From Shewanella oneidensis MR-1 (GTDB lineage: Bacteria; Pseudomonadota; Gammaproteobacteria; Enterobacterales; Shewanellaceae), in contig NC_004347.2 of assembly GCF_000146165.2 (NCBI RefSeq), positions 310,001 through 374,000 of the forward strand: a DNA stretch of 64,000 nt, given 5' to 3'. Under the pieces are notes generated by a model. That model searched no databases, was not told the DNA's origin, and saw only the letters and a program-made list of their open reading frames with translations. Of this stretch, positions 1-64,000 are shown piece by piece (within the stretch, counting starts at the first letter, position 1; every line of letters starts with the position of its first letter). Both the position numbers and the translations under genes were made by a program.

Positions 1-1
1 T

Positions 2-352
2 AGCAAAGATGGTGGGAAGGACATCATTCTAACTTGCCAGGTTGCAACAAAAAATCATACATACTATGTTGAAGTAAAGCACTGGCGTTCAGGGCAACGT
101 GTTGGTTCTGGAGCAATAACTGAATTTCTAAACGTTATAATTAACGAGCAAATTGATGGCGGCCTATACCTTTCAACTTATGGTTATTGTTCTAACTCCA
201 TTGAGTCACTAACAGAAATTCAGCGGAAATCTCTGCGCTTTGGAACAGAAAACAAGGTTGTCACGCTATGTCAGTCATATGTAAAGGCGATGTCCGGTAT
301 ATGGGCTCCGGATAAATTGCTGCCAGAGGTTCTGTATGACAATACGCTCTAA
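2..352 (+). CDS. Mrr-like restriction endonuclease domain, C-terminal part (truncated by window edge)
   Basis: An open frame enters from the left edge and gives 116 residues before TAA; the start lies outside the window. Near its beginning it reads GGKDIILTCQ, and about 15 residues later YYVEVKHW. This spacing of D and ExK resembles the PD-(D/E)XK nuclease core found in Mrr-type (type IV) restriction enzymes and related DNA-binding nucleases, followed by a GGLYLSTYG strand. The assignment rests on that motif alone, because the upstream DNA-recognition part is missing. It is AT-richer than the housekeeping genes to its right and borders repeat-rich non-coding DNA, which suits an accessory defence gene. 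It could equally be a nuclease-fold protein of unknown target. Confidence 0.5.
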   Translation, partial: SKDGGKDIILTCQVATKNHTYYVEVKHWRSGQRVGSGAITEFLNVIINEQIDGGLYLSTYGYCSNSIESLTEIQRKSLRFGTENKVVTLCQSYVKAMSGIWAPDKLLPEVLYDNTL

Positions 353-406
353 CAAATAAGCATAGGCCGTGTAGCCGCGGCCTTATTCCAAGTGTTGAAC
401 AAGCCC
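350..406 (+). other. Hairpin directly after the nuclease gene; weak terminator or attC-like fold
   Basis: The nuclease stop codon sits in TCTAAC, and the sequence continues into a stem AGGCCG / CGGCCT with outer AATA / TATT, ending at GTTGAAC. This could be a transcription terminator, although it has no long T tract. Integron cassettes also place the stop codon inside a TAAC box and end attC at GTTRRRY, which GTTGAAC fits. The 5' box does not match RYYYAAC fully, so the attC reading is weak. Confidence 0.25.
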
Positions 407-451
407 GATGCTGGTTGTTGACACTTTATTATGCAAATAGCTGATTGAGAT

Positions 452-620
452 AAAGATCGGACAATCATAACTTTTCTTCCTTAAAAAATTGGCCAATAAC
501 ATTAGAGTCAAAGGAATACGCCATCTCCTTGGAGAGCCGCGGGGTATTAGTGTTTGTTGCGTAATCTAGGCGTCGTTGTTTTCGTGCAACTGATCCCTAG
601 CGAAATAGACAATGTCAGTA
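452..620. repeat. Degenerate direct repeat, copy A (~169 bp)
   Basis: From AAAGATCGGAC to AATGTCAGTA this stretch matches 869-1038 along its length. The first ~65 bases are nearly identical (TTTTCTTCCTTAAAAAATTG and onward), and the rest diverges by scattered substitutions. Copy A has no usable open frame through the repeat. I do not recognise the family. It looks like a decayed duplicated gene end or an intergenic repeat. Confidence 0.75.
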
Positions 621-752
621 TGATGTATGAAACATCATTGGCCATGCACTTCACGCCCTAGTCAATTAGCCTAAATTAACGAGCCATCCATCGTTAAATT
701 TACACGGTGCATGCTTGTAAGAAGGGATTCAGATTACTGTAGGGGTTGGCAA

Positions 753-854
753 GATTAAGCACTGTCATGGAAGTGACCATCCGTGACATGGATGTCACGG
801 TCGAGCACACAGGGATGTGCTTGCTGCGTGTCACTGGAATGACAGTGCTTAATC
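753..854. repeat. Cloverleaf-like inverted-repeat element (~102 bp)
   Basis: The outer arms GATTAAGCACTGTCAT (753-768) and ATGACAGTGCTTAATC (839-854) are perfect 16-bp complements, and pairing continues imperfectly for about 9 bases inward. Inside are two further hairpins: CCGTGACAT / ATGTCACGG (781-789 and 792-800) and AGCACA / TGTGCT. A single strand could fold into a three-way junction. It carries no open frame of note. It is probably a small non-autonomous or REP/MITE-like repeat; the family is not identified. Confidence 0.7.
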
Positions 855-868
855 GTTGAACTAGAAAA

Positions 869-1038
869 AAAGATCGGACTGGCATAACTTTTCTTCCTTA
901 AAAAATTGGCCAATAACATTAGAGTCAAAGGAATACACTATCCCCTCGGAGATGCCGCAGGGCATTGGCGTTCGTTGCGTTATCTAGGTATGGTTGTTTT
1001 CGTGCAGCAGATCCTTAGCGAAATAGAAAATGTCAGTA
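869..1038. repeat. Degenerate direct repeat, copy B (~170 bp)
   Basis: This is the second copy of the 452-620 sequence, about 417 bp downstream, with the cloverleaf-like element lying between the two. A 60-codon open frame (906-1088) crosses this copy, but the same frame is broken in copy A and has no ribosome binding site. I therefore do not call it a gene. Confidence 0.75.
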
Positions 1039-1175
1039 GAGACGGCTTACTATTGTGTGCCCAGCTAATGTGGCGAAATATAGGCTAAAACGGATAATGC
1101 GAGCCAAAGAGAGCGCCTATTCGGCCAAAGAGTTGAATCGCTAAGGCCGATAGTCTGTTAACCCAACCACTTCAC

Positions 1176-2813
1176 TTAAAAGCTTTGTTTGACTAAGAAG
1201 CGCCATTCCCAGCTGTTGACTGAATCTCCACCCGTGTAAGGCACTGAAAAGTCGATATGGGCGACGTTGCCGTAACTGGAGCGGGAGGAATAAATTCGTG
1301 CGCCAATGCCGATGCTACCGAGCGGGCCGCTGACCTCGTTATTGGCCGCTAACGGGCCACCGGAGGCTTGGCCAATATCGGTAAAGACAGCCCAGCCGAG
1401 TTCGGCTAATTGGTACAAGTTGATATTGGGATAGTTGCGGATTTCGGCGGTCAATGACCATTGATTATCTCCTTGTTGATATTCGTTGGGATAACCGCGC
1501 ACACCAGTTTCATCCCCAAGCCCTTTGGTGAGGTCGAGGTAAGTATTGTTCGACAGGCTCGCCCACGCTTTACCATAGCCAGTCCATTTAGGATTGATTT
1601 GATAGAAGTATTCCGCTTGGACGCTGGCTTGATAACTGTCTTTTTGAGTGGTGCCTAGGGTGCTGGTGGCGCCCATTGCCAGTAGCCAGAGATGTTCATC
1701 AAATTTATAACCGCGGCTGGTTTGCCATTTTACATGGTAACCCACGGGCTGATTGTCGCGGATATCATTGGTTTCGATACCGAGTTGAATGTAGTGGTGC
1801 CAGCCTAAGTTAAAGTCTTCGTTATTACGGATCAGATGCACGTTATTGAGTATGTGGAAATCATCTTGAACATATTCATAGGCAACCCAGGGATACATAA
1901 AATCCCGGTCCTGCGGTAATTCAGCGTTAGGGTAAATTGCTGAATGGGCAAATTCGTGTCTGTCTTGTGTCACGCCTGTAATCACGCGGGATAGATGATC
2001 ATTATTGCGATTGATTAACCAGCCATATTGCAGCTTAAGGTAATCGACTGCATGGGCATATTCGTTTATGTCTTCACCATTTTGTCGCAGGGTGTCGGTG
2101 CGGCTGTCATCTAAATATTCCGCCGAGTACATGGTTTCAGTATTCAATGAATAGAAAGGCTTACTTACGTACACATGCTTAGCTTGGCCGTCGCTATTAT
2201 CGTAAAACTCGGCGGCAACAATGCCGTGATCGATAAAACTGACGGGGGCTTCAAAGGCAAATTTATAACCCGTGCGCGACTCGTCGGATTGATACTTTAA
2301 GCGGGTACGAATACCGGTACCGAAGAGGTTGTCTTCTTTTACCCCAAAGGAAAAGCGAGTATCACCTCCTGAGCTACCAAAACTGGCGGTTGGCAGTAGC
2401 GACCAGTTATCCCAAGTTTCGATAATGATGGACTCGTCGTTGGGCTGCACATCGGCCTGCGGATCTTTCTCGCTAAAATAGACTTTTGCATCGCGAATAT
2501 AGGGTTCTGCGCGCAGTAAACGTTGTGATTCATCGAGATCTTTTTGGGTGACTGTATCGTTTTCACTAAAGGTCAGTTTGTCGCGAACCACATATTCCTT
2601 GGTATTGATATGTAAATAGTTTGCCCAGCGGTGGATAAAAAACGCATCGGGGTCGGATTCATCGAAGATTGGGTTGCTCACCACCACAATCTTACTCACC
2701 TTTTTAGGGGCTTTATCCGTGGTGGTTTTGGGCACAGCTTCATCCGCTCTGGCTAGGCTGACGAGGCCACAGAGGCAACAAGGAATAAGCGCATACTGGG
2801 TAAACTTTTGCAT
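1176..2813 (-). CDS. Outer-membrane beta-barrel protein, surface-antigen (BamA/TamA-like) family
   Basis: The frame opens at a GTG (2822), but ATG 2813 has GGGAG eight bases upstream and begins a signal peptide ending LVSLARA, so I start there (545 aa). After the signal comes a single POTRA-like region (about residues 35-120, with VSKIVVVSNPIF and LLRAEPYIRDAKVYF). It is followed by a long series of amphipathic strands with GTGIRTRLKYQSDE, and the protein ends in phenylalanine (VKQSF), as outer-membrane barrels do. BamA itself is longer, with five POTRA domains, so this is a short relative of unknown substrate. Its role in outer-membrane assembly or export is inferred from the family only. 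It is transcribed alone. Confidence 0.7.
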   Translation of the reverse strand: MQKFTQYALIPCCLCGLVSLARADEAVPKTTTDKAPKKVSKIVVVSNPIFDESDPDAFFIHRWANYLHINTKEYVVRDKLTFSENDTVTQKDLDESQRLLRAEPYIRDAKVYFSEKDPQADVQPNDESIIIETWDNWSLLPTASFGSSGGDTRFSFGVKEDNLFGTGIRTRLKYQSDESRTGYKFAFEAPVSFIDHGIVAAEFYDNSDGQAKHVYVSKPFYSLNTETMYSAEYLDDSRTDTLRQNGEDINEYAHAVDYLKLQYGWLINRNNDHLSRVITGVTQDRHEFAHSAIYPNAELPQDRDFMYPWVAYEYVQDDFHILNNVHLIRNNEDFNLGWHHYIQLGIETNDIRDNQPVGYHVKWQTSRGYKFDEHLWLLAMGATSTLGTTQKDSYQASVQAEYFYQINPKWTGYGKAWASLSNNTYLDLTKGLGDETGVRGYPNEYQQGDNQWSLTAEIRNYPNINLYQLAELGWAVFTDIGQASGGPLAANNEVSGPLGSIGIGARIYSSRSSYGNVAHIDFSVPYTGGDSVNSWEWRFLVKQSF

Positions 2814-2987
2814 AAAAGCCACTCCCGCAAAATGGATAGCAGCAGGCTAAGACTCTGCTGCGTTTCACAATTTAATAACACACGGGATACGACAATTAGT
2901 CAAGTAAACATTTTAATAAGATTATGATTTTACATAAGGTTGTTTTAAGAATCGGGCCGGAGTTGGCGCCAGCCCTAGGGGGAGCGG

Positions 2988-4208
2988 TTATAGCGTACGC
3001 CTTGGTGGCACCACGACGTTAGCAAAAATCAGTCCGGCGATAAGCGACATAAAAATCAAAAAAATCTGCGAGCCAATATGGGACTGGTTAAGCATGGTTT
3101 CACCCGATATTAGCGCATTAAGGCCAATATAGGTTTTACTGCCGGGGACTAAGATAACGATCCCTTGCAGGAGCGCAATCGAGGCTGGTGCCTTCATCCA
3201 GCGGGCATAAAGATTGGAGTAAACCCCCACAGCTAAGGCGCCGAAAAAGATCCCAACCGAATCCCCAAAAAAGTGTCCGCCTAACATCGCAGAGAAAAAC
3301 GCGACAATCCCTGCCAGCACGCCCCAAGGTGAATCTTGCATGCGCGCTTTAAAGATAAACACTAAGGCCATTGAGAGAATGGGGACTGCCGACCAAATCG
3401 CCCAGCGGGGCAAGCCTTCTGGTTCGATATAAATCGCTTCGCCAAACATCGCTTTACCTATCGCCATGCCGAGCACTGCACCAAAATACAGCTTAAACAA
3501 CAGCATACTGGCGTCCATGATCCGCGCCGTGCCCGAAATCAAGTCGCGGGCGGCCAACTCCGCAAGCCCCAAGGTTAAGGCTAAACCGGGAATAAAGATG
3601 ATGATCGAGGAGAGGATCACCACTGGAATATTAATATTGGGATCAATACGCGCAATCGCGCAGGCGACAATGGCGCAGACGATAGTTGCAAAGGGCTCTA
3701 ACACTTCAGCCATACGGCTCGAACGTTCGGCGCGGTAAACAAAGCCATAAACTAATAAGCCTAATAAGCCTGACCAAAAGACATCGTTCCACCCTGTGCC
3801 CATCAGCATAGCAAAGGCCGCTGCCGAGGTGCCAAAGGAAAAACACGTTAAAACTGGACCATAGGGGTTGGGTTTATTGGCAATTTCCTCTAGCCTGTCT
3901 AAGGCTTCGGTGAGCGTGCGTTTGCCCGAGGTGAGTTCATCCACCAGTTCATCGGTGCGGGCGAGGGAGCCTAAATCCAACTCACCGGGTTTTACCCGCG
4001 CAACATGGTTATATTCTTGATCGGTATCGTGTTGTAGTACGAAGGTCATCGAGGTTGGCGAGATTAAAAAATACCCTTCGATGCCCAGTGTCCGAGAGAC
4101 GGTTTGTAGATGGGTTTCAAGACGATAAGCGGGGGTGCCAAACTTATGTAAAGCCTTGCCTAGCTTAATGATAAATTTACGCTTTTCGAGAAACTGTTCG
4201 TTATCCAA
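2988..4208 (-). CDS. ThrE-family threonine/serine exporter, fused YjjP-YjjB type
   Basis: 406 aa. The N-terminal half is soluble (LGKALHKFGTPAYRLETHL, then PTSMTFVL) and matches the conserved head of the ThrE/DUF1212 family. The remainder is about ten hydrophobic helices in two sets, corresponding to the YjjP-like and YjjB-like parts that are separate genes in E. coli. Family members export threonine, serine or small dicarboxylates across the inner membrane; the substrate here is unknown. The only available start is a TTG at 4208 without a clear ribosome binding site, and the next methionine lies inside the conserved region. It is divergent from the MAPEG gene, sharing a 155-bp upstream region. 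Confidence 0.8.
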   Translation of the reverse strand: MDNEQFLEKRKFIIKLGKALHKFGTPAYRLETHLQTVSRTLGIEGYFLISPTSMTFVLQHDTDQEYNHVARVKPGELDLGSLARTDELVDELTSGKRTLTEALDRLEEIANKPNPYGPVLTCFSFGTSAAAFAMLMGTGWNDVFWSGLLGLLVYGFVYRAERSSRMAEVLEPFATIVCAIVACAIARIDPNINIPVVILSSIIIFIPGLALTLGLAELAARDLISGTARIMDASMLLFKLYFGAVLGMAIGKAMFGEAIYIEPEGLPRWAIWSAVPILSMALVFIFKARMQDSPWGVLAGIVAFFSAMLGGHFFGDSVGIFFGALAVGVYSNLYARWMKAPASIALLQGIVILVPGSKTYIGLNALISGETMLNQSHIGSQIFLIFMSLIAGLIFANVVVPPRRTL

Positions 4209-4363
4209 TCGGGGTATTCACTGTATAAAAAGTTGTAAGAAATTGCGCGCGCATATTAACCTATCTCGTCACTAAAAGGTTAATGGCTTTTAACCTTAAT
4301 ACAAATAAATTGCTGAATTTGTGCGGTGTATGCCGCAGTTGTGTTAATTAAAAGGGAGTTGCT

Positions 4364-4762
4364 ATGCCGTTAATTGTTACAGGATTTTACGCCAGCTTGA
4401 CGGGATTGTTGATCGTCGCTTTAGCGTATCGAGTGGTGAAAATAAGAAAAAGCCAAAAAATCGGCATCGGCGATGGTGGTAACAATGCCTTGGTGCTGGC
4501 GGACAGAGTGCATGCGAATCTGATTGAGAATGCGCCCATCGTATTGATTTTAATGCTGGTGGCTGAGGCGGGTGGCTTAGCGCATTTCTATTTGCATTGC
4601 TTTGGTACCGTGTGGATTGTGGCGCGTTTGCTCCATGCTATCGGCCTCACGCAAGGCAAAGGAGGTTATCATTTCGGGCGTTTTTGGGGAGTATTACTCA
4701 CTTGGTTAGTGACTCTTTCGCTCGCGCTGGTCAACTTAGTGCATTTTGCCCAAAGTATGTAA
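4364..4762 (+). CDS. MAPEG-family membrane protein
   Basis: 132 aa with four predicted membrane helices. The segment DRVHANLIENAPIVLILM carries the RxxxNxxE pattern typical of the MAPEG superfamily (membrane-associated proteins in eicosanoid and glutathione metabolism). Bacterial members resemble microsomal glutathione transferases, but most, including the small YecN-like ones, have no proven activity. ATG 4364 is preceded by GGGAG at good spacing. It stands alone between the divergent exporter gene and ygiQ. The family is secure; the reaction is not. Confidence 0.8.
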   Translation: MPLIVTGFYASLTGLLIVALAYRVVKIRKSQKIGIGDGGNNALVLADRVHANLIENAPIVLILMLVAEAGGLAHFYLHCFGTVWIVARLLHAIGLTQGKGGYHFGRFWGVLLTWLVTLSLALVNLVHFAQSM

Positions 4763-4808
4763 GCGTAAGGATAGGGCAATCGCAGTCTACGCCATGTCCT
4801 TAGGCACT

Positions 4809-4845
4809 TTAGGGGTATTAAGCGCATTGGCGCAAATACCCCTAA
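4809..4845. other. 11-bp perfect inverted repeat between the MAPEG gene and ygiQ
   Basis: TTAGGGGTATT (4809-4819) pairs with AATACCCCTAA (4835-4845) around a 15-base loop that holds a smaller GCGC / GCGC pairing. No T tract follows on the plus strand, so it is not a standard intrinsic terminator, although it lies where the upstream transcript would end. Confidence 0.5.
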
Positions 4846-4975
4846 AAACACCTCGGCTGCTGCTTTTTTAATCGCGCTTATCCCTGTTTGCCTGCTATAC
4901 TCCGCGTCCCTAAATCGGTGCGGTCTGTTTTTTGCTCGCACCTTTGTTTGACATTACGTTTTTGGGTCAAAATCG

Positions 4976-7336
4976 ATGCAAGTTGAATCCACATTGTTTA
5001 GCCATCCCAAGTATTGGGCCGAATGCTTTGGCACAGCGCCTTTCTTACCTATGTCCCGCAAGGAGATGGAGAAATTGGGCTGGGATAGTTGTGACATCAT
5101 TATTGTCACTGGCGATGCCTATGTGGATCACCCCAGTTTTGGCATGGCGGTGATTGGCCGCATGTTAGAAGCCCAAGGCTACCGCGTTGGGATTATTGCC
5201 CAGCCCGATTGGTCGAGCAAAGATGCCTTTATGCAGCTGGGTCGTCCGAATCTATTTTTTGGCGTTACCGCCGGCAATATGGATTCAATGATCAACCGTT
5301 ACACCGCTGATCGCCGTATCCGCAGCGATGATGCCTACACTCCCGGCGATGTGGGCGGTAAGCGTCCCGACCGCGCAGTCACGGTTTATACCCAGCGTTG
5401 CAAAGAAGCCTTTAAAGATGTGCCCGTGATTATCGGCGGCATCGAGGCGAGTTTGCGCCGTATCGCGCACTATGATTATTGGTCGGATAAAGTCCGCCGC
5501 AGCGTGATTTTCGATGCCAAGGCCGACATTTTAATGTACGGCAACGCCGAGCGTCCGTTGGCCGAAGTGGCGCGTCGTTTAGCGGCGGGCGAAGCAATTG
5601 CGGATATCCAAGATGTGCGCGGTACAGCGGTGATCCGTAAAGAACCTATGCCCGAATGGCGTGGGATGGACTCACGCAAAATCGATCAGTTACACAAAAT
5701 TGATCCTATCCCCAATCCCTATGGGGCCGACGATGTGGGCTGCGCCAATTTATCTGGCCCATCGGATGCAAAAATTTTCGATAACGATGCGCCAAAGCCT
5801 ATCAGTGTGCAGCCGCCGCGCCCTAAGCCATGGGATAAAACCTATGTGCTGCTGCCGGCCTTTGAAAAGGTGTCTGAAGACAAATACTTATATGCCCATG
5901 CCTCGCGGATTTTGCACCAAGAGCAAAACCCGGGTTGTGCGCGAGCGTTGTTCCAGCCCCACGGTGACCGTGGCGTGTGGGTGAACCCGCCAGCTTGGCC
6001 GCTCAATACCGACGAAATGGATGCCGTGTTCGATTTACCCTATAAACGGGTGCCGCATCCTGCCTACGGTAAGGAAAAAATCCCCGCCTATGACATGATC
6101 AAAACCTCGATCAACATCATGCGCGGTTGCTTTGGTGGCTGTTCATTCTGCTCGATTACCGAGCACGAAGGCCGGATTATCCAGAGCCGTTCGCAAGAAT
6201 CGATTATCAAAGAAATCAAAGATATTCAGGATAAAGTGCCCGGTTTTACTGGGGTGATTTCTGACTTAGGTGGCCCTACCGCCAACATGTATCGCCTTGG
6301 CTGTACTAGCGAAAAAGCGGAGAAAACCTGTCGCCGTTTATCCTGTGTGTATCCATCGATTTGCGGCCATTTAGGCACAGACCATAAACATACCATCGAC
6401 TTGTACCGCGCCGCTCGCGCTGTGCCCGGCATTAAGAAAATCTTGATTGCTTCGGGTGTGCGTTACGACTTAGCGATTGAAGATCCTGCTTATGTCAAAG
6501 AGTTAGTCCAGCACCATGTGGGCGGCTATTTAAAAATCGCCCCTGAGCATACCGAAGAAGGGCCGCTCAGCAAGATGATGAAACCCGGCATGGGCGCCTA
6601 CGATAAGTTTAAAGAGCTGTTCGATAAGTTTTCTAAGGAAGCGGGTAAAGAGCAGTTCCTGATCCCTTATTTTATTTCGGCGCATCCGGGCACGACCGAT
6701 GAGGATATGTTAAACCTCGCGCTCTGGTTGAAGGAACGTAAGTTTAAGCTCGACCAAGTGCAAAACTTCTACCCATCACCGATGGCGAATGCGACGACTA
6801 TTTATCACACTGAGCTGAACTCGCTGAAAAACGTTAAGCACACCAGTGAAGTGGTGCCAGTGCCGAAGAAGGGCCGCCAGCGCCGCTTGCATAAGGCGCT
6901 GCTGCGTTACCACGATCCAGCAGGTTGGCCGATTATCCGTGAAGGCTTGATTGCCATGGGGCGTGAAGATTTGATTGGTAACAGCCCGAATCACCTCGTG
7001 CCGCCAGAAGGGCGCAACGAGCGTGGCCCTAAATGGATGAAGGATGCCAACCAAGGGCAAAAAGCCCTGACACGCTTCTCGGGTAATCAGTTTGATGAGC
7101 GTAAAGGCAAAGGCGATGCCAAGGGCAAACCGAGCGCAAGCAAGCCTAAGGGACCAAAGTCTGGGGCGAATGCGCCGCAAAGTCAGCAGCCTAAAACCAG
7201 CCGTCCTGGAGCTAAGGCGCCATTTGGTCAGTCGGGCTTTAAGGGCAAAGCTGAGCAGGGGAAAGCGGGTCAAAATAAGGCGGGTCATCAAGGGCGTGCG
7301 GGTAAAGCCTCTTCTGGCCGTCAGCAGGCCAAGTAG
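4976..7336 (+). CDS. ygiQ: YgiQ-family radical SAM protein
   Basis: 786 aa. The N-terminal domain (about residues 1-370, starting [16 protein letters not shown]) is specific to YgiQ/UPF0313. The radical-SAM cluster motif GCFGGCSFC places the three iron-sulfur cysteines at about 385, 389 and 392. A barrel follows, with [12 protein letters not shown] and [19 protein letters not shown]. The last ~110 residues are a lysine-, glycine- and glutamine-rich low-complexity tail, a probable disordered, nucleic-acid-contacting extension. The protein should bind a 4Fe-4S cluster and S-adenosylmethionine; its substrate is unknown. ATG 4976 keeps the conserved N-terminus. It is transcribed alone and converges on the porin gene. 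Confidence 0.93.
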
Positions 7337-7362
7337 TAATAAGTTGCTCGTCAGCGAAAAAT

Positions 7363-7507
7363 GCCACTCCAGTAAACCGATTTGGAGTGGCGCAGAGATG
7401 ATGGTAAACCAGCGGTACCATCCAATGAGTGTGTGGCGAGCGTTTGTAGACGGAACGTGCGCCGCACTCCGGTCTCAAATGGGCTCACGGGTATGAGGAA
7501 CGTGAGC
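7363..7507. other. Run of four hairpins between convergent ygiQ and porin genes
   Basis: Four consecutive stems can be read: GCCACTCCA/TGGAGTGGC (7363-7371 with 7383-7391), GATGGTA/TACCATC (7400-7406 with 7416-7422), GGCGAGCGTT/AACGTGCGCC (7435-7444 with 7454-7463, two central mismatches) and GCTCACG/CGTGAGC (7483-7489 with 7501-7507). None has a T tract. They may jointly end the two converging transcripts, or they may be a mobile intergenic repeat. Confidence 0.6.
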
Positions 7508-7543
7508 TATTAGCCCTCAATGTACGCCTAAGATTTTCCATCC

Positions 7544-8701
7544 CTAAAAGAAGTAGTTAATCCCAACGGCAAAGCCGTTATCTTCCTGCGCTTCGAGCGC
7601 AGCATCATCCATGTTACTGAAATTCAACTTCATTTCTGCAAACATCACAGTGTCGTTACTGTAACGATAATGCAGCCCTAACATGGCGAATTGGCGGGTC
7701 CATTTGCCTTGGATGGGCGTATTGGCGTCTGTGTCTAGGTCGAGATAGCTCAGGACAATCATGGGCACAAAGCCATTGTCGAATTGATAGGCCGTCATCA
7801 GCTCGGCACCCGTGGCATCGTAGAGATCGCCGCCGACCAGTTCATTGTTTTTACTTTTATGGGCGTTAAAACCGACATACAGACCACTCGCTTCACGATT
7901 ATCGGCATAGTGATAATAGTCACCGTACATGGCACCAATTCCGACAATTTCATTGGTTTCATCGACTTGAGTGTTACCTAGGTGGCCTTCAAAGTCGCCA
8001 CGGTTAACGCCGGCGAGCAATTTAAATTTGTCGGTTAGCGAGTAGGTTAGACTAGCGCCGTAACTGCTGTCGAAATTGAGTTTTGAATTCACCATCTCGC
8101 TGCCGTCATCGTTTTTCAAGGTGACATCACCATTGGTTTTGGCGGCGTATTGCAGGGCGATTTGCACAGGGCCAAAATTATTGCGGTAAATAAAGGCGGA
8201 GTCGGCGCGGCCTGTTCCGGTTAAACCGCCATCGCTAAAGGCATAGGCGCCGACACTATATCCGGCGAAGACGTTCGGTAAGTCCGTGGTGCCTGCCACA
8301 TCGTAGTAAGCGCCCCATTGTTTACCAAAGCTGAGGCTACCCCATTTATCGTGGGACATACCGACGTAACCTAAACGGTTGTAGAGGAAGTCTTCGGTTT
8401 TTTCGGCGGCGAGTTTACCACCTTGCATCACTAAACTGTCATCGCTGGATACCATGTTAATGCCCCATTCCGTGGTGGCAAAGGCGGTCCAGCCATTTCT
8501 CTCGCTGCGTTCAAAGCTAAATCGTACTCGGGAGGAGTCATCGATTACTGAGGTATCGTGACTGTCGTTGAGTGCCGCGAATCCTAACCAACCGCTTAAA
8601 TCTAATGAGTTTTTTTGATCGTTATAGAGTTCAATCGCTTGGCTGTTGATGGCCACTAACAGCATGGGAAGCATTAATGCGATGCAGGTTTTTTTCATCA
8701 T
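7544..8701 (-). CDS. Gram-negative porin (outer membrane)
   Basis: The longest frame starts at TTG 8719, but ATG 8701 or the next ATG 8698 opens a clear signal peptide (MKKTCIALMLPMLLVAINSQA) with GGTGGA just upstream. The mature part begins IELYNDQKNSLDLSGWLGF and continues as alternating beta strands with YRNNFGPVQIALQYAAK. It contains the YGASLTYSL type of strand and ends in FAVGINYFF, the terminal aromatic signature of trimeric porins. About 385 aa in all, the normal length for the OmpC/OmpF-like family. It should form a general diffusion channel; selectivity cannot be judged. It lies next to potE on the same strand but 120 bp away, probably a separate unit. Confidence 0.88.
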   Translation of the reverse strand: MMKKTCIALMLPMLLVAINSQAIELYNDQKNSLDLSGWLGFAALNDSHDTSVIDDSSRVRFSFERSERNGWTAFATTEWGINMVSSDDSLVMQGGKLAAEKTEDFLYNRLGYVGMSHDKWGSLSFGKQWGAYYDVAGTTDLPNVFAGYSVGAYAFSDGGLTGTGRADSAFIYRNNFGPVQIALQYAAKTNGDVTLKNDDGSEMVNSKLNFDSSYGASLTYSLTDKFKLLAGVNRGDFEGHLGNTQVDETNEIVGIGAMYGDYYHYADNREASGLYVGFNAHKSKNNELVGGDLYDATGAELMTAYQFDNGFVPMIVLSYLDLDTDANTPIQGKWTRQFAMLGLHYRYSNDTVMFAEMKLNFSNMDDAALEAQEDNGFAVGINYFF

Positions 8702-8822
8702 TCCACCGAAATTAGGCAAGTTTTGTCTGGGGACCTCAGGCTCTGTGGCTTAAGGTCCCTAATGACGGATTGCTGTTAAGTTTCTTATGTATTAACGGGT
8801 GAGACTCGCAGGGGCATTGTGC

Positions 8823-10142
8823 TCACGCCGCTTTAATCTCGACGCTTGGGGTTTTATTTGAGATCACCCCGTAGATAGTCCAGCCGAAGAAGGTCGCGAT
8901 AGCGCCTAACATCACAGCTGTTTCACCAGAACTATAGAGGGCGTAGAAGCTATAAAGGGCACCGATAACCGCAATCACGTTGGCGACACGGGCTTTGTTT
9001 GCGGGCACTTTCAGTTGTTTTTGCATTACGCCTAGGGCTGCCATCGACAGGATATAAGGCACAATGTTAGTTACCACCGCAAGGTTAACGAGCGCTTCAA
9101 ACTGTTTGCTCAGTGATGGGCTGATAGTCATCAAAGACAGCAGGGTTTGAATCGAAACAATAATGGTCATCCCCCAAATTGGTGCATCGGCTTTGCTGAC
9201 TTTAGCGAACACTTTAGGGAAGAAACCTTCATCGGCAGAGGCTTTAAACACTTGCGCAATAGTAAACTGCCAACCGAGCAGCGAACCAGTACAGGAGATA
9301 ATGGCGCAGGCCATCACGATTTTACCCACAACTGGGTTAAACATTTGCGCGAAAGCTAAACCAAAAGGAGCATTTGAGCTGGCAAGTTCAGCGTTGGGTA
9401 CAATACCGGCAATCACGTTAGTGGAAACAATATAGATAAGTGCTGCACCTAAGGTTCCGCCCATTACGGCGATAGGAACATTTTTCTCTGGATTATCAAC
9501 AGCCTCTGAGTTGGCGCAGGCAGATTCTAAGCCAAGAAATGCCCATAAGGTCATCGCGATTGAACCACCTAAGGCTTTGAAGAAAGGCATATCATGTGGG
9601 TTCCAAGCACCTTTATAGAGGTCAATATCAAACCAGAACCAACCGATCAATGACACGCCAATCACTGGCAGAATAATCCCCCACACGGTCACGCTACTCA
9701 CGCGGCCAGTAATGCGAGCACCGCCAAAGTTTGCGACTGTGGCTAACCAAAGGACGCCAATAGTGGCAAGACAGATGGCCATAGGGCTTAAGTTAACTTC
9801 GAGTAATACGGCTGCGTAACCTACAGCGGAGATGGCGATGGCGACGTTGGCGATAAGTAGCGAAACCGCATAGGTGTAGTTCGCCATAAAGTTACCGCTG
9901 CGGCCAAAGGCATATTCGGCATAACCGCCCATCCCACCGGATTTTTTGCTGAACATACCGCATTTTGCAAATGCAAAGGCCAGCGCGGTTGAGCCTGCAG
10001 CGGTAACAAGCCAAGAAAGCACAGAGATAGTACCGACTTGTGCTAATTGGGTGGGCAGCATGATAATCCCAGAGCCCATCATATTCACTATGGTGATAAT
10101 CGTTAATTGGACAACGCCAATTTTATTTTCTGATTTACTCAT
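8823..10142 (-). CDS. potE: Putrescine-ornithine antiporter PotE
   Basis: 439 aa with twelve hydrophobic helices of the APC superfamily. The first helix region NMMGSGIIMLPTQLAQVG is the substrate-contacting segment conserved in PotE and CadB, and GGMGGYAEYAFGRSGNF follows. It should exchange external ornithine for cytoplasmic putrescine, which couples to the decarboxylase encoded just upstream and consumes protons. It is the distal gene of the speFL-speF-potE operon, 83 bases after speF, with a large hairpin in between. The length equals that of E. coli PotE (439 aa). Confidence 0.93.
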   Translation of the reverse strand: MSKSENKIGVVQLTIITIVNMMGSGIIMLPTQLAQVGTISVLSWLVTAAGSTALAFAFAKCGMFSKKSGGMGGYAEYAFGRSGNFMANYTYAVSLLIANVAIAISAVGYAAVLLEVNLSPMAICLATIGVLWLATVANFGGARITGRVSSVTVWGIILPVIGVSLIGWFWFDIDLYKGAWNPHDMPFFKALGGSIAMTLWAFLGLESACANSEAVDNPEKNVPIAVMGGTLGAALIYIVSTNVIAGIVPNAELASSNAPFGLAFAQMFNPVVGKIVMACAIISCTGSLLGWQFTIAQVFKASADEGFFPKVFAKVSKADAPIWGMTIIVSIQTLLSLMTISPSLSKQFEALVNLAVVTNIVPYILSMAALGVMQKQLKVPANKARVANVIAVIGALYSFYALYSSGETAVMLGAIATFFGWTIYGVISNKTPSVEIKAA

Positions 10143-10184
10143 AATAATGACCTAATAATGTAATTCATTATAGAAGGTTGAAAT

Positions 10185-10218
10185 TGACTGCAGAGCGGGG
10201 TTATTAACTCTGCAGTCA
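10185..10218 (-). other. Intercistronic hairpin between speF and potE
   Basis: TGACTGCAGAG (10185-10195) and CTCTGCAGTCA (10208-10218) are perfect 11-bp complements, and pairing extends outward through TTGAA/TTCAA. No T run follows on the minus strand. It is likely an mRNA-stabilising or expression-balancing stem within the operon rather than a terminator. Confidence 0.6.
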
Positions 10219-10225
10219 GGTTCAA

Positions 10226-12388
10226 TTATTTATTTAACACATAACCTAAGGCTTGGATTTTTCCGTCAGGGGTGCTTTCGAGATAAACACCTTGTAATTC
10301 AGGGGAGAATCCGGGTAATAAGTTGATGCCTTCTTCGAGAGCTAAGAAATAACGTTGTACTGCGCCACCCCATATTTCACCTGGCACCATACATAACACC
10401 CCTGGTGGATATGGCAGGGCGCCTTCTGCGGCAATTCGACCTTCGATTTGCGACAGTGGCACTAATTCGACATTGCCACGAATAAATTCAAGATTGGCTT
10501 CCTGCGGGTCCATCACCTTGGTTGGGAAGTGAGCATGGCGGAACATTTCTTTTTGCAGTTGTTTTACGTCATGGCTGACATAAAGGTTGTGCATTTCTTG
10601 GCAGAGTTGGCGAATGGTGTAGTCTTTATAACGGGCTTTATTGGCGTTATAGACGTTTGGCAATACTTCCGATAATGGCGCATCTTCATCGACTAATTTC
10701 TCGAAGCGGGATATTTGCGACACTAAGTGCTGCATTTTTGCCATATCTTCCGCAGGTGTCATTAGGAATAATATCGAATTTAAGTCGCACTTCTCGGGAA
10801 TAATATTATTTTCACGTAAGAAGTTAGCCAAAATAGTCGCTGGAATACCAAACTCAGTATATTTACCGGTTTCGGCATCAATACCTGGTGTGGTTAATAG
10901 GAACTTACAAGGGTCAACGAAATATTGGCCTTTTTCATAGCCCTCGAATGAGTGCCATTTTTGTCCTGGTTCAAATTCAAAGAAGCGCAAATCATCGGCC
11001 ATTTGCTCGGTTGGGTAATCCTGCCATTGGCGGCCATCGATCATGCTGGGGATAAATGGCTTGATATACTTACATTTTTTAAGCAGTAACTTACGGGCTT
11101 CAATCCCGGCTTTGACGGCTTCACGCCACAGATAACGGCCGCTGGCACCTTCGTGCATCTTAGCGTTCACATCTAATGCGGCAAACAGTGGATAGAAGTG
11201 GCTGGTGGAGGCGTGCATCATAAAGGCATTGTTGAAACGTTTATGGTTGCAATATCTCGCTTGGCCTTTGATATGTTTATCTTTTTTATGGATTTGCGAC
11301 GTTTGTGAGAAACCTGCCTGCTGTTTATGTACTGATTGAGTCACGATAATACCGGGATCTTCAGGCGTCAGTTCCAGCAGCAGTGGCGAGCAGTCATTCA
11401 TCATAGGAATAAACTGTTCATAGCCAACCCAAGCCGAGTCAAACAGGATGTAATCACATAGATGACCAATACGATCAACCACTTGGCGAGCATTGTAGAT
11501 GGTGCCGTCGTAGGTGCCGAGTTGGATAATCGCTAAACGGAACGGGCGTTTTTCATCGGCACGTTCTGGTGCAACTTCGCGAATTTGTTCCCTTAAATAA
11601 GCTTCTTTGAAGCAGTGGGCGTCGATACCGCCAATAAAGCCGAAGGGGTTACGGGCGGTTTCTAAGTAAATCGGTGTTGCGCCGGCTTGAATTAACGCAC
11701 CATGGTGGTTGGATTTGTGGTTATTACGGTCGAATAATACTAAATCACCTTTAGCAAGCAGCGCATTGGTGGCGACTTTATTCGAGGAGGAAGTGCCGTT
11801 AAGCACAAAGTAGGTTTTATCGGCGTTAAAGACTTTTGCCGCATATTTTTGTGCATCCAGTGGTGCACCTTCGTGGATTAACAGATCACCGAGTTTTACG
11901 TCAGCATTACACATGTCGGAGCGGAAAATGGTTTCGCCAAAGAAATCGAAAAATTGGCGACCTACGGGATGTTTACGAAAGAATTGTCCGCCCTGATGGC
12001 CTGGGCAGGCAAAGGTGGAGTTACCCATTTCGACGTATTTTTTCAGAGTGCCAAAGAAGGGCGGTAATAGAGCTTGCTCATATTTCTTGATAGCGGTTTC
12101 GACCTGCTTACCATAGAAATCGGTATTGCTACCGCAGAGTTCAAATACCCCGGTAATCGAGGAACAAATATCATCTGGGAAGGTTTCTTCGCAGCAAACT
12201 GATACGAAAATAGGCAGTTTTAATCCGGTATTTTTAATTTTTTCAACAATACCATCTTTAACATCATCAACAGAGACTACAGCCGCACCCACATCGCAAA
12301 AATCAGTGGTTAATACATTGACAACTTCTCTGTCTATATCAAAACAAGATCTAACAGATAAGCTTGCGGCAACTTTTAATGATTTCAT
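10226..12388 (-). CDS. speF: Inducible ornithine decarboxylase SpeF
   Basis: 720 aa from ATG 12388, which has AAGGA eight bases upstream; the longer TTG-initiated frame (12430) lacks this. It is a fold-type I PLP enzyme converting ornithine to putrescine. An N-terminal wing domain is followed by GNSTFACPGHQGGQFF, the DKTYFVLNGTSSSNKV cofactor region and the PLP-lysine motif TQSVHKQQAGFSQ. The C-terminal domain contains EGALPYPPGVLC and PGEIWGG. Similarity to E. coli SpeF runs end to end. It is the second gene of the operon, after the leader peptide and before potE. Together they produce and export putrescine and raise internal pH. Expression is predicted to be ornithine-induced through the leader. 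Confidence 0.96.
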   Translation of the reverse strand: MKSLKVAASLSVRSCFDIDREVVNVLTTDFCDVGAAVVSVDDVKDGIVEKIKNTGLKLPIFVSVCCEETFPDDICSSITGVFELCGSNTDFYGKQVETAIKKYEQALLPPFFGTLKKYVEMGNSTFACPGHQGGQFFRKHPVGRQFFDFFGETIFRSDMCNADVKLGDLLIHEGAPLDAQKYAAKVFNADKTYFVLNGTSSSNKVATNALLAKGDLVLFDRNNHKSNHHGALIQAGATPIYLETARNPFGFIGGIDAHCFKEAYLREQIREVAPERADEKRPFRLAIIQLGTYDGTIYNARQVVDRIGHLCDYILFDSAWVGYEQFIPMMNDCSPLLLELTPEDPGIIVTQSVHKQQAGFSQTSQIHKKDKHIKGQARYCNHKRFNNAFMMHASTSHFYPLFAALDVNAKMHEGASGRYLWREAVKAGIEARKLLLKKCKYIKPFIPSMIDGRQWQDYPTEQMADDLRFFEFEPGQKWHSFEGYEKGQYFVDPCKFLLTTPGIDAETGKYTEFGIPATILANFLRENNIIPEKCDLNSILFLMTPAEDMAKMQHLVSQISRFEKLVDEDAPLSEVLPNVYNANKARYKDYTIRQLCQEMHNLYVSHDVKQLQKEMFRHAHFPTKVMDPQEANLEFIRGNVELVPLSQIEGRIAAEGALPYPPGVLCMVPGEIWGGAVQRYFLALEEGINLLPGFSPELQGVYLESTPDGKIQALGYVLNK

Positions 12389-12697
12389 CGTTAATTTCCT
12401 TTTTACTTTAAAAAGCTTTGGATACAACAATGCCTATACCTAATTAAATATATTAATGGCATTAAAATTAGATATGGCTATTCCGCGTGCAGATATGATG
12501 AGGCAATAAGTCGCTTTAGAATAAAATAAATAGATTTATTCCAAGTGAGTGACTTAGCCGCAGTTTTACTGCACTAACAAAAATGCTTTGATTTGAATGC
12601 GAGACAATAAGCCTTGTAAAACAGTAAAGTAAGTGCATAAGCCTATAATGGCAATACCACTTTTGACCTGTTAATTGGCCTACTACCTACGCGAAGA
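12389..12697 (-). promoter_or_regulatory. speFL-speF leader region (putative conditional termination zone)
   Basis: These 309 non-coding bases separate the leader peptide stop from speF. In enterobacteria the equivalent stretch carries a Rho-dependent terminator that is escaped when the ribosome stalls on SpeFL in the presence of ornithine. Here I see no intrinsic terminator, only a modest stem GCAG/CTGC near 12560-12573, which is compatible with a Rho-type mechanism. The mechanism is inferred. Confidence 0.5.
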
Positions 12698-12802
12698 TTA
12701 GCGAAGGAAGATAAATGAATGGTCGAAATAGTCACGTTGGCTAGGCATCATGATATGTCTAGTACGTCGGATATGTGCCATGATCTTAGATTTCCTCTTC
12801 AT
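12698..12802 (-). CDS. speFL: SpeFL-like ornithine-sensing leader (arrest) peptide
   Basis: A 34-codon frame, ATG 12802 to TAA 12698, lies 309 bases upstream of speF on the same strand. As I recall it, E. coli SpeFL is also 34 residues, and the two align without a gap. The shared residues are M8, HIRRT at 10-14, HIM at 16-18, R23, FD at 26-27, F30 and R34. In E. coli the HIRRxxxH segment helps form the ornithine pocket in the ribosome exit tunnel, and the C-terminal end causes stalling, which exposes or blocks Rho sites and induces speF. GGAG lies seven bases before ATG 12802. An in-frame ATG at 12814 is an alternative start. The arginine pair is coded CGA-CGT, with a rare AGA two codons later. 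Confidence 0.85.
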   Translation of the reverse strand: MKRKSKIMAHIRRTRHIMMPSQRDYFDHSFIFLR

Positions 12803-13280
12803 ATACAACTCCATTATGAAAGTAGAGAAAATTATTGGTTTTTATTACGGGGTGGATTTTATCTGTGTGTTATCAATAAAAATATGATCCGTGTCTTATT
12901 TTTAATTAACTGTAATTATTTATTTCAATGTTTTTATAAAAATAAATACAGTCAATCATCCTTAAGTATCATTACCTAAATAACGAAAGTAAATATTGTC
13001 AGTTTATCTTTTAAATTAAAAAATGCATAAATTAATAAATAATAAATATCTAATTACTCTCTAAATACTGTGTTAATTCATTTTGAAATTTATAAAGCAC
13101 GCCATGTTTGCATAAAAATGCAGATATAGCCTTTACAAAATCACTTGAGTGCTTAAAGATGGCAAAAAGCGTACTCTTTTTCTCAAATTTGAGCATTTAG
13201 GGAAGAAACTTGGCGTTTTGAGGCAGGTTTGTTACTTAAGACTGACGTAAATTAATCCTGTTACCTATCTAAAGGAGATA
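12803..13280. other. AT-rich divergent intergenic region upstream of speFL and the PEBP gene
   Basis: About 480 bases, strongly AT-rich, between the speF leader and the next gene. It must hold the promoters of both divergent units. I found no box close enough to consensus to call. The 86-codon plus-strand frame across 12719-12979 overlaps speFL, has no ribosome binding site and has biased composition, so it is not called a gene. Confidence 0.5.
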
Positions 13281-13832
13281 ATGATGATGAATTTACATAA
13301 GTGGATAGTAGGAATTGGTTTATTTACCGCGGTATTAGGGTCGGCTCAAGCCATGACCTTATCGAGCAAAGATATTGGCGAAGGTCAGTTATTATCCAAT
13401 CAATTTGTTTTTAATGGCTTTGGTTGCACGGGTGAGAATATTTCCCCCCAACTTGCTTGGCGTGATGCCCCTGAAGGTACGAAAGCCTATGCGGTGACGG
13501 CGTATGATCCCGATGCGCCCACGGGCAGTGGCTGGTGGCATTGGGCCGTCTACAATATTGGTGGCGATCAACAGCAATTAGCGCAAGGTGCTGGCTCTAA
13601 GCACAATGGCCTACCTAAGGGGGCGATTGCGCTAAAGAATGATTTTGGCACTACCGACTTTGGCGGCGCCTGTCCGCCACAGGGGCATGGAATGCACCGA
13701 TATGAGTTCACAGTGTGGGCATTACCTAATCCATTGGAATTGCCAAAGGATGCCTCACCCGCACTGTTGGGATTTATGCTCAGGGCGCAGGCTTTGGGTA
13801 GCGCTAAGTTGACTGCTGTCTACCACCGCTGA
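13281..13832 (+). CDS. Periplasmic YbhB/YbcL (PEBP/Raf-kinase-inhibitor-like) protein
   Basis: 183 aa. Three consecutive ATG codons follow AAAGGAGATA; any of them could start the protein. A signal peptide ends in SAQA, so the mature protein is periplasmic. The PEBP signatures are present: NISPQLAWRDAPEGTKAYAV, then YDPDAPTGSGWWHWAVYNI, GHGMHRYEFTVWAL and the C-terminal LRAQALGSAKLTAVY. Bacterial YbhB proteins have the phosphatidylethanolamine-binding fold, but their physiological role is unknown. The AraC-type regulator gene starts 17 bases downstream, so the pair is probably co-transcribed. Confidence 0.9.
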   Translation: MMMNLHKWIVGIGLFTAVLGSAQAMTLSSKDIGEGQLLSNQFVFNGFGCTGENISPQLAWRDAPEGTKAYAVTAYDPDAPTGSGWWHWAVYNIGGDQQQLAQGAGSKHNGLPKGAIALKNDFGTTDFGGACPPQGHGMHRYEFTVWALPNPLELPKDASPALLGFMLRAQALGSAKLTAVYHR

Positions 13833-13849
13833 TATTGCAGGGCTGATGT

Positions 13850-14608
13850 ATGATCCGCATGTTTGAATATGACTCGAAACTGGCGCAACCACTTTCACGG
13901 GTACCAGTGCATCAGCCCTCGATTATTCGGGTGATCCAAGGGGAGAAGTCGTTGCTTTGGCAAGATGATGCGCTATCAGTCAATGCTGACCAATTGCTGT
14001 TATTGCCCGCTGGTACGCATATCAGTTTTGTGAATCGTCCGATGGGCGGGCGCTATCGAGCGGTGCAGTTACTCTTGCCCTACGAGTTACCGTCTGGCGT
14101 GATACTTGCGCCAACCGATAGGACAATGTCTAAACCTACCCAAGCTATTTCGCGCTCGGTTGATTTTGCTTGGAATGCGTTATTGCATAGCCTAACGTTA
14201 GCGTTGCCAACATCGGTGCAGATGCACTATTTAGCCGCATTACTGTTAAGTTTGCCGCAGCAAAGTAGCGTGAATTGGCTTTATGGGCATAAGCAATCGA
14301 GTGTCACTCAAGCCGTATTGGCGATACTGAGCCAGCATCCTTCAGCTCAATGGCAGCAAGAACAGCTCGCCGAAAAGTTACATATGAGCAGTGCTAGCTT
14401 AAGGCGTAAACTGGTGCAGGAAGACACCAGCTTTAGGCAATTGCTCGCCGAAGTGCGTTTGTGTCAGGGGTTAGCGCTGTTGCAAAACTCTAGCGATTCA
14501 GTTTTGCAAGTCGCATTGTCTTGTGGTTACTTGTCAGCAGAAAAATTCTCGGCACGCTTTAAACAAGCTTTTGGCCTGACACCTGCCGCATATCGCCGTA
14601 CACTGTGA
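13850..14608 (+). CDS. AraC-family transcriptional regulator
   Basis: 252 aa. The N-terminal ~130 residues form a cupin-like sensing domain (DQLLLLPAGTHISFVNRP). The C-terminal ~100 residues hold two helix-turn-helix units: EQLAEKLHMSSASLRRKL, then VLQVALSCGYLSAEKFSARF with the family ending AFGLTPAAYRR. It should bind DNA and respond to a small ligand; neither target nor ligand is evident. It begins 17 bases after the PEBP gene and 31 bases before the DUF1232 gene, suggesting a three-gene unit. Confidence 0.88.
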   Translation: MIRMFEYDSKLAQPLSRVPVHQPSIIRVIQGEKSLLWQDDALSVNADQLLLLPAGTHISFVNRPMGGRYRAVQLLLPYELPSGVILAPTDRTMSKPTQAISRSVDFAWNALLHSLTLALPTSVQMHYLAALLLSLPQQSSVNWLYGHKQSSVTQAVLAILSQHPSAQWQQEQLAEKLHMSSASLRRKLVQEDTSFRQLLAEVRLCQGLALLQNSSDSVLQVALSCGYLSAEKFSARFKQAFGLTPAAYRRTL

Positions 14609-14639
14609 GCGGTAACTATCGCTAAATTGGGGAGTAAAT

Positions 14640-14990
14640 ATGGCAGAAGAGCAATTTACCGAAACAGGTTTTTGGAACAAAATCAAAATTTTTGGTCGCC
14701 AAGCAGGGCGTGAGGTAGTTGAACGTGCCTTGTGGCTTTACTATGCGGCGCAAAAGCCCAATACCCCCAAATGGGCTAAGTCGGTTATTTTTGGGGCGCT
14801 GGCGTACTTTATCTCACCTTTAGATGCAATCCCTGATCTGACGCCGTTAGTGGGCTTTACCGATGATTTAGGTGCTTTAGCCGCTGCGCTGACCATGGTA
14901 ATGCTTTATATCGATGATGAGGTAAAATCCCAAGCTGCGGCTAAGTTAGCGCTGTGGTTTGGCGATGAGCCGACTACGCCTAAGTCCTAA
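14640..14990 (+). CDS. DUF1232 (YkvA-type) small membrane-associated protein
   Basis: 116 aa. The central segment AKSVIFGALAYFISPLDAIPDLTPLVGFTDD is diagnostic for the DUF1232 family in its YFISPLDAIPD core, followed by ALAAALTMVM. One or two hydrophobic helices suggest membrane association. ATG 14640 has GGGGAGT upstream at normal spacing. No function is established for the family. It follows the AraC-type regulator by 31 bases and may share its transcript. Confidence 0.88.
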   Translation: MAEEQFTETGFWNKIKIFGRQAGREVVERALWLYYAAQKPNTPKWAKSVIFGALAYFISPLDAIPDLTPLVGFTDDLGALAAALTMVMLYIDDEVKSQAAAKLALWFGDEPTTPKS

Positions 14991-15168
14991 TGCCGAAGTG
15001 CAATGAGCCTTAAATGCTAAAAATATGATTTTATTCGTGGATAATGAACAGGCGTTGGCCTAGTTTTTTGAGGGGAAAAATATTTTTGGTTAAACGTTTC
15101 ACTATTACGGCATTGCGCTATATGCTAGCGCTGTTTTGTGAACCCATTGTGTGTGTTTAGGCAAAGAA

Positions 15169-16563
15169 ATGAAAAATATTATGGCGGTGATCCTGTGGTG
15201 TTTAGGAGTCTCTGCCGCCACTCCTGTGTTCGCCGATAAGGCCTCGCCAGAACAACTCGCTCGTCTATACCTCGATTTTATGGCTCAAACCAGTCGCCAA
15301 AGTGAAGCTCTGTGGCCGGGATTTCGTCTCGACGATAAAGTGCACCTCTTCAGTTATGCGGGCAACGTTTGGTTACGTCAGCCTGGCGGTGAGATTGTTC
15401 AAGATAACAGTGTATTAGAGTCAGTTAATCTGCACTCTGGCCTATCGATTAATTTTGGTTTTCCCCAATATCAAGGGCAGGCAGGTGTGCTGATCCAGCT
15501 CGAGTCTCCCACGATTCAATTTGATAGCACAACCAAAACCGCCGATTTACCTTTTGTGATTTGGGCTGGCAACAGTGTGCATGAGGCGTTTCATTTTTAT
15601 GCCCAGTCAGAGTGGCGCGTGTTAGAAGATACTCGCCGTTACGAGGGGGAGGTGTATCCGCTTAATCTGGATGCGCGTTATTCCCGTTTACAGTTATTCA
15701 ATGCGTTAATCTCGGCCTTAAAACAACCTGAGCAACAGGCGTTGTACTTAGGCCATGCTGCCTATTGGCTGCAGTTATGGCGTCAAACGGCACCTAACGA
15801 AGATAAAATCAGTTATGTAAATGACTTGATTGAAGGCAGTGCAAAATACGTTGAGTTAATTGCGGGGGCACGTTTTTTGAGTCAAAACCAAACCTACCTC
15901 GGTTACCAGCAGATACTGCTGCGATATGTACAGGATTACTATCAGCAGCAGCAAATGCTCGGCGGATGGACGGTTGAGGCCGAGAATATCGGTGCGCTTG
16001 CGGGAGTGTTGTTAGATAGCACTCAAGATGCCAATGTGTGGAAAGAGTCGGTGATGTCGGGCATGTTGCCGGTGGATTTGCTACTCGGGCGTATTAAGCC
16101 GATTGCGCCAGTTGGACAAGATTCGGTGCAGAAGAAACGTCTGCAAGACATGCTGTCCTACTATCCGGCAACGCAACAAAAGTTGGCCCAACTACTCAAG
16201 GATGTTCAGGATCCTAAAGTGCCATTATTAGTGATTCCGAGCGTGAGTGATAGCAGCAGTTTTATTGATGTGGGCGCAGTTCGCTCTGGGTTTTATGTGG
16301 TGCCCTATCAAGAGGATGTGACCCAGGCCTATTTAGGGATGAGCGCACAATTTAGCAACTTAAATGTGAGTGGCAGTCCCTTGTTGGATGTGCCTTTGCA
16401 AAATTATTGTGAGGGCATTGAAGCCGCAACTCTGTTACCTTTGGGGTTTACCTTCCAACGAGAAGGTCAGTATCTGGTGTTCAATGAGCCGGAAATCCAT
16501 GGAACAATAAGGGTTTCTGCAAGTGTTGTTGAGGGAAGAACTCTCTACTGTGCGATGAATTAA
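15169..16563 (+). CDS. Secreted putative gluzincin-like metallopeptidase, unassigned family
   Basis: The frame begins at GTG 15151, but ATG 15169 starts the signal peptide MKNIMAVILWCLGVSAATPVFA directly, so I prefer it (464 aa). I do not recognise the family as a whole. Around residue 140 it reads NSVHEAFHFYAQ, an HExxH zinc-site pattern (HEAFH). About 80 residues on comes LIEGSAKYVELIAG, placed like the glutamate helix (ExxxxY) of gluzincin-type metallopeptidases. These two motifs suggest a periplasmic or exported zinc hydrolase. No known specificity can be named. One base separates its stop from the acyltransferase start, so the two are translationally coupled. Confidence 0.55.
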   Translation: MKNIMAVILWCLGVSAATPVFADKASPEQLARLYLDFMAQTSRQSEALWPGFRLDDKVHLFSYAGNVWLRQPGGEIVQDNSVLESVNLHSGLSINFGFPQYQGQAGVLIQLESPTIQFDSTTKTADLPFVIWAGNSVHEAFHFYAQSEWRVLEDTRRYEGEVYPLNLDARYSRLQLFNALISALKQPEQQALYLGHAAYWLQLWRQTAPNEDKISYVNDLIEGSAKYVELIAGARFLSQNQTYLGYQQILLRYVQDYYQQQQMLGGWTVEAENIGALAGVLLDSTQDANVWKESVMSGMLPVDLLLGRIKPIAPVGQDSVQKKRLQDMLSYYPATQQKLAQLLKDVQDPKVPLLVIPSVSDSSSFIDVGAVRSGFYVVPYQEDVTQAYLGMSAQFSNLNVSGSPLLDVPLQNYCEGIEAATLLPLGFTFQREGQYLVFNEPEIHGTIRVSASVVEGRTLYCAMN

Positions 16564-16564
16564 T

Positions 16565-17602
16565 ATGAGAAAAAATCAGCTCGAATTTACCTACATGCGT
16601 GGCATAGCGATTATTTTTATCGTGCTTGGTCATAGCATCTATAACTCTGGGGAAGGGTTTCCTGTACTACTAGAAAATTTGCTGAGGGGGGGCACTGCGT
16701 TATTTGTGTTTATCTCAGGTTATTTTTTCCATCGAATTTTTTATAAGGACTTTGATTACGGTAAGTTTATGAAGAATAAAGTACAAAACGTACTTTATCC
16801 CTTCTTATTTGTTTCCATAGTAGGCCTATTCTGCTTGAGTTTACGCTGGGTTTTTATGGAGCATCAATCGCTTGAACAAGTGCTGCTCAGCATTTTTTAT
16901 ACCGTGCGAAACGGTTACATTTTGTATCCGCACTGGTATATCCCTTTTATCATGGCGGTATTTTTATTCTCACCAGTATTTTTGTGGTTTATCCGTTGTT
17001 CGCAGCAGATGCGTTGGACGTTATTCGTATTGAGTTGTGTGGTGGCTATCCTGCTTCACAGGCCTATAGGTAACGTCAACTTTATCCATTCTGTGGTGTA
17101 CTATTTACCTTTCTATTTGATTGGTATTTTATACTCCCAAGATGAACATATAGTGACGCGCTATGGCTCTATATTGAGTGCGTTAGCAGGGATTTTCCTC
17201 GTTGTGAGTTTGGTTGAACAGAGTTACATAGTGCAGCACGTAGGTAATTACCATAAAGCGCCCTTTGAATATAACGGCATCGACTGGCAGTTTATCCAAA
17301 AACTGAGTCTGTGCGTCTTAGTGCTTAACTTCTGTGATTGGTTGTCACAACGTAGCCGCTTACCTTGGCTTATCGAAACCGCAGAGATGAGTTTTGCGAT
17401 TTTCTTTATTCATCCACTCTTCGATATGCTGTTTAATACCACTGCAACAATATTCCGTTATCGTTTCCCTCCTGATTCATGGGTTACTAGCATATTGTTT
17501 TCGTTTGGTATTTTCCTATTTCTTATGGTGAGCAGTATGATGACGGCGCGCCTGATTAAAAAACGTTTAGGCAACCGTTCTCGCTTGTTTATCGGTTGGT
17601 AA
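16565..17602 (+). CDS. Acyltransferase family 3 integral membrane protein
   Basis: 345 aa with about ten membrane helices. The N-terminus ELEFTYMRGIAIIFIVLGHS-like region (here QLEFTYMRGIAIIFIVLGHS) carries the arginine and histidine of the acyltransferase-3 (OafA/NolL) family active site. LFVFISGYFF follows, and IFFIHPLFDMLF lies near the end. Such proteins O-acylate sugars or other periplasmic substrates using acyl groups carried across the membrane. The start overlaps almost exactly the end of the HExxH gene, so the two products probably serve one process, possibly cell-envelope modification. Which envelope polymer is unknown. Confidence 0.85.
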   Translation: MRKNQLEFTYMRGIAIIFIVLGHSIYNSGEGFPVLLENLLRGGTALFVFISGYFFHRIFYKDFDYGKFMKNKVQNVLYPFLFVSIVGLFCLSLRWVFMEHQSLEQVLLSIFYTVRNGYILYPHWYIPFIMAVFLFSPVFLWFIRCSQQMRWTLFVLSCVVAILLHRPIGNVNFIHSVVYYLPFYLIGILYSQDEHIVTRYGSILSALAGIFLVVSLVEQSYIVQHVGNYHKAPFEYNGIDWQFIQKLSLCVLVLNFCDWLSQRSRLPWLIETAEMSFAIFFIHPLFDMLFNTTATIFRYRFPPDSWVTSILFSFGIFLFLMVSSMMTARLIKKRLGNRSRLFIGW

Positions 17603-17624
17603 TGCTTCACAAAATTGCTATACC

Positions 17625-17663
17625 AACACAGGGGAATTAAGTTTAAATTTATTCCCCTGTGTT
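17625..17663 (+). terminator. Strong hairpin after the acyltransferase gene
   Basis: AACACAGGGGAAT (17625-17637) and ATTCCCCTGTGTT (17651-17663) are perfect 13-bp complements with a 13-base AT loop. The following bases (AGCGTGTTTT) are only moderately T-rich. It probably ends the upstream two-gene transcript, and it lies just before the next gene. Confidence 0.6.
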
Positions 17664-17686
17664 AGCGTGTTTTCATCAAATTTGCC

Positions 17687-18301
17687 ATGGAAAACAGCAT
17701 GCCCCCCATTCTTCTTACCCGATTCGGGCTCCTTAGCCTGTTTATTGCCACGCCAGTATTGGCCAATCCTGCGCCTGAGCATTCACTTGCAAAAGAGCAA
17801 GATAGCTTTTTTACTCAGCTGGCCGCCCATTGTGGTAAAGCGTTTGCGGGTAAAGTCGTCTCAAAGGACGGCGCTGATGCGGCTTTTCGTGATAAATCAT
17901 TAGTGATGCATGTGCGAGAGTGCAGTGATACTGAGCTAAAAATTCCTTTCCATGTGGGTGATGACCACTCCCGTACTTGGGTGATCACGAAAACGACTCA
18001 GGGCTTAAGATTAAAGCATGATCACCGCCATCAAGATGGGACTGAAGATAAAGTCACTATGTATGGCGGCGATACCATGACAGCGGGTACGAGTCAAAAG
18101 CAATCATTTCCTATTGATCAAGAATCGATTGCCAACTTTATCCAAAATGGTCTAAACCAGTCAGTCACCAATGTGTGGCATATGGAGGTTACTCCCAGCA
18201 CATTTAGCTACTTGCTAACTCGTGCAAACCGCCATTTTCAGGTGGATTTTGATCTAAGCCAACCACAGCCTTTACCGCCAGCGCCTTGGGGGCATGAATA
18301 G
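17687..18301 (+). CDS. Secreted protein of unknown function
   Basis: 204 aa. A signal peptide is clear (hydrophobic LLSLFIATPVLA), so the mature protein starts near NPAPEH and is periplasmic. ATG 17699, 12 bases downstream of ATG 17687, is an alternative start with GGA at better distance. The mature part contains LAAHCGKAFAGKVV, MHVRECSDTELKIPFHVGDD and SRTWVITKT, with two cysteines and several histidines (HDHRHQDG). I do not recognise the family. It sits between two hairpin terminators, so it is a single-gene unit. Confidence 0.75.
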   Translation: MENSMPPILLTRFGLLSLFIATPVLANPAPEHSLAKEQDSFFTQLAAHCGKAFAGKVVSKDGADAAFRDKSLVMHVRECSDTELKIPFHVGDDHSRTWVITKTTQGLRLKHDHRHQDGTEDKVTMYGGDTMTAGTSQKQSFPIDQESIANFIQNGLNQSVTNVWHMEVTPSTFSYLLTRANRHFQVDFDLSQPQPLPPAPWGHE

Positions 18302-18326
18302 GCTAAACCGATACTAAAACTAATAC

Positions 18327-18361
18327 AAAACCTCTGCATCTTTCGATAGCAGAGGTTTTTT
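18327..18361 (+). terminator. Intrinsic terminator, bidirectional
   Basis: AAAACCTCTGC (18327-18337) pairs with GCAGAGGTTTT (18349-18359), followed by T residues on the plus strand. The A run on the left gives a T tract on the minus strand too. It serves the upstream secreted-protein gene and the convergent SYLF gene. Confidence 0.88.
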
Positions 18362-18371
18362 TATCAGGAAA

Positions 18372-18405
18372 AGATCAAAAAACTTAGTAGATCAAAAAAC
18401 TTAGT
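18372..18405. repeat. Perfect 17-bp tandem duplication at the SYLF gene stop
   Basis: AGATCAAAAAACTTAGT occurs twice in direct succession (18372-18388 and 18389-18405). The second copy contains the stop codon of the minus-strand SYLF gene, so the duplication has copied its stop and 3' flank. Confidence 0.85.
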
Positions 18406-18982
18406 TCCCCCTCGGCTCGAAGCTGAAGGATTGTCCCGCCAGTGCGGCCTCAAACATCAACCCGCCTTTCGCTACCGTGAAGACCGCCATGCCATTGATA
18501 TAGGCTGCGGTGGCCGATTGATTGCCACCGGCTTGACCTGCCCCTGCGGAATTCCCTGTGGTACCCGCTTTGGCATTGGCGCCCATATTAATGGCAACGG
18601 CTGAAGCTTGGGCATCGAATTCAAAGCTGCCACTGGTGAACTCATTGTAGGATTTGGCATCCTTAAAGAAGATAATCTCACTATAGGCTTGTCCACCTAA
18701 TTGGAATCCAATGGAGAGCTGGGTCAGGCTTGAGTCTCCCATATATTGACCAGCTTGAAAGACCTGACCTTTTCCATAGGCCGCACCAATCCCAATCCCG
18801 CCCTTGCCAACAGTGGGAAAGATGGCATAACCATAGGCGGTATCAAAAAACTTGCGGGTTTCCTTGGCTTGGTGAAAGTTCTTTAAAGCCTCTGTGTAAC
18901 TGTCATCCGCTTGCACAGCTGGCGTCATCAAGCTGGCAATCAAGCAGGTTGATGCGGCTATAAGGGATAAAAATGATTTCAT
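18401..18982 (-). CDS. Exported SYLF-domain (YSC84/DUF500) lipid-binding protein
   Basis: 193 aa. The signal peptide ends MTPAVQA. The mature region shows SYLF-domain features: FFDTAYGYAIFPTVGKGGIGIGAAYGKGQVFQ in its GYAIFPTVGKGG core, then QLSIGFQLGGQAYSEIIFF and, at the end, GGLMFEAALAGQSFSF. A glycine- and alanine-rich insert (about residues 140-160) separates the halves. SYLF domains bind phosphoinositides or other lipids in eukaryotes; bacterial secreted versions are of unknown function. It is transcribed alone toward a shared bidirectional terminator. Confidence 0.9.
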   Translation of the reverse strand: MKSFLSLIAASTCLIASLMTPAVQADDSYTEALKNFHQAKETRKFFDTAYGYAIFPTVGKGGIGIGAAYGKGQVFQAGQYMGDSSLTQLSIGFQLGGQAYSEIIFFKDAKSYNEFTSGSFEFDAQASAVAINMGANAKAGTTGNSAGAGQAGGNQSATAAYINGMAVFTVAKGGLMFEAALAGQSFSFEPRGN

Positions 18983-19120
18983 GGCGTTCCTTCCTTAATT
19001 TCTCGTTCTATCAGACTACCCTGTGTTGCCACAAATGACAGCCTAAAGCTGCGTTAATGTCAGCTCAGATTCAGTTTATGCAGCGACATATGCTGCTTGT
19101 TTTGATAACGCTGTGGCGAT

Positions 19121-20053
19121 TTAGTTCTTAATCTCTGGAGGGGGATTGGCTATTTTATCTGAACTATCGTTCGATTCCTGCTGTACTTTTTGAATAAACT
19201 CAAACTCTTCTGGCGTTAGTATCACCGAGGATTGAATTTCAGCCTTAGGCTGTGGTGCAGATAAATGCCCTTTTAAGTAGGCGGTGCGAGTGATCTGCTT
19301 AAGACCGTAGGCAGCAAGCAGGTAAAAGCTTAACAGTAAGCTTAAGCGCGGTAGGGCTTGGGATAGGGGTAAAACGGTGTCCCCTAAATAAAAGGGCAGT
19401 ACTACCAGAAATACGCGCAGTAGCCAGTTAAATAACATGGCTAGAGTGAGGCCGAATAACCAGCGAAAGCGGATGACTCTTAAGGCGTCCTGTGGCGTAT
19501 CGCTGATTAGCTGTTGATGTAATTTATATTGTTTAAGTAGCCGCCAGAGAGCGGCAAAGTAGGCTGCTGTTTGGATAAATAGCAGTAACGGCAGCACTAA
19601 ACTCCAGTGGCTGAGGTCGATATCCTGCCGATAATTAAAGAATTCTGTCTGAAACTCAACGGCATTTTTATGTAAATTTAGCCGTAAAATGATGTCCAGC
19701 ACCGCGAGCAATAACGTGATGATAGCTGGCCAATAATGCCATGAAAACCCAATAGGTTCAGTGCGTTGCTCTAAGCTACGTTTGCAGTAGAGATAGAGTA
19801 ATGGCATGAGTAAAAAATAAATTGGGGTGATCAGGTTAAATAACACATGGATAGGAATTGGCGTATTTTCGTGGTTGAGCATACCAGTCAGAAAATAAAA
19901 GGCGACGAGACTGAGAAAACCCGCCAGCAGCTTTTGATTACTGCCCGAATGATAGAAGTAGCGAATATAAATAGCTAACGCGAGGCAATGTAAGCCACCA
20001 AATAGGGATAACCACCAATAGGCTTGAGCAAAAAACGTATCAAATTGGTTCAT
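19121..20053 (-). CDS. Multi-helix membrane protein resembling the sensor half of membrane AraC regulators
   Basis: 310 aa with about seven hydrophobic helices (e.g. LLAGFLSLVAFYFLTGML, FLLMPLLYLYCKRSL, ITLLLAVLDIILRLNL) and a charged cytosolic C-tail of ~50 residues. The helix arrangement and the LYLYC segment after helix four resemble the 7TM input module found before an AraC-type helix-turn-helix in some Gram-negative regulators, but no DNA-binding domain follows. I do not know its function. It begins 55 bases after the ygbA-family gene on the same strand and may be co-transcribed with it. Confidence 0.6.
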   Translation of the reverse strand: MNQFDTFFAQAYWWLSLFGGLHCLALAIYIRYFYHSGSNQKLLAGFLSLVAFYFLTGMLNHENTPIPIHVLFNLITPIYFLLMPLLYLYCKRSLEQRTEPIGFSWHYWPAIITLLLAVLDIILRLNLHKNAVEFQTEFFNYRQDIDLSHWSLVLPLLLFIQTAAYFAALWRLLKQYKLHQQLISDTPQDALRVIRFRWLFGLTLAMLFNWLLRVFLVVLPFYLGDTVLPLSQALPRLSLLLSFYLLAAYGLKQITRTAYLKGHLSAPQPKAEIQSSVILTPEEFEFIQKVQQESNDSSDKIANPPPEIKN

Positions 20054-20107
20054 TTTGTCACCTCGACGTTCTGTTATAGCAGGGAAACTCGAGGCGAAAA
20101 AGCGTTC

Positions 20108-20509
20108 CTAGGTATTTTTCTGTGAAATGGCGATGCGTTGATGGCGGTTTGAGGCCGCTTCGGGCACAGATGTTGGCACGGGATGGCGTTCTGCCAGTAA
20201 GTGTTTGATTGCACGAATGGGATGCGGTAACAGCATTCTCGGGCCTGCGAAAATCATGATCTGTTTTACCTGCGCTTTTTGCGCGGGCTTGTAACAGTGC
20301 ACTGGGCACTTATTGCAGGTAGGTTTCTCTTGTCCGTAGGGGCAGCGGTCGAGACGAACGGCTGCATAGTCTAATAGCGCAACACAATCGGTGCACAGAC
20401 CTGATTCCGTTTGTTCTTGGTGTTTGGCCTGACAATAAATTTTGGCCATCGCGCTAATGGTTTGATGCTCGTAGCGCAGTTTACCTGTGAGTAGGGTCGC
20501 TGAATTCAT
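20108..20509 (-). CDS. ygbA: YgbA-family (nitric-oxide-responsive) cysteine-rich protein
   Basis: 133 aa. Its cysteine pattern is CTDCVALLDYA, then RCPYGQEKPTCNKCPVHCYKP, and an AGPRMLLPHP motif follows. This matches E. coli YgbA, a small protein whose gene is induced by nitric oxide through NsrR and whose Pfam entry is named after its nitrous-oxide-stimulated promoter. The cysteines suggest metal or iron-sulfur binding. I could not find a convincing 11-1-11 NsrR box just upstream, so local regulation is unproven. The membrane-protein gene follows 54 bases downstream. Confidence 0.82.
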   Translation of the reverse strand: MNSATLLTGKLRYEHQTISAMAKIYCQAKHQEQTESGLCTDCVALLDYAAVRLDRCPYGQEKPTCNKCPVHCYKPAQKAQVKQIMIFAGPRMLLPHPIRAIKHLLAERHPVPTSVPEAASNRHQRIAISQKNT

Positions 20510-20613
20510 GGGAATACCTTAGTCTGTGACTCGGATAATCCCATCATAAGCAGCAGCGCAGGCTTGTTCAAAACGTAAGTATCAATTTATGAAGGTGCGC
20601 ACAAAATAAGACT

Positions 20614-20973
20614 TTAAATATGCATCACCTTATCGGCATCAAGTGTCCAGCGGGTAAGATCCTGCAAAGTACCAATTTGAGTGCCTTCAATAAGCATTGC
20701 GGTACTGACGCCCCTTGCTTGAGCGCAGGTTTTGCATAGTAAAACAGGGACTTGTTGGGCACTTAGGATCTCAAACATTTGTTGCAAGTTATAGCTTAAA
20801 TCAGGAGTTGTTTGATGTTTAAGCGCACCAAATACGGCATCAGACATTAAAAATATTTTTAGATCAACAGCTTGGTCAGTTTGATCCTTGAGTGCTAAGG
20901 CAATACGTAGGCTGTTAAACAGTTTCTCTGTACCGTAAGGACTGGCATGGGCAACAATAAGAATTTTTTGCAT
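20614..20973 (-). CDS. DsrE-family (YchN-like) protein
   Basis: 119 aa, a soluble alpha/beta protein. It starts with the strand QKILIVAHASPYGTEKLFNSLR and includes LKIFLMSDAVFGAL. LLCKTCAQARGV carries a cysteine in the place used by DsrE/TusD relatives for sulfur handling. Family members act in sulfur relay or related redox chemistry as homo-oligomers. The exact function here is unknown. It is 104 bases upstream of the ygbA-family gene on the same strand; whether they share a transcript is unclear. Confidence 0.82.
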   Translation of the reverse strand: MQKILIVAHASPYGTEKLFNSLRIALALKDQTDQAVDLKIFLMSDAVFGALKHQTTPDLSYNLQQMFEILSAQQVPVLLCKTCAQARGVSTAMLIEGTQIGTLQDLTRWTLDADKVMHI

Positions 20974-21224
20974 TAGGCTTTCCTTAATTTTGCAAACAGT
21001 GATAGCGCCTCATAGTCTAGCCGAATTGATCATATAGATTTGCGTGCAAGATCGGATAAAACGGCATAAATACTTGATTTATTCAGACACAATGGACTTT
21101 AATAGCGATTAATCTCTGCTCGATTTTTGGACAAAACCTCTTGCCAACCATAGATAACTCCCCCGGTGTGGCAAGCCAACAGAAATAGCTTCAGACTGGA
21201 AGCTGCCATAAAAGGTGAAGAAGA

Positions 21225-22148
21225 ATGAAGGTCATTGTCGTTTTTATACTGATCGCAATCGGAGTGTTTTTATTTGTTCGGGCCCAGCGTTTAGCGAGGG
21301 AAGAGCAAGCGGCAATGATGGCGAAAAAAACCTCTGATAACGCAGTGGATATGACCACTTCGCCACAAGCAGTCGAGCCTACGCAAGGCGTTGACATCCC
21401 TTCTAAAACAGATACCTCAATTGATACTAAATCCCTTGAAGCCGAGCTGATGCCAAGACAGACTGAGACCAACCTTGGGCGTGTCGAGATGGTTGAAGAT
21501 ATTATCGATGTGGATGTTCCCGCCGAAACGAACGAACAAAGCGTGATTATCTTAGCCGATGCCAGCAAAGAAACGCTGAAAGCCGACGATGTTACAACAC
21601 CTGTATCCACGCAGGCTGCTATCCTAGCGGCAAGTGCGGCAGTGGTAAAAGTAGAGTCTGCTGCATCATCAGCTACAGTCGAGGTGAGTAGCGGGAGTCT
21701 TTCTGATGGGGCGAAGCAAGATTCAGCGAAAAGTGTTCCGCAGCTTGTGACGCCTGGCCCATGGGCGAATGTAACACTTCAGCGTGCGGTAGAAGAATAC
21801 CAAGGTGCAGAGACGGAATTGACGCGCTATAACGCCCTACTGAACGTGATTGCAGAATGTTATAAGCAGCGAAAATCAACCGAATATGTAGAGTATGGGG
21901 CAGCACTTGCTACGCTTTTCCTCGAATTGTTCCACAGGGCGAGCGCCACAAAACCTAAAGAGACTGAGCTTAAAACTACAGGATTTTTGCAGTTAGCAAC
22001 ACTGCTAAATGATACACAAGCCTTTGATCAAGCAATTGAACTCTGTAAGGAGGCTATTGCGCTTGGATTAACCGATGGCACAGTCACTGGATACGAAGGC
22101 CGTATCAGCCGTATTGAGAAGGCACAGGCAAAAGCCGCAACCGCGTAA
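21225..22148 (+). CDS. Membrane-anchored protein with a helical-repeat C-terminus, function unknown
   Basis: 307 aa. One N-terminal membrane helix (VIVVFILIAIGVFLFV) is followed by about 150 residues of acidic, Ser/Thr/Ala-rich linker. A compact helical domain then runs from about residue 185 to the end (ERYNALLNVIAECYKQ-like helices, then FLQLATLLNDTQAFDQAIELC), which resembles TPR repeats. It is probably an inner-membrane protein with a cytosolic or periplasmic interaction domain; topology cannot be fixed. I do not recognise a named family. It is transcribed alone, ending at a hairpin at 22149 and a terminator at 22297. Confidence 0.72.
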   Translation: MKVIVVFILIAIGVFLFVRAQRLAREEQAAMMAKKTSDNAVDMTTSPQAVEPTQGVDIPSKTDTSIDTKSLEAELMPRQTETNLGRVEMVEDIIDVDVPAETNEQSVIILADASKETLKADDVTTPVSTQAAILAASAAVVKVESAASSATVEVSSGSLSDGAKQDSAKSVPQLVTPGPWANVTLQRAVEEYQGAETELTRYNALLNVIAECYKQRKSTEYVEYGAALATLFLELFHRASATKPKETELKTTGFLQLATLLNDTQAFDQAIELCKEAIALGLTDGTVTGYEGRISRIEKAQAKAATA

Positions 22149-22296
22149 TAGCGATAGTGTGAATCGCTATGTTGTCCTGACAGAGCGTGAAGGGGCGATA
22201 GGCACAAGCTTGTTAGTTCAAGCCTCAAAAGCCCTTAACCTAAAAGCGGTTATTTAACAGCTAAAAGCCGTGTAGAATTCACAGACTTAATGCGCA

Positions 22297-22323
22297 AAAG
22301 GCGAACTAAGGTTCGCTTTTTTT
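22297..22323 (+). terminator. Intrinsic terminator
   Basis: The stem GCGAAC (22301-22306) with GTTCGC (22311-22316) is flanked by A residues on the left and a seven-base T run on the right. A separate perfect stem ATAGCGAT/ATCGCTAT lies earlier, at 22149-22171, just after the coding region. Confidence 0.8.
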
Positions 22324-22336
22324 ATGGGCTATTTTT

Positions 22337-22699
22337 ATGAATGGTATTGCTCAATCCTGTTATCACTCCGCCAAGGTCAGGTGTTCCTTGGCAATGTTGG
22401 TTATTTGTCTCACCCTTGGATTAAGTGGTTGCACTAAAACGCCCGAGTGGACGTTATTCTATTACCCAGAACTAAGTGTGCTGCCAGATGCACCATTACA
22501 ACCCGATACAATTAATGGCTATTACGACACGCTTGAACAGTGTCAGAGTAAAGCCCATGGCCTACAACGTTTGACTCGCTCCGGCATGAATGGCTTTGAT
22601 TCTGACGCTAATCGTAATGGCGCCGGCGTTTACCAATGTGGCCAGCAGTGTGAGTTAAACGACCAGTCAGTGCTGATATGTAAGCAACTCACTCAATAG
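22337..22699 (+). CDS. Small lipoprotein of unknown function
   Basis: 120 aa. A hydrophobic signal ends in the lipobox LSGC, so the mature protein should begin with a lipidated cysteine and be membrane-anchored. The mature part (~85 residues) has cysteines in EQCQSKAHGLQRL and VYQCGQQCELN that may form disulfides. The signal region is long from ATG 22337, and no good ribosome binding site precedes it; a later start is possible. selO begins 21 bases downstream. The function is not recognised. Confidence 0.7.
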   Translation: MNGIAQSCYHSAKVRCSLAMLVICLTLGLSGCTKTPEWTLFYYPELSVLPDAPLQPDTINGYYDTLEQCQSKAHGLQRLTRSGMNGFDSDANRNGAGVYQCGQQCELNDQSVLICKQLTQ

Positions 22700-22720
22700 G
22701 ACGCCATAGGGAAATCACCG

Positions 22721-24175
22721 ATGAAGTTCAAACAGGATTTTTTCACCCAATTGCCTGAGTTTTATTCCCAAGTTTATCCGCAGGGGATTAGCAATCCCCA
22801 TTGGCTTGCTTGGAGTGACGATGCTGCGGCGTTAATTGGTTTGCATCAGCCAACAGATGAGTTATTACAGGGCTTATCGGGTAACGCGGCTGTTGAAGGT
22901 GCAAGCTATTATGCACAGGTTTATAGCGGGCATCAGTTTGGTGGTTACACTCCTCGATTAGGTGATGGCCGCTCAATTATCCTCGGTGAAGCGATTGGCC
23001 CTAATGGTGCGTGGGATGTGGCGCTTAAAGGTGGCGGTCCGACGCCTTATTCTCGCCATGGTGATGGTCGGGCTGTAATGCGCTCAGCGGTGCGTGAATT
23101 TTTAGTCTCCGAAGCGCTGCATCATTTAGGTGTGCCGACAACCCGTGCCTTGGCTGTGATTGGCTCAGATATGCCCGTTTGGCGCGAGAGCCAAGAAACC
23201 GCAGCCATTACCGTACGTTTGGCACGCAGTCATATCCGTTTCGGTCATTTCGAATTTTTCAGCCATAGCGAGCGTGGCCAAGCTGATAAGCTGACGCAGC
23301 TGCTCAACTTTACCTTGAAGCAGCATTATCCGCATTTGAGCTGTGATCCTGCGGGTTATAAAGCCTGGTTTTTACAAGTGGTGCAAGATTCCGCCAAGAT
23401 GATCGCCCATTGGCAGGCAATCGGTTTTGCCCATGGGGTAATGAACACCGATAATATGTCGATTCTTGGTGATAGTTTCGATTTTGGCCCCTTTGCCTTC
23501 CTCGATACCTTCCAAGAAGACTTTATTTGTAATCATTCAGACCCCGATGGACGTTACGCCTTTGGCCAGCAACCCGGTATTGGTCTGTGGAATTTGCAAC
23601 GTTTAGCGCAGGCGTTGACACCTGTGATTGCCTCCGATGATTTAATCGCTGCCCTGAATCAATATCAACACGCCTTAGTGCAGCATTATTTGGCGCTGAT
23701 GCGCGCTAAGTTGGGGTTAGTGCAGCAAGCTGATTCAAGTGCAGAGCAGGATCAGCAGGACTTAGAACTCATTGGCCGCTTTACCGTGTTGATGGAGAAA
23801 AATCAGCTCGATTACAGCCATACTTGGCGTCGCTTCGGCCAGCTTGATCCCAGTAGTTTACACTCGAGCCTGCGGGATGATTTTATCGATCTCAACGAGT
23901 TTGATGCTTGGTATCAGGTGTATCAGGCGCGGCTTGGAAAGGTGACCGATGTCGAGGCGTGGCAACAGCAGTGTAATCGAGTCAATCCCAAGTATATTTT
24001 GCGTAACTATTTGGCCCAAGAGGCGATTATCGCGGTAGATGAGGGCAATTTAGCGCAGCTACAGCGTTTACATCAGGTATTGCGCCAGCCTTTTACCGAG
24101 CAAATTGAGCATGAGGAGCTGGCCAAGCGTCCACCCGATTGGGGGCAAGGGCTGATCATGTCATGCAGCAGTTGA
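22721..24175 (+). CDS. selO: Protein adenylyltransferase SelO (YdiU)
   Basis: 484 aa, close to the E. coli length (478). The pseudokinase fold is recognisable from [23 protein letters not shown], read here as the GHQFGGY and LGDGR motifs, then the [19 protein letters not shown] loop and the catalytic [10 protein letters not shown] and DFGPFAFLD motifs. SelO binds ATP in a flipped orientation and transfers AMP to Ser/Thr/Tyr of target proteins, protecting against oxidative stress. The C-terminus ends MSCSS, the position where animal SelO has selenocysteine in CUSS; here it is serine-cysteine. It is followed after 11 bases by a DUF3630 gene. Confidence 0.95.
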
Positions 24176-24186
24176 TGGAAGCCACA

Positions 24187-24480
24187 ATGAAATTAAACGC
24201 CATTCAGTTAGATAGATCCGCCTTAAGCTTAAGCGTGAGCGGCGATATCGACTTTGATCATTTCGAAGCCTTTGCAGAGCCGTTAGCCTATGCCTTAGAT
24301 TGCCGCTTGCGCGAGCGCCAATGGGGGGCCGATCGTCACCAATGGTTATTGGAGTTTGAAGGCACACCGCTTTGGCTTAACTATGAGTTTTACGGCAATA
24401 TCTGTTGGCTCAGTGTGGAGCGAGAGGCTGATGTTGAGGTGCTAGAATACTTAGCCACACTACTAACATCCCACCTATGA
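24187..24480 (+). CDS. DUF3630 family protein
   Basis: The open frame starts at TTG 24139 inside selO, but ATG 24187 has GGAAG six bases upstream and begins the conserved part (KLNAIQLDRSALSLSVSG), giving 97-98 aa. It is a small acidic soluble protein with LLEFEGTPLWLNYEFYGN and a VEREADVEVLEYLATLL ending. The family occurs in Shewanella and relatives without known function. Tight coupling to selO and the position ahead of srkA suggest one transcript, but no functional link is shown. Confidence 0.75.
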   Translation: MKLNAIQLDRSALSLSVSGDIDFDHFEAFAEPLAYALDCRLRERQWGADRHQWLLEFEGTPLWLNYEFYGNICWLSVEREADVEVLEYLATLLTSHL

Positions 24481-24520
24481 GTGTTCTGAAAGCACTATTT
24501 TATGTTTATGAGAGAGCCCA

Positions 24521-25558
24521 ATGAACCAAGAGAAGTTAGACCTACGAAAGAGTGCCGCGGATGATACTCATTCGGGTGCCGCCTTTGCTTTTCAAGCCTT
24601 AACACCTGATTTGATTTTAGATGCGATCGAAAGTCTTGGGGTGTATCCCGAAACTGGGTTATTAGCGCTCAACAGCTACGAAAACCGTGTGTATCAATTC
24701 CGTAGCGATGAAGGGCAACGCTATGTGGTTAAGTTTTATCGCCCCGATCGTTGGAGCGATGCGCAAATTCAGGAGGAACACGATTTTGCGCTCGCCCTTG
24801 CCGAGCAGGAAATTCCCATGGCCGTGCCGACGGCAGTCCAAGGCCATACCTTGCATCACTTTCAAGGGTTTCGGTTTGCACTGTTTCCCTCTATTGGCGG
24901 GCGAGCCTTTGAAGTGGATAATTTAGAGCAGCTGGAATTTGTTGGGCGCTTTATCGGTCGTATGCATCAGTATGGTGCGCAGTCGGTTTTTCAGGCCCGT
25001 GAGCCACTCAATCCACAAATCTTAGGTGATGAGCCATTGGCATGGTTGAAGCAGTCTGAATTAGTGCCAACTTCGCTGCGAGTGGCTTTTTTCACTGTGG
25101 TTGAACAAGTATTGGCGAAGGTTAATACCCTTTGGGCCCAGCAACGCTTCAAGCCGATTCGCTTACATGGCGATTTGCATCCCGGGAACATTTTGTGGAC
25201 ACCCGATGGCCCAGGTTTTGTGGATTTAGATGATGCGCGTATGGGGCCGGCCATTCAAGATCTATGGATGATGCTCACCGGGGACCGGGCGCAGCAGCAA
25301 CTGCAATTGGAAGTTTTACTCGAAGCTTATGAGGAGTTTTGTGAATTCGATACGCGGCAACTGGCGCTGATTGAGCCTCTGCGGGCGCTACGTATGGTGC
25401 ACTATAACGCGTGGATTGGCAGACGTTGGCAAGATCCGGCTTTCCCGATGCATTTCCCATGGTTTGGGGATGAAAAATATTGGGAGCAGCAGATTTTGGC
25501 ATTTAAGGAGCAACTCGCGGCGCTCGATGAACCTCCGCTCAGTTTGATCCCTTATTAG
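24521..25558 (+). CDS. srkA: Stress-response kinase A (SrkA/YihE)
   Basis: 345 aa. It is a small Ser/Thr kinase of the APH/choline-kinase-like fold. Visible motifs are SYENRVYQF for the nucleotide loop, RYVVKFYRPDRW with the invariant lysine, the catalytic loop LHGDLHPGNILW, and VDLDDARMGP in place of DFG. In E. coli it phosphorylates itself and counters stress-induced death via MazE/F and related pathways. In many gammaproteobacteria srkA precedes dsbA, as here (126 bases), and in E. coli the pair responds to Cpx envelope stress. No Cpx box was identified by eye. Confidence 0.95.
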   Translation: MNQEKLDLRKSAADDTHSGAAFAFQALTPDLILDAIESLGVYPETGLLALNSYENRVYQFRSDEGQRYVVKFYRPDRWSDAQIQEEHDFALALAEQEIPMAVPTAVQGHTLHHFQGFRFALFPSIGGRAFEVDNLEQLEFVGRFIGRMHQYGAQSVFQAREPLNPQILGDEPLAWLKQSELVPTSLRVAFFTVVEQVLAKVNTLWAQQRFKPIRLHGDLHPGNILWTPDGPGFVDLDDARMGPAIQDLWMMLTGDRAQQQLQLEVLLEAYEEFCEFDTRQLALIEPLRALRMVHYNAWIGRRWQDPAFPMHFPWFGDEKYWEQQILAFKEQLAALDEPPLSLIPY

Positions 25559-25684
25559 ATGTGTAACTGGCGCGGATTAAGTGGTTCAATTGTTTGGCAG
25601 ATTGAACTCTTCGCTTGAGTTACACTCAAAAACAGAAATATATTAGGCTCCAGCTATTTTAGATAATTGATTTAAGGAAAATTC

Positions 25685-26293
25685 ATGAAAAAAGCATTAC
25701 TTATGGCGGCAGCGCTGTTATTGGCTCCATTAACTGTTTCGGCAGCTGAATACAAAGAAGGCGTACATTACACGGTGATTAATGATGGTCCCGCGACCGC
25801 TAAGCCAGAAATCACCGAGTTTTTCTCTTTCTATTGCCCACATTGCTACACTTTTTCTAAAACCGTAGTGCCTAAAATTTTGGCCGAGAAGCCAGCGGGT
25901 GTGGAATTTAACCAAGCCCACGTTGACTTTATTGGTAAAGAAATGGGCATCGAAATGTCACGTGCTTTTGCGGTAGCTCATCAACTCAATGTGAATGAAA
26001 AAATCGATACCGCTTTATTTACCGCCATCCATGATAAGAAACAACACTTCACCAGCCGTGATGATGTTCGTGCTTTGTTTGTGGCAAATGGTGTTGATGG
26101 TAAAACCTTTGATGCCGCTGCAGATTCATTTATGGTCAAAGCCCAAATGTCGAAAATGAAGCGTGATACCGAGAACGCTAAACTGACAGGCGTACCCGCT
26201 CTGGTTGTTAATGGCAAATACCGTGTCGAAACGGGTGCGATTAAGTCCTATGACGAGCTATTAGACATCGCTTACTACTTAGCGAGAAAGTAA
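25685..26293 (+). CDS. dsbA: Periplasmic thiol:disulfide oxidoreductase DsbA
   Basis: 202 aa. The signal peptide MKKALLMAAALLLAPLTVSA is followed by a thioredoxin fold with an inserted helical domain. The active site is FFSFYCPHCYTF with C51-P-H-C54, the DsbA-type dipeptide. The cis-proline loop TGVPALVVNG lies near residue 172. It introduces disulfides into exported proteins and is reoxidised by DsbB (not in this window). TTAAGGAAAATTC precedes the ATG. It probably shares a transcript with srkA and ends at the terminator at 26361. Confidence 0.97.
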   Translation: MKKALLMAAALLLAPLTVSAAEYKEGVHYTVINDGPATAKPEITEFFSFYCPHCYTFSKTVVPKILAEKPAGVEFNQAHVDFIGKEMGIEMSRAFAVAHQLNVNEKIDTALFTAIHDKKQHFTSRDDVRALFVANGVDGKTFDAAADSFMVKAQMSKMKRDTENAKLTGVPALVVNGKYRVETGAIKSYDELLDIAYYLARK

Positions 26294-26360
26294 TTATTAC
26301 CGGATTGCAGTGATTTAGTCATCTATCTGTAATTTAATTTATTGATAATAAATGAATTAT

Positions 26361-26387
26361 AAAAAGGAGCCTAGTGCTCCTTTTTTA
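26361..26387. terminator. Intrinsic terminator of dsbA, bidirectional
   Basis: The stem AAAAAGGAGC (26361-26370) with GCTCCTTTTTT has the five-base loop CTAGT and a T run on the plus strand. The A run on its left makes it work on the minus strand as well, where it would stop any read-through from the small RNA gene. Confidence 0.9.
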
Positions 26388-26453
26388 TTGGCGAGTGACC
26401 CGCCCAAAATACGTTGAACCAGTATTGCGGAGTATGCGTATTAAAATTTTGGC

Positions 26454-26525
26454 AAAAAAAACCGTACTTCCGATAATGGAGAGTACGGACTTGAGCCATA
26501 GGGCTCATTTTTACCCTGAGTAACG
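26454..26525 (-). ncRNA. Candidate small RNA (~72 nt), unassigned
   Basis: The minus strand between dsbA and the next gene carries a complete small transcription unit. A promoter with TTGACA and TAGAAT lies exactly 17 bases apart (26560-26532), with a predicted start near 26525. A hairpin TGAGCC-CTAT-GGCTCA (26507-26492) follows. The terminator CCGTACT...AGTACGG (26488-26462) comes next, its stem lengthened by TCC/GGA across one bulged base, with eight T residues to 26454. I do not recognise it as Spot 42, RyhB or another known RNA. A 45-codon frame starting at ATG 26508 after AGGG runs through the terminator to 26371, so a translated transcript with an internal terminator is the alternative. 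Confidence 0.7.
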
Positions 26526-26531
26526 TGGTTG

Positions 26532-26560
26532 ATTCTAGTTGCGCGTCAAAATAATGTCAA
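26532..26560 (-). promoter_or_regulatory. Sigma-70 promoter of the small RNA
   Basis: The -35 TTGACA (26560-26555), a 17-base spacer and the -10 TAGAAT (26537-26532) are all read on the minus strand. The -35 matches consensus exactly; the -10 differs from TATAAT at one base. Confidence 0.75.
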
Positions 26561-26578
26561 TAGTCAAAATATTGACAT
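26554..26578. promoter_or_regulatory. Palindrome overlapping the small-RNA -35 box (possible operator)
   Basis: ATGTCAATA (26554-26562) and TATTGACAT (26570-26578) are perfect 9-bp complements around a 7-base spacer. One half contains the -35 hexamer. Such placement suits a repressor or activator site; the binding protein is unknown. Confidence 0.6.
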
Positions 26579-26741
26579 ATTTTTAGGTGCTATTGAATGA
26601 TTTTATTACTGATTAAAATCAAATGATTAAGTTATTTATATTGTAAATACTGAAAAAAATCCTTTGTGGATGAAACTCAATAGGTCATCTTTCGGTCAAA
26701 TACTGTGATCTATAACAACAAAAATGCATGTAGGGGGTTAT

Positions 26742-26954
26742 ATGAGAGTTTTCCCTGTCTACGCACCTAAGCTTATTGTTAAGCATGCGCGTATTTTTCT
26801 CACTGGCGTGATATGGGTAAAAGACTTAGGCCGATTAGAATTTGAAAAAGGGCGATTTTTATTGCCGAGAAAAAGCCTGCCAAAAGTGAAGCAGGCTATC
26901 TTAGAGCTGAACGAATTGATTGAAGCGCAGAATCATCAAACTAAAACAGCTTAG
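26742..26954 (+). CDS. Small conserved-looking basic protein, function unknown
   Basis: 70 aa from ATG 26742, which has AGGGGG four bases upstream; the frame itself extends up to 26724. The protein starts [21 protein letters not shown], with a hydrophobic and basic N-terminal half ([19 protein letters not shown]), then [20 protein letters not shown], a short amphipathic helix. I do not recognise a family. Its stop codon overlaps the zapB stop by four bases in convergent orientation. The strong ribosome binding site and codon quality support a real gene. Confidence 0.7.
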
Positions 26955-27172
26955 ATTTCACTATTGAGCAAGCCAACAAGTCCGGTAACTTTCTCGTTCC
27001 AAGAAGTCAGTTCCTGTTGCAATTGTTGGTTTTGCTCGATTAATTGATTGTTTTGCTCACTCAAGGTCGACGTCTTTTGCTTCTCTTCCTCTAGCTCCAT
27101 TTTTAGAAGCTCGATAGTTTCGAGTGTAGCCTGGATCTTGGTTTCCAGTTTGGACAGTAATTCAAGGCTCAT
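26951..27172 (-). CDS. zapB: Cell division protein ZapB
   Basis: 73 aa, almost entirely coiled coil with regular heptads ([19 protein letters not shown], then [16 protein letters not shown] and [14 protein letters not shown]). E. coli ZapB is 81 aa and shares MSLE...KLE, the TI.LL.ME.EE segment and the SW/GWQE-L-LLG ending. It binds ZapA at the Z-ring and links the divisome to the chromosome terminus through MatP. The start MSLELLSK has a purine-rich stretch upstream. It is convergent with the small basic gene, overlapping by four bases. Confidence 0.88.
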
Positions 27173-27351
27173 CTGGAGAGTCCTATAGTTTCTGGATGGG
27201 ACTGTGATTCTAGCAGTGCCAAGAGCATAAGGAATAGCAGTCTTTGTCGTTTGGCTAAAAAATGTCCGATAACCGAGTGCTAATTTAAGTTTTTTTGCAT
27301 TTGTTATTAACTCGTTAGTATTCTTGGTTTTATTTATTGTCGGAATGGCCC

Positions 27352-28875
27352 ATGTTGTCGAATCTGCTCGCCATACTTCCTCTGTTTTTAACCTTGGTAT
27401 TAGCCCTTTGGTTGCGACGTACTTTAGTCGCGTTAGGCGTAGGAATACTCTCTGGCGCCTTGATTATTGCTCACTTCGATATCGTGCAAAGCGTGAGTTA
27501 TCTCCTCGAGATAGGTGTTAAACAGTTTTATAGCCAAGATGCGTGGCAATGGTGGCATTTAAACGTATTAACGGCCATGTTGCTGTTGGGGAGTATGACG
27601 CAACTACTTGCCAGAAGCGGCGCAGTAGGGTTATTTGGTGATTGGTTGTATCGCCGTATTCGCACGGGACGCCAAGCGCGTGTTGGTGTCGTGCTGCTAG
27701 GTTGGTTAGTGTTTATTGATGGTATTTTTAGTTGCCTTGCCGTGGGCCATGTGTGCCAGCCTTTGAGCCAACGTTACGGCATTCGTCAGGAGCAACTGGC
27801 TTATTTGGTTGACTCTAATGCCTCACCACTTTGTTCCTTGTTACCTTTTTCTAGTTGGGGGCCCTATGTGATGGCGCTGCTGGCGGGATTAAGTTTCTTA
27901 CCGGTTTCTGCGCTTGAGGCCTTTATCGAGGTGGCTTTATCCAATTTTTATGCGATTACGACCTTAGGGTTATCGCTGATTGTGGCTTGGTTTGGAGTGG
28001 GGTTTCGCCCAATCGAGAGTGCAGTGCTAATGGCGGCAGAGCCGAGTAAGGTGACTCAGATGGACATTGCGCCGCCTAGCTCCCAAGGTAATCCTTGGTT
28101 GCTGGCGATTCCTATGCTGACTTTGCTGTGTGCGTCTGTTGGGTTAACCCTGTGGTCGGGGGCGCAGCAGGTGCCTGCATGGGATATTTCGGCCTGGTTA
28201 GCCAGCGCTGATATTGGTGCTGCGATGCGGGATGCGTGTTTGTTATCGACCTTGGTGACACTTGGCTTGTTAATAATGTCAGGCCGAAGCATAGGTAAGT
28301 TATTGGGTGACCTAGCCCATGGGGTCCGTATGATCGCGTTTGCGATTGCAATATTGCTCTGTACTTGGATGATTGGCGCGGTGATCCAAGATCTCGGCGT
28401 GGCGAGTTTATTGGCCGATTGGGCAAAATGGTATTTATCCCCCAGTTTGCTGGTGGCGGGTATGTTTTTACTGTGCGCCATCATGGCCTTTGCCACAGGT
28501 TCGAGCTGGGGGACGTTTGCGATTATGATCCCGATTGGCGGTGAAATTGCCCATAATATGGATGCAAGCTTACTGTTACCCGTATTAAGTGCGGTGATGG
28601 CGGGCTCGGTGTTTGGCGACCATTGCTCGCCAATTTCCGATACCAGTGTGCTGAGCGCGACCAGCTCAGGCTGTTTGCCCCATGATCATGTGGTGACTCA
28701 GTTACCCTTCGCACTTATTGCTGCCTTTGCGGCATTGGTGGGATTTCAGCTAGTCAATTTATCCGTGGCAACTGTGTTTGTTTGGCTTGGTGTTATCGGC
28801 ACCTCCCTTGGGTTGTTGGTGTTAATGGCGCGCTTTTATCCTCCTTGGGTGGCGGCTCGTTCACAGACAAACTGA
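27352..28875 (+). CDS. NhaC-family Na+/H+ antiporter-like transporter
   Basis: 507 aa from ATG 27352 (GGAA seven bases upstream); the TTG at 27337 is a weaker alternative. It has about eleven to twelve membrane helices. The segment [23 protein letters not shown] contains the [14 protein letters not shown] signature of the NhaC/YuiF superfamily, and [20 protein letters not shown] is its inverted-repeat counterpart. It is predicted to exchange cytoplasmic sodium or an organic ion for protons at the inner membrane. Some relatives carry malate/lactate or amino acids, so the substrate is open. The Rid gene follows 56 bases later. Confidence 0.87.
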
Positions 28876-28931
28876 GCCTTTCGGGGTAACATGGCCGCAG
28901 AATTAACCATTTGATTGAAGAGATTATCCCT

Positions 28932-29288
28932 ATGAGCATTACCCGTTTAGATGTCGGCACACGTATGAGCAGCATAGTGATCCATCAAGGTACTGTGTAC
29001 TTGTGTGGCCAGGTCGCAAAGGATAAGTATCAAAACATCACTGAACAAACGACCACCATGTTAGAAGAGGTGGATGCTTTGTTGGCGCAAGCGGGCAGTT
29101 CCCGTGAGCACTTGCTGTCTGCAACGCTCTATTTAAAAGATATGAATGACTATGATGCTATGAATGCCGTTTGGGACGCATGGGTGCCAAAGGGTCATGC
29201 GCCAGCTCGTGCCTGCGTGCAGGCGGCGATTGCTGAGCCTGAATATCTGGTTGAAGTTTCAGTGATTGCGGCGGTAGCCAAGGCGTAG
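28932..29288 (+). CDS. Rid (YjgF/UK114) family protein
   Basis: 118 aa from ATG 28932; the frame runs up to a TTG at 28911. It is a small trimeric Rid-fold protein with [50 protein letters not shown] and [22 protein letters not shown]. The arginine in PARACVQA matches the residue that anchors substrate carboxylates in RidA-type enamine/imine deaminases. It differs clearly from the second Rid protein at 57847, which is the canonical RidA. It may act on a specific imine; substrate unknown. It lies just after the antiporter gene on the same strand. Confidence 0.85.
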
Positions 29289-29475
29289 ACTGCTATCTGC
29301 ATCCATGTAAGAAGTAAAGCCGAGTCGATCTTGGCTTTATTTGTCTTCAGGTTATTAATGCCATAGATTGCAGTCCTAAATACGCAGTGATACCCCAAGG
29401 CAGAGCAATTATTTTAGGCGCACCACAATCTTAGGTGCAGTTATCGCGAGAGTTTGGTTAGCACTCAATCTGTGA

Positions 29476-29811
29476 TTAGAAATAGCGGGCTAAATTTGCC
29501 GGAATGGCGGGAATGTGCGATTCATACTGTGCCTGTAATGCTCGGGAAATTTCCTCGATATTCTGTGTTGTTAAACCTTGTTCTATGATGGTTACCGCCC
29601 AAGGTGCATGGTTTTTGAGTCGAGTATAAGCCTCGGTTTCGACAAACTGCGCTAATGAATAGGCAGCGCCGCCCAATCCATGGCCCCAGCCCTCACTGGC
29701 GCTAAATGGTGCGTCGAGTCGCTTGCTATCAAATTCCACTACATAGGGATATTGGCCATGGTGACCGCCAGTCCAATCCCCTAAATCCACCCATAGAATC
29801 ATCCTTGCCAT
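29476..29811 (-). CDS. Hypothetical protein next to rof
   Basis: 111 aa, soluble, beginning ARMILWVDLGDWTGGHHGQYPYVVEF and containing GWGHGLGGAAYSLAQFVETEAYTRL. I do not recognise the family. No signal peptide or membrane helix is visible. It starts 17 bases after the rof stop, so it is very probably the second gene of that transcript. Nothing in the sequence shows what it does. Confidence 0.7.
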   Translation of the reverse strand: MARMILWVDLGDWTGGHHGQYPYVVEFDSKRLDAPFSASEGWGHGLGGAAYSLAQFVETEAYTRLKNHAPWAVTIIEQGLTTQNIEEISRALQAQYESHIPAIPANLARYF

Positions 29812-29828
29812 TTATTTATCCTCTTTTG

Positions 29829-30101
29829 CTATTGGCTCGCAATCATAACACGGCCAAAGCTGGCATCGAGCTCGGTGGGTGTAATTGCGATAATCGTATC
29901 TAGCCTCAGTGTTTGCAGGCCTTTATGTTCTTGTTCGATGGCCAGCCATTCACTCTTATCGGCATGGGTTTGGATGGTGATTGCCCGTGCTAAGCAAAGG
30001 CTACCGTCTTGCAACTCAATTTTGAGCCAATAGCCGCGAAGGCAAGCCAGTTCAAGGTAGTCGTAGTGGGCACAGGGGATTATTTTATAGTCAGATATCA
30101 T
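29829..30101 (-). CDS. rof: Rho-binding antiterminator Rof (YaeO)
   Basis: 90 aa, an Sm-like beta-barrel. The pattern IPCAHYDYLELACLRGYWL, then LKIELQDGSLCLARA and LQTLRLDTIIAITP, matches E. coli Rof at the conserved I-C-YDxLELAC and ELRLDKI positions. Rof binds the primary RNA-binding domain of Rho and inhibits Rho-dependent termination. It is divergent from ilvE with 226 bases between, and upstream of the unknown 111-aa gene on the same strand. This genome also has a SpeFL leader that would depend on Rho, a suggestive but unproven connection. Confidence 0.85.
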   Translation of the reverse strand: MISDYKIIPCAHYDYLELACLRGYWLKIELQDGSLCLARAITIQTHADKSEWLAIEQEHKGLQTLRLDTIIAITPTELDASFGRVMIASQ

Positions 30102-30270
30102 CTTGTTTCTCGCATAAATATTTAAGCGCGATGGAGAGGCTGAGTTTAACGAACCGTCTGAAGATTATCGAACCTTATCTTTTGCAGGGTTCATGCCCTA
30201 ATGGCAAGCTGATAACACATTTATTATCAGGATATTTTATCGCCTAAGACTTTAAGATGAATGTCACCTA

Positions 30271-30299
30271 TTGACTTTATTCTTGCTGCTACCTAGTCT
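30271..30299 (+). promoter_or_regulatory. Possible ilvE promoter
   Basis: TTGACT (30271-30276) and TAGTCT (30294-30299) are separated by 17 bases, 29 bases before the ilvE ATG. The -10 is poor, so this is tentative. Confidence 0.3.
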
Positions 30300-30327
30300 G
30301 CTTGTTCAGTAATCAAGGTGGTATGCG

Positions 30328-31419
30328 ATGGAAATAAAATACGATTTAAAACCTGCGTCCGAACGCCGTACTGAGCAATTCAAGCCCGAAGGAAATGTGG
30401 GCTTCGGTAGCCTCAGAACCGATCATATGTTTTTAATGGATTATCACGATGGTGAGTGGCGCGATCCTCGTATTGTGCCCTATGGCCCATTTGAAATGGC
30501 TCCGGGTGCAATGGCGCTGCACTATGGCCAGTCAATCTTCGAAGGTGCAAAAGCCTTTATGCATGAAGATGGCGAAATTTACACGTTCCGTATTAATAAA
30601 AACGCTGAGCGTATGAATCGTTCTGCGGATATTGTCTGTATTCCTAATATCGATGAGCAGATGCAAATCGATGCGATCAACGCCTTGATCGATGTGGATC
30701 GTCTTTGGTTCCCGATGCAAGAAGGTGCCTGTTTATACATTCGCCCCTTTATTTTTGCGACCGAAGACCGTCTGTCTGTAAGCCCAAGTTCGCGCTACAC
30801 ATTCTGCGTGGTGTTAAGCCCAAGTGGTGCTTACTACGCGGCGGGTGTGAATAAAGGCATTCGTCTACTGATCAGCAAGACTTACCATCGCGCTGTATCG
30901 GGTGGTACTGGCGCCTCTAAAGCGGCGGGTAACTATGCCGCCTCATTACGTGCGGGTAAAGCTGCCGCACAGTTTGGGGCCTCACAGGTGTTGTATTTAG
31001 ATGCCAACAATCAGCAGATTGAAGAAGCTGGGGCTATGAACCACTTCCACATTCTCAAAGATGGCACTGTGATTATCCCGACATTCACCGACACCATCTT
31101 AAAATCGATTACCTCGCAATCTATTATGGAACTCAGTGAGCTACTCGGCTGCGAAGTGCGCCAAGAGACGGTGATGCTCGATAAGTTTATTGCCGATATC
31201 GAATCCGGTGAGATTATCGAGGCGGGTGGTTTTGGAACTGCCGCCGTAGTGTCTGCTGTTGGTTCTTATATTTTTGAAGATGGCCGAGTGGTGACTGTTG
31301 GCAACGGCGAGGTGGGTGAGCATATTCAACGCATCTACAAACTGTATACCGATATCCAAAAAGGTCATGTTCAAGGCCCTGAGGGATGGGTCAAACGCGT
31401 CGAGCGTGTTGCGCCTTAA
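30328..31419 (+). CDS. ilvE: Branched-chain amino acid aminotransferase
   Basis: 363 aa, a fold-type IV PLP enzyme of the longer (BAT-like) subgroup. It has ALHYGQSIFEGAKAF, RPFIFATEDRLSV, the cofactor-lysine loop GGTGASKAAGNYAASL (lysine near residue 198), LDANNQQIEEAGAMNHF and the EIIEAGGFGTAAVVSAVG phosphate-binding segment. It interconverts leucine, isoleucine and valine with their 2-keto acids, using glutamate/2-oxoglutarate. AAGGTGG precedes the ATG. It is a single gene ending at an intrinsic terminator. It is longer than E. coli IlvE (309 aa), which belongs to the other subgroup. Confidence 0.95.
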   Translation: MEIKYDLKPASERRTEQFKPEGNVGFGSLRTDHMFLMDYHDGEWRDPRIVPYGPFEMAPGAMALHYGQSIFEGAKAFMHEDGEIYTFRINKNAERMNRSADIVCIPNIDEQMQIDAINALIDVDRLWFPMQEGACLYIRPFIFATEDRLSVSPSSRYTFCVVLSPSGAYYAAGVNKGIRLLISKTYHRAVSGGTGASKAAGNYAASLRAGKAAAQFGASQVLYLDANNQQIEEAGAMNHFHILKDGTVIIPTFTDTILKSITSQSIMELSELLGCEVRQETVMLDKFIADIESGEIIEAGGFGTAAVVSAVGSYIFEDGRVVTVGNGEVGEHIQRIYKLYTDIQKGHVQGPEGWVKRVERVAP

Positions 31420-31441
31420 TCGCGGCTAAATTGAAAGAATC

Positions 31442-31470
31442 AGGCTCCATTGTGGAGCCTTATTTTTTTA
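31442..31470 (+). terminator. Intrinsic terminator of ilvE
   Basis: AGGCTCCA (31442-31449) pairs with TGGAGCCT (31453-31460) across a three-base loop, followed by TATTTTTTT. The T run overlaps the end of the convergent GGDEF/EAL gene. Confidence 0.9.
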
Positions 31471-34400
31471 CATCTTGCCGATCTTTTGTGCGTTGTTGTA
31501 ATAGCGTTTGGCAATCTTGGGCGCTGAGCGGTTTACTCAGCAGGAAGCCCTGCACCTGATCGCAGCCTTGCAGCGCTAAGAAGTTCAGCTGTTCTTGGGT
31601 TTCAACCCCTTCTGCCACCACATTCAACTCCAGACTATGGGCGAGGGCGATAATTGCACTGGTAATGGCCGCATCATCGGGGTCGTTGGTAATGTCGCGC
31701 ACAAACTCGCGGTCAATTTTTAAGGTATCGATAGGGAAACGTTTAAGGTAACTCAAGCTCGAGTAGCCAGTGCCAAAATCATCCACTGCGATGGTTAAAC
31801 CTAGCGCCTTGAGTTTAGATAGAATATTCACCGACTCCTGCGGATTGCCCATGATCATCGATTCGGTTAGCTCTAGCTCAAGCGCCTTGGCGGGCAGCCC
31901 TGATACTGCAAGGGCCACTTCAATGGTCGAGATAATATCGGCCTTTAGCTGCCGAGCCGACAGGTTGACGGCCATACTGATATCGCTAAAACCTAACTCA
32001 TTCCATTCAGCCAGCTGCTGGCAAGATTGGTTAATCACCCAATGGCCTATTTGATTGATCATGCCTGTTTCTTCCGCCAGTGGAATAAACTCTGCAGGTG
32101 AGATGGGACCTAATTCTGAATGCTGCCAGCGCAGTAGCGCTTCAAGCCCAGTCAGAGAACCGTTGCGTAGGCAAAACTTAGGTTGGTATACAAGGCTTAA
32201 CTCATTGTGTGAGATGGCTTGTTTTAGTCCGGTTTCGAGTTGCATATGGCGAGTGGCCATCTCATTGAGTTTATTGGTATAAAACTGGAAGTTATTCCGT
32301 CCGAGCGCCTTAGCGTGGTACATGGCGGTATCGGCAAATTTAATCAATGAATCTACATCTTTTGCATCATTTGGATACAGGCTAATACCTATCGAAGTGG
32401 AGATGTTGAGCGATTTATCATCTAATAAAAAGGGCGCTTGGAAAGCTTTAAGCACTTTCTCCGAGATCAAGGTGGCGGCTTTGGTTTTTGCCACACCTTC
32501 CAAAATAATGGTAAATTCATCCCCTCCTAAGCGGGCAACCGTATCCCCTTCGCGGACGGCACTTTGCAGTCTGTGGGCAACCGCTTTAAGCAGCAGATCG
32601 CCAATATGATGTCCCATGGAGTCGTTGATATGCTTAAAACGATCGAGATCTAAAAACAGCAGGGCGACAATATTATTCGACCTATGTGCTTGAGATATCG
32701 CGTGGTTAAGCCTGTCTTGAAATAGGGTGCGATTAGGTAGTCCTGTGAGCGTATCGAAGCTGGCAAGAAAGCGTAAATCTTCCTCGGCCTTTTTACGTTC
32801 TGTAATATCGGTAAATACCGCTACAAAGTGGCTGGTTTCGCCTTTTACGTCGATAACTTGGTTAATCTCGAGCCAAACGAGAATCGCCCGGCGAGCCTTA
32901 TTGCGGATCCAAATTTCCCCCGCCCAATGTTTATGGCGCAGTAACTGCTGCTCAATGCTATTAAACAGATCCCGTTGTTGCCTGCTATAGGCTAGATGGA
33001 TTAAGAATTTATCGCTGATTTGCCCCTCAGAATAACCCGTGATAGCGCTAAAGGCCGGATTGACCGAGCGAATTCGATAGTCTAAGCCTGCAACGACTAC
33101 AGCTTCGTTCATGCTGTTGAGTACTTGGGATGAGAGCACCAGTTCATTTTCGATCAACTTGCGCGAGGTAATATTACGGGTCGTCCCCGTCATCCGAATG
33201 GGGCGCTCCTGTGCATTGGTTTCGACCACTTTGCCCCGCTCAAGGATCCAAACCCATTTACCTGGTGAATGCTCAATACGGTATTCGACTTCAAAGAATG
33301 GAGAGCGGCCTTGTAAGTGTTCGGTCAGCTCATACTTAAATCTTTCCCTATCCTCGGGGTGAGCATTGTCGTGCAGCAGCTGGTGGCCGTTCCATTGCGG
33401 AACCGCAATATCCGTATTGGTTCGATACACTTGTTGCTCTTGGATATTCCAGTCCCACATCCCGTCGCCAGAAGCCCAAAGGGCTAGTTTAAGCCGCTCC
33501 TCCGAAGCGCGAATGCTGGTTTCAAACTCTTGTTGTTGTGAGCGTTTCTGCTTACGCCACCTCAAAGCCCACCCCATTGAAACCAGCGTAAATAGGACAT
33601 AAAACGCATAGGCAAATGGGGTGCGATAAAAAGGGGCTTTGACGGTTAAATTGACCAAAAGCGCATAGTTACCTTTGCTGTTGTACTCTAGAGAGTGACG
33701 CACGTGCAGTAGGTAGTTGCCTGGATCGATATTGGTAAAGGTGATTTCATTACCTGTGGGTAAATCGTGCCATTGGTTATCAAATCCCTCGAGAAAATAA
33801 CTAAAGCGATTTTTTCCTGGGTAGCTGAAATCCAGTGAGGTCACTTCAAAGCTGATTAATTGATCTGCATAGTTCATCACGATTTGCGGAGGATGGCTGA
33901 GATCTAAGATAGTCTGTTTTTGACCGGCAATTTTATACGCAGTGAGTGCGACCCTTGCTTCACTTCTTTGATTAGGTAAGGTTTTAGGGTTAAAGCGATT
34001 GATGCCATTAATCCCGCCAAACCAAAGATCGCCATCACTGTCTTTAAGTTTAACGCCACCGTTAAACTCCAGCGCCTGCAGGCCTTCCTGTTCGTTGAAA
34101 TTGATGATTTTGCCATTATGAGGATTCAACTTGCCAATTCCTGCATTGCTGCTGAACCATATGTGGTTGTCATCATCTTCCAACAGGGCGTAAATCGTAT
34201 CGCTGGGCAAGCCTTGCTCGCGGGTATAGTCGCTAAAAATAGGGGATAAGGCTTGAGCTGGTAGCCTGCTAATGCCCCCATGGGTAGCAAACCAGGTATC
34301 ACCATTACTTGCGACAAAAATGTCTCTAATGCGATTGTTGATAATGCTATTTTTATCATGGGGATCATGATAAAAAACTTCGCCATGTCCCGTTTGCATA

Positions 34401-36007
34401 TCCAATTTCACTAGGCCATTAAGCGAGCCAATCCATAGGATATTTTTATCCGATTTAAGCGTCAGCAACAGGTTTTGAATTGGATGGAAATTTTCAATTC
34501 CAGTGAGTGGCACTGGGGTGAACTCATCATTTACGCTGGATTTTCGGTATAGCGCATGGGATGTCGCCACCCACAGCCTATTTTGATTATCTAACTCTAG
34601 ACTACGGATATAGTTAGCTTCTGCTGAAGTGTCTCGGCTATCAGCAACATTAAGCAGGTTAAACTCACCGTTGGGAGTGAGGCGCCCTAATCCATAATTA
34701 CTGGCAAACCAGAGAATGCCTTGCTTATCTTGGACAATCGAGCGCAGGATTAAATTTAAGTGCTGAGTCTGTTGCCCTAACGCTTTGGCAAAAAAGGAGG
34801 TGTAGTGCTCAAATGTCGTGCTATTGACGGCTAAGCGCTTAAGGCCTGCTCCTTCAGTTCCTATCCATAGCGCCTGATCTTGGCTGCGGTAAATGGTGCG
34901 GACATTGTTGCTCTGCAGCGGTAATTCGTTCGTATATTCAAACAAATGCTGAAAATATTGGCGTCGAGTGTTGATCTTATTCAACCCAGAATAACTTGCG
35001 CCAAGCCACAGGTTACCGAAAGGATCTTCAAGAAGGCTTAAGATATTGTTTTCGCTGATACTGTTTGTGCGCTTCATATCGTATTGATGATAAGTCGCTA
35101 CGAATTTATCTGCTTCACGTTCTAACTGGATTAAGCCCGCCTCTGGCCCTACAACCCAGAATTGCCCTTCGGGCGTTTGAATAAAATCCTTGATATATGG
35201 GATATTTTTGTCAGCTTGCCAGAGAGCTTTTCCCTGCTGAGTAGCAAGATCATAGTGCCAGAGTTGATTGCCGAGGGCTAAAGTTATTGCGCGACTTGAA
35301 TTGGCTTTAACCTGATAGGCAATGGCATCCTGCGGTATATTGAGCCGCGTAATTGTATTTGCACTGACGGCAAAGGTGCCACTGCCCTTCGTTCCTGCGA
35401 GTAAATAGGTATTATCTACGTTAGCAAGGCTAGTAATATAGGGTTCAATGCTAGTGCCCAGAGATACTTTGGTGAGTCGATTCGTTCTCGTGGAGAATGA
35501 AAATAACCCACTTTGAGTACCAATCCACAGTGTATTGCCGACAATATTGAGTTTCGTCACTCTGGGATCAGTGAGGCCTTGCTCTACTCCAAAACGTTTA
35601 AAGGTGCCGGTTTTTAAATCGAGCCTGTTGATTCCTTGGCTAAAGCTCCCCACCCAGAGATAACCTTCTGCATCCTGGATAATATCCGATACATAACTTT
35701 CTGAAATGCTTTTAGGATCATTAGGTGAGTGGATAAAAAGATTGAAGTTATAGCCGTTATAGCTATGGAGACCATCCTGAGTGCCAATCCACAGCATGCC
35801 AGCACTGTCCATAAAAAGGCTAGTAATCGTATTTTGGTTTAACCCGTCTTCACTACGAATGTGTTCAAATTTCAGCTGTGTGTTAGCCGCATTTAAAGGT
35901 AATGCCAAGCCTGTGGAGGGCACCGTAAAAAAACTGATAATGCAGAGCACGCTAAAGATTAGTCTAAGGATTGGTTGACTCAAAGCTACCCCTATAAATC
36001 CCAACAT
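31460..36007 (-). CDS. Propeller-PAS-GGDEF-EAL signalling protein (cyclic-di-GMP)
   Basis: 1515 aa. A signal or membrane segment (about 10-36) is followed by a long periplasmic region of two-component-regulator propeller repeats (recurring MLWIGTQDGL-type strands, about 45-690). Then come a Y_Y_Y domain (about 700-795), a membrane helix near 805 and two PAS domains (about 840-1080). A GGDEF domain has intact RLGGDEF (near 1159), and an EAL domain has GLEALLRW (near 1292) and DDFGTGYSSL. It probably senses a periplasmic ligand and makes or degrades cyclic-di-GMP. ATG 36007 lacks a ribosome binding site. A TTG at 35983 has AGGGG five bases upstream and directly begins the signal sequence, so it may be the true start. 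Confidence 0.93.
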   Translation of the reverse strand: MLGFIGVALSQPILRLIFSVLCIISFFTVPSTGLALPLNAANTQLKFEHIRSEDGLNQNTITSLFMDSAGMLWIGTQDGLHSYNGYNFNLFIHSPNDPKSISESYVSDIIQDAEGYLWVGSFSQGINRLDLKTGTFKRFGVEQGLTDPRVTKLNIVGNTLWIGTQSGLFSFSTRTNRLTKVSLGTSIEPYITSLANVDNTYLLAGTKGSGTFAVSANTITRLNIPQDAIAYQVKANSSRAITLALGNQLWHYDLATQQGKALWQADKNIPYIKDFIQTPEGQFWVVGPEAGLIQLEREADKFVATYHQYDMKRTNSISENNILSLLEDPFGNLWLGASYSGLNKINTRRQYFQHLFEYTNELPLQSNNVRTIYRSQDQALWIGTEGAGLKRLAVNSTTFEHYTSFFAKALGQQTQHLNLILRSIVQDKQGILWFASNYGLGRLTPNGEFNLLNVADSRDTSAEANYIRSLELDNQNRLWVATSHALYRKSSVNDEFTPVPLTGIENFHPIQNLLLTLKSDKNILWIGSLNGLVKLDMQTGHGEVFYHDPHDKNSIINNRIRDIFVASNGDTWFATHGGISRLPAQALSPIFSDYTREQGLPSDTIYALLEDDDNHIWFSSNAGIGKLNPHNGKIINFNEQEGLQALEFNGGVKLKDSDGDLWFGGINGINRFNPKTLPNQRSEARVALTAYKIAGQKQTILDLSHPPQIVMNYADQLISFEVTSLDFSYPGKNRFSYFLEGFDNQWHDLPTGNEITFTNIDPGNYLLHVRHSLEYNSKGNYALLVNLTVKAPFYRTPFAYAFYVLFTLVSMGWALRWRKQKRSQQQEFETSIRASEERLKLALWASGDGMWDWNIQEQQVYRTNTDIAVPQWNGHQLLHDNAHPEDRERFKYELTEHLQGRSPFFEVEYRIEHSPGKWVWILERGKVVETNAQERPIRMTGTTRNITSRKLIENELVLSSQVLNSMNEAVVVAGLDYRIRSVNPAFSAITGYSEGQISDKFLIHLAYSRQQRDLFNSIEQQLLRHKHWAGEIWIRNKARRAILVWLEINQVIDVKGETSHFVAVFTDITERKKAEEDLRFLASFDTLTGLPNRTLFQDRLNHAISQAHRSNNIVALLFLDLDRFKHINDSMGHHIGDLLLKAVAHRLQSAVREGDTVARLGGDEFTIILEGVAKTKAATLISEKVLKAFQAPFLLDDKSLNISTSIGISLYPNDAKDVDSLIKFADTAMYHAKALGRNNFQFYTNKLNEMATRHMQLETGLKQAISHNELSLVYQPKFCLRNGSLTGLEALLRWQHSELGPISPAEFIPLAEETGMINQIGHWVINQSCQQLAEWNELGFSDISMAVNLSARQLKADIISTIEVALAVSGLPAKALELELTESMIMGNPQESVNILSKLKALGLTIAVDDFGTGYSSLSYLKRFPIDTLKIDREFVRDITNDPDDAAITSAIIALAHSLELNVVAEGVETQEQLNFLALQGCDQVQGFLLSKPLSAQDCQTLLQQRTKDRQDVKK

Positions 36008-36202
36008 TGGGAGGCATTGCTAACTTTACTTTGGGGATATCGCGTTAAGAATAAGGTAGACGCGAACTCAGTTTCAAAATAATAATTAATTTATTCACAG
36101 GTTTATGCAGCCCAAAGGATTTTATAATTAGCAGCTGTAACCAAAGCAAGTTTAGCATTTTTTACTGAATGCCAACATATCGGGATTAACTGGGCAGAGA
36201 AA

Positions 36203-36243
36203 TAAAAAAGACCTTGCCGGAAGGGGGAGAAGCAAGGCCTTTG
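36203..36243 (-). terminator. Terminator of the prp operon
   Basis: On the minus strand GCCTTGCT and GCAAGGT form a stem (36231-36238 with 36211-36217, one G-U pair) followed by CTTTTTTATT. It lies 21 bases after the prpF stop. Confidence 0.8.
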
Positions 36244-36263
36244 GTTGAACTCTATATATTGGT

Positions 36264-37457
36264 CTAAGGCTTAGGCACGCGAACAAAACCTTCCATCAGC
36301 ACACGGGCGCTGCGGCTCATAATGGCTTTAATCACTGTCCATTCACCGTTTTCTTGAACGGCCTGCGCACCCACGCGTAGCGTGCCAGAGGGATGGCCAA
36401 AGCGTACTGCTTCTTTCTCTCCACCACCTGCGGCGAGGTTCACTAATGTACCGGGAATCGCTGCGGCAGTGCCAATGGCAACTGCGGCGGTGCCCATCAT
36501 CGCATGGTGCAGTTTGCCCATGGAGAGCGCGCGTACTAGAAGATCGACATCTTCTGCCGCCACGGTTTTACCGCTCGATGACGCATAGCTTTTGGGCGGA
36601 GCGACAAAGGCGATTTTTGGCGTGTGTTGGCGTGATGCGGCTTCATCAATATGTTTGATAAGCCCCATACGCAGTGCGCCATGGGCGCGAATAGTTTCAA
36701 ACTTGGCAAGGGCAGCGTTATCGCTGTTGATATCGTCCTGCAGCTCAGTGCCTGTATAACCCAAGTCTTCTGCATTGATAAAAATGGTCGGGATGCCCGC
36801 GTTAATCATAGTAGCGTTAAAGCGACCAATGCCCGGCACTTCCAGCACATCCACAAGGTTGCCCGTGGGGAACATGCAGCCCCCTTCACCGTCATCATCG
36901 GCGGCAGGGTTCATAAATTCGATTTGGACTTCGGCGGCGGGGAAGGTCACGCCATCCAGCTCAAAATCCCCCGTTTCTTGCACCGCACCATCTGTGATGG
37001 GTACATGGGCAATAATGGTTTTGCCAATATTGGCTTGCCAGATCCGCACGGTGCAGACACCGTTTCGCGGGATACGTGCAGCATCAATCAGCCCATTGCT
37101 GATGGCAAAAGCGCCTACGGCGGCTGTTAAGTTACCGCAGTTACCACTCCAATCCACAAAAGGTTTATCGATAGACACTTGGCCAAAGAGGTAGTCGACA
37201 TCATGGTTGGCTTTGCTGCTGTGTGACAGTATAACCGTCTTGCTGGTGCTAGAAGTTGCGCCGCCCATACCATCAATTTGCTTAGCATAGGGGTCGGGGC
37301 TGCCAATGACGCGCAGCAGCAGTGCATCACGCGCAGGGCCGGGCACTTGGGCTGCTTCGGGTAAGTCCTGCAGGCGGAAAAACACCCCTTTACTGGTGCC
37401 GCCGCGCATATAGGTCGCTGCCACTTTAATCTGGGGCGGGAAAAGTTTATTACTCAT
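36264..37457 (-). CDS. prpF: 2-methylaconitate cis-trans isomerase PrpF
   Basis: 397 aa with the diaminopimelate-epimerase-like two-lobed fold. The opening VAATYMRGGTSKGVFFRLQDLP is the family hallmark (MRGGTSKG), followed by SPDPYAKQIDGMGGATSSTSK and FVDWSGNCGNLTAAVG. PrpF isomerises the 2-methylaconitate formed by AcnD so that AcnD-dependent growth on propionate is possible; the pairing was established with Shewanella and Vibrio genes. It is the last gene of the operon, 86 bases after acnD, and is followed by a terminator. Confidence 0.96.
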   Translation of the reverse strand: MSNKLFPPQIKVAATYMRGGTSKGVFFRLQDLPEAAQVPGPARDALLLRVIGSPDPYAKQIDGMGGATSSTSKTVILSHSSKANHDVDYLFGQVSIDKPFVDWSGNCGNLTAAVGAFAISNGLIDAARIPRNGVCTVRIWQANIGKTIIAHVPITDGAVQETGDFELDGVTFPAAEVQIEFMNPAADDDGEGGCMFPTGNLVDVLEVPGIGRFNATMINAGIPTIFINAEDLGYTGTELQDDINSDNAALAKFETIRAHGALRMGLIKHIDEAASRQHTPKIAFVAPPKSYASSSGKTVAAEDVDLLVRALSMGKLHHAMMGTAAVAIGTAAAIPGTLVNLAAGGGEKEAVRFGHPSGTLRVGAQAVQENGEWTVIKAIMSRSARVLMEGFVRVPKP

Positions 37458-37543
37458 GCTATTAACTCCAAGGGGAATAGCGAAAAGATTAGCGTCGATA
37501 TAGGCGGCAAGCCTGTCGGCATTGCCGCCTTTTAGCGCGAGTC

Positions 37544-40147
37544 TTACTTCAGGTTCGACTCTAAAAAGTCCTGCGCAAACCGTTGCAGTACGCCGCCAGC
37601 TTCATAGATTGATACTTCTTCGGCGGTATCTAAACGGCAAGTCACAGGCACTTCAACGCGCTCACCGTTTTTACGGGTGATGATAACGGTCAAATCTGCT
37701 CTTGGCGCGATTGAACCAATAACATCAAATACCTCAGTGCCATCGATGCCGTAGGTCGCGCGATTCTCGCCCGCCTTAAATTCAAGCGGTAACACACCCA
37801 TACCGACTAAGTTTGTGCGGTGAATACGCTCAAAGCCTTCGGCAACAATGGCCTCAACTCCCGCTAAGCGCACACCTTTTGCCGCCCAGTCACGGGATGA
37901 GCCTTGGCCATAGTCTGCGCCGGCGATAATAATCAGCGGCTGCTTGCGATCCATATAGGTTTCAATGGCTTCCCACATGCGGGTGACTATGCCTTCTGGC
38001 TCGATACGTGCCAGTGAGCCTTGCTTCACCTTGCCATCGACAATTGCCATCTCGTTTTTGAGTTTAGGGTTGGCGAAGGTGGCGCGCTGGGCGGTTAAAT
38101 GGTCGCCCCTGTGGGTCGCATAGGAGTTAAAGTCTTCCTCAGGCAAGCCCATTTTGTGCAGGTATTCACCCGCCGCACTGTCCATCATAATCGCGTTTGA
38201 TGGCGATAAATGGTCGGTGGTGATGTTGTCACCTAATACTGCCAGTGGGCGCATGCCCTTGAGAGTCCGCTCGCCCGCTAATGCGCCTTCCCAGTAAGGT
38301 GGGCGGCGGATATAGGTTGATTGTGGACGCCAGTCGTACAGCGGGCTGACCTTATCGCCGTAGTCGACGCTCAAATCAAACATGGGTTCGTAAACCTTGC
38401 GGAACTGCTCAGGCTTAACGCTTGCGGCGATCACAGCATCGATTTCAGCATCCGACGGCCAAATATTGATTAAGCGCACTGGCTTGCCGTCTTTATCGAG
38501 GCCTAAGACATCCTTCTCGATATCGAAACGAATGGTGCCCGCAATCGCATAGGCCACCACTAACGGTGGCGATGCGAGGAAGGCTTGCTTAGCATAAGGG
38601 TGAATTCGGCCGTCGAAGTTACGGTTACCGGATAATACAGCGGTAGCGTACAGATCGCGGTCGATCACTTCCTGCTGGATAACGGGGTCGAGGGCGCCGC
38701 TCATACCGTTACAGGTGGTACAGGCAAAACCGACAATACCAAAGCCTAAGGACTCAAGTTCAGGCAGTAAATTGGCTTCTTCTAAATACAGTTGTACCGC
38801 TTTAGAACCAGGGGCGAGTGAGGTCTTCACCCAAGGTTTACGGGTTAAACCTTTGGCATTGGCGTTGCGTGCAAGCAGGCCCGCCGCAATCACGTTACGT
38901 GGGTTACTGGTGTTAGTGCAGCTGGTGATGGCCGCAATAATCACTGCGCCATCTGGCATTAACCCTGGCTCGTTTTCAACCTCGCCACTGATACCGCGTG
39001 CGGCCAACTCTGAGGTTGGTACGCGTGCATGGGGGTTAGAAGGCCCAGCTATGGTGCGCACAACCGACGACAGGTCAAAGTGCAGTGTGCGTGGGTAGAC
39101 AGCCTGCTTGAGATCATCGCTCCACAAACCAGCCGTTTTCGCATAGGTTTCAACCAGCTTAACCTGCTCGGCTTCGCGGCCCGTGAGGGTTAGGTAGTCT
39201 AGCGTTTGTTGGTCGATGTAGAACATGGCGGCCGTGGCACCAAATTCTGGCGTCATGTTCGAGATGGTTGCGCGATCCCCAAGGGTTAAGGCCTCAGCGC
39301 CTTCGCCGAAGAACTCTAAATATGAAGAAACCACTTTTTGGGCGCGTAAAAATTCGGTCAAAGCCAGCACGATATCGGTTGCAGTGATGCCCGGCTGAGG
39401 TTTACCTGTTAGCTCCACGCCGATAATGTCGGGTAGACGCATGTATGAGGCGCGGCCTAACATTACACTTTCGGCTTCAAGACCACCCACACCAATGGCG
39501 ATAACACCCAGCGCATCCACATGGGGAGTATGGCTGTCGGTGCCGACTAGAGTATCGGGGAAGGCCACACCGTTGCGAGCATGGATCACGGGTGACATAC
39601 GCTCCAGGTTAATTTGGTGCATGATGCCGTTACCCTGCGGGATCACATCGATGTTTTTAAAGGCTTTTTGGGTCCAGTTGATAAAGTGAAATCTGTCTTC
39701 GTTGCGTCTGTCTTCGATGGCGCGGTTTTTGGCGAAGGCATCTTTATCGAAACCACCGTATTCCACTGCTAATGAGTGGTCAACAATCAGTTGAGTCGGA
39801 ACAACTGGGTTAACCTGCGCTGGATCGCCACCCTTAGCAGCAATCGCATCACGTAAACCTGCAAGATCTACCAGTGCGGTTTGGCCTAAAATATCGTGGC
39901 ACACGACTCGGGCAGGGAACCATGGGAAATCCAGTTCTTGCTTTGATTCAATAATTTGTTTTAGTGAGGCGGTGAGCATTTCTGGTTCGCAGCGACGCAC
40001 TAAATTTTCCGCTAACACGCGCGAGGTGTAAGGCAATTTCGCGTAGGCGCCGGGGGCAATGGCTTCAATGGCTTCGCGGGTGTCGAAATAGTCGAGTGCT
40101 GTGCCGGGTAAAGGCTTGCGATATTGGGTGTTCATAACAGTGCTCAT
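37544..40147 (-). CDS. acnD: Fe/S-dependent 2-methylcitrate dehydratase AcnD
   Basis: 867 aa from ATG 40147; the frame extends to a GTG at 40189, but that extension is not conserved-looking. It is an aconitase-superfamily enzyme. Cluster-binding cysteines appear in AAITSCTNTSNPRNV and GFACTTCNGMSG, with the swivel-domain signature GADYGQGSSRDWAAKG near the C-terminus. VGTDSHTPHVDALGV and GVGGLEAESVMLGR are typical of the AcnA/AcnD branch. It dehydrates 2-methylcitrate to 2-methylaconitate, replacing the cofactor-free PrpD of enterobacteria. prpC lies 38 bases upstream of its frame and prpF is downstream. Confidence 0.95.
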   Translation of the reverse strand: MSTVMNTQYRKPLPGTALDYFDTREAIEAIAPGAYAKLPYTSRVLAENLVRRCEPEMLTASLKQIIESKQELDFPWFPARVVCHDILGQTALVDLAGLRDAIAAKGGDPAQVNPVVPTQLIVDHSLAVEYGGFDKDAFAKNRAIEDRRNEDRFHFINWTQKAFKNIDVIPQGNGIMHQINLERMSPVIHARNGVAFPDTLVGTDSHTPHVDALGVIAIGVGGLEAESVMLGRASYMRLPDIIGVELTGKPQPGITATDIVLALTEFLRAQKVVSSYLEFFGEGAEALTLGDRATISNMTPEFGATAAMFYIDQQTLDYLTLTGREAEQVKLVETYAKTAGLWSDDLKQAVYPRTLHFDLSSVVRTIAGPSNPHARVPTSELAARGISGEVENEPGLMPDGAVIIAAITSCTNTSNPRNVIAAGLLARNANAKGLTRKPWVKTSLAPGSKAVQLYLEEANLLPELESLGFGIVGFACTTCNGMSGALDPVIQQEVIDRDLYATAVLSGNRNFDGRIHPYAKQAFLASPPLVVAYAIAGTIRFDIEKDVLGLDKDGKPVRLINIWPSDAEIDAVIAASVKPEQFRKVYEPMFDLSVDYGDKVSPLYDWRPQSTYIRRPPYWEGALAGERTLKGMRPLAVLGDNITTDHLSPSNAIMMDSAAGEYLHKMGLPEEDFNSYATHRGDHLTAQRATFANPKLKNEMAIVDGKVKQGSLARIEPEGIVTRMWEAIETYMDRKQPLIIIAGADYGQGSSRDWAAKGVRLAGVEAIVAEGFERIHRTNLVGMGVLPLEFKAGENRATYGIDGTEVFDVIGSIAPRADLTVIITRKNGERVEVPVTCRLDTAEEVSIYEAGGVLQRFAQDFLESNLK

Positions 40148-40227
40148 AACATCATCCATTTCGGAAAATGAAGTCGGCGCGAGACGCACATTGAGTTAAG
40201 TCTCGCGCTAAGTGTGGTCAGTTGTGC

Positions 40228-41355
40228 TTAACGGTTGGCAATGGGGATCACTTTGCGTGGCGATACACCCACATAATCGGCACTTGGACGAATGATGCGG
40301 TTGTTTGAGCGCTGCTCCATCACATGTGCCGTCCAACCCGTTACCCGTGAACAAACGAAGATTGGAGTAAACAGCTTGGTTGGAATGCCCATAAAGTGGT
40401 AAGCACTGGCATGGAAGAAGTCGGCGTTGCAGAAAAGTTTTTTCTGTTCCCACATTAGTGCTTCACAGGCGACCGATACGCGATAGAGGCGATCATCGCC
40501 ATAATCTGCTGCCAGTTTTTCTGACCATTCTTTGATGATGGCGTTACGTGGGTCTGAGTCACGGTAGATGGCGTGACCAAAGCCCATAATCTTTTCTTTG
40601 CGCTCGAGTTTACCCATGAGCACATCGCGGGCATCGGCTTCGTCTTTCATATCTTGGATCAGTTCCATCGCCGCTTCGTTGGCGCCGCCATGCAGTGGGC
40701 CACGTAGTGAACCGATTGCGCCAGTCACGCAAGAATGCATATCCGATAACGTCGATGCACACACACGAGCGGTGAAGGTTGAAGCATTAAACTCATGCTC
40801 TGCATACAGAATTAACGAAACGTCCATTACTTTGGTGTGCAGGGCAGAAGGCGCTTTGCCGTGCAGCAGGTGTAAGAAATGGGCGCCGATTTGATCGTCA
40901 TCGGTTTCGGTGTCGATACGTACGCCATCGTGGCTAAAGCGATACCAGTAGCAGATAATCGATGGGAAGGCCGCCAGTAAACGGTCGGCAATTTGGCTTT
41001 GCTCGCTAAAGCTGTGCTCAGCTTCGAGGTTACCCAGCATAGAGCAACCGGTACGCATCACATCCATTGGATGGGCGTCGGCAGGAATGCGCTCTAACAC
41101 TTCTTTTAATGCCTGTGGTAGGCCGCGCATGCCTTTGAGTTTGGTTTTATAGGCCGCAAGTTGTGCTGTGGTGGGTAATTCGCCGTAGAGGATGAGGTAA
41201 GCGACTTCTTCGAAGGTGGCGTTTTCGGCCAGATCCTTCACATCGTAACCGCGGTAGGTCAGGCCGCTGCCCGATACACCTACAGTACTTAGTGCAGTCT
41301 CACCCGCGCTTTGGCCACGTAATCCTGCACCCGTTAATTTTTTTGCGTCTGACAT
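40228..41355 (-). CDS. prpC: 2-methylcitrate synthase PrpC
   Basis: 375 aa, a type II-like short citrate synthase. It begins LTGAGLRGQSAGETALSTVG. Catalytic-site motifs are AEHEFNASTFTARVC (first histidine), RGPLHGGANEAAMEL, MGFGHAIYRDSDPRN (second histidine) and RVTGWTAHVMEQ with DYVG at the end. It condenses propionyl-CoA with oxaloacetate to 2-methylcitrate, the entry step of the methylcitrate cycle. About 234 bases lie between it and prpB, with no coding frame or strong terminator seen. It is therefore probably still in the prp transcript, though it could have its own promoter. Confidence 0.95.
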   Translation of the reverse strand: MSDAKKLTGAGLRGQSAGETALSTVGVSGSGLTYRGYDVKDLAENATFEEVAYLILYGELPTTAQLAAYKTKLKGMRGLPQALKEVLERIPADAHPMDVMRTGCSMLGNLEAEHSFSEQSQIADRLLAAFPSIICYWYRFSHDGVRIDTETDDDQIGAHFLHLLHGKAPSALHTKVMDVSLILYAEHEFNASTFTARVCASTLSDMHSCVTGAIGSLRGPLHGGANEAAMELIQDMKDEADARDVLMGKLERKEKIMGFGHAIYRDSDPRNAIIKEWSEKLAADYGDDRLYRVSVACEALMWEQKKLFCNADFFHASAYHFMGIPTKLFTPIFVCSRVTGWTAHVMEQRSNNRIIRPSADYVGVSPRKVIPIANR

Positions 41356-41589
41356 AATCCTTCCCTTCCGTTAACGCTATGGTTATTGCAGACAGGCTCA
41401 ATATCACCGTCTACCTTTTTGGTTAAAGCTGCATAAATGTTGACTAAATACAGAGTGTTAGCCTTATGTAGGGTTGCAGCGTATCGGTGATGCATAAGCC
41501 GTTATTTGAGGTCACAGCTTGTGCATCTGGGTATCAGTAACAACGCGAAGCCTGAGCTTCTACTGACGTCCATGGTCTGTACTTATCTT

Positions 41590-42468
41590 TTACTTATCTT
41601 GGCTAAATAATTGGTCTAACTTGTCTTCAAAGGCGTGGTAGCCCAAGTACTTATACAGATCCGCACGGGTCTGCATAGTGTCTAAGACATTGCGTTGATG
41701 ACCATCATTCATCAACGCTTGCATCACTTTCAGCGCGGCTTGGTTGGCAGCGCGGAAAGTGCCGAGTGGGTAAAGCACCATGTCGGCGCCCGCTTGCGCG
41801 AGTTCTTCTTTGTTGAACAATTGGGTTTGGCCAAATTCTGTCATGTTCGCCAGGATCGGCGCCTTAACCTGAGCCTTGAAGTGACGGTATTGGTCAAGTT
41901 CAGTTAGGGCTTCGGCGAAAATCATGTCGGCGCCAGCGGCGATATAGGCTTTTGCACGTTCGATACCCGCTTCTAAACCTTCAACGGCAACCGCATCGGT
42001 ACGCGCCATGATCACAAAGTTAGGATCGGTACGGGCATCGACGGCGGCCTTGATACGGTCAACCATTTCTTCAGTGCTAACAACGGCTTTGTTTGGTCTG
42101 TGGCCACAACGTTTTTGTGAGACTTGGTCTTCCATGTGCACAGCGGCAACACCGATTTTCTCAAATTCTTTAATGGTACGGGCGATGTTAAAGGCGCCGC
42201 CCCAACCGGTGTCGATATCGACCAGCAATGGCAGTTGAGTTGCTGAGGTGATCCGGCCTGCATCGATCAGCACGTCATTCATCGAGGTCATACCTAAATC
42301 CGGTAGACCGTAGGAGGCGTTTGCTACGCCTGCTCCCGACAGATACAGGGCTTGGAAACCGGTTTGCTCCGCCATTAAGGCGAAATACGCATTGGTGGTG
42401 CCAACGATTTGTAAGGGTTTTGAGTTAGCAAGAGCTTGGCGAAAACGTAATCCTGCGCTTTGGGTCAT
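41590..42468 (-). CDS. prpB: 2-methylisocitrate lyase PrpB
   Basis: 292 aa from ATG 42468, preceded by AAGGA at seven bases; the frame runs to a TTG at 42486. It is a PEP mutase/isocitrate-lyase-superfamily barrel. The catalytic loop motif KRCGH occurs in [14 protein letters not shown], and the metal-binding strand is [16 protein letters not shown]. It cleaves 2-methylisocitrate to pyruvate and succinate, the last step of propionate oxidation. It is the first structural gene of the operon, 63 bases downstream of the GntR regulator. Confidence 0.96.
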
Positions 42469-42531
42469 GGTCTTGTCCTTATCCAATAAAAAGTACTGAA
42501 CGATCAGTATTCGATGCTTATGGGCTGCGAC

Positions 42532-43305
42532 TTAGCTGATATTGGCTAAGGTTTCTTTCGCGGCGGCGTTAGCTTGCAATTCAATCAAGCGTAATTCGGT
42601 ATTTTTACGGCCTTGCTCAATATGGCGACGCATCAACAGGCTAGCGAGTTCACCATCACGCTGGGCAATGGCTTCGACTATGCGTCTGTGTTCGGCAATG
42701 GCTTTTACTGGGCGGTTCTTATTGGTGCACTGATAGCGATACATCCGCAGCAGATGATAAAGCCCGCCAATTAAGGTTTCTTGTAGATGTTTATTGCCGC
42801 TGGCTTGGATGATTTGATAGTGGAAGTCGACATCGCCTTCCTCTTGGAAATAGGTATCGCCATTGGCCAGCGCGGTTTCTTGCACCGCGAGTAAGTCTTC
42901 TAACTTGGCCAGTTGTTCTGGAGTAATACGGCTGGCGGCGAGTTCACAGGCCATGCCTTCGAGCACACTACGTAATTGATATAAATCGTTTAACTCACTC
43001 ACTGTGAGTTGAGCGACACGGGCACCGACATGGGGCGCACGGACTACAAGGCGTTGTCTTTCTAAGGTTTGCAGCGCTTCGCGGGTCGGGCCGCGGCTGA
43101 TGCCGTATTTTTCGGCGAGGGCTTGTTCGTTGATCTTACTGCCGGCAGGCAGTTCGCCCTTGATGATGCTGGTTTGTATTTGCACCAAAATTTGATCGGC
43201 TAAGGTAGTCGACGATTTTTCGCTGGCGAGGGATTTCACCTTATTCACACTGCTTAGGCTGCTATCTATCGTGAATGTAGAATCTTGCTTCAACATGCTG
43301 CGCAT
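42532..43305 (-). CDS. GntR/FadR-subfamily regulator of the prp operon
   Basis: About 257 aa. The longest start is GTG 43308, ATG 43305 is next and ATG 43293 is also possible; no strong ribosome binding site decides. After a non-conserved ~35-residue lead, the winged helix runs IIKGELPAGSKINEQALAEKYG, read here as the SKINEQALAEKYGISRGPTR helix-turn-helix. A C-terminal FCD effector domain follows (LYQLRSVLEGMACELA, VDFHYQIIQASGN, EHRRIVEAI). It is the first gene of the prp cluster and very probably autoregulates through the ATTGTCGACAAT sites upstream. I recall such a Shewanella regulator being named PrpQ. The effector is probably a methylcitrate-cycle intermediate. Confidence 0.88.
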   Translation of the reverse strand: MRSMLKQDSTFTIDSSLSSVNKVKSLASEKSSTTLADQILVQIQTSIIKGELPAGSKINEQALAEKYGISRGPTREALQTLERQRLVVRAPHVGARVAQLTVSELNDLYQLRSVLEGMACELAASRITPEQLAKLEDLLAVQETALANGDTYFQEEGDVDFHYQIIQASGNKHLQETLIGGLYHLLRMYRYQCTNKNRPVKAIAEHRRIVEAIAQRDGELASLLMRRHIEQGRKNTELRLIELQANAAAKETLANIS

Positions 43306-43322
43306 CACTTATTGATTGCTGG

Positions 43323-43334
43323 ATTGTCGACAAT
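43323..43334. promoter_or_regulatory. GntR operator-like site 1
   Basis: ATTGTCGACAAT is a perfect 12-bp palindrome, 18 bases upstream of the regulator's ATG. It is of the size and type bound by FadR-subfamily GntR dimers. Confidence 0.7.
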
Positions 43335-43361
43335 GGGTAAAAAATAGTCCCGTTAAATATT

Positions 43362-43373
43362 ATTGTCAACAAT
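43362..43373. promoter_or_regulatory. GntR operator-like site 2
   Basis: ATTGTCAACAAT differs from site 1 at one base. Its centre is 39 bases from that of site 1, close to four helical turns. Confidence 0.65.
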
Positions 43374-43492
43374 ATGTTTACTTAGACGTAAGTCTATACT
43401 TTAATGGATTTTGATTTAATTGATTGTATTTAATTATTATTTTTTATTTATGCTATGTCGTTAAATTTTTATTTTATATTTTTTAATTGATA

Positions 43493-43504
43493 ATTGTCGA
43501 CAAT
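43493..43504. promoter_or_regulatory. GntR operator-like site 3
   Basis: ATTGTCGACAAT is identical to site 1, 170 bases upstream of it. It lies in strongly AT-rich DNA that may contain the promoter or a looping site. Confidence 0.65.
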
Positions 43505-43750
43505 GTGATGTTGAGTTAACCTGACGGGGGACATGGTTGACTGCTAATGGGTGCAATTTAGTAGTCGATGATCGTTGACGCAGATTTATTGAGCCGTTTT
43601 GATTGGAGGATGAAGCGGAGTCATGCTAGTCGATGACGTGCTTACTCGAGCAGGCGGGGAGCCGTGATGGCGGCTAGATTGGCTAAAATGAGTGGCTGAA
43701 CTGGCGGGCTAAGCAAAGCCTAACCCGGTTCATTTTAGATTGTATTGTGT
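43505..43750. other. Non-coding stretch between prp regulator and acyltransferase genes
   Basis: No gene is visible. Near 43683-43740 the flanks CTAAAATGA and TCATTTTAG can pair around about 40 bases, perhaps a loose transcription end for the acyltransferase pair. Otherwise I see nothing in it. Confidence 0.4.
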
Positions 43751-44692
43751 CTAGTGTGCTTGAGTGCGCGCGCTGGTGGCGCTATCCGTTAGTTGTTGAT
43801 GTTGCGCTAAAAGTTCGGTGATTTGCTCATCTTTTTCCGCCCAAACTTGGTTTAACCAACGTTGGAAATCGACGCGATATTCCGATTCTGAAAAATAGCG
43901 CGTGGCATCGACCTGAGGTACTGGCAGAGCGCGTACGCGAACGATAATCTTGCGTACTTTGCCGTTCATTACCCCAAATAACACATCGTCTGGCGCATCC
44001 GGATACACTAACGTCACATCCAGTAGGTTGGTAAATTGCTCACCCATGGCGGAAAGTGTAAAGGCAATACCACCTGCTTTAGGCCGAAGCAAATGACGGT
44101 AAGGCGAATCTTGGCGCTGGCGTTTATCTTCGGTAAAGCGGCTACCCTCAACATAGTTGATAATTGATGTGGGCATATTTTTAAACTTTTCGCAGGCACG
44201 GCGAGTGGTGGCTAAATCTTTACCCTTAAGTTTTGGATTTTTCTTGAGTTTTGCCGGGCTGGTTCTGTCCATAAACGGCATGTCGAGCGCCCAGCAACCT
44301 AGGCCCATAATAGGCACATAAATCAGCTCTTTCTTGAGGAAGAATTTCAGCATGGGGATATGGTTACGCAGTAGGTAAGTCTGCGCTGCAATATCAAAGC
44401 CACTGAGGTGGTTACTGATCAGCAAGTACCAACTGTTTTGATTCAGTGATTCAAGTCCTTCAACATCCCATTCGATTTTGGCAATTAAATACAAAATACC
44501 GCCATTGCAGGTCGCCCACGCCCACATAAACCGGTTCATTAACGCCGTGACGGCATTACGCGCGCTTTGAACTGGCATCAACATTTTCACCAAACCACCA
44601 AGGCAGACCAAACTTCCCCAAAGGGCAGTATTGATGATCAGCAAGCTCAGGCTGAGCATAAACAGCACTGGACCGGGGAGAAAATTCAACAT
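43751..44692 (-). CDS. PlsC-family acyltransferase (YihG-like), copy 2
   Basis: 313 aa with one or two N-terminal membrane helices. Acyltransferase motifs in order: SNHLSGFDI (HxxxxD), LKKELIYVPIMGLGCWALD, and NYVEGSRFTEDK in the place of the FPEGTR motif. The protein ends in a charged tail. Members transfer acyl chains to lysophospholipids or related lipids at the inner membrane; YihG-like proteins are reported to be lysophosphatidic acid acyltransferase homologues affecting membrane composition. It starts eight bases after the stop of a paralogue, an evident tandem duplication. Confidence 0.88.
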   Translation of the reverse strand: MLNFLPGPVLFMLSLSLLIINTALWGSLVCLGGLVKMLMPVQSARNAVTALMNRFMWAWATCNGGILYLIAKIEWDVEGLESLNQNSWYLLISNHLSGFDIAAQTYLLRNHIPMLKFFLKKELIYVPIMGLGCWALDMPFMDRTSPAKLKKNPKLKGKDLATTRRACEKFKNMPTSIINYVEGSRFTEDKRQRQDSPYRHLLRPKAGGIAFTLSAMGEQFTNLLDVTLVYPDAPDDVLFGVMNGKVRKIIVRVRALPVPQVDATRYFSESEYRVDFQRWLNQVWAEKDEQITELLAQHQQLTDSATSARTQAH

Positions 44693-44699
44693 AGGAGTG

Positions 44700-45602
44700 T
44701 TACCTTACTTCTTTGTCTGCTTGGCTAGCGAGTTGGCTAATCACTTGATCTTTAGCGAGCCACAGTTCGTTCAATTGTTCTTGGAAGCTAATTTTAAAAT
44801 CGCGATCATTCATATAATCGCCACGCATATCTGGCGAAATATCCGTCACTGTTATGTGTACTTTAACCTTTGGCAGCTTGCCTGTCAGGTAGTCCCAATA
44901 GCTTGGTGTGATATCTGGGTAGTAAATCGTGACATCGACTAATTTGTGGATTTGCTCTCCCATGGCTGATAGCGCAAAGGCCATACCGCCCGCTTTGGGC
45001 TTTAACAGATGTTGGAACTGTGAGTTTTGCTTTGTATGTTTGGCCTTGGTAAAGCGTGTTCCTTCGACAAAGTTCATCACGCTCACGGGCTTAGTTTTAA
45101 ACTTTGCGCAGGCTTTACGGGTGATTTCGATATCCTTGCCTTTGAGTTTCGGATTCTTTTTGAGCTGTGCCGTGCTATAGCGGCGCATAAAGGGGAAATC
45201 TAATGCCCACCATGCTAGCCCTAACACGGGCACATAAATCAGTTCTTGTTTAAGAAAGAATTTCAAAAATGGGATACGGCGATTAAATACGCGCTGCAGG
45301 ATCAAAATATCCACCCAAGACTGATGATTCGCAATCACCATATACCATTCTTTGGTGGAGAATTGGGTCTCGCCCGACAGCTCAATTTGCACTGGGTGCA
45401 GCACACGTTCAATCACCCCATTGACGCTTATCCAAGCGCTGGCACAAAAGTCGAGAAAATAGCTCGTCGCCGTTCTTAGCGAAGGCAAAGGAATAAGTTT
45501 AATGAAGCTGCCAAGAACAATGGGTACAACCCAAAACAGCGTATTCACGACATAGCCTAAGAAAGCTATGCACCCTTTTAATTGTGAAAACAAGGTCCCC
45601 AT
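44700..45602 (-). CDS. PlsC-family acyltransferase (YihG-like), copy 1
   Basis: 300 aa, paralogous to the next gene throughout: ANHQSWVDI supplies HxxxxD, LKQELIYVPVLGLAWWALDFPFMRR matches the partner, and NFVEGTRFTKAK is the EGTR motif, here closer to the consensus. AGGAGG stands at ideal distance before ATG 45602. Both copies keep the catalytic residues, so both should be active; they may differ in acyl-chain preference. It is first in the two-gene unit. Confidence 0.9.
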   Translation of the reverse strand: MGTLFSQLKGCIAFLGYVVNTLFWVVPIVLGSFIKLIPLPSLRTATSYFLDFCASAWISVNGVIERVLHPVQIELSGETQFSTKEWYMVIANHQSWVDILILQRVFNRRIPFLKFFLKQELIYVPVLGLAWWALDFPFMRRYSTAQLKKNPKLKGKDIEITRKACAKFKTKPVSVMNFVEGTRFTKAKHTKQNSQFQHLLKPKAGGMAFALSAMGEQIHKLVDVTIYYPDITPSYWDYLTGKLPKVKVHITVTDISPDMRGDYMNDRDFKISFQEQLNELWLAKDQVISQLASQADKEVR

Positions 45603-45702
45603 TCGTGCCTCCTGATAAAAATTGGAGGCCTATGTTACTCGGTGTCGGCGTTTGGCTCAATCTTACAGCAGCTGGTTGGGGCATTTGTTAACATTTCGAG
45701 CC

Positions 45703-47229
45703 TCAATACTGTTGGGATAAACGGGCCAATAATTTATCCATAGCCCGATATCCCAAGGCTTGGGCTAGGTGACGCCTTTCGGTATTGGGGGCCTGCTCAA
45801 GGTCGGCAATGGTGCGGGCGACCCGTTGAATACGATGGAAGCTGCGCACGGATAACCCGAGTTTGACGACACTTTGTTCTAAAAAACTCAGATCGGTATC
45901 AGTGAGGCCACTAAATTGCTTAAGCTGTTTGCCTGATAGTTCACTGTTTAGTACGCCAGCTCTGGCGAGTTGAATATCGCGGGCGCATTTCACTCGTTTG
46001 GCGATTTGATGGCTGGTTTCGCCTTGCGCCGACTGTTGCGTTAGGGTGCCTGCGGGGAGTTTAGGGACTTCGATAGTGAGATCAAATCTATCTATAAACG
46101 GGCCAGAGAGTCTGGCGAGATAGCGCTGGATTTGGTCTGGCGTTGCCCGATTGGGGCCGTCGATATCGCCGCTCGGGCTGGGGTTCATGGCGGCGATCAA
46201 TTGAAAGCGGCTTAAGAAGGTCAGTTTTGCCGCCGCGCGGGAGATCACCACTTCACCTGTCTCCATAGGTTCACGCAGACAGTCGAGCACTTTACGAGGA
46301 AATTCAGCAACCTCATCCAAAAATAATACTCCGCGATGGGCCAGCGAAATTTCGCCAGGCTTAGGAATGCTGCCGCCACCGACTAAGGAAATAGAGGAGC
46401 AAGTATGGTGCGGCGCACGAAATGGCCGCTTAAGAAAATCCTGCGGTTTGATATTGATGCCCGCGACGGAATGAATTGCAGCCACTTCTAAGGCTTCTTC
46501 ATAATTGAGTGCAGGTAATAGTGCCATCATGCGGCTGGCTAACATGGTTTTCCCCGTGCCGGGTGGGCCTAGCATCAATAGGTTATGGTTGCCTGCGGCG
46601 GCGATCTCAAGTGCTTGTTTAGCTTGGTATTGACCTATCACCTCGCTAAGGCAAGGTGTGGATTCCACTGGCTCATTCGAGATCCACTCGAGTTGCTGCT
46701 CCAGCATGGGGAGTGGCGCTTGTCCATGGAGAAACGCCGCTAAACTTTGCAAATGGGAGCCAAAGTAGACCTTAGGGTAACCAACTAACTCAGCGTCGTG
46801 GCGATTCTCAAGCGGCAGAATTAACTGATTATTTTGGCGTTTAGCCGCAATGATTGCTGGTAGTAATCCTTGGCAGTAGCGGATTTGCCCTGAGAGGGCA
46901 AGTTCGCCAACAAATTCGGTATCCTTAAGGCTCGTGGCGGGGATTTGCTCTGAAGCGGCTAGAATGCCGATGGCGATAGGTAAATCGTAACGGCCACCTT
47001 GCTTGGGTAAATCCGCAGGGGCGAGGTTGACGGTTATTCGCCGCATCGGAAACTCGAATCCTGCATTGATCAAGGCGCTGCGCACCCGCTCGCGGGCTTC
47101 TTTAACTGAAGCTTCTGGCAAACCCACCAGATTAAAAGCCGGCAGGCCATTACTGAGATGGACTTCAACCGTGACTTCGGGCGCTTCAACACCACAACTG
47201 GCTCGGGTATGCACGCAGGCTATCGCCAT
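45703..47229 (-). CDS. yifB: YifB/ComM Mg-chelatase-like AAA+ ATPase
   Basis: 508 aa from ATG 47229 (AAGGAT upstream; the TTG at 47235 is less likely). An N-terminal Lon-substrate-like domain (GLPEASVKEARERVRSAL, PADLPKQGGRYDLPIAIG) precedes an AAA+ core with Walker A MLGPPGTGKTMLASR, then RAPHHTCSSISLVGGG, the Walker B LFLDEVAEF and the C-terminal RSFHRIQRVARTIADL. The E. coli homologue is YifB. In naturally competent bacteria the orthologue ComM is a branch-migration helicase that promotes integration of divergent DNA. Single gene, divergent from the DUF1963 gene. Confidence 0.94.
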   Translation of the reverse strand: MAIACVHTRASCGVEAPEVTVEVHLSNGLPAFNLVGLPEASVKEARERVRSALINAGFEFPMRRITVNLAPADLPKQGGRYDLPIAIGILAASEQIPATSLKDTEFVGELALSGQIRYCQGLLPAIIAAKRQNNQLILPLENRHDAELVGYPKVYFGSHLQSLAAFLHGQAPLPMLEQQLEWISNEPVESTPCLSEVIGQYQAKQALEIAAAGNHNLLMLGPPGTGKTMLASRMMALLPALNYEEALEVAAIHSVAGINIKPQDFLKRPFRAPHHTCSSISLVGGGSIPKPGEISLAHRGVLFLDEVAEFPRKVLDCLREPMETGEVVISRAAAKLTFLSRFQLIAAMNPSPSGDIDGPNRATPDQIQRYLARLSGPFIDRFDLTIEVPKLPAGTLTQQSAQGETSHQIAKRVKCARDIQLARAGVLNSELSGKQLKQFSGLTDTDLSFLEQSVVKLGLSVRSFHRIQRVARTIADLEQAPNTERRHLAQALGYRAMDKLLARLSQQY

Positions 47230-47445
47230 AAACAAATCCTTTTGTTGATCTTTTTAGCTGAATTTTAGTGTAGCAGTAATTAACGCAAGGGGTTTCTTAT
47301 CGCCTAGGTCGTTGCTTGCCTCGTAAGCAAACCCTTTACTCTGACTTTGCAGTTACTGTGATAGCTTTGGCAATTTGCCTTATTGGACGATAGCAAATAG
47401 TTGATAGAAATGATAAAAAGCAAACATTGGAGTCGTGAGGTAAAT

Positions 47446-48561
47446 ATGGATATGTTGTTAGCAGAAAATTCTCCCATTCGTCAGCAGCTGCTAGAGCAAA
47501 AGCTGGCGCAGTTTAAAGACCCGCATCTTGCCCATACGCTATCGGCATTTATTCGCAGTAGTGTCGATCTCTATCCCTGTGCAATCGAAGATTATGCTCA
47601 GTTAGGCAATAGTCGGCTGGGTGGTTTACCGGATTTGCCTGTGGGAATGGATTACCCTGTCACTCTGGTCGGGCGGGAGGCGATGCTTGATGTTTACGCT
47701 GAGGAATTCGACCGTGAACATATCATTGATTGTTGGCGGGAAGATTGGGCTGAAGAGGATTACCATTGGGACGAGGCCGCGCAAGCCTTTCACGTTCCAA
47801 TGCAATTTATCGGGCAACTCAATTGTGGTGAGCTGAAGGAGTTACAATCCTACTTGCCCCGAGAGGGGCTGTTACTGTTCTTTTTGGAGCAGTGGCGTTT
47901 TTCGGGAGTGCTTAGAGGTCACGTTTATTACGTTACTGAGGGACAGAAACTTAACCCAGGACAAGCTATGCCCGCGCTTAAGTTTGACGGTGATATGTGT
48001 GAAATCTATGAGACTGCTTATCAACTTCAAGGGGTTGCAAGCATTAAGACGATTAGCTCTCACATGATTAGTCGTCAAAACCCGCATTTATTGCGGTTAG
48101 CCGAGGCGCGTTTACATGCGTTACCTCAGTCGCAGCAAGCGAGGGTGATGGAAGCCATCGAGGATGAGGATTATGACGGGGCACCTGAGTGGCAGGATCA
48201 GTTTTACTTGCCAGACAAAGTGAAAATGAGCCATCTGGGGTTGATCCCCGGTCAGATTGTCACTCAAGCACAATGGGCAGCCTTAGCCGATAAACAGTTA
48301 TCCTGCTGGCAGAAATTGATCACCCCCGAACAGCCGCTGCCCTATTATGATGGGTTTGCCAGCATTAACGACTATGGTTTTAGTCAGCATGAAGCCCCCG
48401 AATTTCATGCCGCTTCTGCGTTAGGTGGCAATGCTGAAGATTATCTGGTGTTGCTTAAAGTCCGTCACAGTGAGCTGAATAATGAATTGAATTATATTAT
48501 CCACCGGGACGATTTAGCGTTAGGAAAATTCGATCGCATTTACTGCATTTATGATTATTAG
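47446..48561 (+). CDS. DUF1963 (YwqG-like) cytoplasmic protein
   Basis: 371 aa from ATG 47446, which has GAGG five bases upstream; the frame begins at TTG 47401 without one. The DUF1963 family is recognisable from LGGLPDLPVGMDYPV, PMQFIGQLNCGEL and LPREGLLLFFLEQ, and at the end DDLALGKFDRIYCIYDY, where the family normally reads W-x-D-xG-x-x-F. An extra N-terminal segment of about 40 residues precedes the domain. Function is unknown; members are cytosolic and often neighbours of stress or polymorphic-toxin genes, which is not the case here. Single gene between divergent yifB and the convergent two-component pair. Confidence 0.8.
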   Translation: MDMLLAENSPIRQQLLEQKLAQFKDPHLAHTLSAFIRSSVDLYPCAIEDYAQLGNSRLGGLPDLPVGMDYPVTLVGREAMLDVYAEEFDREHIIDCWREDWAEEDYHWDEAAQAFHVPMQFIGQLNCGELKELQSYLPREGLLLFFLEQWRFSGVLRGHVYYVTEGQKLNPGQAMPALKFDGDMCEIYETAYQLQGVASIKTISSHMISRQNPHLLRLAEARLHALPQSQQARVMEAIEDEDYDGAPEWQDQFYLPDKVKMSHLGLIPGQIVTQAQWAALADKQLSCWQKLITPEQPLPYYDGFASINDYGFSQHEAPEFHAASALGGNAEDYLVLLKVRHSELNNELNYIIHRDDLALGKFDRIYCIYDY

Positions 48562-48577
48562 TTCATTGAAAGGTTGG

Positions 48578-49174
48578 CTACAGCCAACCCTTTTGCTTTG
48601 CGATGCGGGCAGCATCGATTCGGTTGCTCGCATTGAGTTTGGCGATGGCCTCGGATAGATAGTTACGAACAGTGCCTTCGGCAATAAAGAGCATGTCGGC
48701 AATTTCGGCGGTGGATTTGCCTTCGCTGGCAAACCGTAAGGCGCGGCGTTCTTTATCATTGAGGGGGTCGATATCACCAATTGCCATCATGGCAAGCTCA
48801 GGATCGATGACGCGTTTACCCGCCATCACTTGTTGAATTGAACTGACTAGGGTTTCTGAGGGCGCATCTTTTAGCAAAAATCCACCGACACCCGCTTCGA
48901 TAGCGCGTTTAATGTAACCCGCGCGGCCAAAAGTCGTGATCACCACCACTTTGGTTTGGCTGTGCTGCTCCTTTAGCCAAGCGGCTAGCTCCAAACCTGT
49001 TCGTCCCGGCATTTCAATATCCGTCAGTAACAGGTCAAAATGCTGTTGTTTGAGAAGGGTTAATGCTTCGTCGCCATCGCTGGCTTGGGTAATGGTAAAA
49101 CCGCCAGCAAGGGTTAACAGTGCCGCCAGTGCGCCGCGCACCATGGCTTGATCTTCCGCCAATAGAATCTTCAT
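48578..49174 (-). CDS. NarL/DesR-type response regulator
   Basis: 198 aa. The receiver domain shows KILLAEDQAMVRGALAALL, the phospho-acceptor region LLLTDIEMPGRTGLE (aspartate near 54), VVVITTFGRAGYIKRAI and the lysine in GFLLKDAPSE. The C-terminal LuxR-type helix-turn-helix is DKERRALRFASEGKSTAEIADML, then EGTVRNYLSEAI. Its ATG shares its A with the TAA of the kinase gene, so the two are translationally coupled. It resembles DesR, which controls membrane lipid desaturation, but the target genes here are unknown. Confidence 0.93.
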   Translation of the reverse strand: MKILLAEDQAMVRGALAALLTLAGGFTITQASDGDEALTLLKQQHFDLLLTDIEMPGRTGLELAAWLKEQHSQTKVVVITTFGRAGYIKRAIEAGVGGFLLKDAPSETLVSSIQQVMAGKRVIDPELAMMAIGDIDPLNDKERRALRFASEGKSTAEIADMLFIAEGTVRNYLSEAIAKLNASNRIDAARIAKQKGWL

Positions 49175-50253
49175 TAAACTGTTGCTCCCTGCAAAGGTAG
49201 ACTGACGGTAAAGGCGTATCCCTGCTCAAGATTATAACTGAAATGACCTCCGAGGCTATCGAGACGCTCACGGATCCCCGTTAGGCCATTGCCTTCGATA
49301 AAGGGGCTTGCTGAGGCATTATCTTTGACTTCAACGAAGAGCGTATTTTCTTGCTCGCGAAACGTGATACTGCATTGGCTGGCGCTGCTGTGGCGCAGAA
49401 TATTATTCACAAGCTCGGTTAAAATGAGTCCTAGCTGGCTTTCTGCTCTGGCGGGCAGTTTTGGTAATTCTCCAATCAGCTCAACGTAGATGCCTTTATC
49501 CCGGAGTGAGTGACATAGCTGAGTGATGCAGCTGGCCAGCCCCTTATGTTTATAGTCACAAACCGTGTGCCTGATTTGGCTCAAGCTTTCCCGGGCGATT
49601 TGTCCTAGCTCTTGCAGTTGAGTCGTTGCAAGTTGATATTCTTGTTTCGCCAGTAGTTTTTCGGCCAATTCAGCCTTTAGAGCAATCGATGACAAACTGT
49701 GCCCCATAATATCGTGCAAGTCTCTGGCGATACGCTCCCGTTCAACCATAGTGGCTAAAGTGCTGATCTCCTGAGCACTTTGTTGCTCCTTCAGTTTGTG
49801 GTGGTAACGTCTTCGTTCCGCCACGCCTAACATGCCAACACCTAACACTAATAATGTTCCATAGAGTGGAAAATACAGATTGTTAAATTGATTCAAATAG
49901 TTGAGTAAGAATAACAAAACTACGACACCAAACCAGCAAAACACGCTGACTCTAATGGGATAGAAGAAACCAATAAAGAAGCTTGCAAAGGTAAAAAGCG
50001 ATATGGACCCTGGATTGATTGGGGTGACCACGGTGGCCAAGACTAGCATGGCGATAATCGGCCGATAGGCGCTACGAAAATTACAGCGGTAGGTCCAAAA
50101 ATAGCAGTAAATAAAGGGAACCAGTACAGCTAAGATTAATATGATTTGCCAGCTAGAATAAGGCGTAATAAACAGCGGGATCAGATAAAACACGAGGTTT
50201 ATCAGATAGACCCATGCGAGCTTTTGTTCCAATTGTAGGGGGGTGTTTGTCAT
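49174..50253 (-). CDS. DesK/LiaS-type sensor histidine kinase
   Basis: 359 aa from ATG 50253; the frame extends to TTG 50316 without good support. Five or so membrane helices (about 15-150) form the sensing part. The HisKA_3 dimerisation motif is RIARDLHDIMGHSLSSIALK, with the phospho-accepting histidine. A HATPase domain follows (LGLILTELVNNILRHSSAS, NGLTGIRERLDSLGG). It phosphorylates the overlapping response regulator gene product. The layout matches DesK-DesR, suggesting a membrane-state or antibiotic-stress signal; which one cannot be read from the sequence. Confidence 0.92.
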   Translation of the reverse strand: MTNTPLQLEQKLAWVYLINLVFYLIPLFITPYSSWQIILILAVLVPFIYCYFWTYRCNFRSAYRPIIAMLVLATVVTPINPGSISLFTFASFFIGFFYPIRVSVFCWFGVVVLLFLLNYLNQFNNLYFPLYGTLLVLGVGMLGVAERRRYHHKLKEQQSAQEISTLATMVERERIARDLHDIMGHSLSSIALKAELAEKLLAKQEYQLATTQLQELGQIARESLSQIRHTVCDYKHKGLASCITQLCHSLRDKGIYVELIGELPKLPARAESQLGLILTELVNNILRHSSASQCSITFREQENTLFVEVKDNASASPFIEGNGLTGIRERLDSLGGHFSYNLEQGYAFTVSLPLQGATV

Positions 50254-50340
50254 ATCGCTTCGCCTTAGATCCTTTTGTGGCTGCTGATAGCGGGATTGGC
50301 AGCAAAATTGTGCCAATCCGCTGTTCAGGTCGCTTCGCGG

Positions 50341-51039
50341 TTATTTTGCACTTATTTGCTGATTTTGTTGAAGTAAAAACTTAGCCCAGCCGTAATTTTT
50401 ATCAAGACTCAATGCCTGTTGCCAATCTTCCATCGCGCCTTGGGTATCACCCAATTCCTGCTTGGCAAGTCCACGCCAAGTGTAAGCCTCTGCCTCACCC
50501 CAGCAAATAGTGTCACAGGGCTGGGCAAAGTGCTCAATAGCGGTACTGGCAAGTGTTTTAGCATTTTGCATGCTGCCACCAAACATGGCGGGAGTGTTAT
50601 AGGCGGCAATTGCCTTAATTAATGCAACGCGAGGATTTTGTGGCTCGAGTTGTTCGGCGCTGGCAATGGCTTTGGCAGATTTGATACCCAGTATTGCACC
50701 TTTGCTATTGTCTAAAGCGATTTGCATGCTATAAACGGATGATAATAACGCCAGTGATTCGGCATTTTCCTGGCTGCTGGTTAAGGTTTCAAGGCTGGTT
50801 TGCGCAGAAGTTAAGGCACTATTTGCCAAGGCTTTTTGCCCCATTACATTGGCAGAAATGGCTAAACGGTAATTGGCGTAGGCGCTATCATAGTCCTGAC
50901 TAACAGTGCTGAGTTGTTGTAATTTATCGAGACCCAGCGTATTGGCCGCGTTATCTATCGCTGTGATATTCATGCTCGATGCGGCGACAACCGATGTGCA
51001 AGCGAGTGCAAGGCTTGAGAGGAGTAATAGTGTTTTCAT
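50341..51039 (-). CDS. Periplasmic TPR-like protein upstream of the sensor kinase
   Basis: 232 aa. A signal peptide (LLLLSSLALACTSVVAA) is followed by all-helical repeats resembling TPR motifs: YDSAYANYRLAISANVMGQKALANSAL near the start in its YDSAYANYRLAISANV part, and AYTWRGLAKQELGDTQGAMEDW with ALSLDKNYGWAKFLL at the end. Two cysteines (QPCDTICWG) may form a disulfide. The kinase frame begins 25 bases downstream on the same strand, so the three genes probably form an operon, and this protein may be a partner of the sensor. That is inference. Confidence 0.72.
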   Translation of the reverse strand: MKTLLLLSSLALACTSVVAASSMNITAIDNAANTLGLDKLQQLSTVSQDYDSAYANYRLAISANVMGQKALANSALTSAQTSLETLTSSQENAESLALLSSVYSMQIALDNSKGAILGIKSAKAIASAEQLEPQNPRVALIKAIAAYNTPAMFGGSMQNAKTLASTAIEHFAQPCDTICWGEAEAYTWRGLAKQELGDTQGAMEDWQQALSLDKNYGWAKFLLQQNQQISAK

Positions 51040-51170
51040 GGTATTTCCTTATTGAAGAGATAGCCCATTGCTTGGGTACGGCTTCATTATCAGAAATCCC
51101 TCGACACGATTGCAGACACAAAGGTCATCAATTAGGCATGACAAATGTCATTCCTTAACGGCTAAATAGC

Positions 51171-51197
51171 AAAACACCGGAGTGGCTCCGGTGTTTT
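51171..51197 (-). terminator. Intrinsic terminator of the CaCA antiporter gene
   Basis: AAAACACCGGA (51171-51181) and TCCGGTGTTTT (51187-51197) form an 11-bp stem with a five-base loop. T residues end it on either strand. It lies just beyond the antiporter stop. Confidence 0.88.
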
Positions 51198-51224
51198 AGT
51201 AAGCTTAGGTGAACGCTTAAATCG

Positions 51225-52175
51225 TTAGACTACTGCTTGGGTACTGGCTTGGTTAACGAGGTAAATCAAATAGCCAAGATAGGCTATAAGCAGCGTGGCA
51301 CCTTCACGGCGGCCAATACGTAGTCCTGTCCAAGCAAAAGGTAAAATGACCACGGCAAAGGCGAGCATTACGATAAAGTCTAAGGATTGGAAACCAAGAC
51401 CCGACACGGGATAAACAATGGCGGTTACCCCAAGAATACCTAATATATTAAATATGTTAGATCCCACAATATTGCCTATTGCAATATCACTTTGGCCTTT
51501 GAGTGCCGCTAAAACTGAAGTCACTAATTCAGGCATACTTGTACCAATAGCGACAATAGTAAGTCCGATAATGATTTCACTTACGCCAAAGACTTTTGCT
51601 AAATCAACCGCACCATTCACAAATAGAATTCCTCCGCCGACAAGCATGCTGATACCGACAGCAATGAATAGCAGCGATAATAAGGGATTCTTGGGGCCTT
51701 CTTCGATAACCTCACCATCAGCATCGTTAGTGTTTTTAGCGCTGAAATAGCTGAAAACTAAGTAGCCCAGCATGAATGATAATAAAATCACCCCATCAAT
51801 CAGGCTGAGTTCGCCATCTAACAGCAAACCCCAAAACAGCATAGATGCCAAGATCATGATAGGAATATCACGCTTAACCATTTCTGATTTGACTTCGATA
51901 GGGCGTATTAACGCGGTGATCCCGAGGATCAGGCCAATGTTGACAATGTTGGAGCCAATGACATTCCCAAGTGCGATACCGCTGTTGCCTGCTAGTGCCG
52001 CTTTAACGCTGACCGCAAGCTCCGGAGCGCTGGTGCCAAAGGCGACAATGGTTAAGCCAATCACTAGGGGAGTTATGCCTAAACGCAGCGCAATTGTGGT
52101 TGCTCCGCGAACTAAGGCTTCTGCGCCTAAGGTTAAAATAAGAAAGCCGCCGATAATTGAAAGTGCAATAAGCAT
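51225..52175 (-). CDS. CaCA-superfamily calcium/sodium antiporter (YrbG-like)
   Basis: 316 aa with ten membrane helices in two inverted halves. Each half carries the alpha-repeat signature: GLTIVAFGTSAPELAVSV with GNVIGSNIVNIGLILG, and GLTIVAIGTSMPELVTSV with GNIVGSNIFNILGILG. The acidic linker between halves (NDADGEVIEEGP) is on the cytosolic side. It should exchange calcium for sodium or protons at the inner membrane. The length is normal for the bacterial K+-independent group (E. coli YrbG is 325 aa). Single gene with its own terminator. Confidence 0.93.
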   Translation of the reverse strand: MLIALSIIGGFLILTLGAEALVRGATTIALRLGITPLVIGLTIVAFGTSAPELAVSVKAALAGNSGIALGNVIGSNIVNIGLILGITALIRPIEVKSEMVKRDIPIMILASMLFWGLLLDGELSLIDGVILLSFMLGYLVFSYFSAKNTNDADGEVIEEGPKNPLLSLLFIAVGISMLVGGGILFVNGAVDLAKVFGVSEIIIGLTIVAIGTSMPELVTSVLAALKGQSDIAIGNIVGSNIFNILGILGVTAIVYPVSGLGFQSLDFIVMLAFAVVILPFAWTGLRIGRREGATLLIAYLGYLIYLVNQASTQAVV

Positions 52176-52286
52176 TTTGGACTCTGTTAAACCTGATTGA
52201 GTGAATTGATTTTAAGGTGTTTCACCTTAAGTTGGCAGGCACACATGATACTTGTGTTTAACCTGTTTTGACAGAATATGTCATAA

Positions 52287-52311
52287 AAAGCACACCTAAA
52301 AGGTGTGCTTT
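52287..52311 (-). terminator. Intrinsic terminator of the acyl-CoA synthetase gene
   Basis: AAAGCACACC (52287-52296) and GGTGTGCTTT (52302-52311) form a 10-bp stem with a five-base loop, followed on the minus strand by TTATGAC. The T tract is short (five with the stem). Confidence 0.7.
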
Positions 52312-52345
52312 AGTTACTTTGATAAAAGCTTAGGGTTTTGAGCAA

Positions 52346-54010
52346 TTATTTTTTCGCTAACTCATCTTCCCAACGTACTTGAGCACCACGGATCCCATCG
52401 ACACGTTCGCTAAAGGCTTTCTCGAGTACATGGCGTTTGATCTTAAGCGTTGGCGTTAGTACATCGTTTTCGATAGACCATGGCTCATTCACTACTACAA
52501 TGGCATCAACATGTTCGTGGGATTCTAAATGTGGATTCACACTATCTAGTGTCGCTTTTAGGGAGGCGCGCACTTCTTCGCGGGCTTGTAAGTTGGCACC
52601 TTCAGAAAGCTGCACTAATGCGACAGGATGCGGCAAACCTGAACCTATGACGCAAATCAGTTCAACATGGGGATCTTGCGCGAGTTTGCGCTCAATCGGC
52701 ACTGGTGCAACGTATTTACCCTTAGCGGTTTTAAAGTTATCTTTCACCCGACCCGTTATCGTGACACAACCATCGGCATCTATGGCGCAGAGATCGCCCG
52801 TATGGAAAAAACCATCCGCATCAAAGGCCGCTGCAGTCGCTTCAGGTTGCAGATAATAGGCTGTCATTAGACCAGGGCTCTTGATGAGCAGCTCACCATC
52901 CTCACCTTGGCGGATTTGGCAATCCTGCACCGGTTTACCCACAGTGCCGATTTTACGCACATCGAACGGGTAGTTAATGATGGAGTAAGCACAGTTTTCC
53001 GTCATCCCCCAGGCCTCACAAATATTCAGACCAATACTGTGATACCAGTGAATGAGTGAAGGTGGAATAGGCGCAGAACCAGAGCCGAGTAAACGGCAAT
53101 GGTTGAGTCCTAAACCTTTGTGGATTTTGTGTTTCACCAAGCTGCTGATGAGCGGGATCTTGAGTAGTAAATTGAGTTTGCTGACACCAATCTTGTCGAT
53201 AATGTTCTTTTGGAACAGGCTCCAGAGGCGTGGAACAGAGAAAAATACCGTCGGTTTAGCACGTTGCACGTCGGCCACAAAGGAGTCCAAACTTTCAACG
53301 AAGGCGACTACGCTGCCTGAATAAAAGGACGATCCTTCGATCGCGACTCGCTCGGTAATGTGGGCTAAAGGCAAATAGGATAACAATCTATCATTACCAT
53401 TAGTACGTAGATCGCGCACAACCGCTTGGCAGGTCCAGCCATAGCTAGCAAAAGTTTGAATCGCACCCTTAGGTTGGCCTGTTGAGCCCGAGGTATAAAT
53501 CAGCGTCATTATCTGGTCGGGTTCGGGCAATGGCGCTTCAATTAATGGATTGCCCATATTGAGCAATTGTTCCCATTGATATTGGGCTGGCATGGTGTCG
53601 TAGGGCATCGCTAGGCGCAATAATTCGCCACCGACGCCAGCCTCTTGGTCAGCCCAATGATCGAGTTTACCGAGGAAAATCGCTTTCGCACCACTGTGTT
53701 GCAACACATAGCGGATAGTATCTGGATTCGCGGTAGGGTAGATTGGAACGCTAATATAGCCGCCGTGCATCAGGGCGAGATCGGTGATAAACCATTCGGC
53801 GCAGTTTTTAGACAGAACGGCAATCTTATCACCCGGCTCTAGACCTAAATGACGCAGTGCTCCGGCGAGTTGCTGGACTTTTTCTTGTACTTCATTCCAA
53901 GTGAAATCAAGGTACTGTCCCTTGATTGGCTGGCGCAAATAAATCTCATCCCCACGCGTATTCGCCCAGTGCGCCAGCATTTCAATTGGCGTCTTAATCG
54001 CTTTATCCAT
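52346..54010 (-). CDS. AMP-binding long-chain acyl-CoA synthetase
   Basis: 554 aa from ATG 54010 (the frame begins at TTG 54016). It belongs to the ANL superfamily. The ATP-binding loop is IMTLIYTSGSTGQPKGAIQT, the adenylate motif is ICEAWGMTENCAYS, the hinge region is FFHTGDLCAIDADGCVTITGR, and NFKTAKGKYVAPVPIE holds the K-GKxVAP sequence typical of the eukaryotic-like ACSL/ACSBG branch rather than E. coli FadD. It activates a fatty acid to acyl-AMP and then acyl-CoA. Chain preference is unknown. It is transcribed alone with its own terminator. Confidence 0.9.
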   Translation of the reverse strand: MDKAIKTPIEMLAHWANTRGDEIYLRQPIKGQYLDFTWNEVQEKVQQLAGALRHLGLEPGDKIAVLSKNCAEWFITDLALMHGGYISVPIYPTANPDTIRYVLQHSGAKAIFLGKLDHWADQEAGVGGELLRLAMPYDTMPAQYQWEQLLNMGNPLIEAPLPEPDQIMTLIYTSGSTGQPKGAIQTFASYGWTCQAVVRDLRTNGNDRLLSYLPLAHITERVAIEGSSFYSGSVVAFVESLDSFVADVQRAKPTVFFSVPRLWSLFQKNIIDKIGVSKLNLLLKIPLISSLVKHKIHKGLGLNHCRLLGSGSAPIPPSLIHWYHSIGLNICEAWGMTENCAYSIINYPFDVRKIGTVGKPVQDCQIRQGEDGELLIKSPGLMTAYYLQPEATAAAFDADGFFHTGDLCAIDADGCVTITGRVKDNFKTAKGKYVAPVPIERKLAQDPHVELICVIGSGLPHPVALVQLSEGANLQAREEVRASLKATLDSVNPHLESHEHVDAIVVVNEPWSIENDVLTPTLKIKRHVLEKAFSERVDGIRGAQVRWEDELAKK

Positions 54011-54363
54011 AGGCAATTCCCTGTTCTTTATTGTTATTTTGACTCTTTCACCTTAGGCATCAGTATGGCTATTTTTGTGATGTAGCGCAAATAATTTACG
54101 GAATGGTGGAAGACTTAAATGAGGCTAAAGGCTACAAAGGTAGTATGAAATTAAAATGAAGCTTAAGAGAGGTCATACCAATGAAAATAAATGGAATTCT
54201 TTTCAGTCTACATAAGATGTATTGATGAGACTGATTACTTACTGATAAATCATAGATGTTGATATCGTAGTTAATTTACAACTGTTAGCTTATTTTACAT
54301 TTCCTAGCGAGATACTAACATTTGATAGCATCCATCCCTAAATGGTCTTTTGGAGTTATACAA
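54011..54363. other. Divergent upstream region of the acyl-CoA synthetase and sulfatase genes
   Basis: About 350 AT-rich bases without a gene. It should contain the promoter of the interrupted sulfatase gene on the plus strand and of the synthetase gene on the minus strand; no clear boxes were picked out. Confidence 0.45.
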
Positions 54364-54419
54364 ATGAAACTTAAGCTTATACCGCAAACTATAGCGATGT
54401 TATTTCTATCAAGTTCAGT

Positions 54420-54427
54420 ATTACTGC
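54420..54427. repeat. Target-site duplication, left copy (ATTACTGC)
   Basis: ATTACTGC is repeated at 55721-55728 immediately outside the other end of the IS. Eight bases is the usual duplication size for IS256-family elements. Confidence 0.9.
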
Positions 54428-55720
54428 GGTAGTGTTCATAATTCTGTGTCATTTCAGTAAAATATTCAAAAACAGGAATGACACATGACCCAACCTTTTA
54501 ACTTCGAACAAGCCCTTAAAGATCTGCAATCAGGTAAAAGCCTCACAGGTAAAGACAGCATTCTTGGCCCACTGATCAAGCAACTCACTGAAGCGGCTCT
54601 CCAGGCTGAGCTTGAGCAGCATTTAGCGCATGATCCTCAGCCTAATCGTAAAAATGGCAAAACCCCTAAGACCATTAAGCATCCGTCCGGTAACTTTGAG
54701 TTAGACGCGCCTAGAGACCGCAATGGCACCTTTGAGCCTCAGTTGATTAAGAAAAATCAAACTACACTAACCGATGAAATCGAACGTAAAGTGTTATCGA
54801 TGTTCAGTATAGGTATGAGCTATCGCGATATTAATCAACATGTTGAAGATATGTATGGGCTCAATGTGTCTAACGCAACAGTAAGCGCCATCACCGACAA
54901 ACTCATCCCCGAACTTAAAGCGTGGCAACAGCGCCCATTAGATAGCCATTATCCTATCGTTTGGCTTGATGCGATACATTATAAAGTCAAAGAGGATGGG
55001 CGTTACGTCAGTAAAGCCGTTTACACATTGTTAGCGCTTAATATGAAAGGAAAAAAGGAAATTTTAGGGCTTCACTTATCCGAAAATGAAGGCGCTAATT
55101 ACTGGCTATCCGTACTGGCCGATCTTAATAATCGTGGTGTAAAAGATATTCTTATCGCCTGTGTTGACGGCTTGACCGGTTTCCCTGAGGCCATAGCCAG
55201 TATCTTCCCTCATACGGAAACACAGCTATGCGTTATCCACCAGATCCGCAACTCAATGAAGTATGTCGCCTCAAAAAATCAGAAAGCGTTTATGGCTGAT
55301 TTAAAGCCTGTGTATCGAGCCGTGAGTAAAGAAGCCGCAGAGATGGCATTGGACGAACTGGAGGCCAAATGGGGTGATGCTTATCCGTTGGTAATCAACT
55401 CTTGGCGTCGCAAATGGCATAATTTGTCCCATTATTTTAAGTACCCAGAACATATCAGGAAAGTGATTTACACGACCAATGCGGTTGAGGCTGTGCATCG
55501 CCAATTTAGAAAGCTCACCAAAACCAAAGGTGCATTTCCTAATGAAAATAGCTTGTTGAAGCTACTTTACGCAGGCATATTAAACGCCTCAGATAAATGG
55601 ACTATGCCAATCCACAATTGGAGCCTTTGTTTATCTCAGTTAGCGATTTATTTTGAAGGACGTTTAGATAGCGTGCTAGAAATTTAAAAATTAGCCTGAC
55701 ACAGAATTTTGAACGCCCTC
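54428..55720 (+). mobile_element. Complete IS256-family insertion sequence (1293 bp)
   Basis: The terminal inverted repeats are about 24 bp. The left end reads GGTAGTGTTCATAATTCTG and the right end, reversed, GAGGGCGTTCAAAATTCTG; both continue TGTCA. GTTCA and AATTCTGTGTCA are shared exactly, and the outermost six bases agree poorly. One intact transposase fills the element. The flanking 8-bp duplication shows simple, fairly recent insertion. Confidence 0.93.
54485..55687 (+). CDS. IS256-family transposase
   Basis: 400 aa, the family's normal length and intact. ATG 54485 follows AGGAATGACAC. The N-terminus has IKQLTEAALQAELEQHL and FSIGMSYRDINQHVEDMYG, the helix-turn-helix-like DNA-binding part. 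The DDE catalytic core (Mutator-type) has PIVWLDAIHYKVKEDGR with the first aspartate, ILIACVDGLTGFPEAI with the second and TTNAVEAVHRQFRK near the glutamate. C/D(2)H-like residues occur in LCVIHQIRNS. It should excise and integrate the element. It is encoded wholly within the IS, reading in the same direction as the interrupted sulfatase gene. Confidence 0.96.
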   Translation: MTQPFNFEQALKDLQSGKSLTGKDSILGPLIKQLTEAALQAELEQHLAHDPQPNRKNGKTPKTIKHPSGNFELDAPRDRNGTFEPQLIKKNQTTLTDEIERKVLSMFSIGMSYRDINQHVEDMYGLNVSNATVSAITDKLIPELKAWQQRPLDSHYPIVWLDAIHYKVKEDGRYVSKAVYTLLALNMKGKKEILGLHLSENEGANYWLSVLADLNNRGVKDILIACVDGLTGFPEAIASIFPHTETQLCVIHQIRNSMKYVASKNQKAFMADLKPVYRAVSKEAAEMALDELEAKWGDAYPLVINSWRRKWHNLSHYFKYPEHIRKVIYTTNAVEAVHRQFRKLTKTKGAFPNENSLLKLLYAGILNASDKWTMPIHNWSLCLSQLAIYFEGRLDSVLEI

Positions 55721-55728
55721 ATTACTGC
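55721..55728. repeat. Target-site duplication, right copy (ATTACTGC)
   Basis: This is the identical partner of 54420-54427. Sulfatase coding sequence resumes in frame directly after it with the codon CAG completed across the junction. Confidence 0.9.
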
Positions 55729-57670
55729 AGTCAGCATGGGCCGTTGTTTCTCCTAAACCAGCCTCTGAATTCACGATAAAAGCTAATCAAAATGTGCAAA
55801 AAACTTTGCCATTTAATAACAAACAAGATTTTGAGGACGCTCAACGAGGCTTTATTGCTAAACCTGAAACTCTGACTATTAAGGATGACAAGGGCAATGT
55901 CGTTTGGGATCTGGAGCAATATAAGACTTATATAGGCCTCGATAAGGTTGCACCGAATACTGTCAACCCCAGCCTGTGGCGTAATGCCCAGCTCAATATG
56001 CAGTACGGCTTATTCAAAGTGACTGATAAGATTTATCAGATTCGTGGGTTTGATCTTTCAAATATTACCTTTATTGAGGGGGAAAAGGGCTGGGTTGTTT
56101 TCGATCCGCTTATTTCTCCAGAAACCGCCAAAGCTGCACTTGCTTTTATTAACAAGACGTTGGGAGAGCGTCCAGTGACTGCAGTGGTTTATAGTCATTC
56201 TCATGTGGACCATTACGGCGGTGCTGCTGGGTTATTTGCTTCGCCAGATGAAGTGTTGAGAAATAAGGTCGAAATCATTGCTCCAGAGGGATTTACTGAG
56301 CACGCAGTTTCTGAAAACGTTATCGCGGGTAATGCCATGGCTCGTCGTGCTATCTATATGTATGGAGCTTTATTACCCCGTAATCCTCAAGGGGGAGTCA
56401 ATGGTGGTTTAGGGCAAACGACTTCAACAGGAATACCTTCTTTACTGCTGCCAACTAAATTAATTGAAAAAACAGAGGAAGAGGTCACCGTAGATGGAGT
56501 TCGCATGGTGTTCCAGTTGACACCTGGCACTGAGGCCCCTGCTGAGATGAACACTTGGTTCCCCGATAGCAAGGCTCTTTGGATGGCAGAAAATACCACT
56601 AGCACTATGCACAATATTCTCACTTTAAGGGGAGCTCAGGTTCGTGACTCTCTGAAGTGGGCAAGCTTCCTCAATGAAACAATTGAAATTTGGGGCTCTC
56701 AGGCAGAAGTTAAATTCCAGAGCCATCATTGGCCACGTTGGGGAAACACCTATATTGTTGATTATTTCAAGAAGCAGCGGGATCTATATAAATACATCCA
56801 CGACCAGTCAGTACGCCTGATGAACATGGGTTACACTGGCGAAGAGATCTCGGAGCAAATTGTTTTGCCCCCTGAGCTCAATGACTTCTGGCCGAACCGT
56901 GGCTATTACGGTACCTTGCGTCACAACAGTCGCGCCGTTTATCAACGCTATATGGGTTGGTACTCTGGCAACCCTTCGGATTTGGACAATCTACCACCTG
57001 AAATGGTCGGTCCCAAATATATCGAGTTTATGGGCGGCGAAAAGGAGGTATTGATAAAAGCCAAAGCTTCCTTTGATAAGGGTGAATATCGTTGGGTCGC
57101 AGAAGTGCTCAAGCATCTAGTTTTTGCTAATCCAGACAATAAAGAGGGCAAGCTCTTGCTTGCTGATGCGTTGGAACAGCTGGGCTATCAGGCCGAGTCT
57201 GGCCCATGGCGCTCAGTCTATCTGCAAGGCGCTTATGAGTTACGTAATGGCGTTCCTTCCGGTGGTGGCACTGTGACTGCTACACCAGATACCATTCGTG
57301 CAATGACCCCAACTATGTTGTTTGAGTATCTGTCTGTGCGTATCAATCCAGAAAAGGCTGCTGGTAAAAAGATGATCATCAACATGAATTTCACTGACAT
57401 CGGCGAGAAACATACCCTGAGTCTGGAAAACGCTGTGCTTAATCATACGACACGCTATGCAACTAAGCCTGATGTAACTATTACCTTAAGCAAAAAAGTG
57501 ATGGATGATATTCAGCTCGGTCAGGTCACGTTGGAGCAAAAGATTGCCAGCGGTGATATTAAGATTGAAGGGGATCAGCAGAAGTTTAACGACTTCTTCA
57601 GCATGCTTGATAAGTTCAACTTCTGGTTCAACATCGTTACCCCATGATGTAGCGCATTGCTAGCAGATCA

Positions 57671-57700
57671 CTGCCTCATTCAGTAAATGAGGCAGATTTC
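57671..57700 (+). terminator. Probable terminator after the sulfatase gene
   Basis: CTGCCTCATT (57671-57680) and AATGAGGCAG (57686-57695) form a 10-bp stem with a five-base loop, followed by ATTTCTTT. A second stem, AAGGTTGTC/GACAACCTT, lies near 57784-57809 and may end the convergent ridA transcript. Confidence 0.7.
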
Positions 57701-57846
57701 TTTGTGGCCCTAACAACTTTAAGCCTGCATTTTCAGGTTGTTTGGTATTGTGCTAAGAGTCAGAGGGGGGAGCAGTCTTTAGATAAGGTTGTCAATTCAT
57801 CGACAACCTTGATTGATGGGTTATTTAAAACTTAAAACTGAAGAGT

Positions 57847-58230
57847 TTACAGCTCCATCACGCCGTCCATTTCGACTTGCGAATCTTTGGGTAACTGCTT
57901 CACACCGATAGCGGCACGGGCTGGATAAGGTTGGCTGAAATAGCGGCTCATGATTTCATTCACTTTGGCGAAGTGGCTTAAATCCGTCAGGAAGATATTG
58001 AGCTTAACGATATCGTTGATAGTGCCGCCAGCAGCGGTACAAACAGCGGTTAAGTTTTCAAACACTTGCACGACTTGCGCTTCAAAATCATCGCTCACGA
58101 TTTGCATTGTGCTTGGCACTAGCGGAATTTGGCCTGATAAATACACAGTGTTGCCCACTTTTACCGCTTGAGAATAAGTGCCAATTGCCGCAGGGGCGTT
58201 TTCAGTCGCGATAATGATTTTTTCTGCCAT
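57847..58230 (-). CDS. ridA: 2-iminobutanoate/2-iminopropanoate deaminase RidA
   Basis: 127 aa, canonical RidA. It begins [21 protein letters not shown], with [36 protein letters not shown] in its [10 protein letters not shown] part, [14 protein letters not shown] (catalytic arginine region) and VEMDGVME at the end. It hydrolyses the reactive enamine/imine products of PLP-dependent dehydratases and so prevents damage to transaminases, for example IlvE (30328). It starts 24 bases after the spoT stop, so it is the last gene of gmk-rpoZ-spoT-ridA, replacing trmH/recG of the E. coli arrangement. Confidence 0.95.
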
Positions 58231-58254
58231 GACGTTCTCTCTAAAATAAGTGGA

Positions 58255-60360
58255 TTAACGATTACGGGATGTGCGGAGCACTTCGGGCAGTACCCGGATA
58301 CGGCGCATCACGTTAGCTAAATGGATCCTGTCTTTCACCGAAATCCGCAGGTTAATCAGATAAACCCGACCATCGCGCTCTTCGGTGCTGAGGTTGTGAA
58401 TGTTCGAGCCTTCGGCGGCGATAATCGAGGTGATTTTGGCCAATGCGCCTTGGTGGTTAACAATTTCCACCCGCAGATTCGCTTGATATTCAACACCTTC
58501 GACATTGTCCCACTGGACGGGAATATATTTATCTGGCTCGCTCTGATAGCCGCGAATGTTAGCGCAGTTTTCCATGTGCACCACCAAGCCTTTGCCTTGG
58601 CTCACGTGGGCAATCACCGCATCACCCGGAATGGGGCGGCAGCAATTGGCGAAGGTGACTAACATACCTTCGGCGCCACGGATTGGCATCTGGTGGGAAT
58701 CGCGGCTTTCTTGATTCTCAAGATTATCGCCAATCAAACGTTGGGCGATCACAATGCTCATGGCATTGCCAAGGCCGATATCGGCGAGTAAGGCGTTTAA
58801 ACTAGCGTGCTTAGTATCGCGCACGACTTTTTCAATCTGTTCCGCTGGAATACTATCGAGCTTAGTCTTGCCGAGTGCATGGTTGAGCAGGCGGCGACCG
58901 AGTGCAATCGCGTCATCACCCTTAAGGCTTTTCAGTACTTGGCGGATTTTAGCGCGGGCCTTACCTGTTACCACAAAGTTCAGCCAAGCAGCGTTCGGGC
59001 GCGCGCCTTTGGCGGTAATGATCTCAACGGTTTGGCCGGAGATTAATGGCTGGCTTAACGGATAAGCTTGGCGGTTCACGCGGGCACCAACGCAGGTGTT
59101 ACCCACATCGGTGTGGACTTCATAGGCAAAGTCGACGGCGGTGGCGTTAACCGGTAATTCTAAAATACGGCCTTCGGGAGTAAACACATAAATCTCTTCG
59201 GGGAAGAGTTCGGTTTTAACGTTTTCCACGAATTCGAAGGAGGTGCTGGCGCTCTGTTGCAGTTCCAGCAAGCTTTGCATCCATTTGCGGGCGCGGACTT
59301 GGGTTGTTGTACCTTGGCCGGTTTCGGCGCCGCCTTTGTAGGCCCAATGTGCCGCAACCCCTTTGTCGGCCATTTGATCCATATCTTCGGTACGTATTTG
59401 GATCTCGACGGGCACACCATGTGGGCCGAACAGGGAAGTATGTAGCGACTGGTAACCGTTGGCTTTTGGGATAGCAATATAGTCTTTAAAGCGACCAGGA
59501 CGCGGTTTATACAGGCCATGCATGGCACCGAGCACGCGGTAACAGGTATCGATGGAGTCGACAATCACCCGGAAGGCGTAGATGTCCATGACTTCTTGAA
59601 ATTGCAGCTCTTTACTCTGCATCTTGTTGTAGATGGAGTAGAGGTTTTTTTCGCGGCCTTTGACTTTGCCTTTAATGCCCGCATCGTTTAGGCGGGTTAA
59701 CACCGCAGCCTCAATACCTTGAATGAGTTCTTTACGGTTGCCGCGGGCGGCTTTCACCACTTCTTTCAGCACTCGATAGCGCATGGGATAATAGGCTTGA
59801 AAGCCTAAATCCTCTAGCTCAGTCTTGATATTGTGAATACCAAGTCGGTTGGCTATCGGCGCATAAATCTCTAGGGTTTCACGGGCAATACGACGGCGTT
59901 TGTCAGGACGAAGTGCGCCTAAGGTGCGCATATTGTGGGTGCGGTCGGCAAGCTTGATGAGAATAACGCGGATATCCTGCGTCATTGCCATCATCATTTT
60001 GCGAAAGTTTTCTGCTTGAGCTTCTTTCTTATCGCGAAATTTCAGCTTGTCGAGCTTAGACACCCCTTCAACCAATTCAGCCACCGATTCGCCAAACCGC
60101 TCGGCTAAATCTTCTTTGGTGACATAGGTATCTTCGATGGTATCGTGCAGCAATGCCGCCATCAGCGTCTCATGGTCGAGACGCATTTCGGCGAGGATGC
60201 GGGCGACCGCAACCGGATGGGTAATATAAGGTTCGCCGCTAGTGCGCATTTGCCCTTCATGGGCATCACGCGCAACTTGGTAAGCCTGCTTGAGCAATTC
60301 TACCTGTTCAGGTTCTAAGTAACCGGAAGCAGACTCCTTTAGACCTTCAAACAGATACAA
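58255..60360 (-). CDS. spoT: Bifunctional (p)ppGpp synthetase/hydrolase SpoT
   Basis: 701 aa, matching E. coli SpoT (702) end to end. It starts with TTG 60360 after AAGGAGAG, and the E. coli gene also uses TTG. Domains: HD hydrolase (EPYITHPVAVARIL, ALLHDTIEDTYV, about 45-150), RelA/SpoT synthetase (REKNLYSIYNKM, YAFRVIVDSIDTCYRVLG, KDYIAIPKANGYQSLH, about 230-340), TGS (FTPEGRILELPVNATAVDFA) and a C-terminal ACT domain. It controls the stringent-response alarmone in response to carbon, fatty-acid and iron limitation. It is preceded by rpoZ (43 bases) and followed by ridA. Confidence 0.98.
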   Translation of the reverse strand: MYLFEGLKESASGYLEPEQVELLKQAYQVARDAHEGQMRTSGEPYITHPVAVARILAEMRLDHETLMAALLHDTIEDTYVTKEDLAERFGESVAELVEGVSKLDKLKFRDKKEAQAENFRKMMMAMTQDIRVILIKLADRTHNMRTLGALRPDKRRRIARETLEIYAPIANRLGIHNIKTELEDLGFQAYYPMRYRVLKEVVKAARGNRKELIQGIEAAVLTRLNDAGIKGKVKGREKNLYSIYNKMQSKELQFQEVMDIYAFRVIVDSIDTCYRVLGAMHGLYKPRPGRFKDYIAIPKANGYQSLHTSLFGPHGVPVEIQIRTEDMDQMADKGVAAHWAYKGGAETGQGTTTQVRARKWMQSLLELQQSASTSFEFVENVKTELFPEEIYVFTPEGRILELPVNATAVDFAYEVHTDVGNTCVGARVNRQAYPLSQPLISGQTVEIITAKGARPNAAWLNFVVTGKARAKIRQVLKSLKGDDAIALGRRLLNHALGKTKLDSIPAEQIEKVVRDTKHASLNALLADIGLGNAMSIVIAQRLIGDNLENQESRDSHQMPIRGAEGMLVTFANCCRPIPGDAVIAHVSQGKGLVVHMENCANIRGYQSEPDKYIPVQWDNVEGVEYQANLRVEIVNHQGALAKITSIIAAEGSNIHNLSTEERDGRVYLINLRISVKDRIHLANVMRRIRVLPEVLRTSRNR

Positions 60361-60403
60361 GTGGCAGCTCTCCTTTACCCAAACAGGTGTGACTCAATGA
60401 GAC

Positions 60404-60682
60404 TTATAGTGAACGGCCTTCAGCGATGGCTGCAACAGCTGCGATTTCAGCAGCTTCGCGCTCACGCACGGTTTGACGCTCATCAGCATCTAAAGTGTGA
60501 GCATTCACTAAACCTAGTTCGATTTCACGCAGGGCGATAACCGTTGGCTTGTCGTTCATCTCTTCAACCATAGGGTCTTTACCCTGCACGGCGATTTGGC
60601 GAGCACGACGCGCCGCAACCAGGATCATATCAAAACGGTTGCCGATTTGTTCTACGGCGTCTTCTACAGTTACGCGAGCCAT
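60404..60682 (-). CDS. rpoZ: RNA polymerase omega subunit
   Basis: 92 aa from ATG 60682, which has GGAG eight bases upstream; the open frame extends further back into gmk but is not translated there. It begins [20 protein letters not shown], with [19 protein letters not shown] and [15 protein letters not shown], the known omega sequence. Omega assists beta-prime folding and forms one of the ppGpp binding sites on RNA polymerase, which fits its place between gmk and spoT. E. coli omega is 91 aa. Confidence 0.97.
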
Positions 60683-60740
60683 GTGTTGAAACTCCAGTTT
60701 ATCTAGGGAAAAAATGACGCAAAATTGTACACTATGGCAG

Positions 60741-61364
60741 TTAGCCTGCCAACAGATCGTTAAGCATATCATTTTGCGCGTGGATCTGACTAGCACCCGT
60801 TAAGCGTTGGCTGCGAATGATCGCCCGCAGATCCGCCAGTGCTGTGTCAAAATCGTCATTGACGATAATAAAATCATATTCTTTATAGTGCGACATTTCA
60901 GAAACCGCCTGTGCCATACGGCTGTCGATCACATCCTTGCTGTCTTGGCCACGGCCGGTCAGGCGACGCTCTAGCTCATCCCGTGAGGGTGGCAGAATAA
61001 ATACGCCAATGGCCTCTGGCATAACCGCTTTGACTTGCTGGGCGCCTTGCCAGTCGATATCGAGGAACACATCAATACCTTGGGTTAAGGTGTGCTCAAT
61101 CACATGGCGCGATGTGCCGTAGTAATTGCCAAACACTTCTGCCCACTCAAAAAAGGCATTTTGCGCGATCAGTGCTTTAAATTCTTCAACATTAACAAAA
61201 TGGTAGTGCTGACCATTGATTTCACCAGGGCGTGGCGCGCGGGTGGTGTGCGACACTGAAACCTGCATATCGGCAGGTTTGTCTTTCAACAATGCCGAAA
61301 TTAGCGAGGATTTACCCGCACCACTTGGCGCTGACACAATAAATAAATTTCCGCGTGCGGTCAT
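60741..61364 (-). CDS. gmk: Guanylate kinase
   Basis: 207 aa, as in E. coli. The P-loop is [18 protein letters not shown]; the GMP-binding region contains [34 protein letters not shown] and [11 protein letters not shown]. It converts GMP to GDP with ATP, and it is a direct target of ppGpp inhibition in several bacteria. It is the first gene of the stringent-response cluster; rpoZ starts 58 bases after it. Confidence 0.98.
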
Positions 61365-61608
61365 GAGCTAAATATCCAGTTGGTTAACGCAAGAAGGGCC
61401 CAGAAAGCCGAGTATTATACAGATTTTGACCTTAAAAACGCTAGGGGTAGTTACCCGGCAATTGTAGTCTATTTGTTTGTTACGATTGTTAACGGGTCTT
61501 GTTGGTTCATTTTATTGTTTAGTGTGACTTAAAGTACTGATGCTTAAAATCAGAGGTATCTAAGGCTTAGTGAACTTGAGATTTAAGCCTAATTTAGTTT
61601 TAGCCTAT

Positions 61609-61876
61609 TAGGGCGTGTTGACGTTTCGAGATTAAATTTTGTTCGTTCTGGCAAGCTCGTGCTCGCGAAACGAGGAATGATGTGTAGTTATTCTACTCAA
61701 ATGACGAGTGACAAAGAGCAAGGGCTTGCCAGACGAACCCTTCGGGCAGCATTTGGCTGACGTTTCTGCTGCGTTATCGTCCGTTTATGTAGAATAACTA
61801 CACTGCACGGACTTTGCCTTGCATAAAAGTCAGCCAAATTGCTGCAAAAATAACCCTGAAACGTCAACACGCCCTA
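61609..61876. repeat. Nested inverted-repeat element (~268 bp)
   Basis: The outer ends AGGGCGTGTTGACGTTTC (61610-61627) and GAAACGTCAACACGCCCT (61858-61875) are perfect 18-bp complements. Inside are three more long complementary pairs: TTCGTTCTGGCAAGC with GCTTGCCAGACGAA (61642/61724, one bulge), GCAGCATTTGGCTGAC with GTCAGCCAAATTGCTGC (61746/61829, one bulge) and GTGTAGTTATTCTAC with GTAGAATAACTACAC (61682/61789, perfect 15 bp). No coding frame is apparent. It is probably a non-autonomous mobile or structured intergenic repeat; the family is not identified. Confidence 0.75.
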
Positions 61877-62002
61877 TTATCAGCATTTTTATATGTCTAG
61901 CGCCATATTGCACTGACAATTGCAGCTAAATTCGTTACGCTCATGCCTATACGGCATTTAAGGTCGTGTGCGCTTGGATTATTTCACTATAAAGGAAGGG
62001 TC

Positions 62003-63493
62003 GTGCTGTTAAAATCTCTTTTCTGCCTTCACGGGCGTGATTCCCGCCCCCGCTTTGTTGCTATCAGTGTTGGTGTCTATTTAGGCATTTCATTGGCTGT
62101 CGCCGCATTTGGGGCGAACTTTTTAATGTATCTTTTAGCGCTAGTGGGCCTACCTTTGCTTAGCTTAACTGCGCTGCGTCGTTTAACCGATGCGGCTAAG
62201 CCTAAGGCCTTAGTGGTGGTGCTTATTCTGCCGCTTATTGTGTTATTAGCGCTGCATATCGTGGCGGCACCGCCAGTATTGGCAATGTTAGGGTTAGTGT
62301 TGGGTGCTGGCGCAACGTTTTGGGGCGCTCGTTTTAGTTCGCCAACCTTAGTGGATTACCGTTTTGGTTATTATGGTCCGGCATTCGATACGCCAACCTC
62401 GCAGGCGATCCCTCGCCGCCGAGTTGAACCTGTGATCACGCCAAAGGCGGCCGCGGCGCAAAATGCGGCGCCTAATGCGTCAGTGGATGTTCCTGTTACT
62501 GCTCCGGTAGTGGCTGATACCCACGCAGAGCCAACCATTGCACCATCGGTGACTGCTCCAGAGCTTGAAGTACTAAGACAAGATGAGCTTCGCTTTGACG
62601 CCTTAACCAAGATGACTGCCAATCCAGCGGATTTTGTGGTGCCTGATACCGTAGTTGAAGGTCATGCCGATTTTCATCCCGCGAATAAGGGCCGAGTGGA
62701 GCAAGCCCGAATCGACATCGCCGATGTGGATCGAGTGCAGGTCAATTTACCGGACGAAGATGTTAAACGAGCGCCGCTTGATGCTGAGCAACGTGATGAG
62801 CCGGTATGGCGCTTTGATCCCAATGACGATGCTGAGGTATTTAATGATACCGAGCATGCTGAAGAAGTACGTCGTCGCCGCGCCGAAGCTAAAGAATCCG
62901 GTTCTATGACCGAATTGTTTAGGGGCGTTGCGGAGTTTTTCGCCCCTTATCGTCGTTACATTAAATTGCCTAAATTACCTAAGCTGGAACGCCGTTACTG
63001 GTTACCGGTTGGCGGCGGGGCGGGTGCGGTATTGTTAGTGCTGTTAGTGTGGGGATTATGGCCTAGTTCCGATGAGTCGCCGGCCGAAGAAGCCGTTCCT
63101 TCCGTGCCTTCAGCACCTATTGCTGCAAGCGATCGTGTGACCTTAGATCTGCCCGACGGTTTTTCGGTGGCGTTAGAGCAAGATGTGTTAATTATTCGCT
63201 GGTTGGGCGAACAGGGTAAGCCGCAAAATCTGTGGTCTATTGCCACGGCAAAGGGCGATAAGAGTTGTAGTGCATTAGTGTTTAATAATGGCACTGAATA
63301 TCGCACTATCACAGTGGATTTGCTTGCCGATTCTGCAACTGAGGCGCGTTTCACGCCGCTAGATACCGCCAGTATCATTACCGATTTAGCCCGCCGTGGC
63401 AGCATTGGTTTGTGTGGCTACAAGTTCAGTTTAAAGGGCAGCCAAGCAGTTTTAGAGCCAAACCGTGCCTTTGGAACTTATTTAGCCCGTTAA
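62003..63493 (+). CDS. DUF805-like membrane protein with long acidic linker, function unknown
   Basis: The frame opens at ATG 61943 with no ribosome binding site. GTG 62003 has AAGGAAGGG just upstream and begins LLKSLFCLHGRDSRPRFVAI, which I prefer (496 aa). The first ~120 residues hold three to four helices with GRDSRPRF and LPLLSLTALRRLTDAAK, resembling DUF805 (RxxFW ... RRLHD). A proline- and alanine-rich, then acidic, linker (about 130-330) leads to a lone helix (GGGAGAVLLVLLVWGLW) and a C-terminal ~125-residue beta-rich domain with two cysteines, probably periplasmic. The function is not recognised. Confidence 0.75.
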   Translation: MLLKSLFCLHGRDSRPRFVAISVGVYLGISLAVAAFGANFLMYLLALVGLPLLSLTALRRLTDAAKPKALVVVLILPLIVLLALHIVAAPPVLAMLGLVLGAGATFWGARFSSPTLVDYRFGYYGPAFDTPTSQAIPRRRVEPVITPKAAAAQNAAPNASVDVPVTAPVVADTHAEPTIAPSVTAPELEVLRQDELRFDALTKMTANPADFVVPDTVVEGHADFHPANKGRVEQARIDIADVDRVQVNLPDEDVKRAPLDAEQRDEPVWRFDPNDDAEVFNDTEHAEEVRRRRAEAKESGSMTELFRGVAEFFAPYRRYIKLPKLPKLERRYWLPVGGGAGAVLLVLLVWGLWPSSDESPAEEAVPSVPSAPIAASDRVTLDLPDGFSVALEQDVLIIRWLGEQGKPQNLWSIATAKGDKSCSALVFNNGTEYRTITVDLLADSATEARFTPLDTASIITDLARRGSIGLCGYKFSLKGSQAVLEPNRAFGTYLAR

Positions 63494-63651
63494 ATAGATA
63501 AAAAATCAGCTTAAATGCTAGTCAGGATTAGAGGGGTAGATTACACTTTTGCTCCTCTTTTTCTCCGATCTTGTGTTACATGCGCTCGCATAGCCGATGA
63601 CGGCGAGGTTCGGGAAAATTTCTTTAATACGAACTGAAAACTCAATCCCAC

Positions 63652-64000
63652 ATGAATACAGATTTGACCTTAGTCATTATGGCGGCGGGGCTAGGAAGCC
63701 GTTTTGGTGGCGACAAGCAATTGGCCTCCCTTGGCCCTTCGGGCGAACCCATGTTGGTGTTATCTATTTTATCGGCTATCCGCAGTGGATTTCAGCGCGC
63801 TGTTTTAGTGATCCGCCCAGAGCTTGAGGCGGAACTTACTGGGATATTGACGCAGTTTTTACCCGCAAACTTTGAATATCACTTTTGTTACCAGTCATTA
63901 AGTGATTTGCCACAAGACGCAAAGCTTGCTGATCTCAGCCATCGTTTAAAACCTTGGGGGACAGCACATGCGCTTTGGTGTGCCCGCGATTGGGTAAAAG
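63652..64000 (+). CDS. Nucleotidyltransferase, N-terminal part (cut by window end)
   Basis: 116 codons to the window edge. NTDLTLVIMAAGLGSRFGGDKQL shows, in its MAAGLGSRFGGDKQ part, the glycine-rich NTP-binding loop of the sugar-phosphate/MobA-like nucleotidyltransferase superfamily; GEPMLVLSILSAIRSGF and WGTAHALWCARDWV follow. It would use an NTP to activate a sugar phosphate or similar molecule. The substrate-specific half is missing, so specificity cannot be judged. ATG 63652 has no strong ribosome binding site but fits the conserved start. Confidence 0.8.
   Translation, partial: MNTDLTLVIMAAGLGSRFGGDKQLASLGPSGEPMLVLSILSAIRSGFQRAVLVIRPELEAELTGILTQFLPANFEYHFCYQSLSDLPQDAKLADLSHRLKPWGTAHALWCARDWVK

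What the first reader, a model, noticed from the sequence alone, without database searches (positions are those of the whole stretch)
12698..12802. An unannotated SpeFL ornithine-sensing arrest peptide precedes speF in this Shewanella-type genome
A 34-codon minus-strand frame, too short for the usual ORF cut-off, aligns without gaps to the 34-residue enterobacterial SpeFL as I remember it. It keeps HIRRT at 10-14, HIM at 16-18, R23, FD at 26-27 and R34. It lies 309 bases upstream of speF and has a GGAG box. The C-terminal residues differ from E. coli (FIFLR against FFNAR), so the stalling end may work somewhat differently. A rof gene for a Rho inhibitor is present in the same window (29829).
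Basis: partly seen in the sequence, partly recalled or inferred. Interest (0 to 1): 0.85.

Follow-up and report, generated by a model that had tools for sequence, protein, structure and literature searches.

The report
Ornithine-sensing leader peptide before speF
The short reading frame is a real SpeFL leader peptide, a known kind of nascent-chain ornithine sensor that switches on the gene behind it; comparing its relatives suggests that the place where it stops translation can move, and that in some of them the sensor itself may be switched on and off by a DNA repeat.

Summary
The 34-codon frame is real and is a SpeFL: Pfam PF10940 at 45.3 bits (cut-off 25), aligned to the solved E. coli chain 6tbv. 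It lies 309 nt before speF-potE. Of 129 Shewanella genomes 26 carry SpeFL above the cut-off, all 26 before speF; of 28 with full-length SpeF, one lacks SpeFL and one has it cut by IS10A. Selection acts on the peptide: pN/pS 0.05 in codons 2-27, 0.24 in 28-34. The 309-nt leader has a conserved RNA fold, starting with a 15-bp hairpin 5 nt after the stop.

Likely mechanism, by homology: ornithine arrests the ribosome at R34/stop, blocking Rho and refolding the leader so speF is expressed. Arrest was not tested.

Beyond the window, the stalling end is not fixed: 28 of 46 distinct SpeFL peptides run past codon 34, and in Pasteurellaceae constraint weakens after it, so arrest there may occur during elongation. 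In six Avibacterium and Rodentibacter-type genomes a tetranucleotide tract just after the start leaves a selected sensor core out of frame: a possible phase-variable ornithine switch. The window's peptide itself is a new member of a known family.

The parts
12698..12802 (-). speFL: 34-codon ORF MKRKSKIMAHIRRTRHIMMPSQRDYFDHSFIFLR, stop TAA
12809..12812 (-). GGAG Shine-Dalgarno of speFL, 6 nt before the ATG
   Evidence: the stretch around it is nearly invariant in the 18 close Shewanella rows
12734..12775 (-). conserved core, codons 10-23 (HIRRTRHIMMPSQR), the sensor half by analogy with E. coli
12698..12721 (-). variable stalling end, codons 28-34 plus stop (HSFIFLR*)
   Evidence: pN/pS 0.24 against 0.05 upstream
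12599..12692 (-). downstream-of-stop hairpin: arms 12692-12677 and 12613-12599, 15 pairs, 5 nt after the stop codon
   Evidence: alignment A1 of 18 sequences, 96.7% of cells paired, two pairs changed on both sides
12487..12574 (-). GTGCAG (12574-12569) with two possible partners: a local CTGC (12563-12560) and a distant CTGCAC (12492-12487), which exclude each other
   Evidence: each kept in full in 17 of 18 rows, one pair short in the other; coordinates
12432..12478 (-). hairpin upstream of the speF ribosome-binding site (arms 12478-12465 and 12445-12432)
   Evidence: 98.7% of cells paired, mostly invariant, so little covariation
12396..12401 (-). AAGGAA Shine-Dalgarno of speF, able to pair weakly with the T stretch at 12583-12579
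   Evidence: 5 or 6 pairs in each of 18 rows
10226..12388 (-). speF, inducible ornithine decarboxylase
   Evidence: TIGR04301 1430.1 bits, cut-off 1310
8823..10142 (-). potE, putrescine-ornithine antiporter
   Evidence: TIGR04299 752.5 bits, cut-off 560

Best explanation
The frame is the Shewanella SpeFL, a cis-acting ornithine-sensing arrest peptide for speF-potE. Shown here: it is an ORF under strong protein-level selection, belongs to PF10940, precedes speF in each of the 112 SpeFL loci checked that hold enough downstream DNA (species overlap), and is followed by a conserved structured leader in which no intrinsic terminator was found. Inferred by homology: free ornithine is held in the exit tunnel by the N-terminal sensor, the last residues compact near the peptidyl-transferase centre, and release at R34/UAA fails. 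The stalled ribosome would cover the base of the hairpin that starts 5 nt after the stop and keep Rho off C-rich, G-poor RNA, so that transcription goes on, the leader refolds, the speF ribosome-binding site is freed, and ornithine is turned into putrescine and exchanged by PotE.
For: PF10940 45.3 bits over a 25-bit cut-off; alignment to 6tbv SpeFL, E 1.6e-4. 26 of 129 Shewanella genomes over the cut-off, all 26 with speF 224-324 nt downstream; 26 of 28 genomes with full-length SpeF of 81% identity or more carry it. pN/pS 0.048 in codons 2-27; frame controls. Leader fold: alifold z -12 against 50 column shuffles; 57 pairs, 97.4% of cells paired, 0 of 500 shuffles as high, slid structures 33-49%. 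No terminator-like site in 12380-13280 (0.3 expected in shuffles, so weak evidence). The most C-over-G 78-nt stretch of ORF plus leader starts 25 nt after the ATG; 2.0% of 78-nt segments of the window reach its value (it is a maximum over the leader, so less striking than it sounds). In Salmonella orf34, the same family, translation prevents Rho termination and ornithine raises a speF fusion from 908 to 5624 units (PMC6386406, sections 6 and 8 read).
Against: No arrest, ornithine response or Rho effect was measured in Shewanella here or in any paper found here. Residues 28, 29 and 31-33 differ from E. coli, and the stop is UAA, not the UAG of the E. coli-type loci. R34 is not kept within Shewanella: 8 of 26 genomes end otherwise. 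G104 has SpeF (81%) and no SpeFL upstream. The alifold structure was derived from the rows it is counted on; many helices hardly vary, and one slid control (-2) has as many two-sided changes as the structure itself (4 pairs, 7 cells against 4 pairs, 6 cells).
Confidence: 0.82

Rival explanations
1. Arginine-codon attenuator: the ribosome pauses at the two Arg codons 12-13 when charged tRNA-Arg is short, and this alone sets the leader fold and speF mRNA decay; ornithine arrest is minor or lost in Shewanella.
For: Proposed for Salmonella, where KK for RR abolishes arginine control while R34Q does not (PMC6386406, section 8 read, section 9 in passages). The leader fold is conserved. R12 and R13 are present throughout, though the pattern used to collect relatives demanded them.
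Against: Constraint covers codons 2-27 as a whole, including M8, R23 and F26, not only the Arg pair; a codon-based attenuator needs no such conservation. In Salmonella ornithine also acts through the same leader.
Confidence: 0.1
2. A small stable protein acting in trans, not a leader.
For: Strong protein-level conservation.
Against: In cis before speF in all loci checked. In Salmonella, ORF34 supplied in trans left the speF fusions of orf34 mutants unaffected by arginine (PMC6386406, passage).
Confidence: 0.03
3. Chance open frame, or an RNA element without translation.
For: Only 34 codons; the flanking RNA is structured.
Against: Frame-specific pN/pS 0.074 against 2.55 and 2.30; PF10940 match; alifold of the ORF itself gives z -0.28.
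Confidence: 0.01

Closest known systems
E. coli SpeFL (PDB 6tbv, 6tc3; Herrero del Valle 2020: paper not held, known here through passages of PMC8429421 and recall)
   Same: 34 residues, HIRRT-x-HIM, R23, FD 26-27, R34, upstream of speF
   Different: 16 of 34 residues identical to the E. coli-type L053; end FIFLR against FFNAR; stop UAA against UAG; Arg for Thr at 15, Pro for Phe at 20
Salmonella ORF34 (Ben-Zvi 2019, PMC6386406)
   Same: same family (DUF2618/PF10940), leader without intrinsic terminator, hairpin after the stop, structured speF ribosome-binding site
   Different: start-to-start distance 484 nt there (nt 32 to 516), 414 here; Rho and RNase G control were measured there, not here. 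Its S1 Fig lists representatives that could not be seen, so a Shewanella member may be among them
TnaC (tryptophan leader peptide)
   Same: ligand-dependent termination arrest (PMC8429421 passages)
   Different: unrelated sequence, other ligand; TnaC binds its ligand only when fully made

Membership tests
SpeFL (PF10940) | profile match over Pfam's gathering score | tested here: met
   45.3 against 25 bits
SpeFL (PF10940) | lies just upstream of speF(-potE), same strand | tested here: met
   309 nt; SpeF and PotE models over cut-off; 26 of 26 Shewanella loci have speF downstream
SpeFL (PF10940) | sensor residues HIRRT-x-HIM, R23, F26 | tested here: met
   M8, R23 and F26, not demanded by the pattern, are invariant in 46 of 46 distinct peptides; L127, fetched later, has Leu at 26
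SpeFL (PF10940) | protein-level selection on the frame | tested here: met
SpeFL (PF10940) | ends at codon 34 with Arg before the stop (E. coli arrest geometry) | tested here: met
   not general in the family: 17 of 46 distinct peptides end at codon 34, 10 of these with R34
SpeFL (PF10940) | ornithine-dependent ribosome arrest | not testable with these tools
   needs toeprinting or profiling
SpeFL (PF10940) | Rho-dependent termination between leader ORF and speF | tested here: inconclusive
   no intrinsic terminator found (0.3 expected by chance); C-over-G stretch reached by 2.0% of window segments
SpeFL (PF10940) | structured leader with hairpin after the stop | tested here: met

The most novel reading that the evidence does not exclude
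In part of the family SpeFL is a phase-variable arrest peptide. In Avibacterium and Rodentibacter-type genomes a perfect tetranucleotide tract (8 to 22 copies) begins 5-10 nt after the A of a start codon that has a GGAGG-like box; it puts that start out of frame with a sensor core under selection in all six complete cases. Slippage would switch the whole ornithine response of speF on and off in a heritable way. Together with the moved stop codons, the arrest site in these lineages would be set by the peptide near residue 34, during elongation, and not by the stop codon as in E. coli.
Probability: 0.5. Interest if true: 0.75.

Novelty: new member of a known kind. Interest (0 to 1): 0.5.

Why it matters
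There speF mutants are reported to change biofilm and current (PMC8176591, passages), and speF shows a log2 change of about -3 in the arcA comparison although ArcA did not shift its upstream DNA (PMC2262068, section 15 read): a leader that reads ornithine is a candidate for that unexplained step. The natural series of stop positions offers ready-made tests of whether SpeFL blocks release or elongation, and the repeat-bearing relatives would join nascent-chain sensing to phase variation.

Tried and rejected
Two sub-threshold PF10940 hits in Shewanella (G090, G086; L029, L030) lack the HIRR core, have no speF in the locus, and lie antisense to a long frame that reads like a cyclophilin-type isomerase (by eye); set aside as chance. 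G480 (26.8 bits) lacks the HIRR core, has no speF in the 5 kb fetched and looks like a dispersed repeat; set aside. The statement that SpeFL always precedes speF therefore rests on loci that carry the core. Two sub-threshold hits outside the order (G597, G713) were not followed; in the class sample 1 of 369 genomes was over the cut-off, the window's own. No Rfam family reached its gathering score in 12000-13400. Plasmids and phages: no tblastn match at E 0.01. A fixed distance between stop and hairpin was looked for in 39 distinct relatives and not found: the first paired base lies 0-17 nt after the start of the stop codon and z runs from about 0 to -5. A sharp selection boundary at codon 34 was not found either: in Pasteurellaceae positions 30 and 32 vary as much as 36-38; only segment means differ.

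G904 (L130) was fetched but not read, as the script's pattern found no frame in it; L127-L129 were not checked for speF. The distinct peptides were picked with a pattern that fixes most of H10-M18, so conservation there is circular.

Papers: PMC6386406 abstract, sections 6, 8 and 24 and passages; PMC2262068 section 15 and passages; passages only of PMC8429421, PMC7815308, PMC8176591, PMC9808388, PMC5343134, PMC3711429; PMC6889271 was searched for five terms, none found; all others seen as listings. No figure or supplement was seen. 'speFL' occurs in 17 papers of the library, several plainly unrelated; Shewanella with speF, ornithine decarboxylase and leader: 0.

Full report
What is there. The minus-strand frame 12802-12698 reads MKRKSKIMAHIRRTRHIMMPSQRDYFDHSFIFLR and TAA, with GGAG six bases before the ATG and 309 bases between its stop and the ATG of speF. 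It matches Pfam PF10940 SpeFL at 45.3 bits, cut-off 25, and the E. coli SpeFL chain of 6tbv/6tc3 by sequence, E 1.6e-4. NCBIfam, the library NCBI uses for naming, gave no match for it or for two other SpeFL peptides, so it may well be missed in annotation; no annotation of this genome could be seen. The next genes are a SpeF (TIGR04301) and a PotE (TIGR04299), both over their cut-offs.

Which genome. The two contigs are 4,969,811 and 161,613 bases; from memory these are the chromosome and megaplasmid of Shewanella oneidensis MR-1, so the window's speF would be SO_0314. This identification is recalled, not from a call.

Shewanella census. 28 of 129 genus genomes have a hit at E <= 0.001, 26 of them over the cut-off. 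The other two (L029, L030) look like chance. All 26 are followed by speF at 224-324 nt. Full-length SpeF of 81% identity or more occurs in 28 of 129, a C-terminal piece in one more (G043). The two SpeF genomes without an intact SpeFL are G038, where the first codons of speFL are replaced by DNA identical over 205 bases to sequence annotated as IS10A, and G104, with no SpeFL-like motif in the fetched locus. Presence thus goes nearly hand in hand with speF.

Selection. Among 23 distinct Shewanella ORFs pN/pS is 0.048 for codons 2-27 and 0.24 for 28-34. Over the first 33 codons it is 0.074 in frame and 2.55 and 2.30 in the other two frames. The peptide, not the RNA fold, is what is kept in this stretch: alifold of the ORF gives z -0.28.

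The leader RNA. In 18 close Shewanella sequences the stretch from the stop to the speF start has an alifold z of -12 against 50 column shuffles. Counted on alignment A1, 57 pairs are formed in 97.4% of 1023 cells, 0 of 500 shuffles as high; four pairs have changes on both sides (shuffle mean 1.4, reached by 8 of 500). Structures slid by 1-3 columns pair in 33-49% of cells, but the slide by -2 has as many two-sided changes as the structure itself (4 pairs and 7 cells against 4 and 6), so covariation proper is weak and the case rests on pairing. The first helix starts 5 nt after the stop codon, where a ribosome held at codon 34 would overlap its base (footprint size recalled). A GTGCAG element can pair either with a CTGC nearby or with a distant CTGCAC, each kept in full in 17 of 18 rows: a possible switch. 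A U-rich element can pair weakly with the speF Shine-Dalgarno. The structure was drawn from the same rows, so this supports a conserved fold more than any one helix. The eight more distant Shewanella leaders share little sequence (alignment A2); folds of the first 115 nt after their stops have z from 0 to about -3. No terminator-like site was found in 12380-13280, with 0.3 expected by chance; none was reported for Salmonella either.

Mechanism. Salmonella orf34 is the same family; its translation prevents Rho termination, ornithine raises a speF fusion from 908 to 5624 units, arginine lowers it, R34Q keeps the arginine effect and replacing the stop codon by Trp abolishes it (PMC6386406, sections 6, 8 and 24 read, others in passages). 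SpeFL of E. coli binds ornithine through its N-terminal sensor and then blocks RF1 (PMC8429421, passages; the original paper is not held). The same working is the best explanation here. Ornithine dependence, arrest and Rho action are inferred, not shown.

A possible use. In S. oneidensis so0314 (speF) has log2 changes of -3.03 and -2.79 in the arcA comparison, yet its upstream region was not shifted by phosphorylated ArcA (PMC2262068, section 15 read). SpeFL, by reading ornithine or arginine pools, is a candidate route. This is a proposal only.

How far the stalling end is kept. In the order sample 31 of 394 genomes are over the cut-off (one of them, G480, judged chance), in the family of G231 (Pasteurellaceae, judged from the named loci) 38 of 140, in the genus of G431 1 of 37. 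speF follows in 26 of 26 loci (L003-L028), 23 of 23 (L031-L053), 34 of 37 (L054-L090; the other three hold under 320 nt after the stop) and 29 of 29 (L097-L125); these sets overlap in species. Of 46 distinct peptides counted from M8, the window's included, 17 end at codon 34 (E. coli numbering), 28 run on to 38-45, and one stops early, at 27 (L104). Of the 17, ten end in R, two in K, three in L, one each in I and S. Shewanella carassii and S. chilikensis have 39 codons. Vibrio mimicus stops after codon 34 and V. metoecus after 38 with otherwise colinear DNA. So R34 and a stop at 35 do not define the family.

Where constraint ends. In 31 distinct Pasteurellaceae-type ORFs pN/pS is 0.081 for codons 8-27, 0.375 for 28-34 and 0.757 for 35-42 (bootstrap over sequences, 200 draws: 0.30-0.44 and 0.70-0.82); in a close group of 14 it is 0.047, 0.043 and 0.450. 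In 24 distinct peptides, per-codon pN is lower in 28-34 than in 35-42 (one-sided Mann-Whitney p 0.014). In three 39-codon Shewanella the last five codons show 1.27, from very few changes. Rows are related, and positions 30 and 32 are as variable as 36-38, so the boundary is soft. Still, arrest at about codon 34 during elongation fits these lineages better than arrest at the distant stop. That is my reading; no call tests arrest.

An unexpected finding in relatives. In Pasteurellaceae without repeats the ORF begins 17-29 codons before M8, at an ATG with a purine-rich box. The extension is coding: pN/pS 0.27 (11 sequences), 0.16 (5) and 0.36 (3) in frame against 0.74-2.5 in shifted frames. By script such a start is in frame in 26 of 35 distinct Pasteurellaceae upstream regions; of the other nine, four carry tracts and are out of frame, one is cut by the contig end, and in four the script chose another ATG (of these, L080 is a tract locus, L098 is in frame, and L073 and L083 have a nearer in-frame ATG by eye). 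In six of the 38 genomes (36 seen in full, one cut inside such a tract, one not read) a perfect tetranucleotide tract follows the start: AAAC x8 (Avibacterium paragallinarum) and x19 (A. gallinarum), ACAT-type x9 (Rodentibacter genomosp. In all six the ATG is out of frame with the sensor, yet codons 8-27 of these six have pN/pS 0.039. A selected core behind an out-of-frame repeat is the mark of phase variation by slippage, and not of decay; six of six off is not very unlikely by chance ((2/3)^6 is 0.09). Against it: assemblies can miscount repeats; within-species variation could not be looked at; one of the six (L127) has Leu at the otherwise invariant F26, which may be decay; and an AAAGG-type box before M8 might allow a second start.

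Verdict. The window's SpeFL is a canonical 34-residue member. The family around it is less uniform than the E. coli model suggests, and that is where the interest lies.

Noticed in passing
L059, L079, L080, L113, L115, L127 (L119, L117 and L105 repeat the first three): Tetranucleotide tracts of 8-22 copies just after the SpeFL start codon in Avibacterium and Rodentibacter-type genomes, start out of frame with the sensor core in six of six: possible phase-variable leader peptide.
   Followed up: partly
L076 and L087 (Vibrio mimicus, V. metoecus): SpeFL stop codon lies four codons further downstream in one of two Vibrio species with colinear flanking DNA.
   Followed up: partly
L091 (G038): IS10A end replaces the first half of speFL in a Shewanella relative, leaving codons 15-34 (by eye) and speF: a natural sensor-loss allele.
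   Followed up: partly
L092 (G104): A Shewanella SpeF with 81% identity and no SpeFL upstream; instead short GTTTTACCCGAAGAA repeats just before the start.
   Followed up: no
L104 (G916): Stop inside SpeFL after codon 27 (E. coli numbering) with speF still downstream.
   Followed up: no
window 12560-12574 and 12487-12492: GTGCAG element with a local and a distant partner, mutually exclusive, each kept in full in 17 of 18 rows: possible RNA switch in the leader.
   Followed up: partly
window 10226-12388: If this is S. oneidensis, its speF is strongly arcA-dependent without observed ArcA binding (PMC2262068).
   Followed up: partly
L031, L035, L056 and other Pasteurellaceae loci: SpeFL carries a 17-29-residue coding N-terminal extension not seen in the E. 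coli-type or Shewanella peptides.
   Followed up: partly
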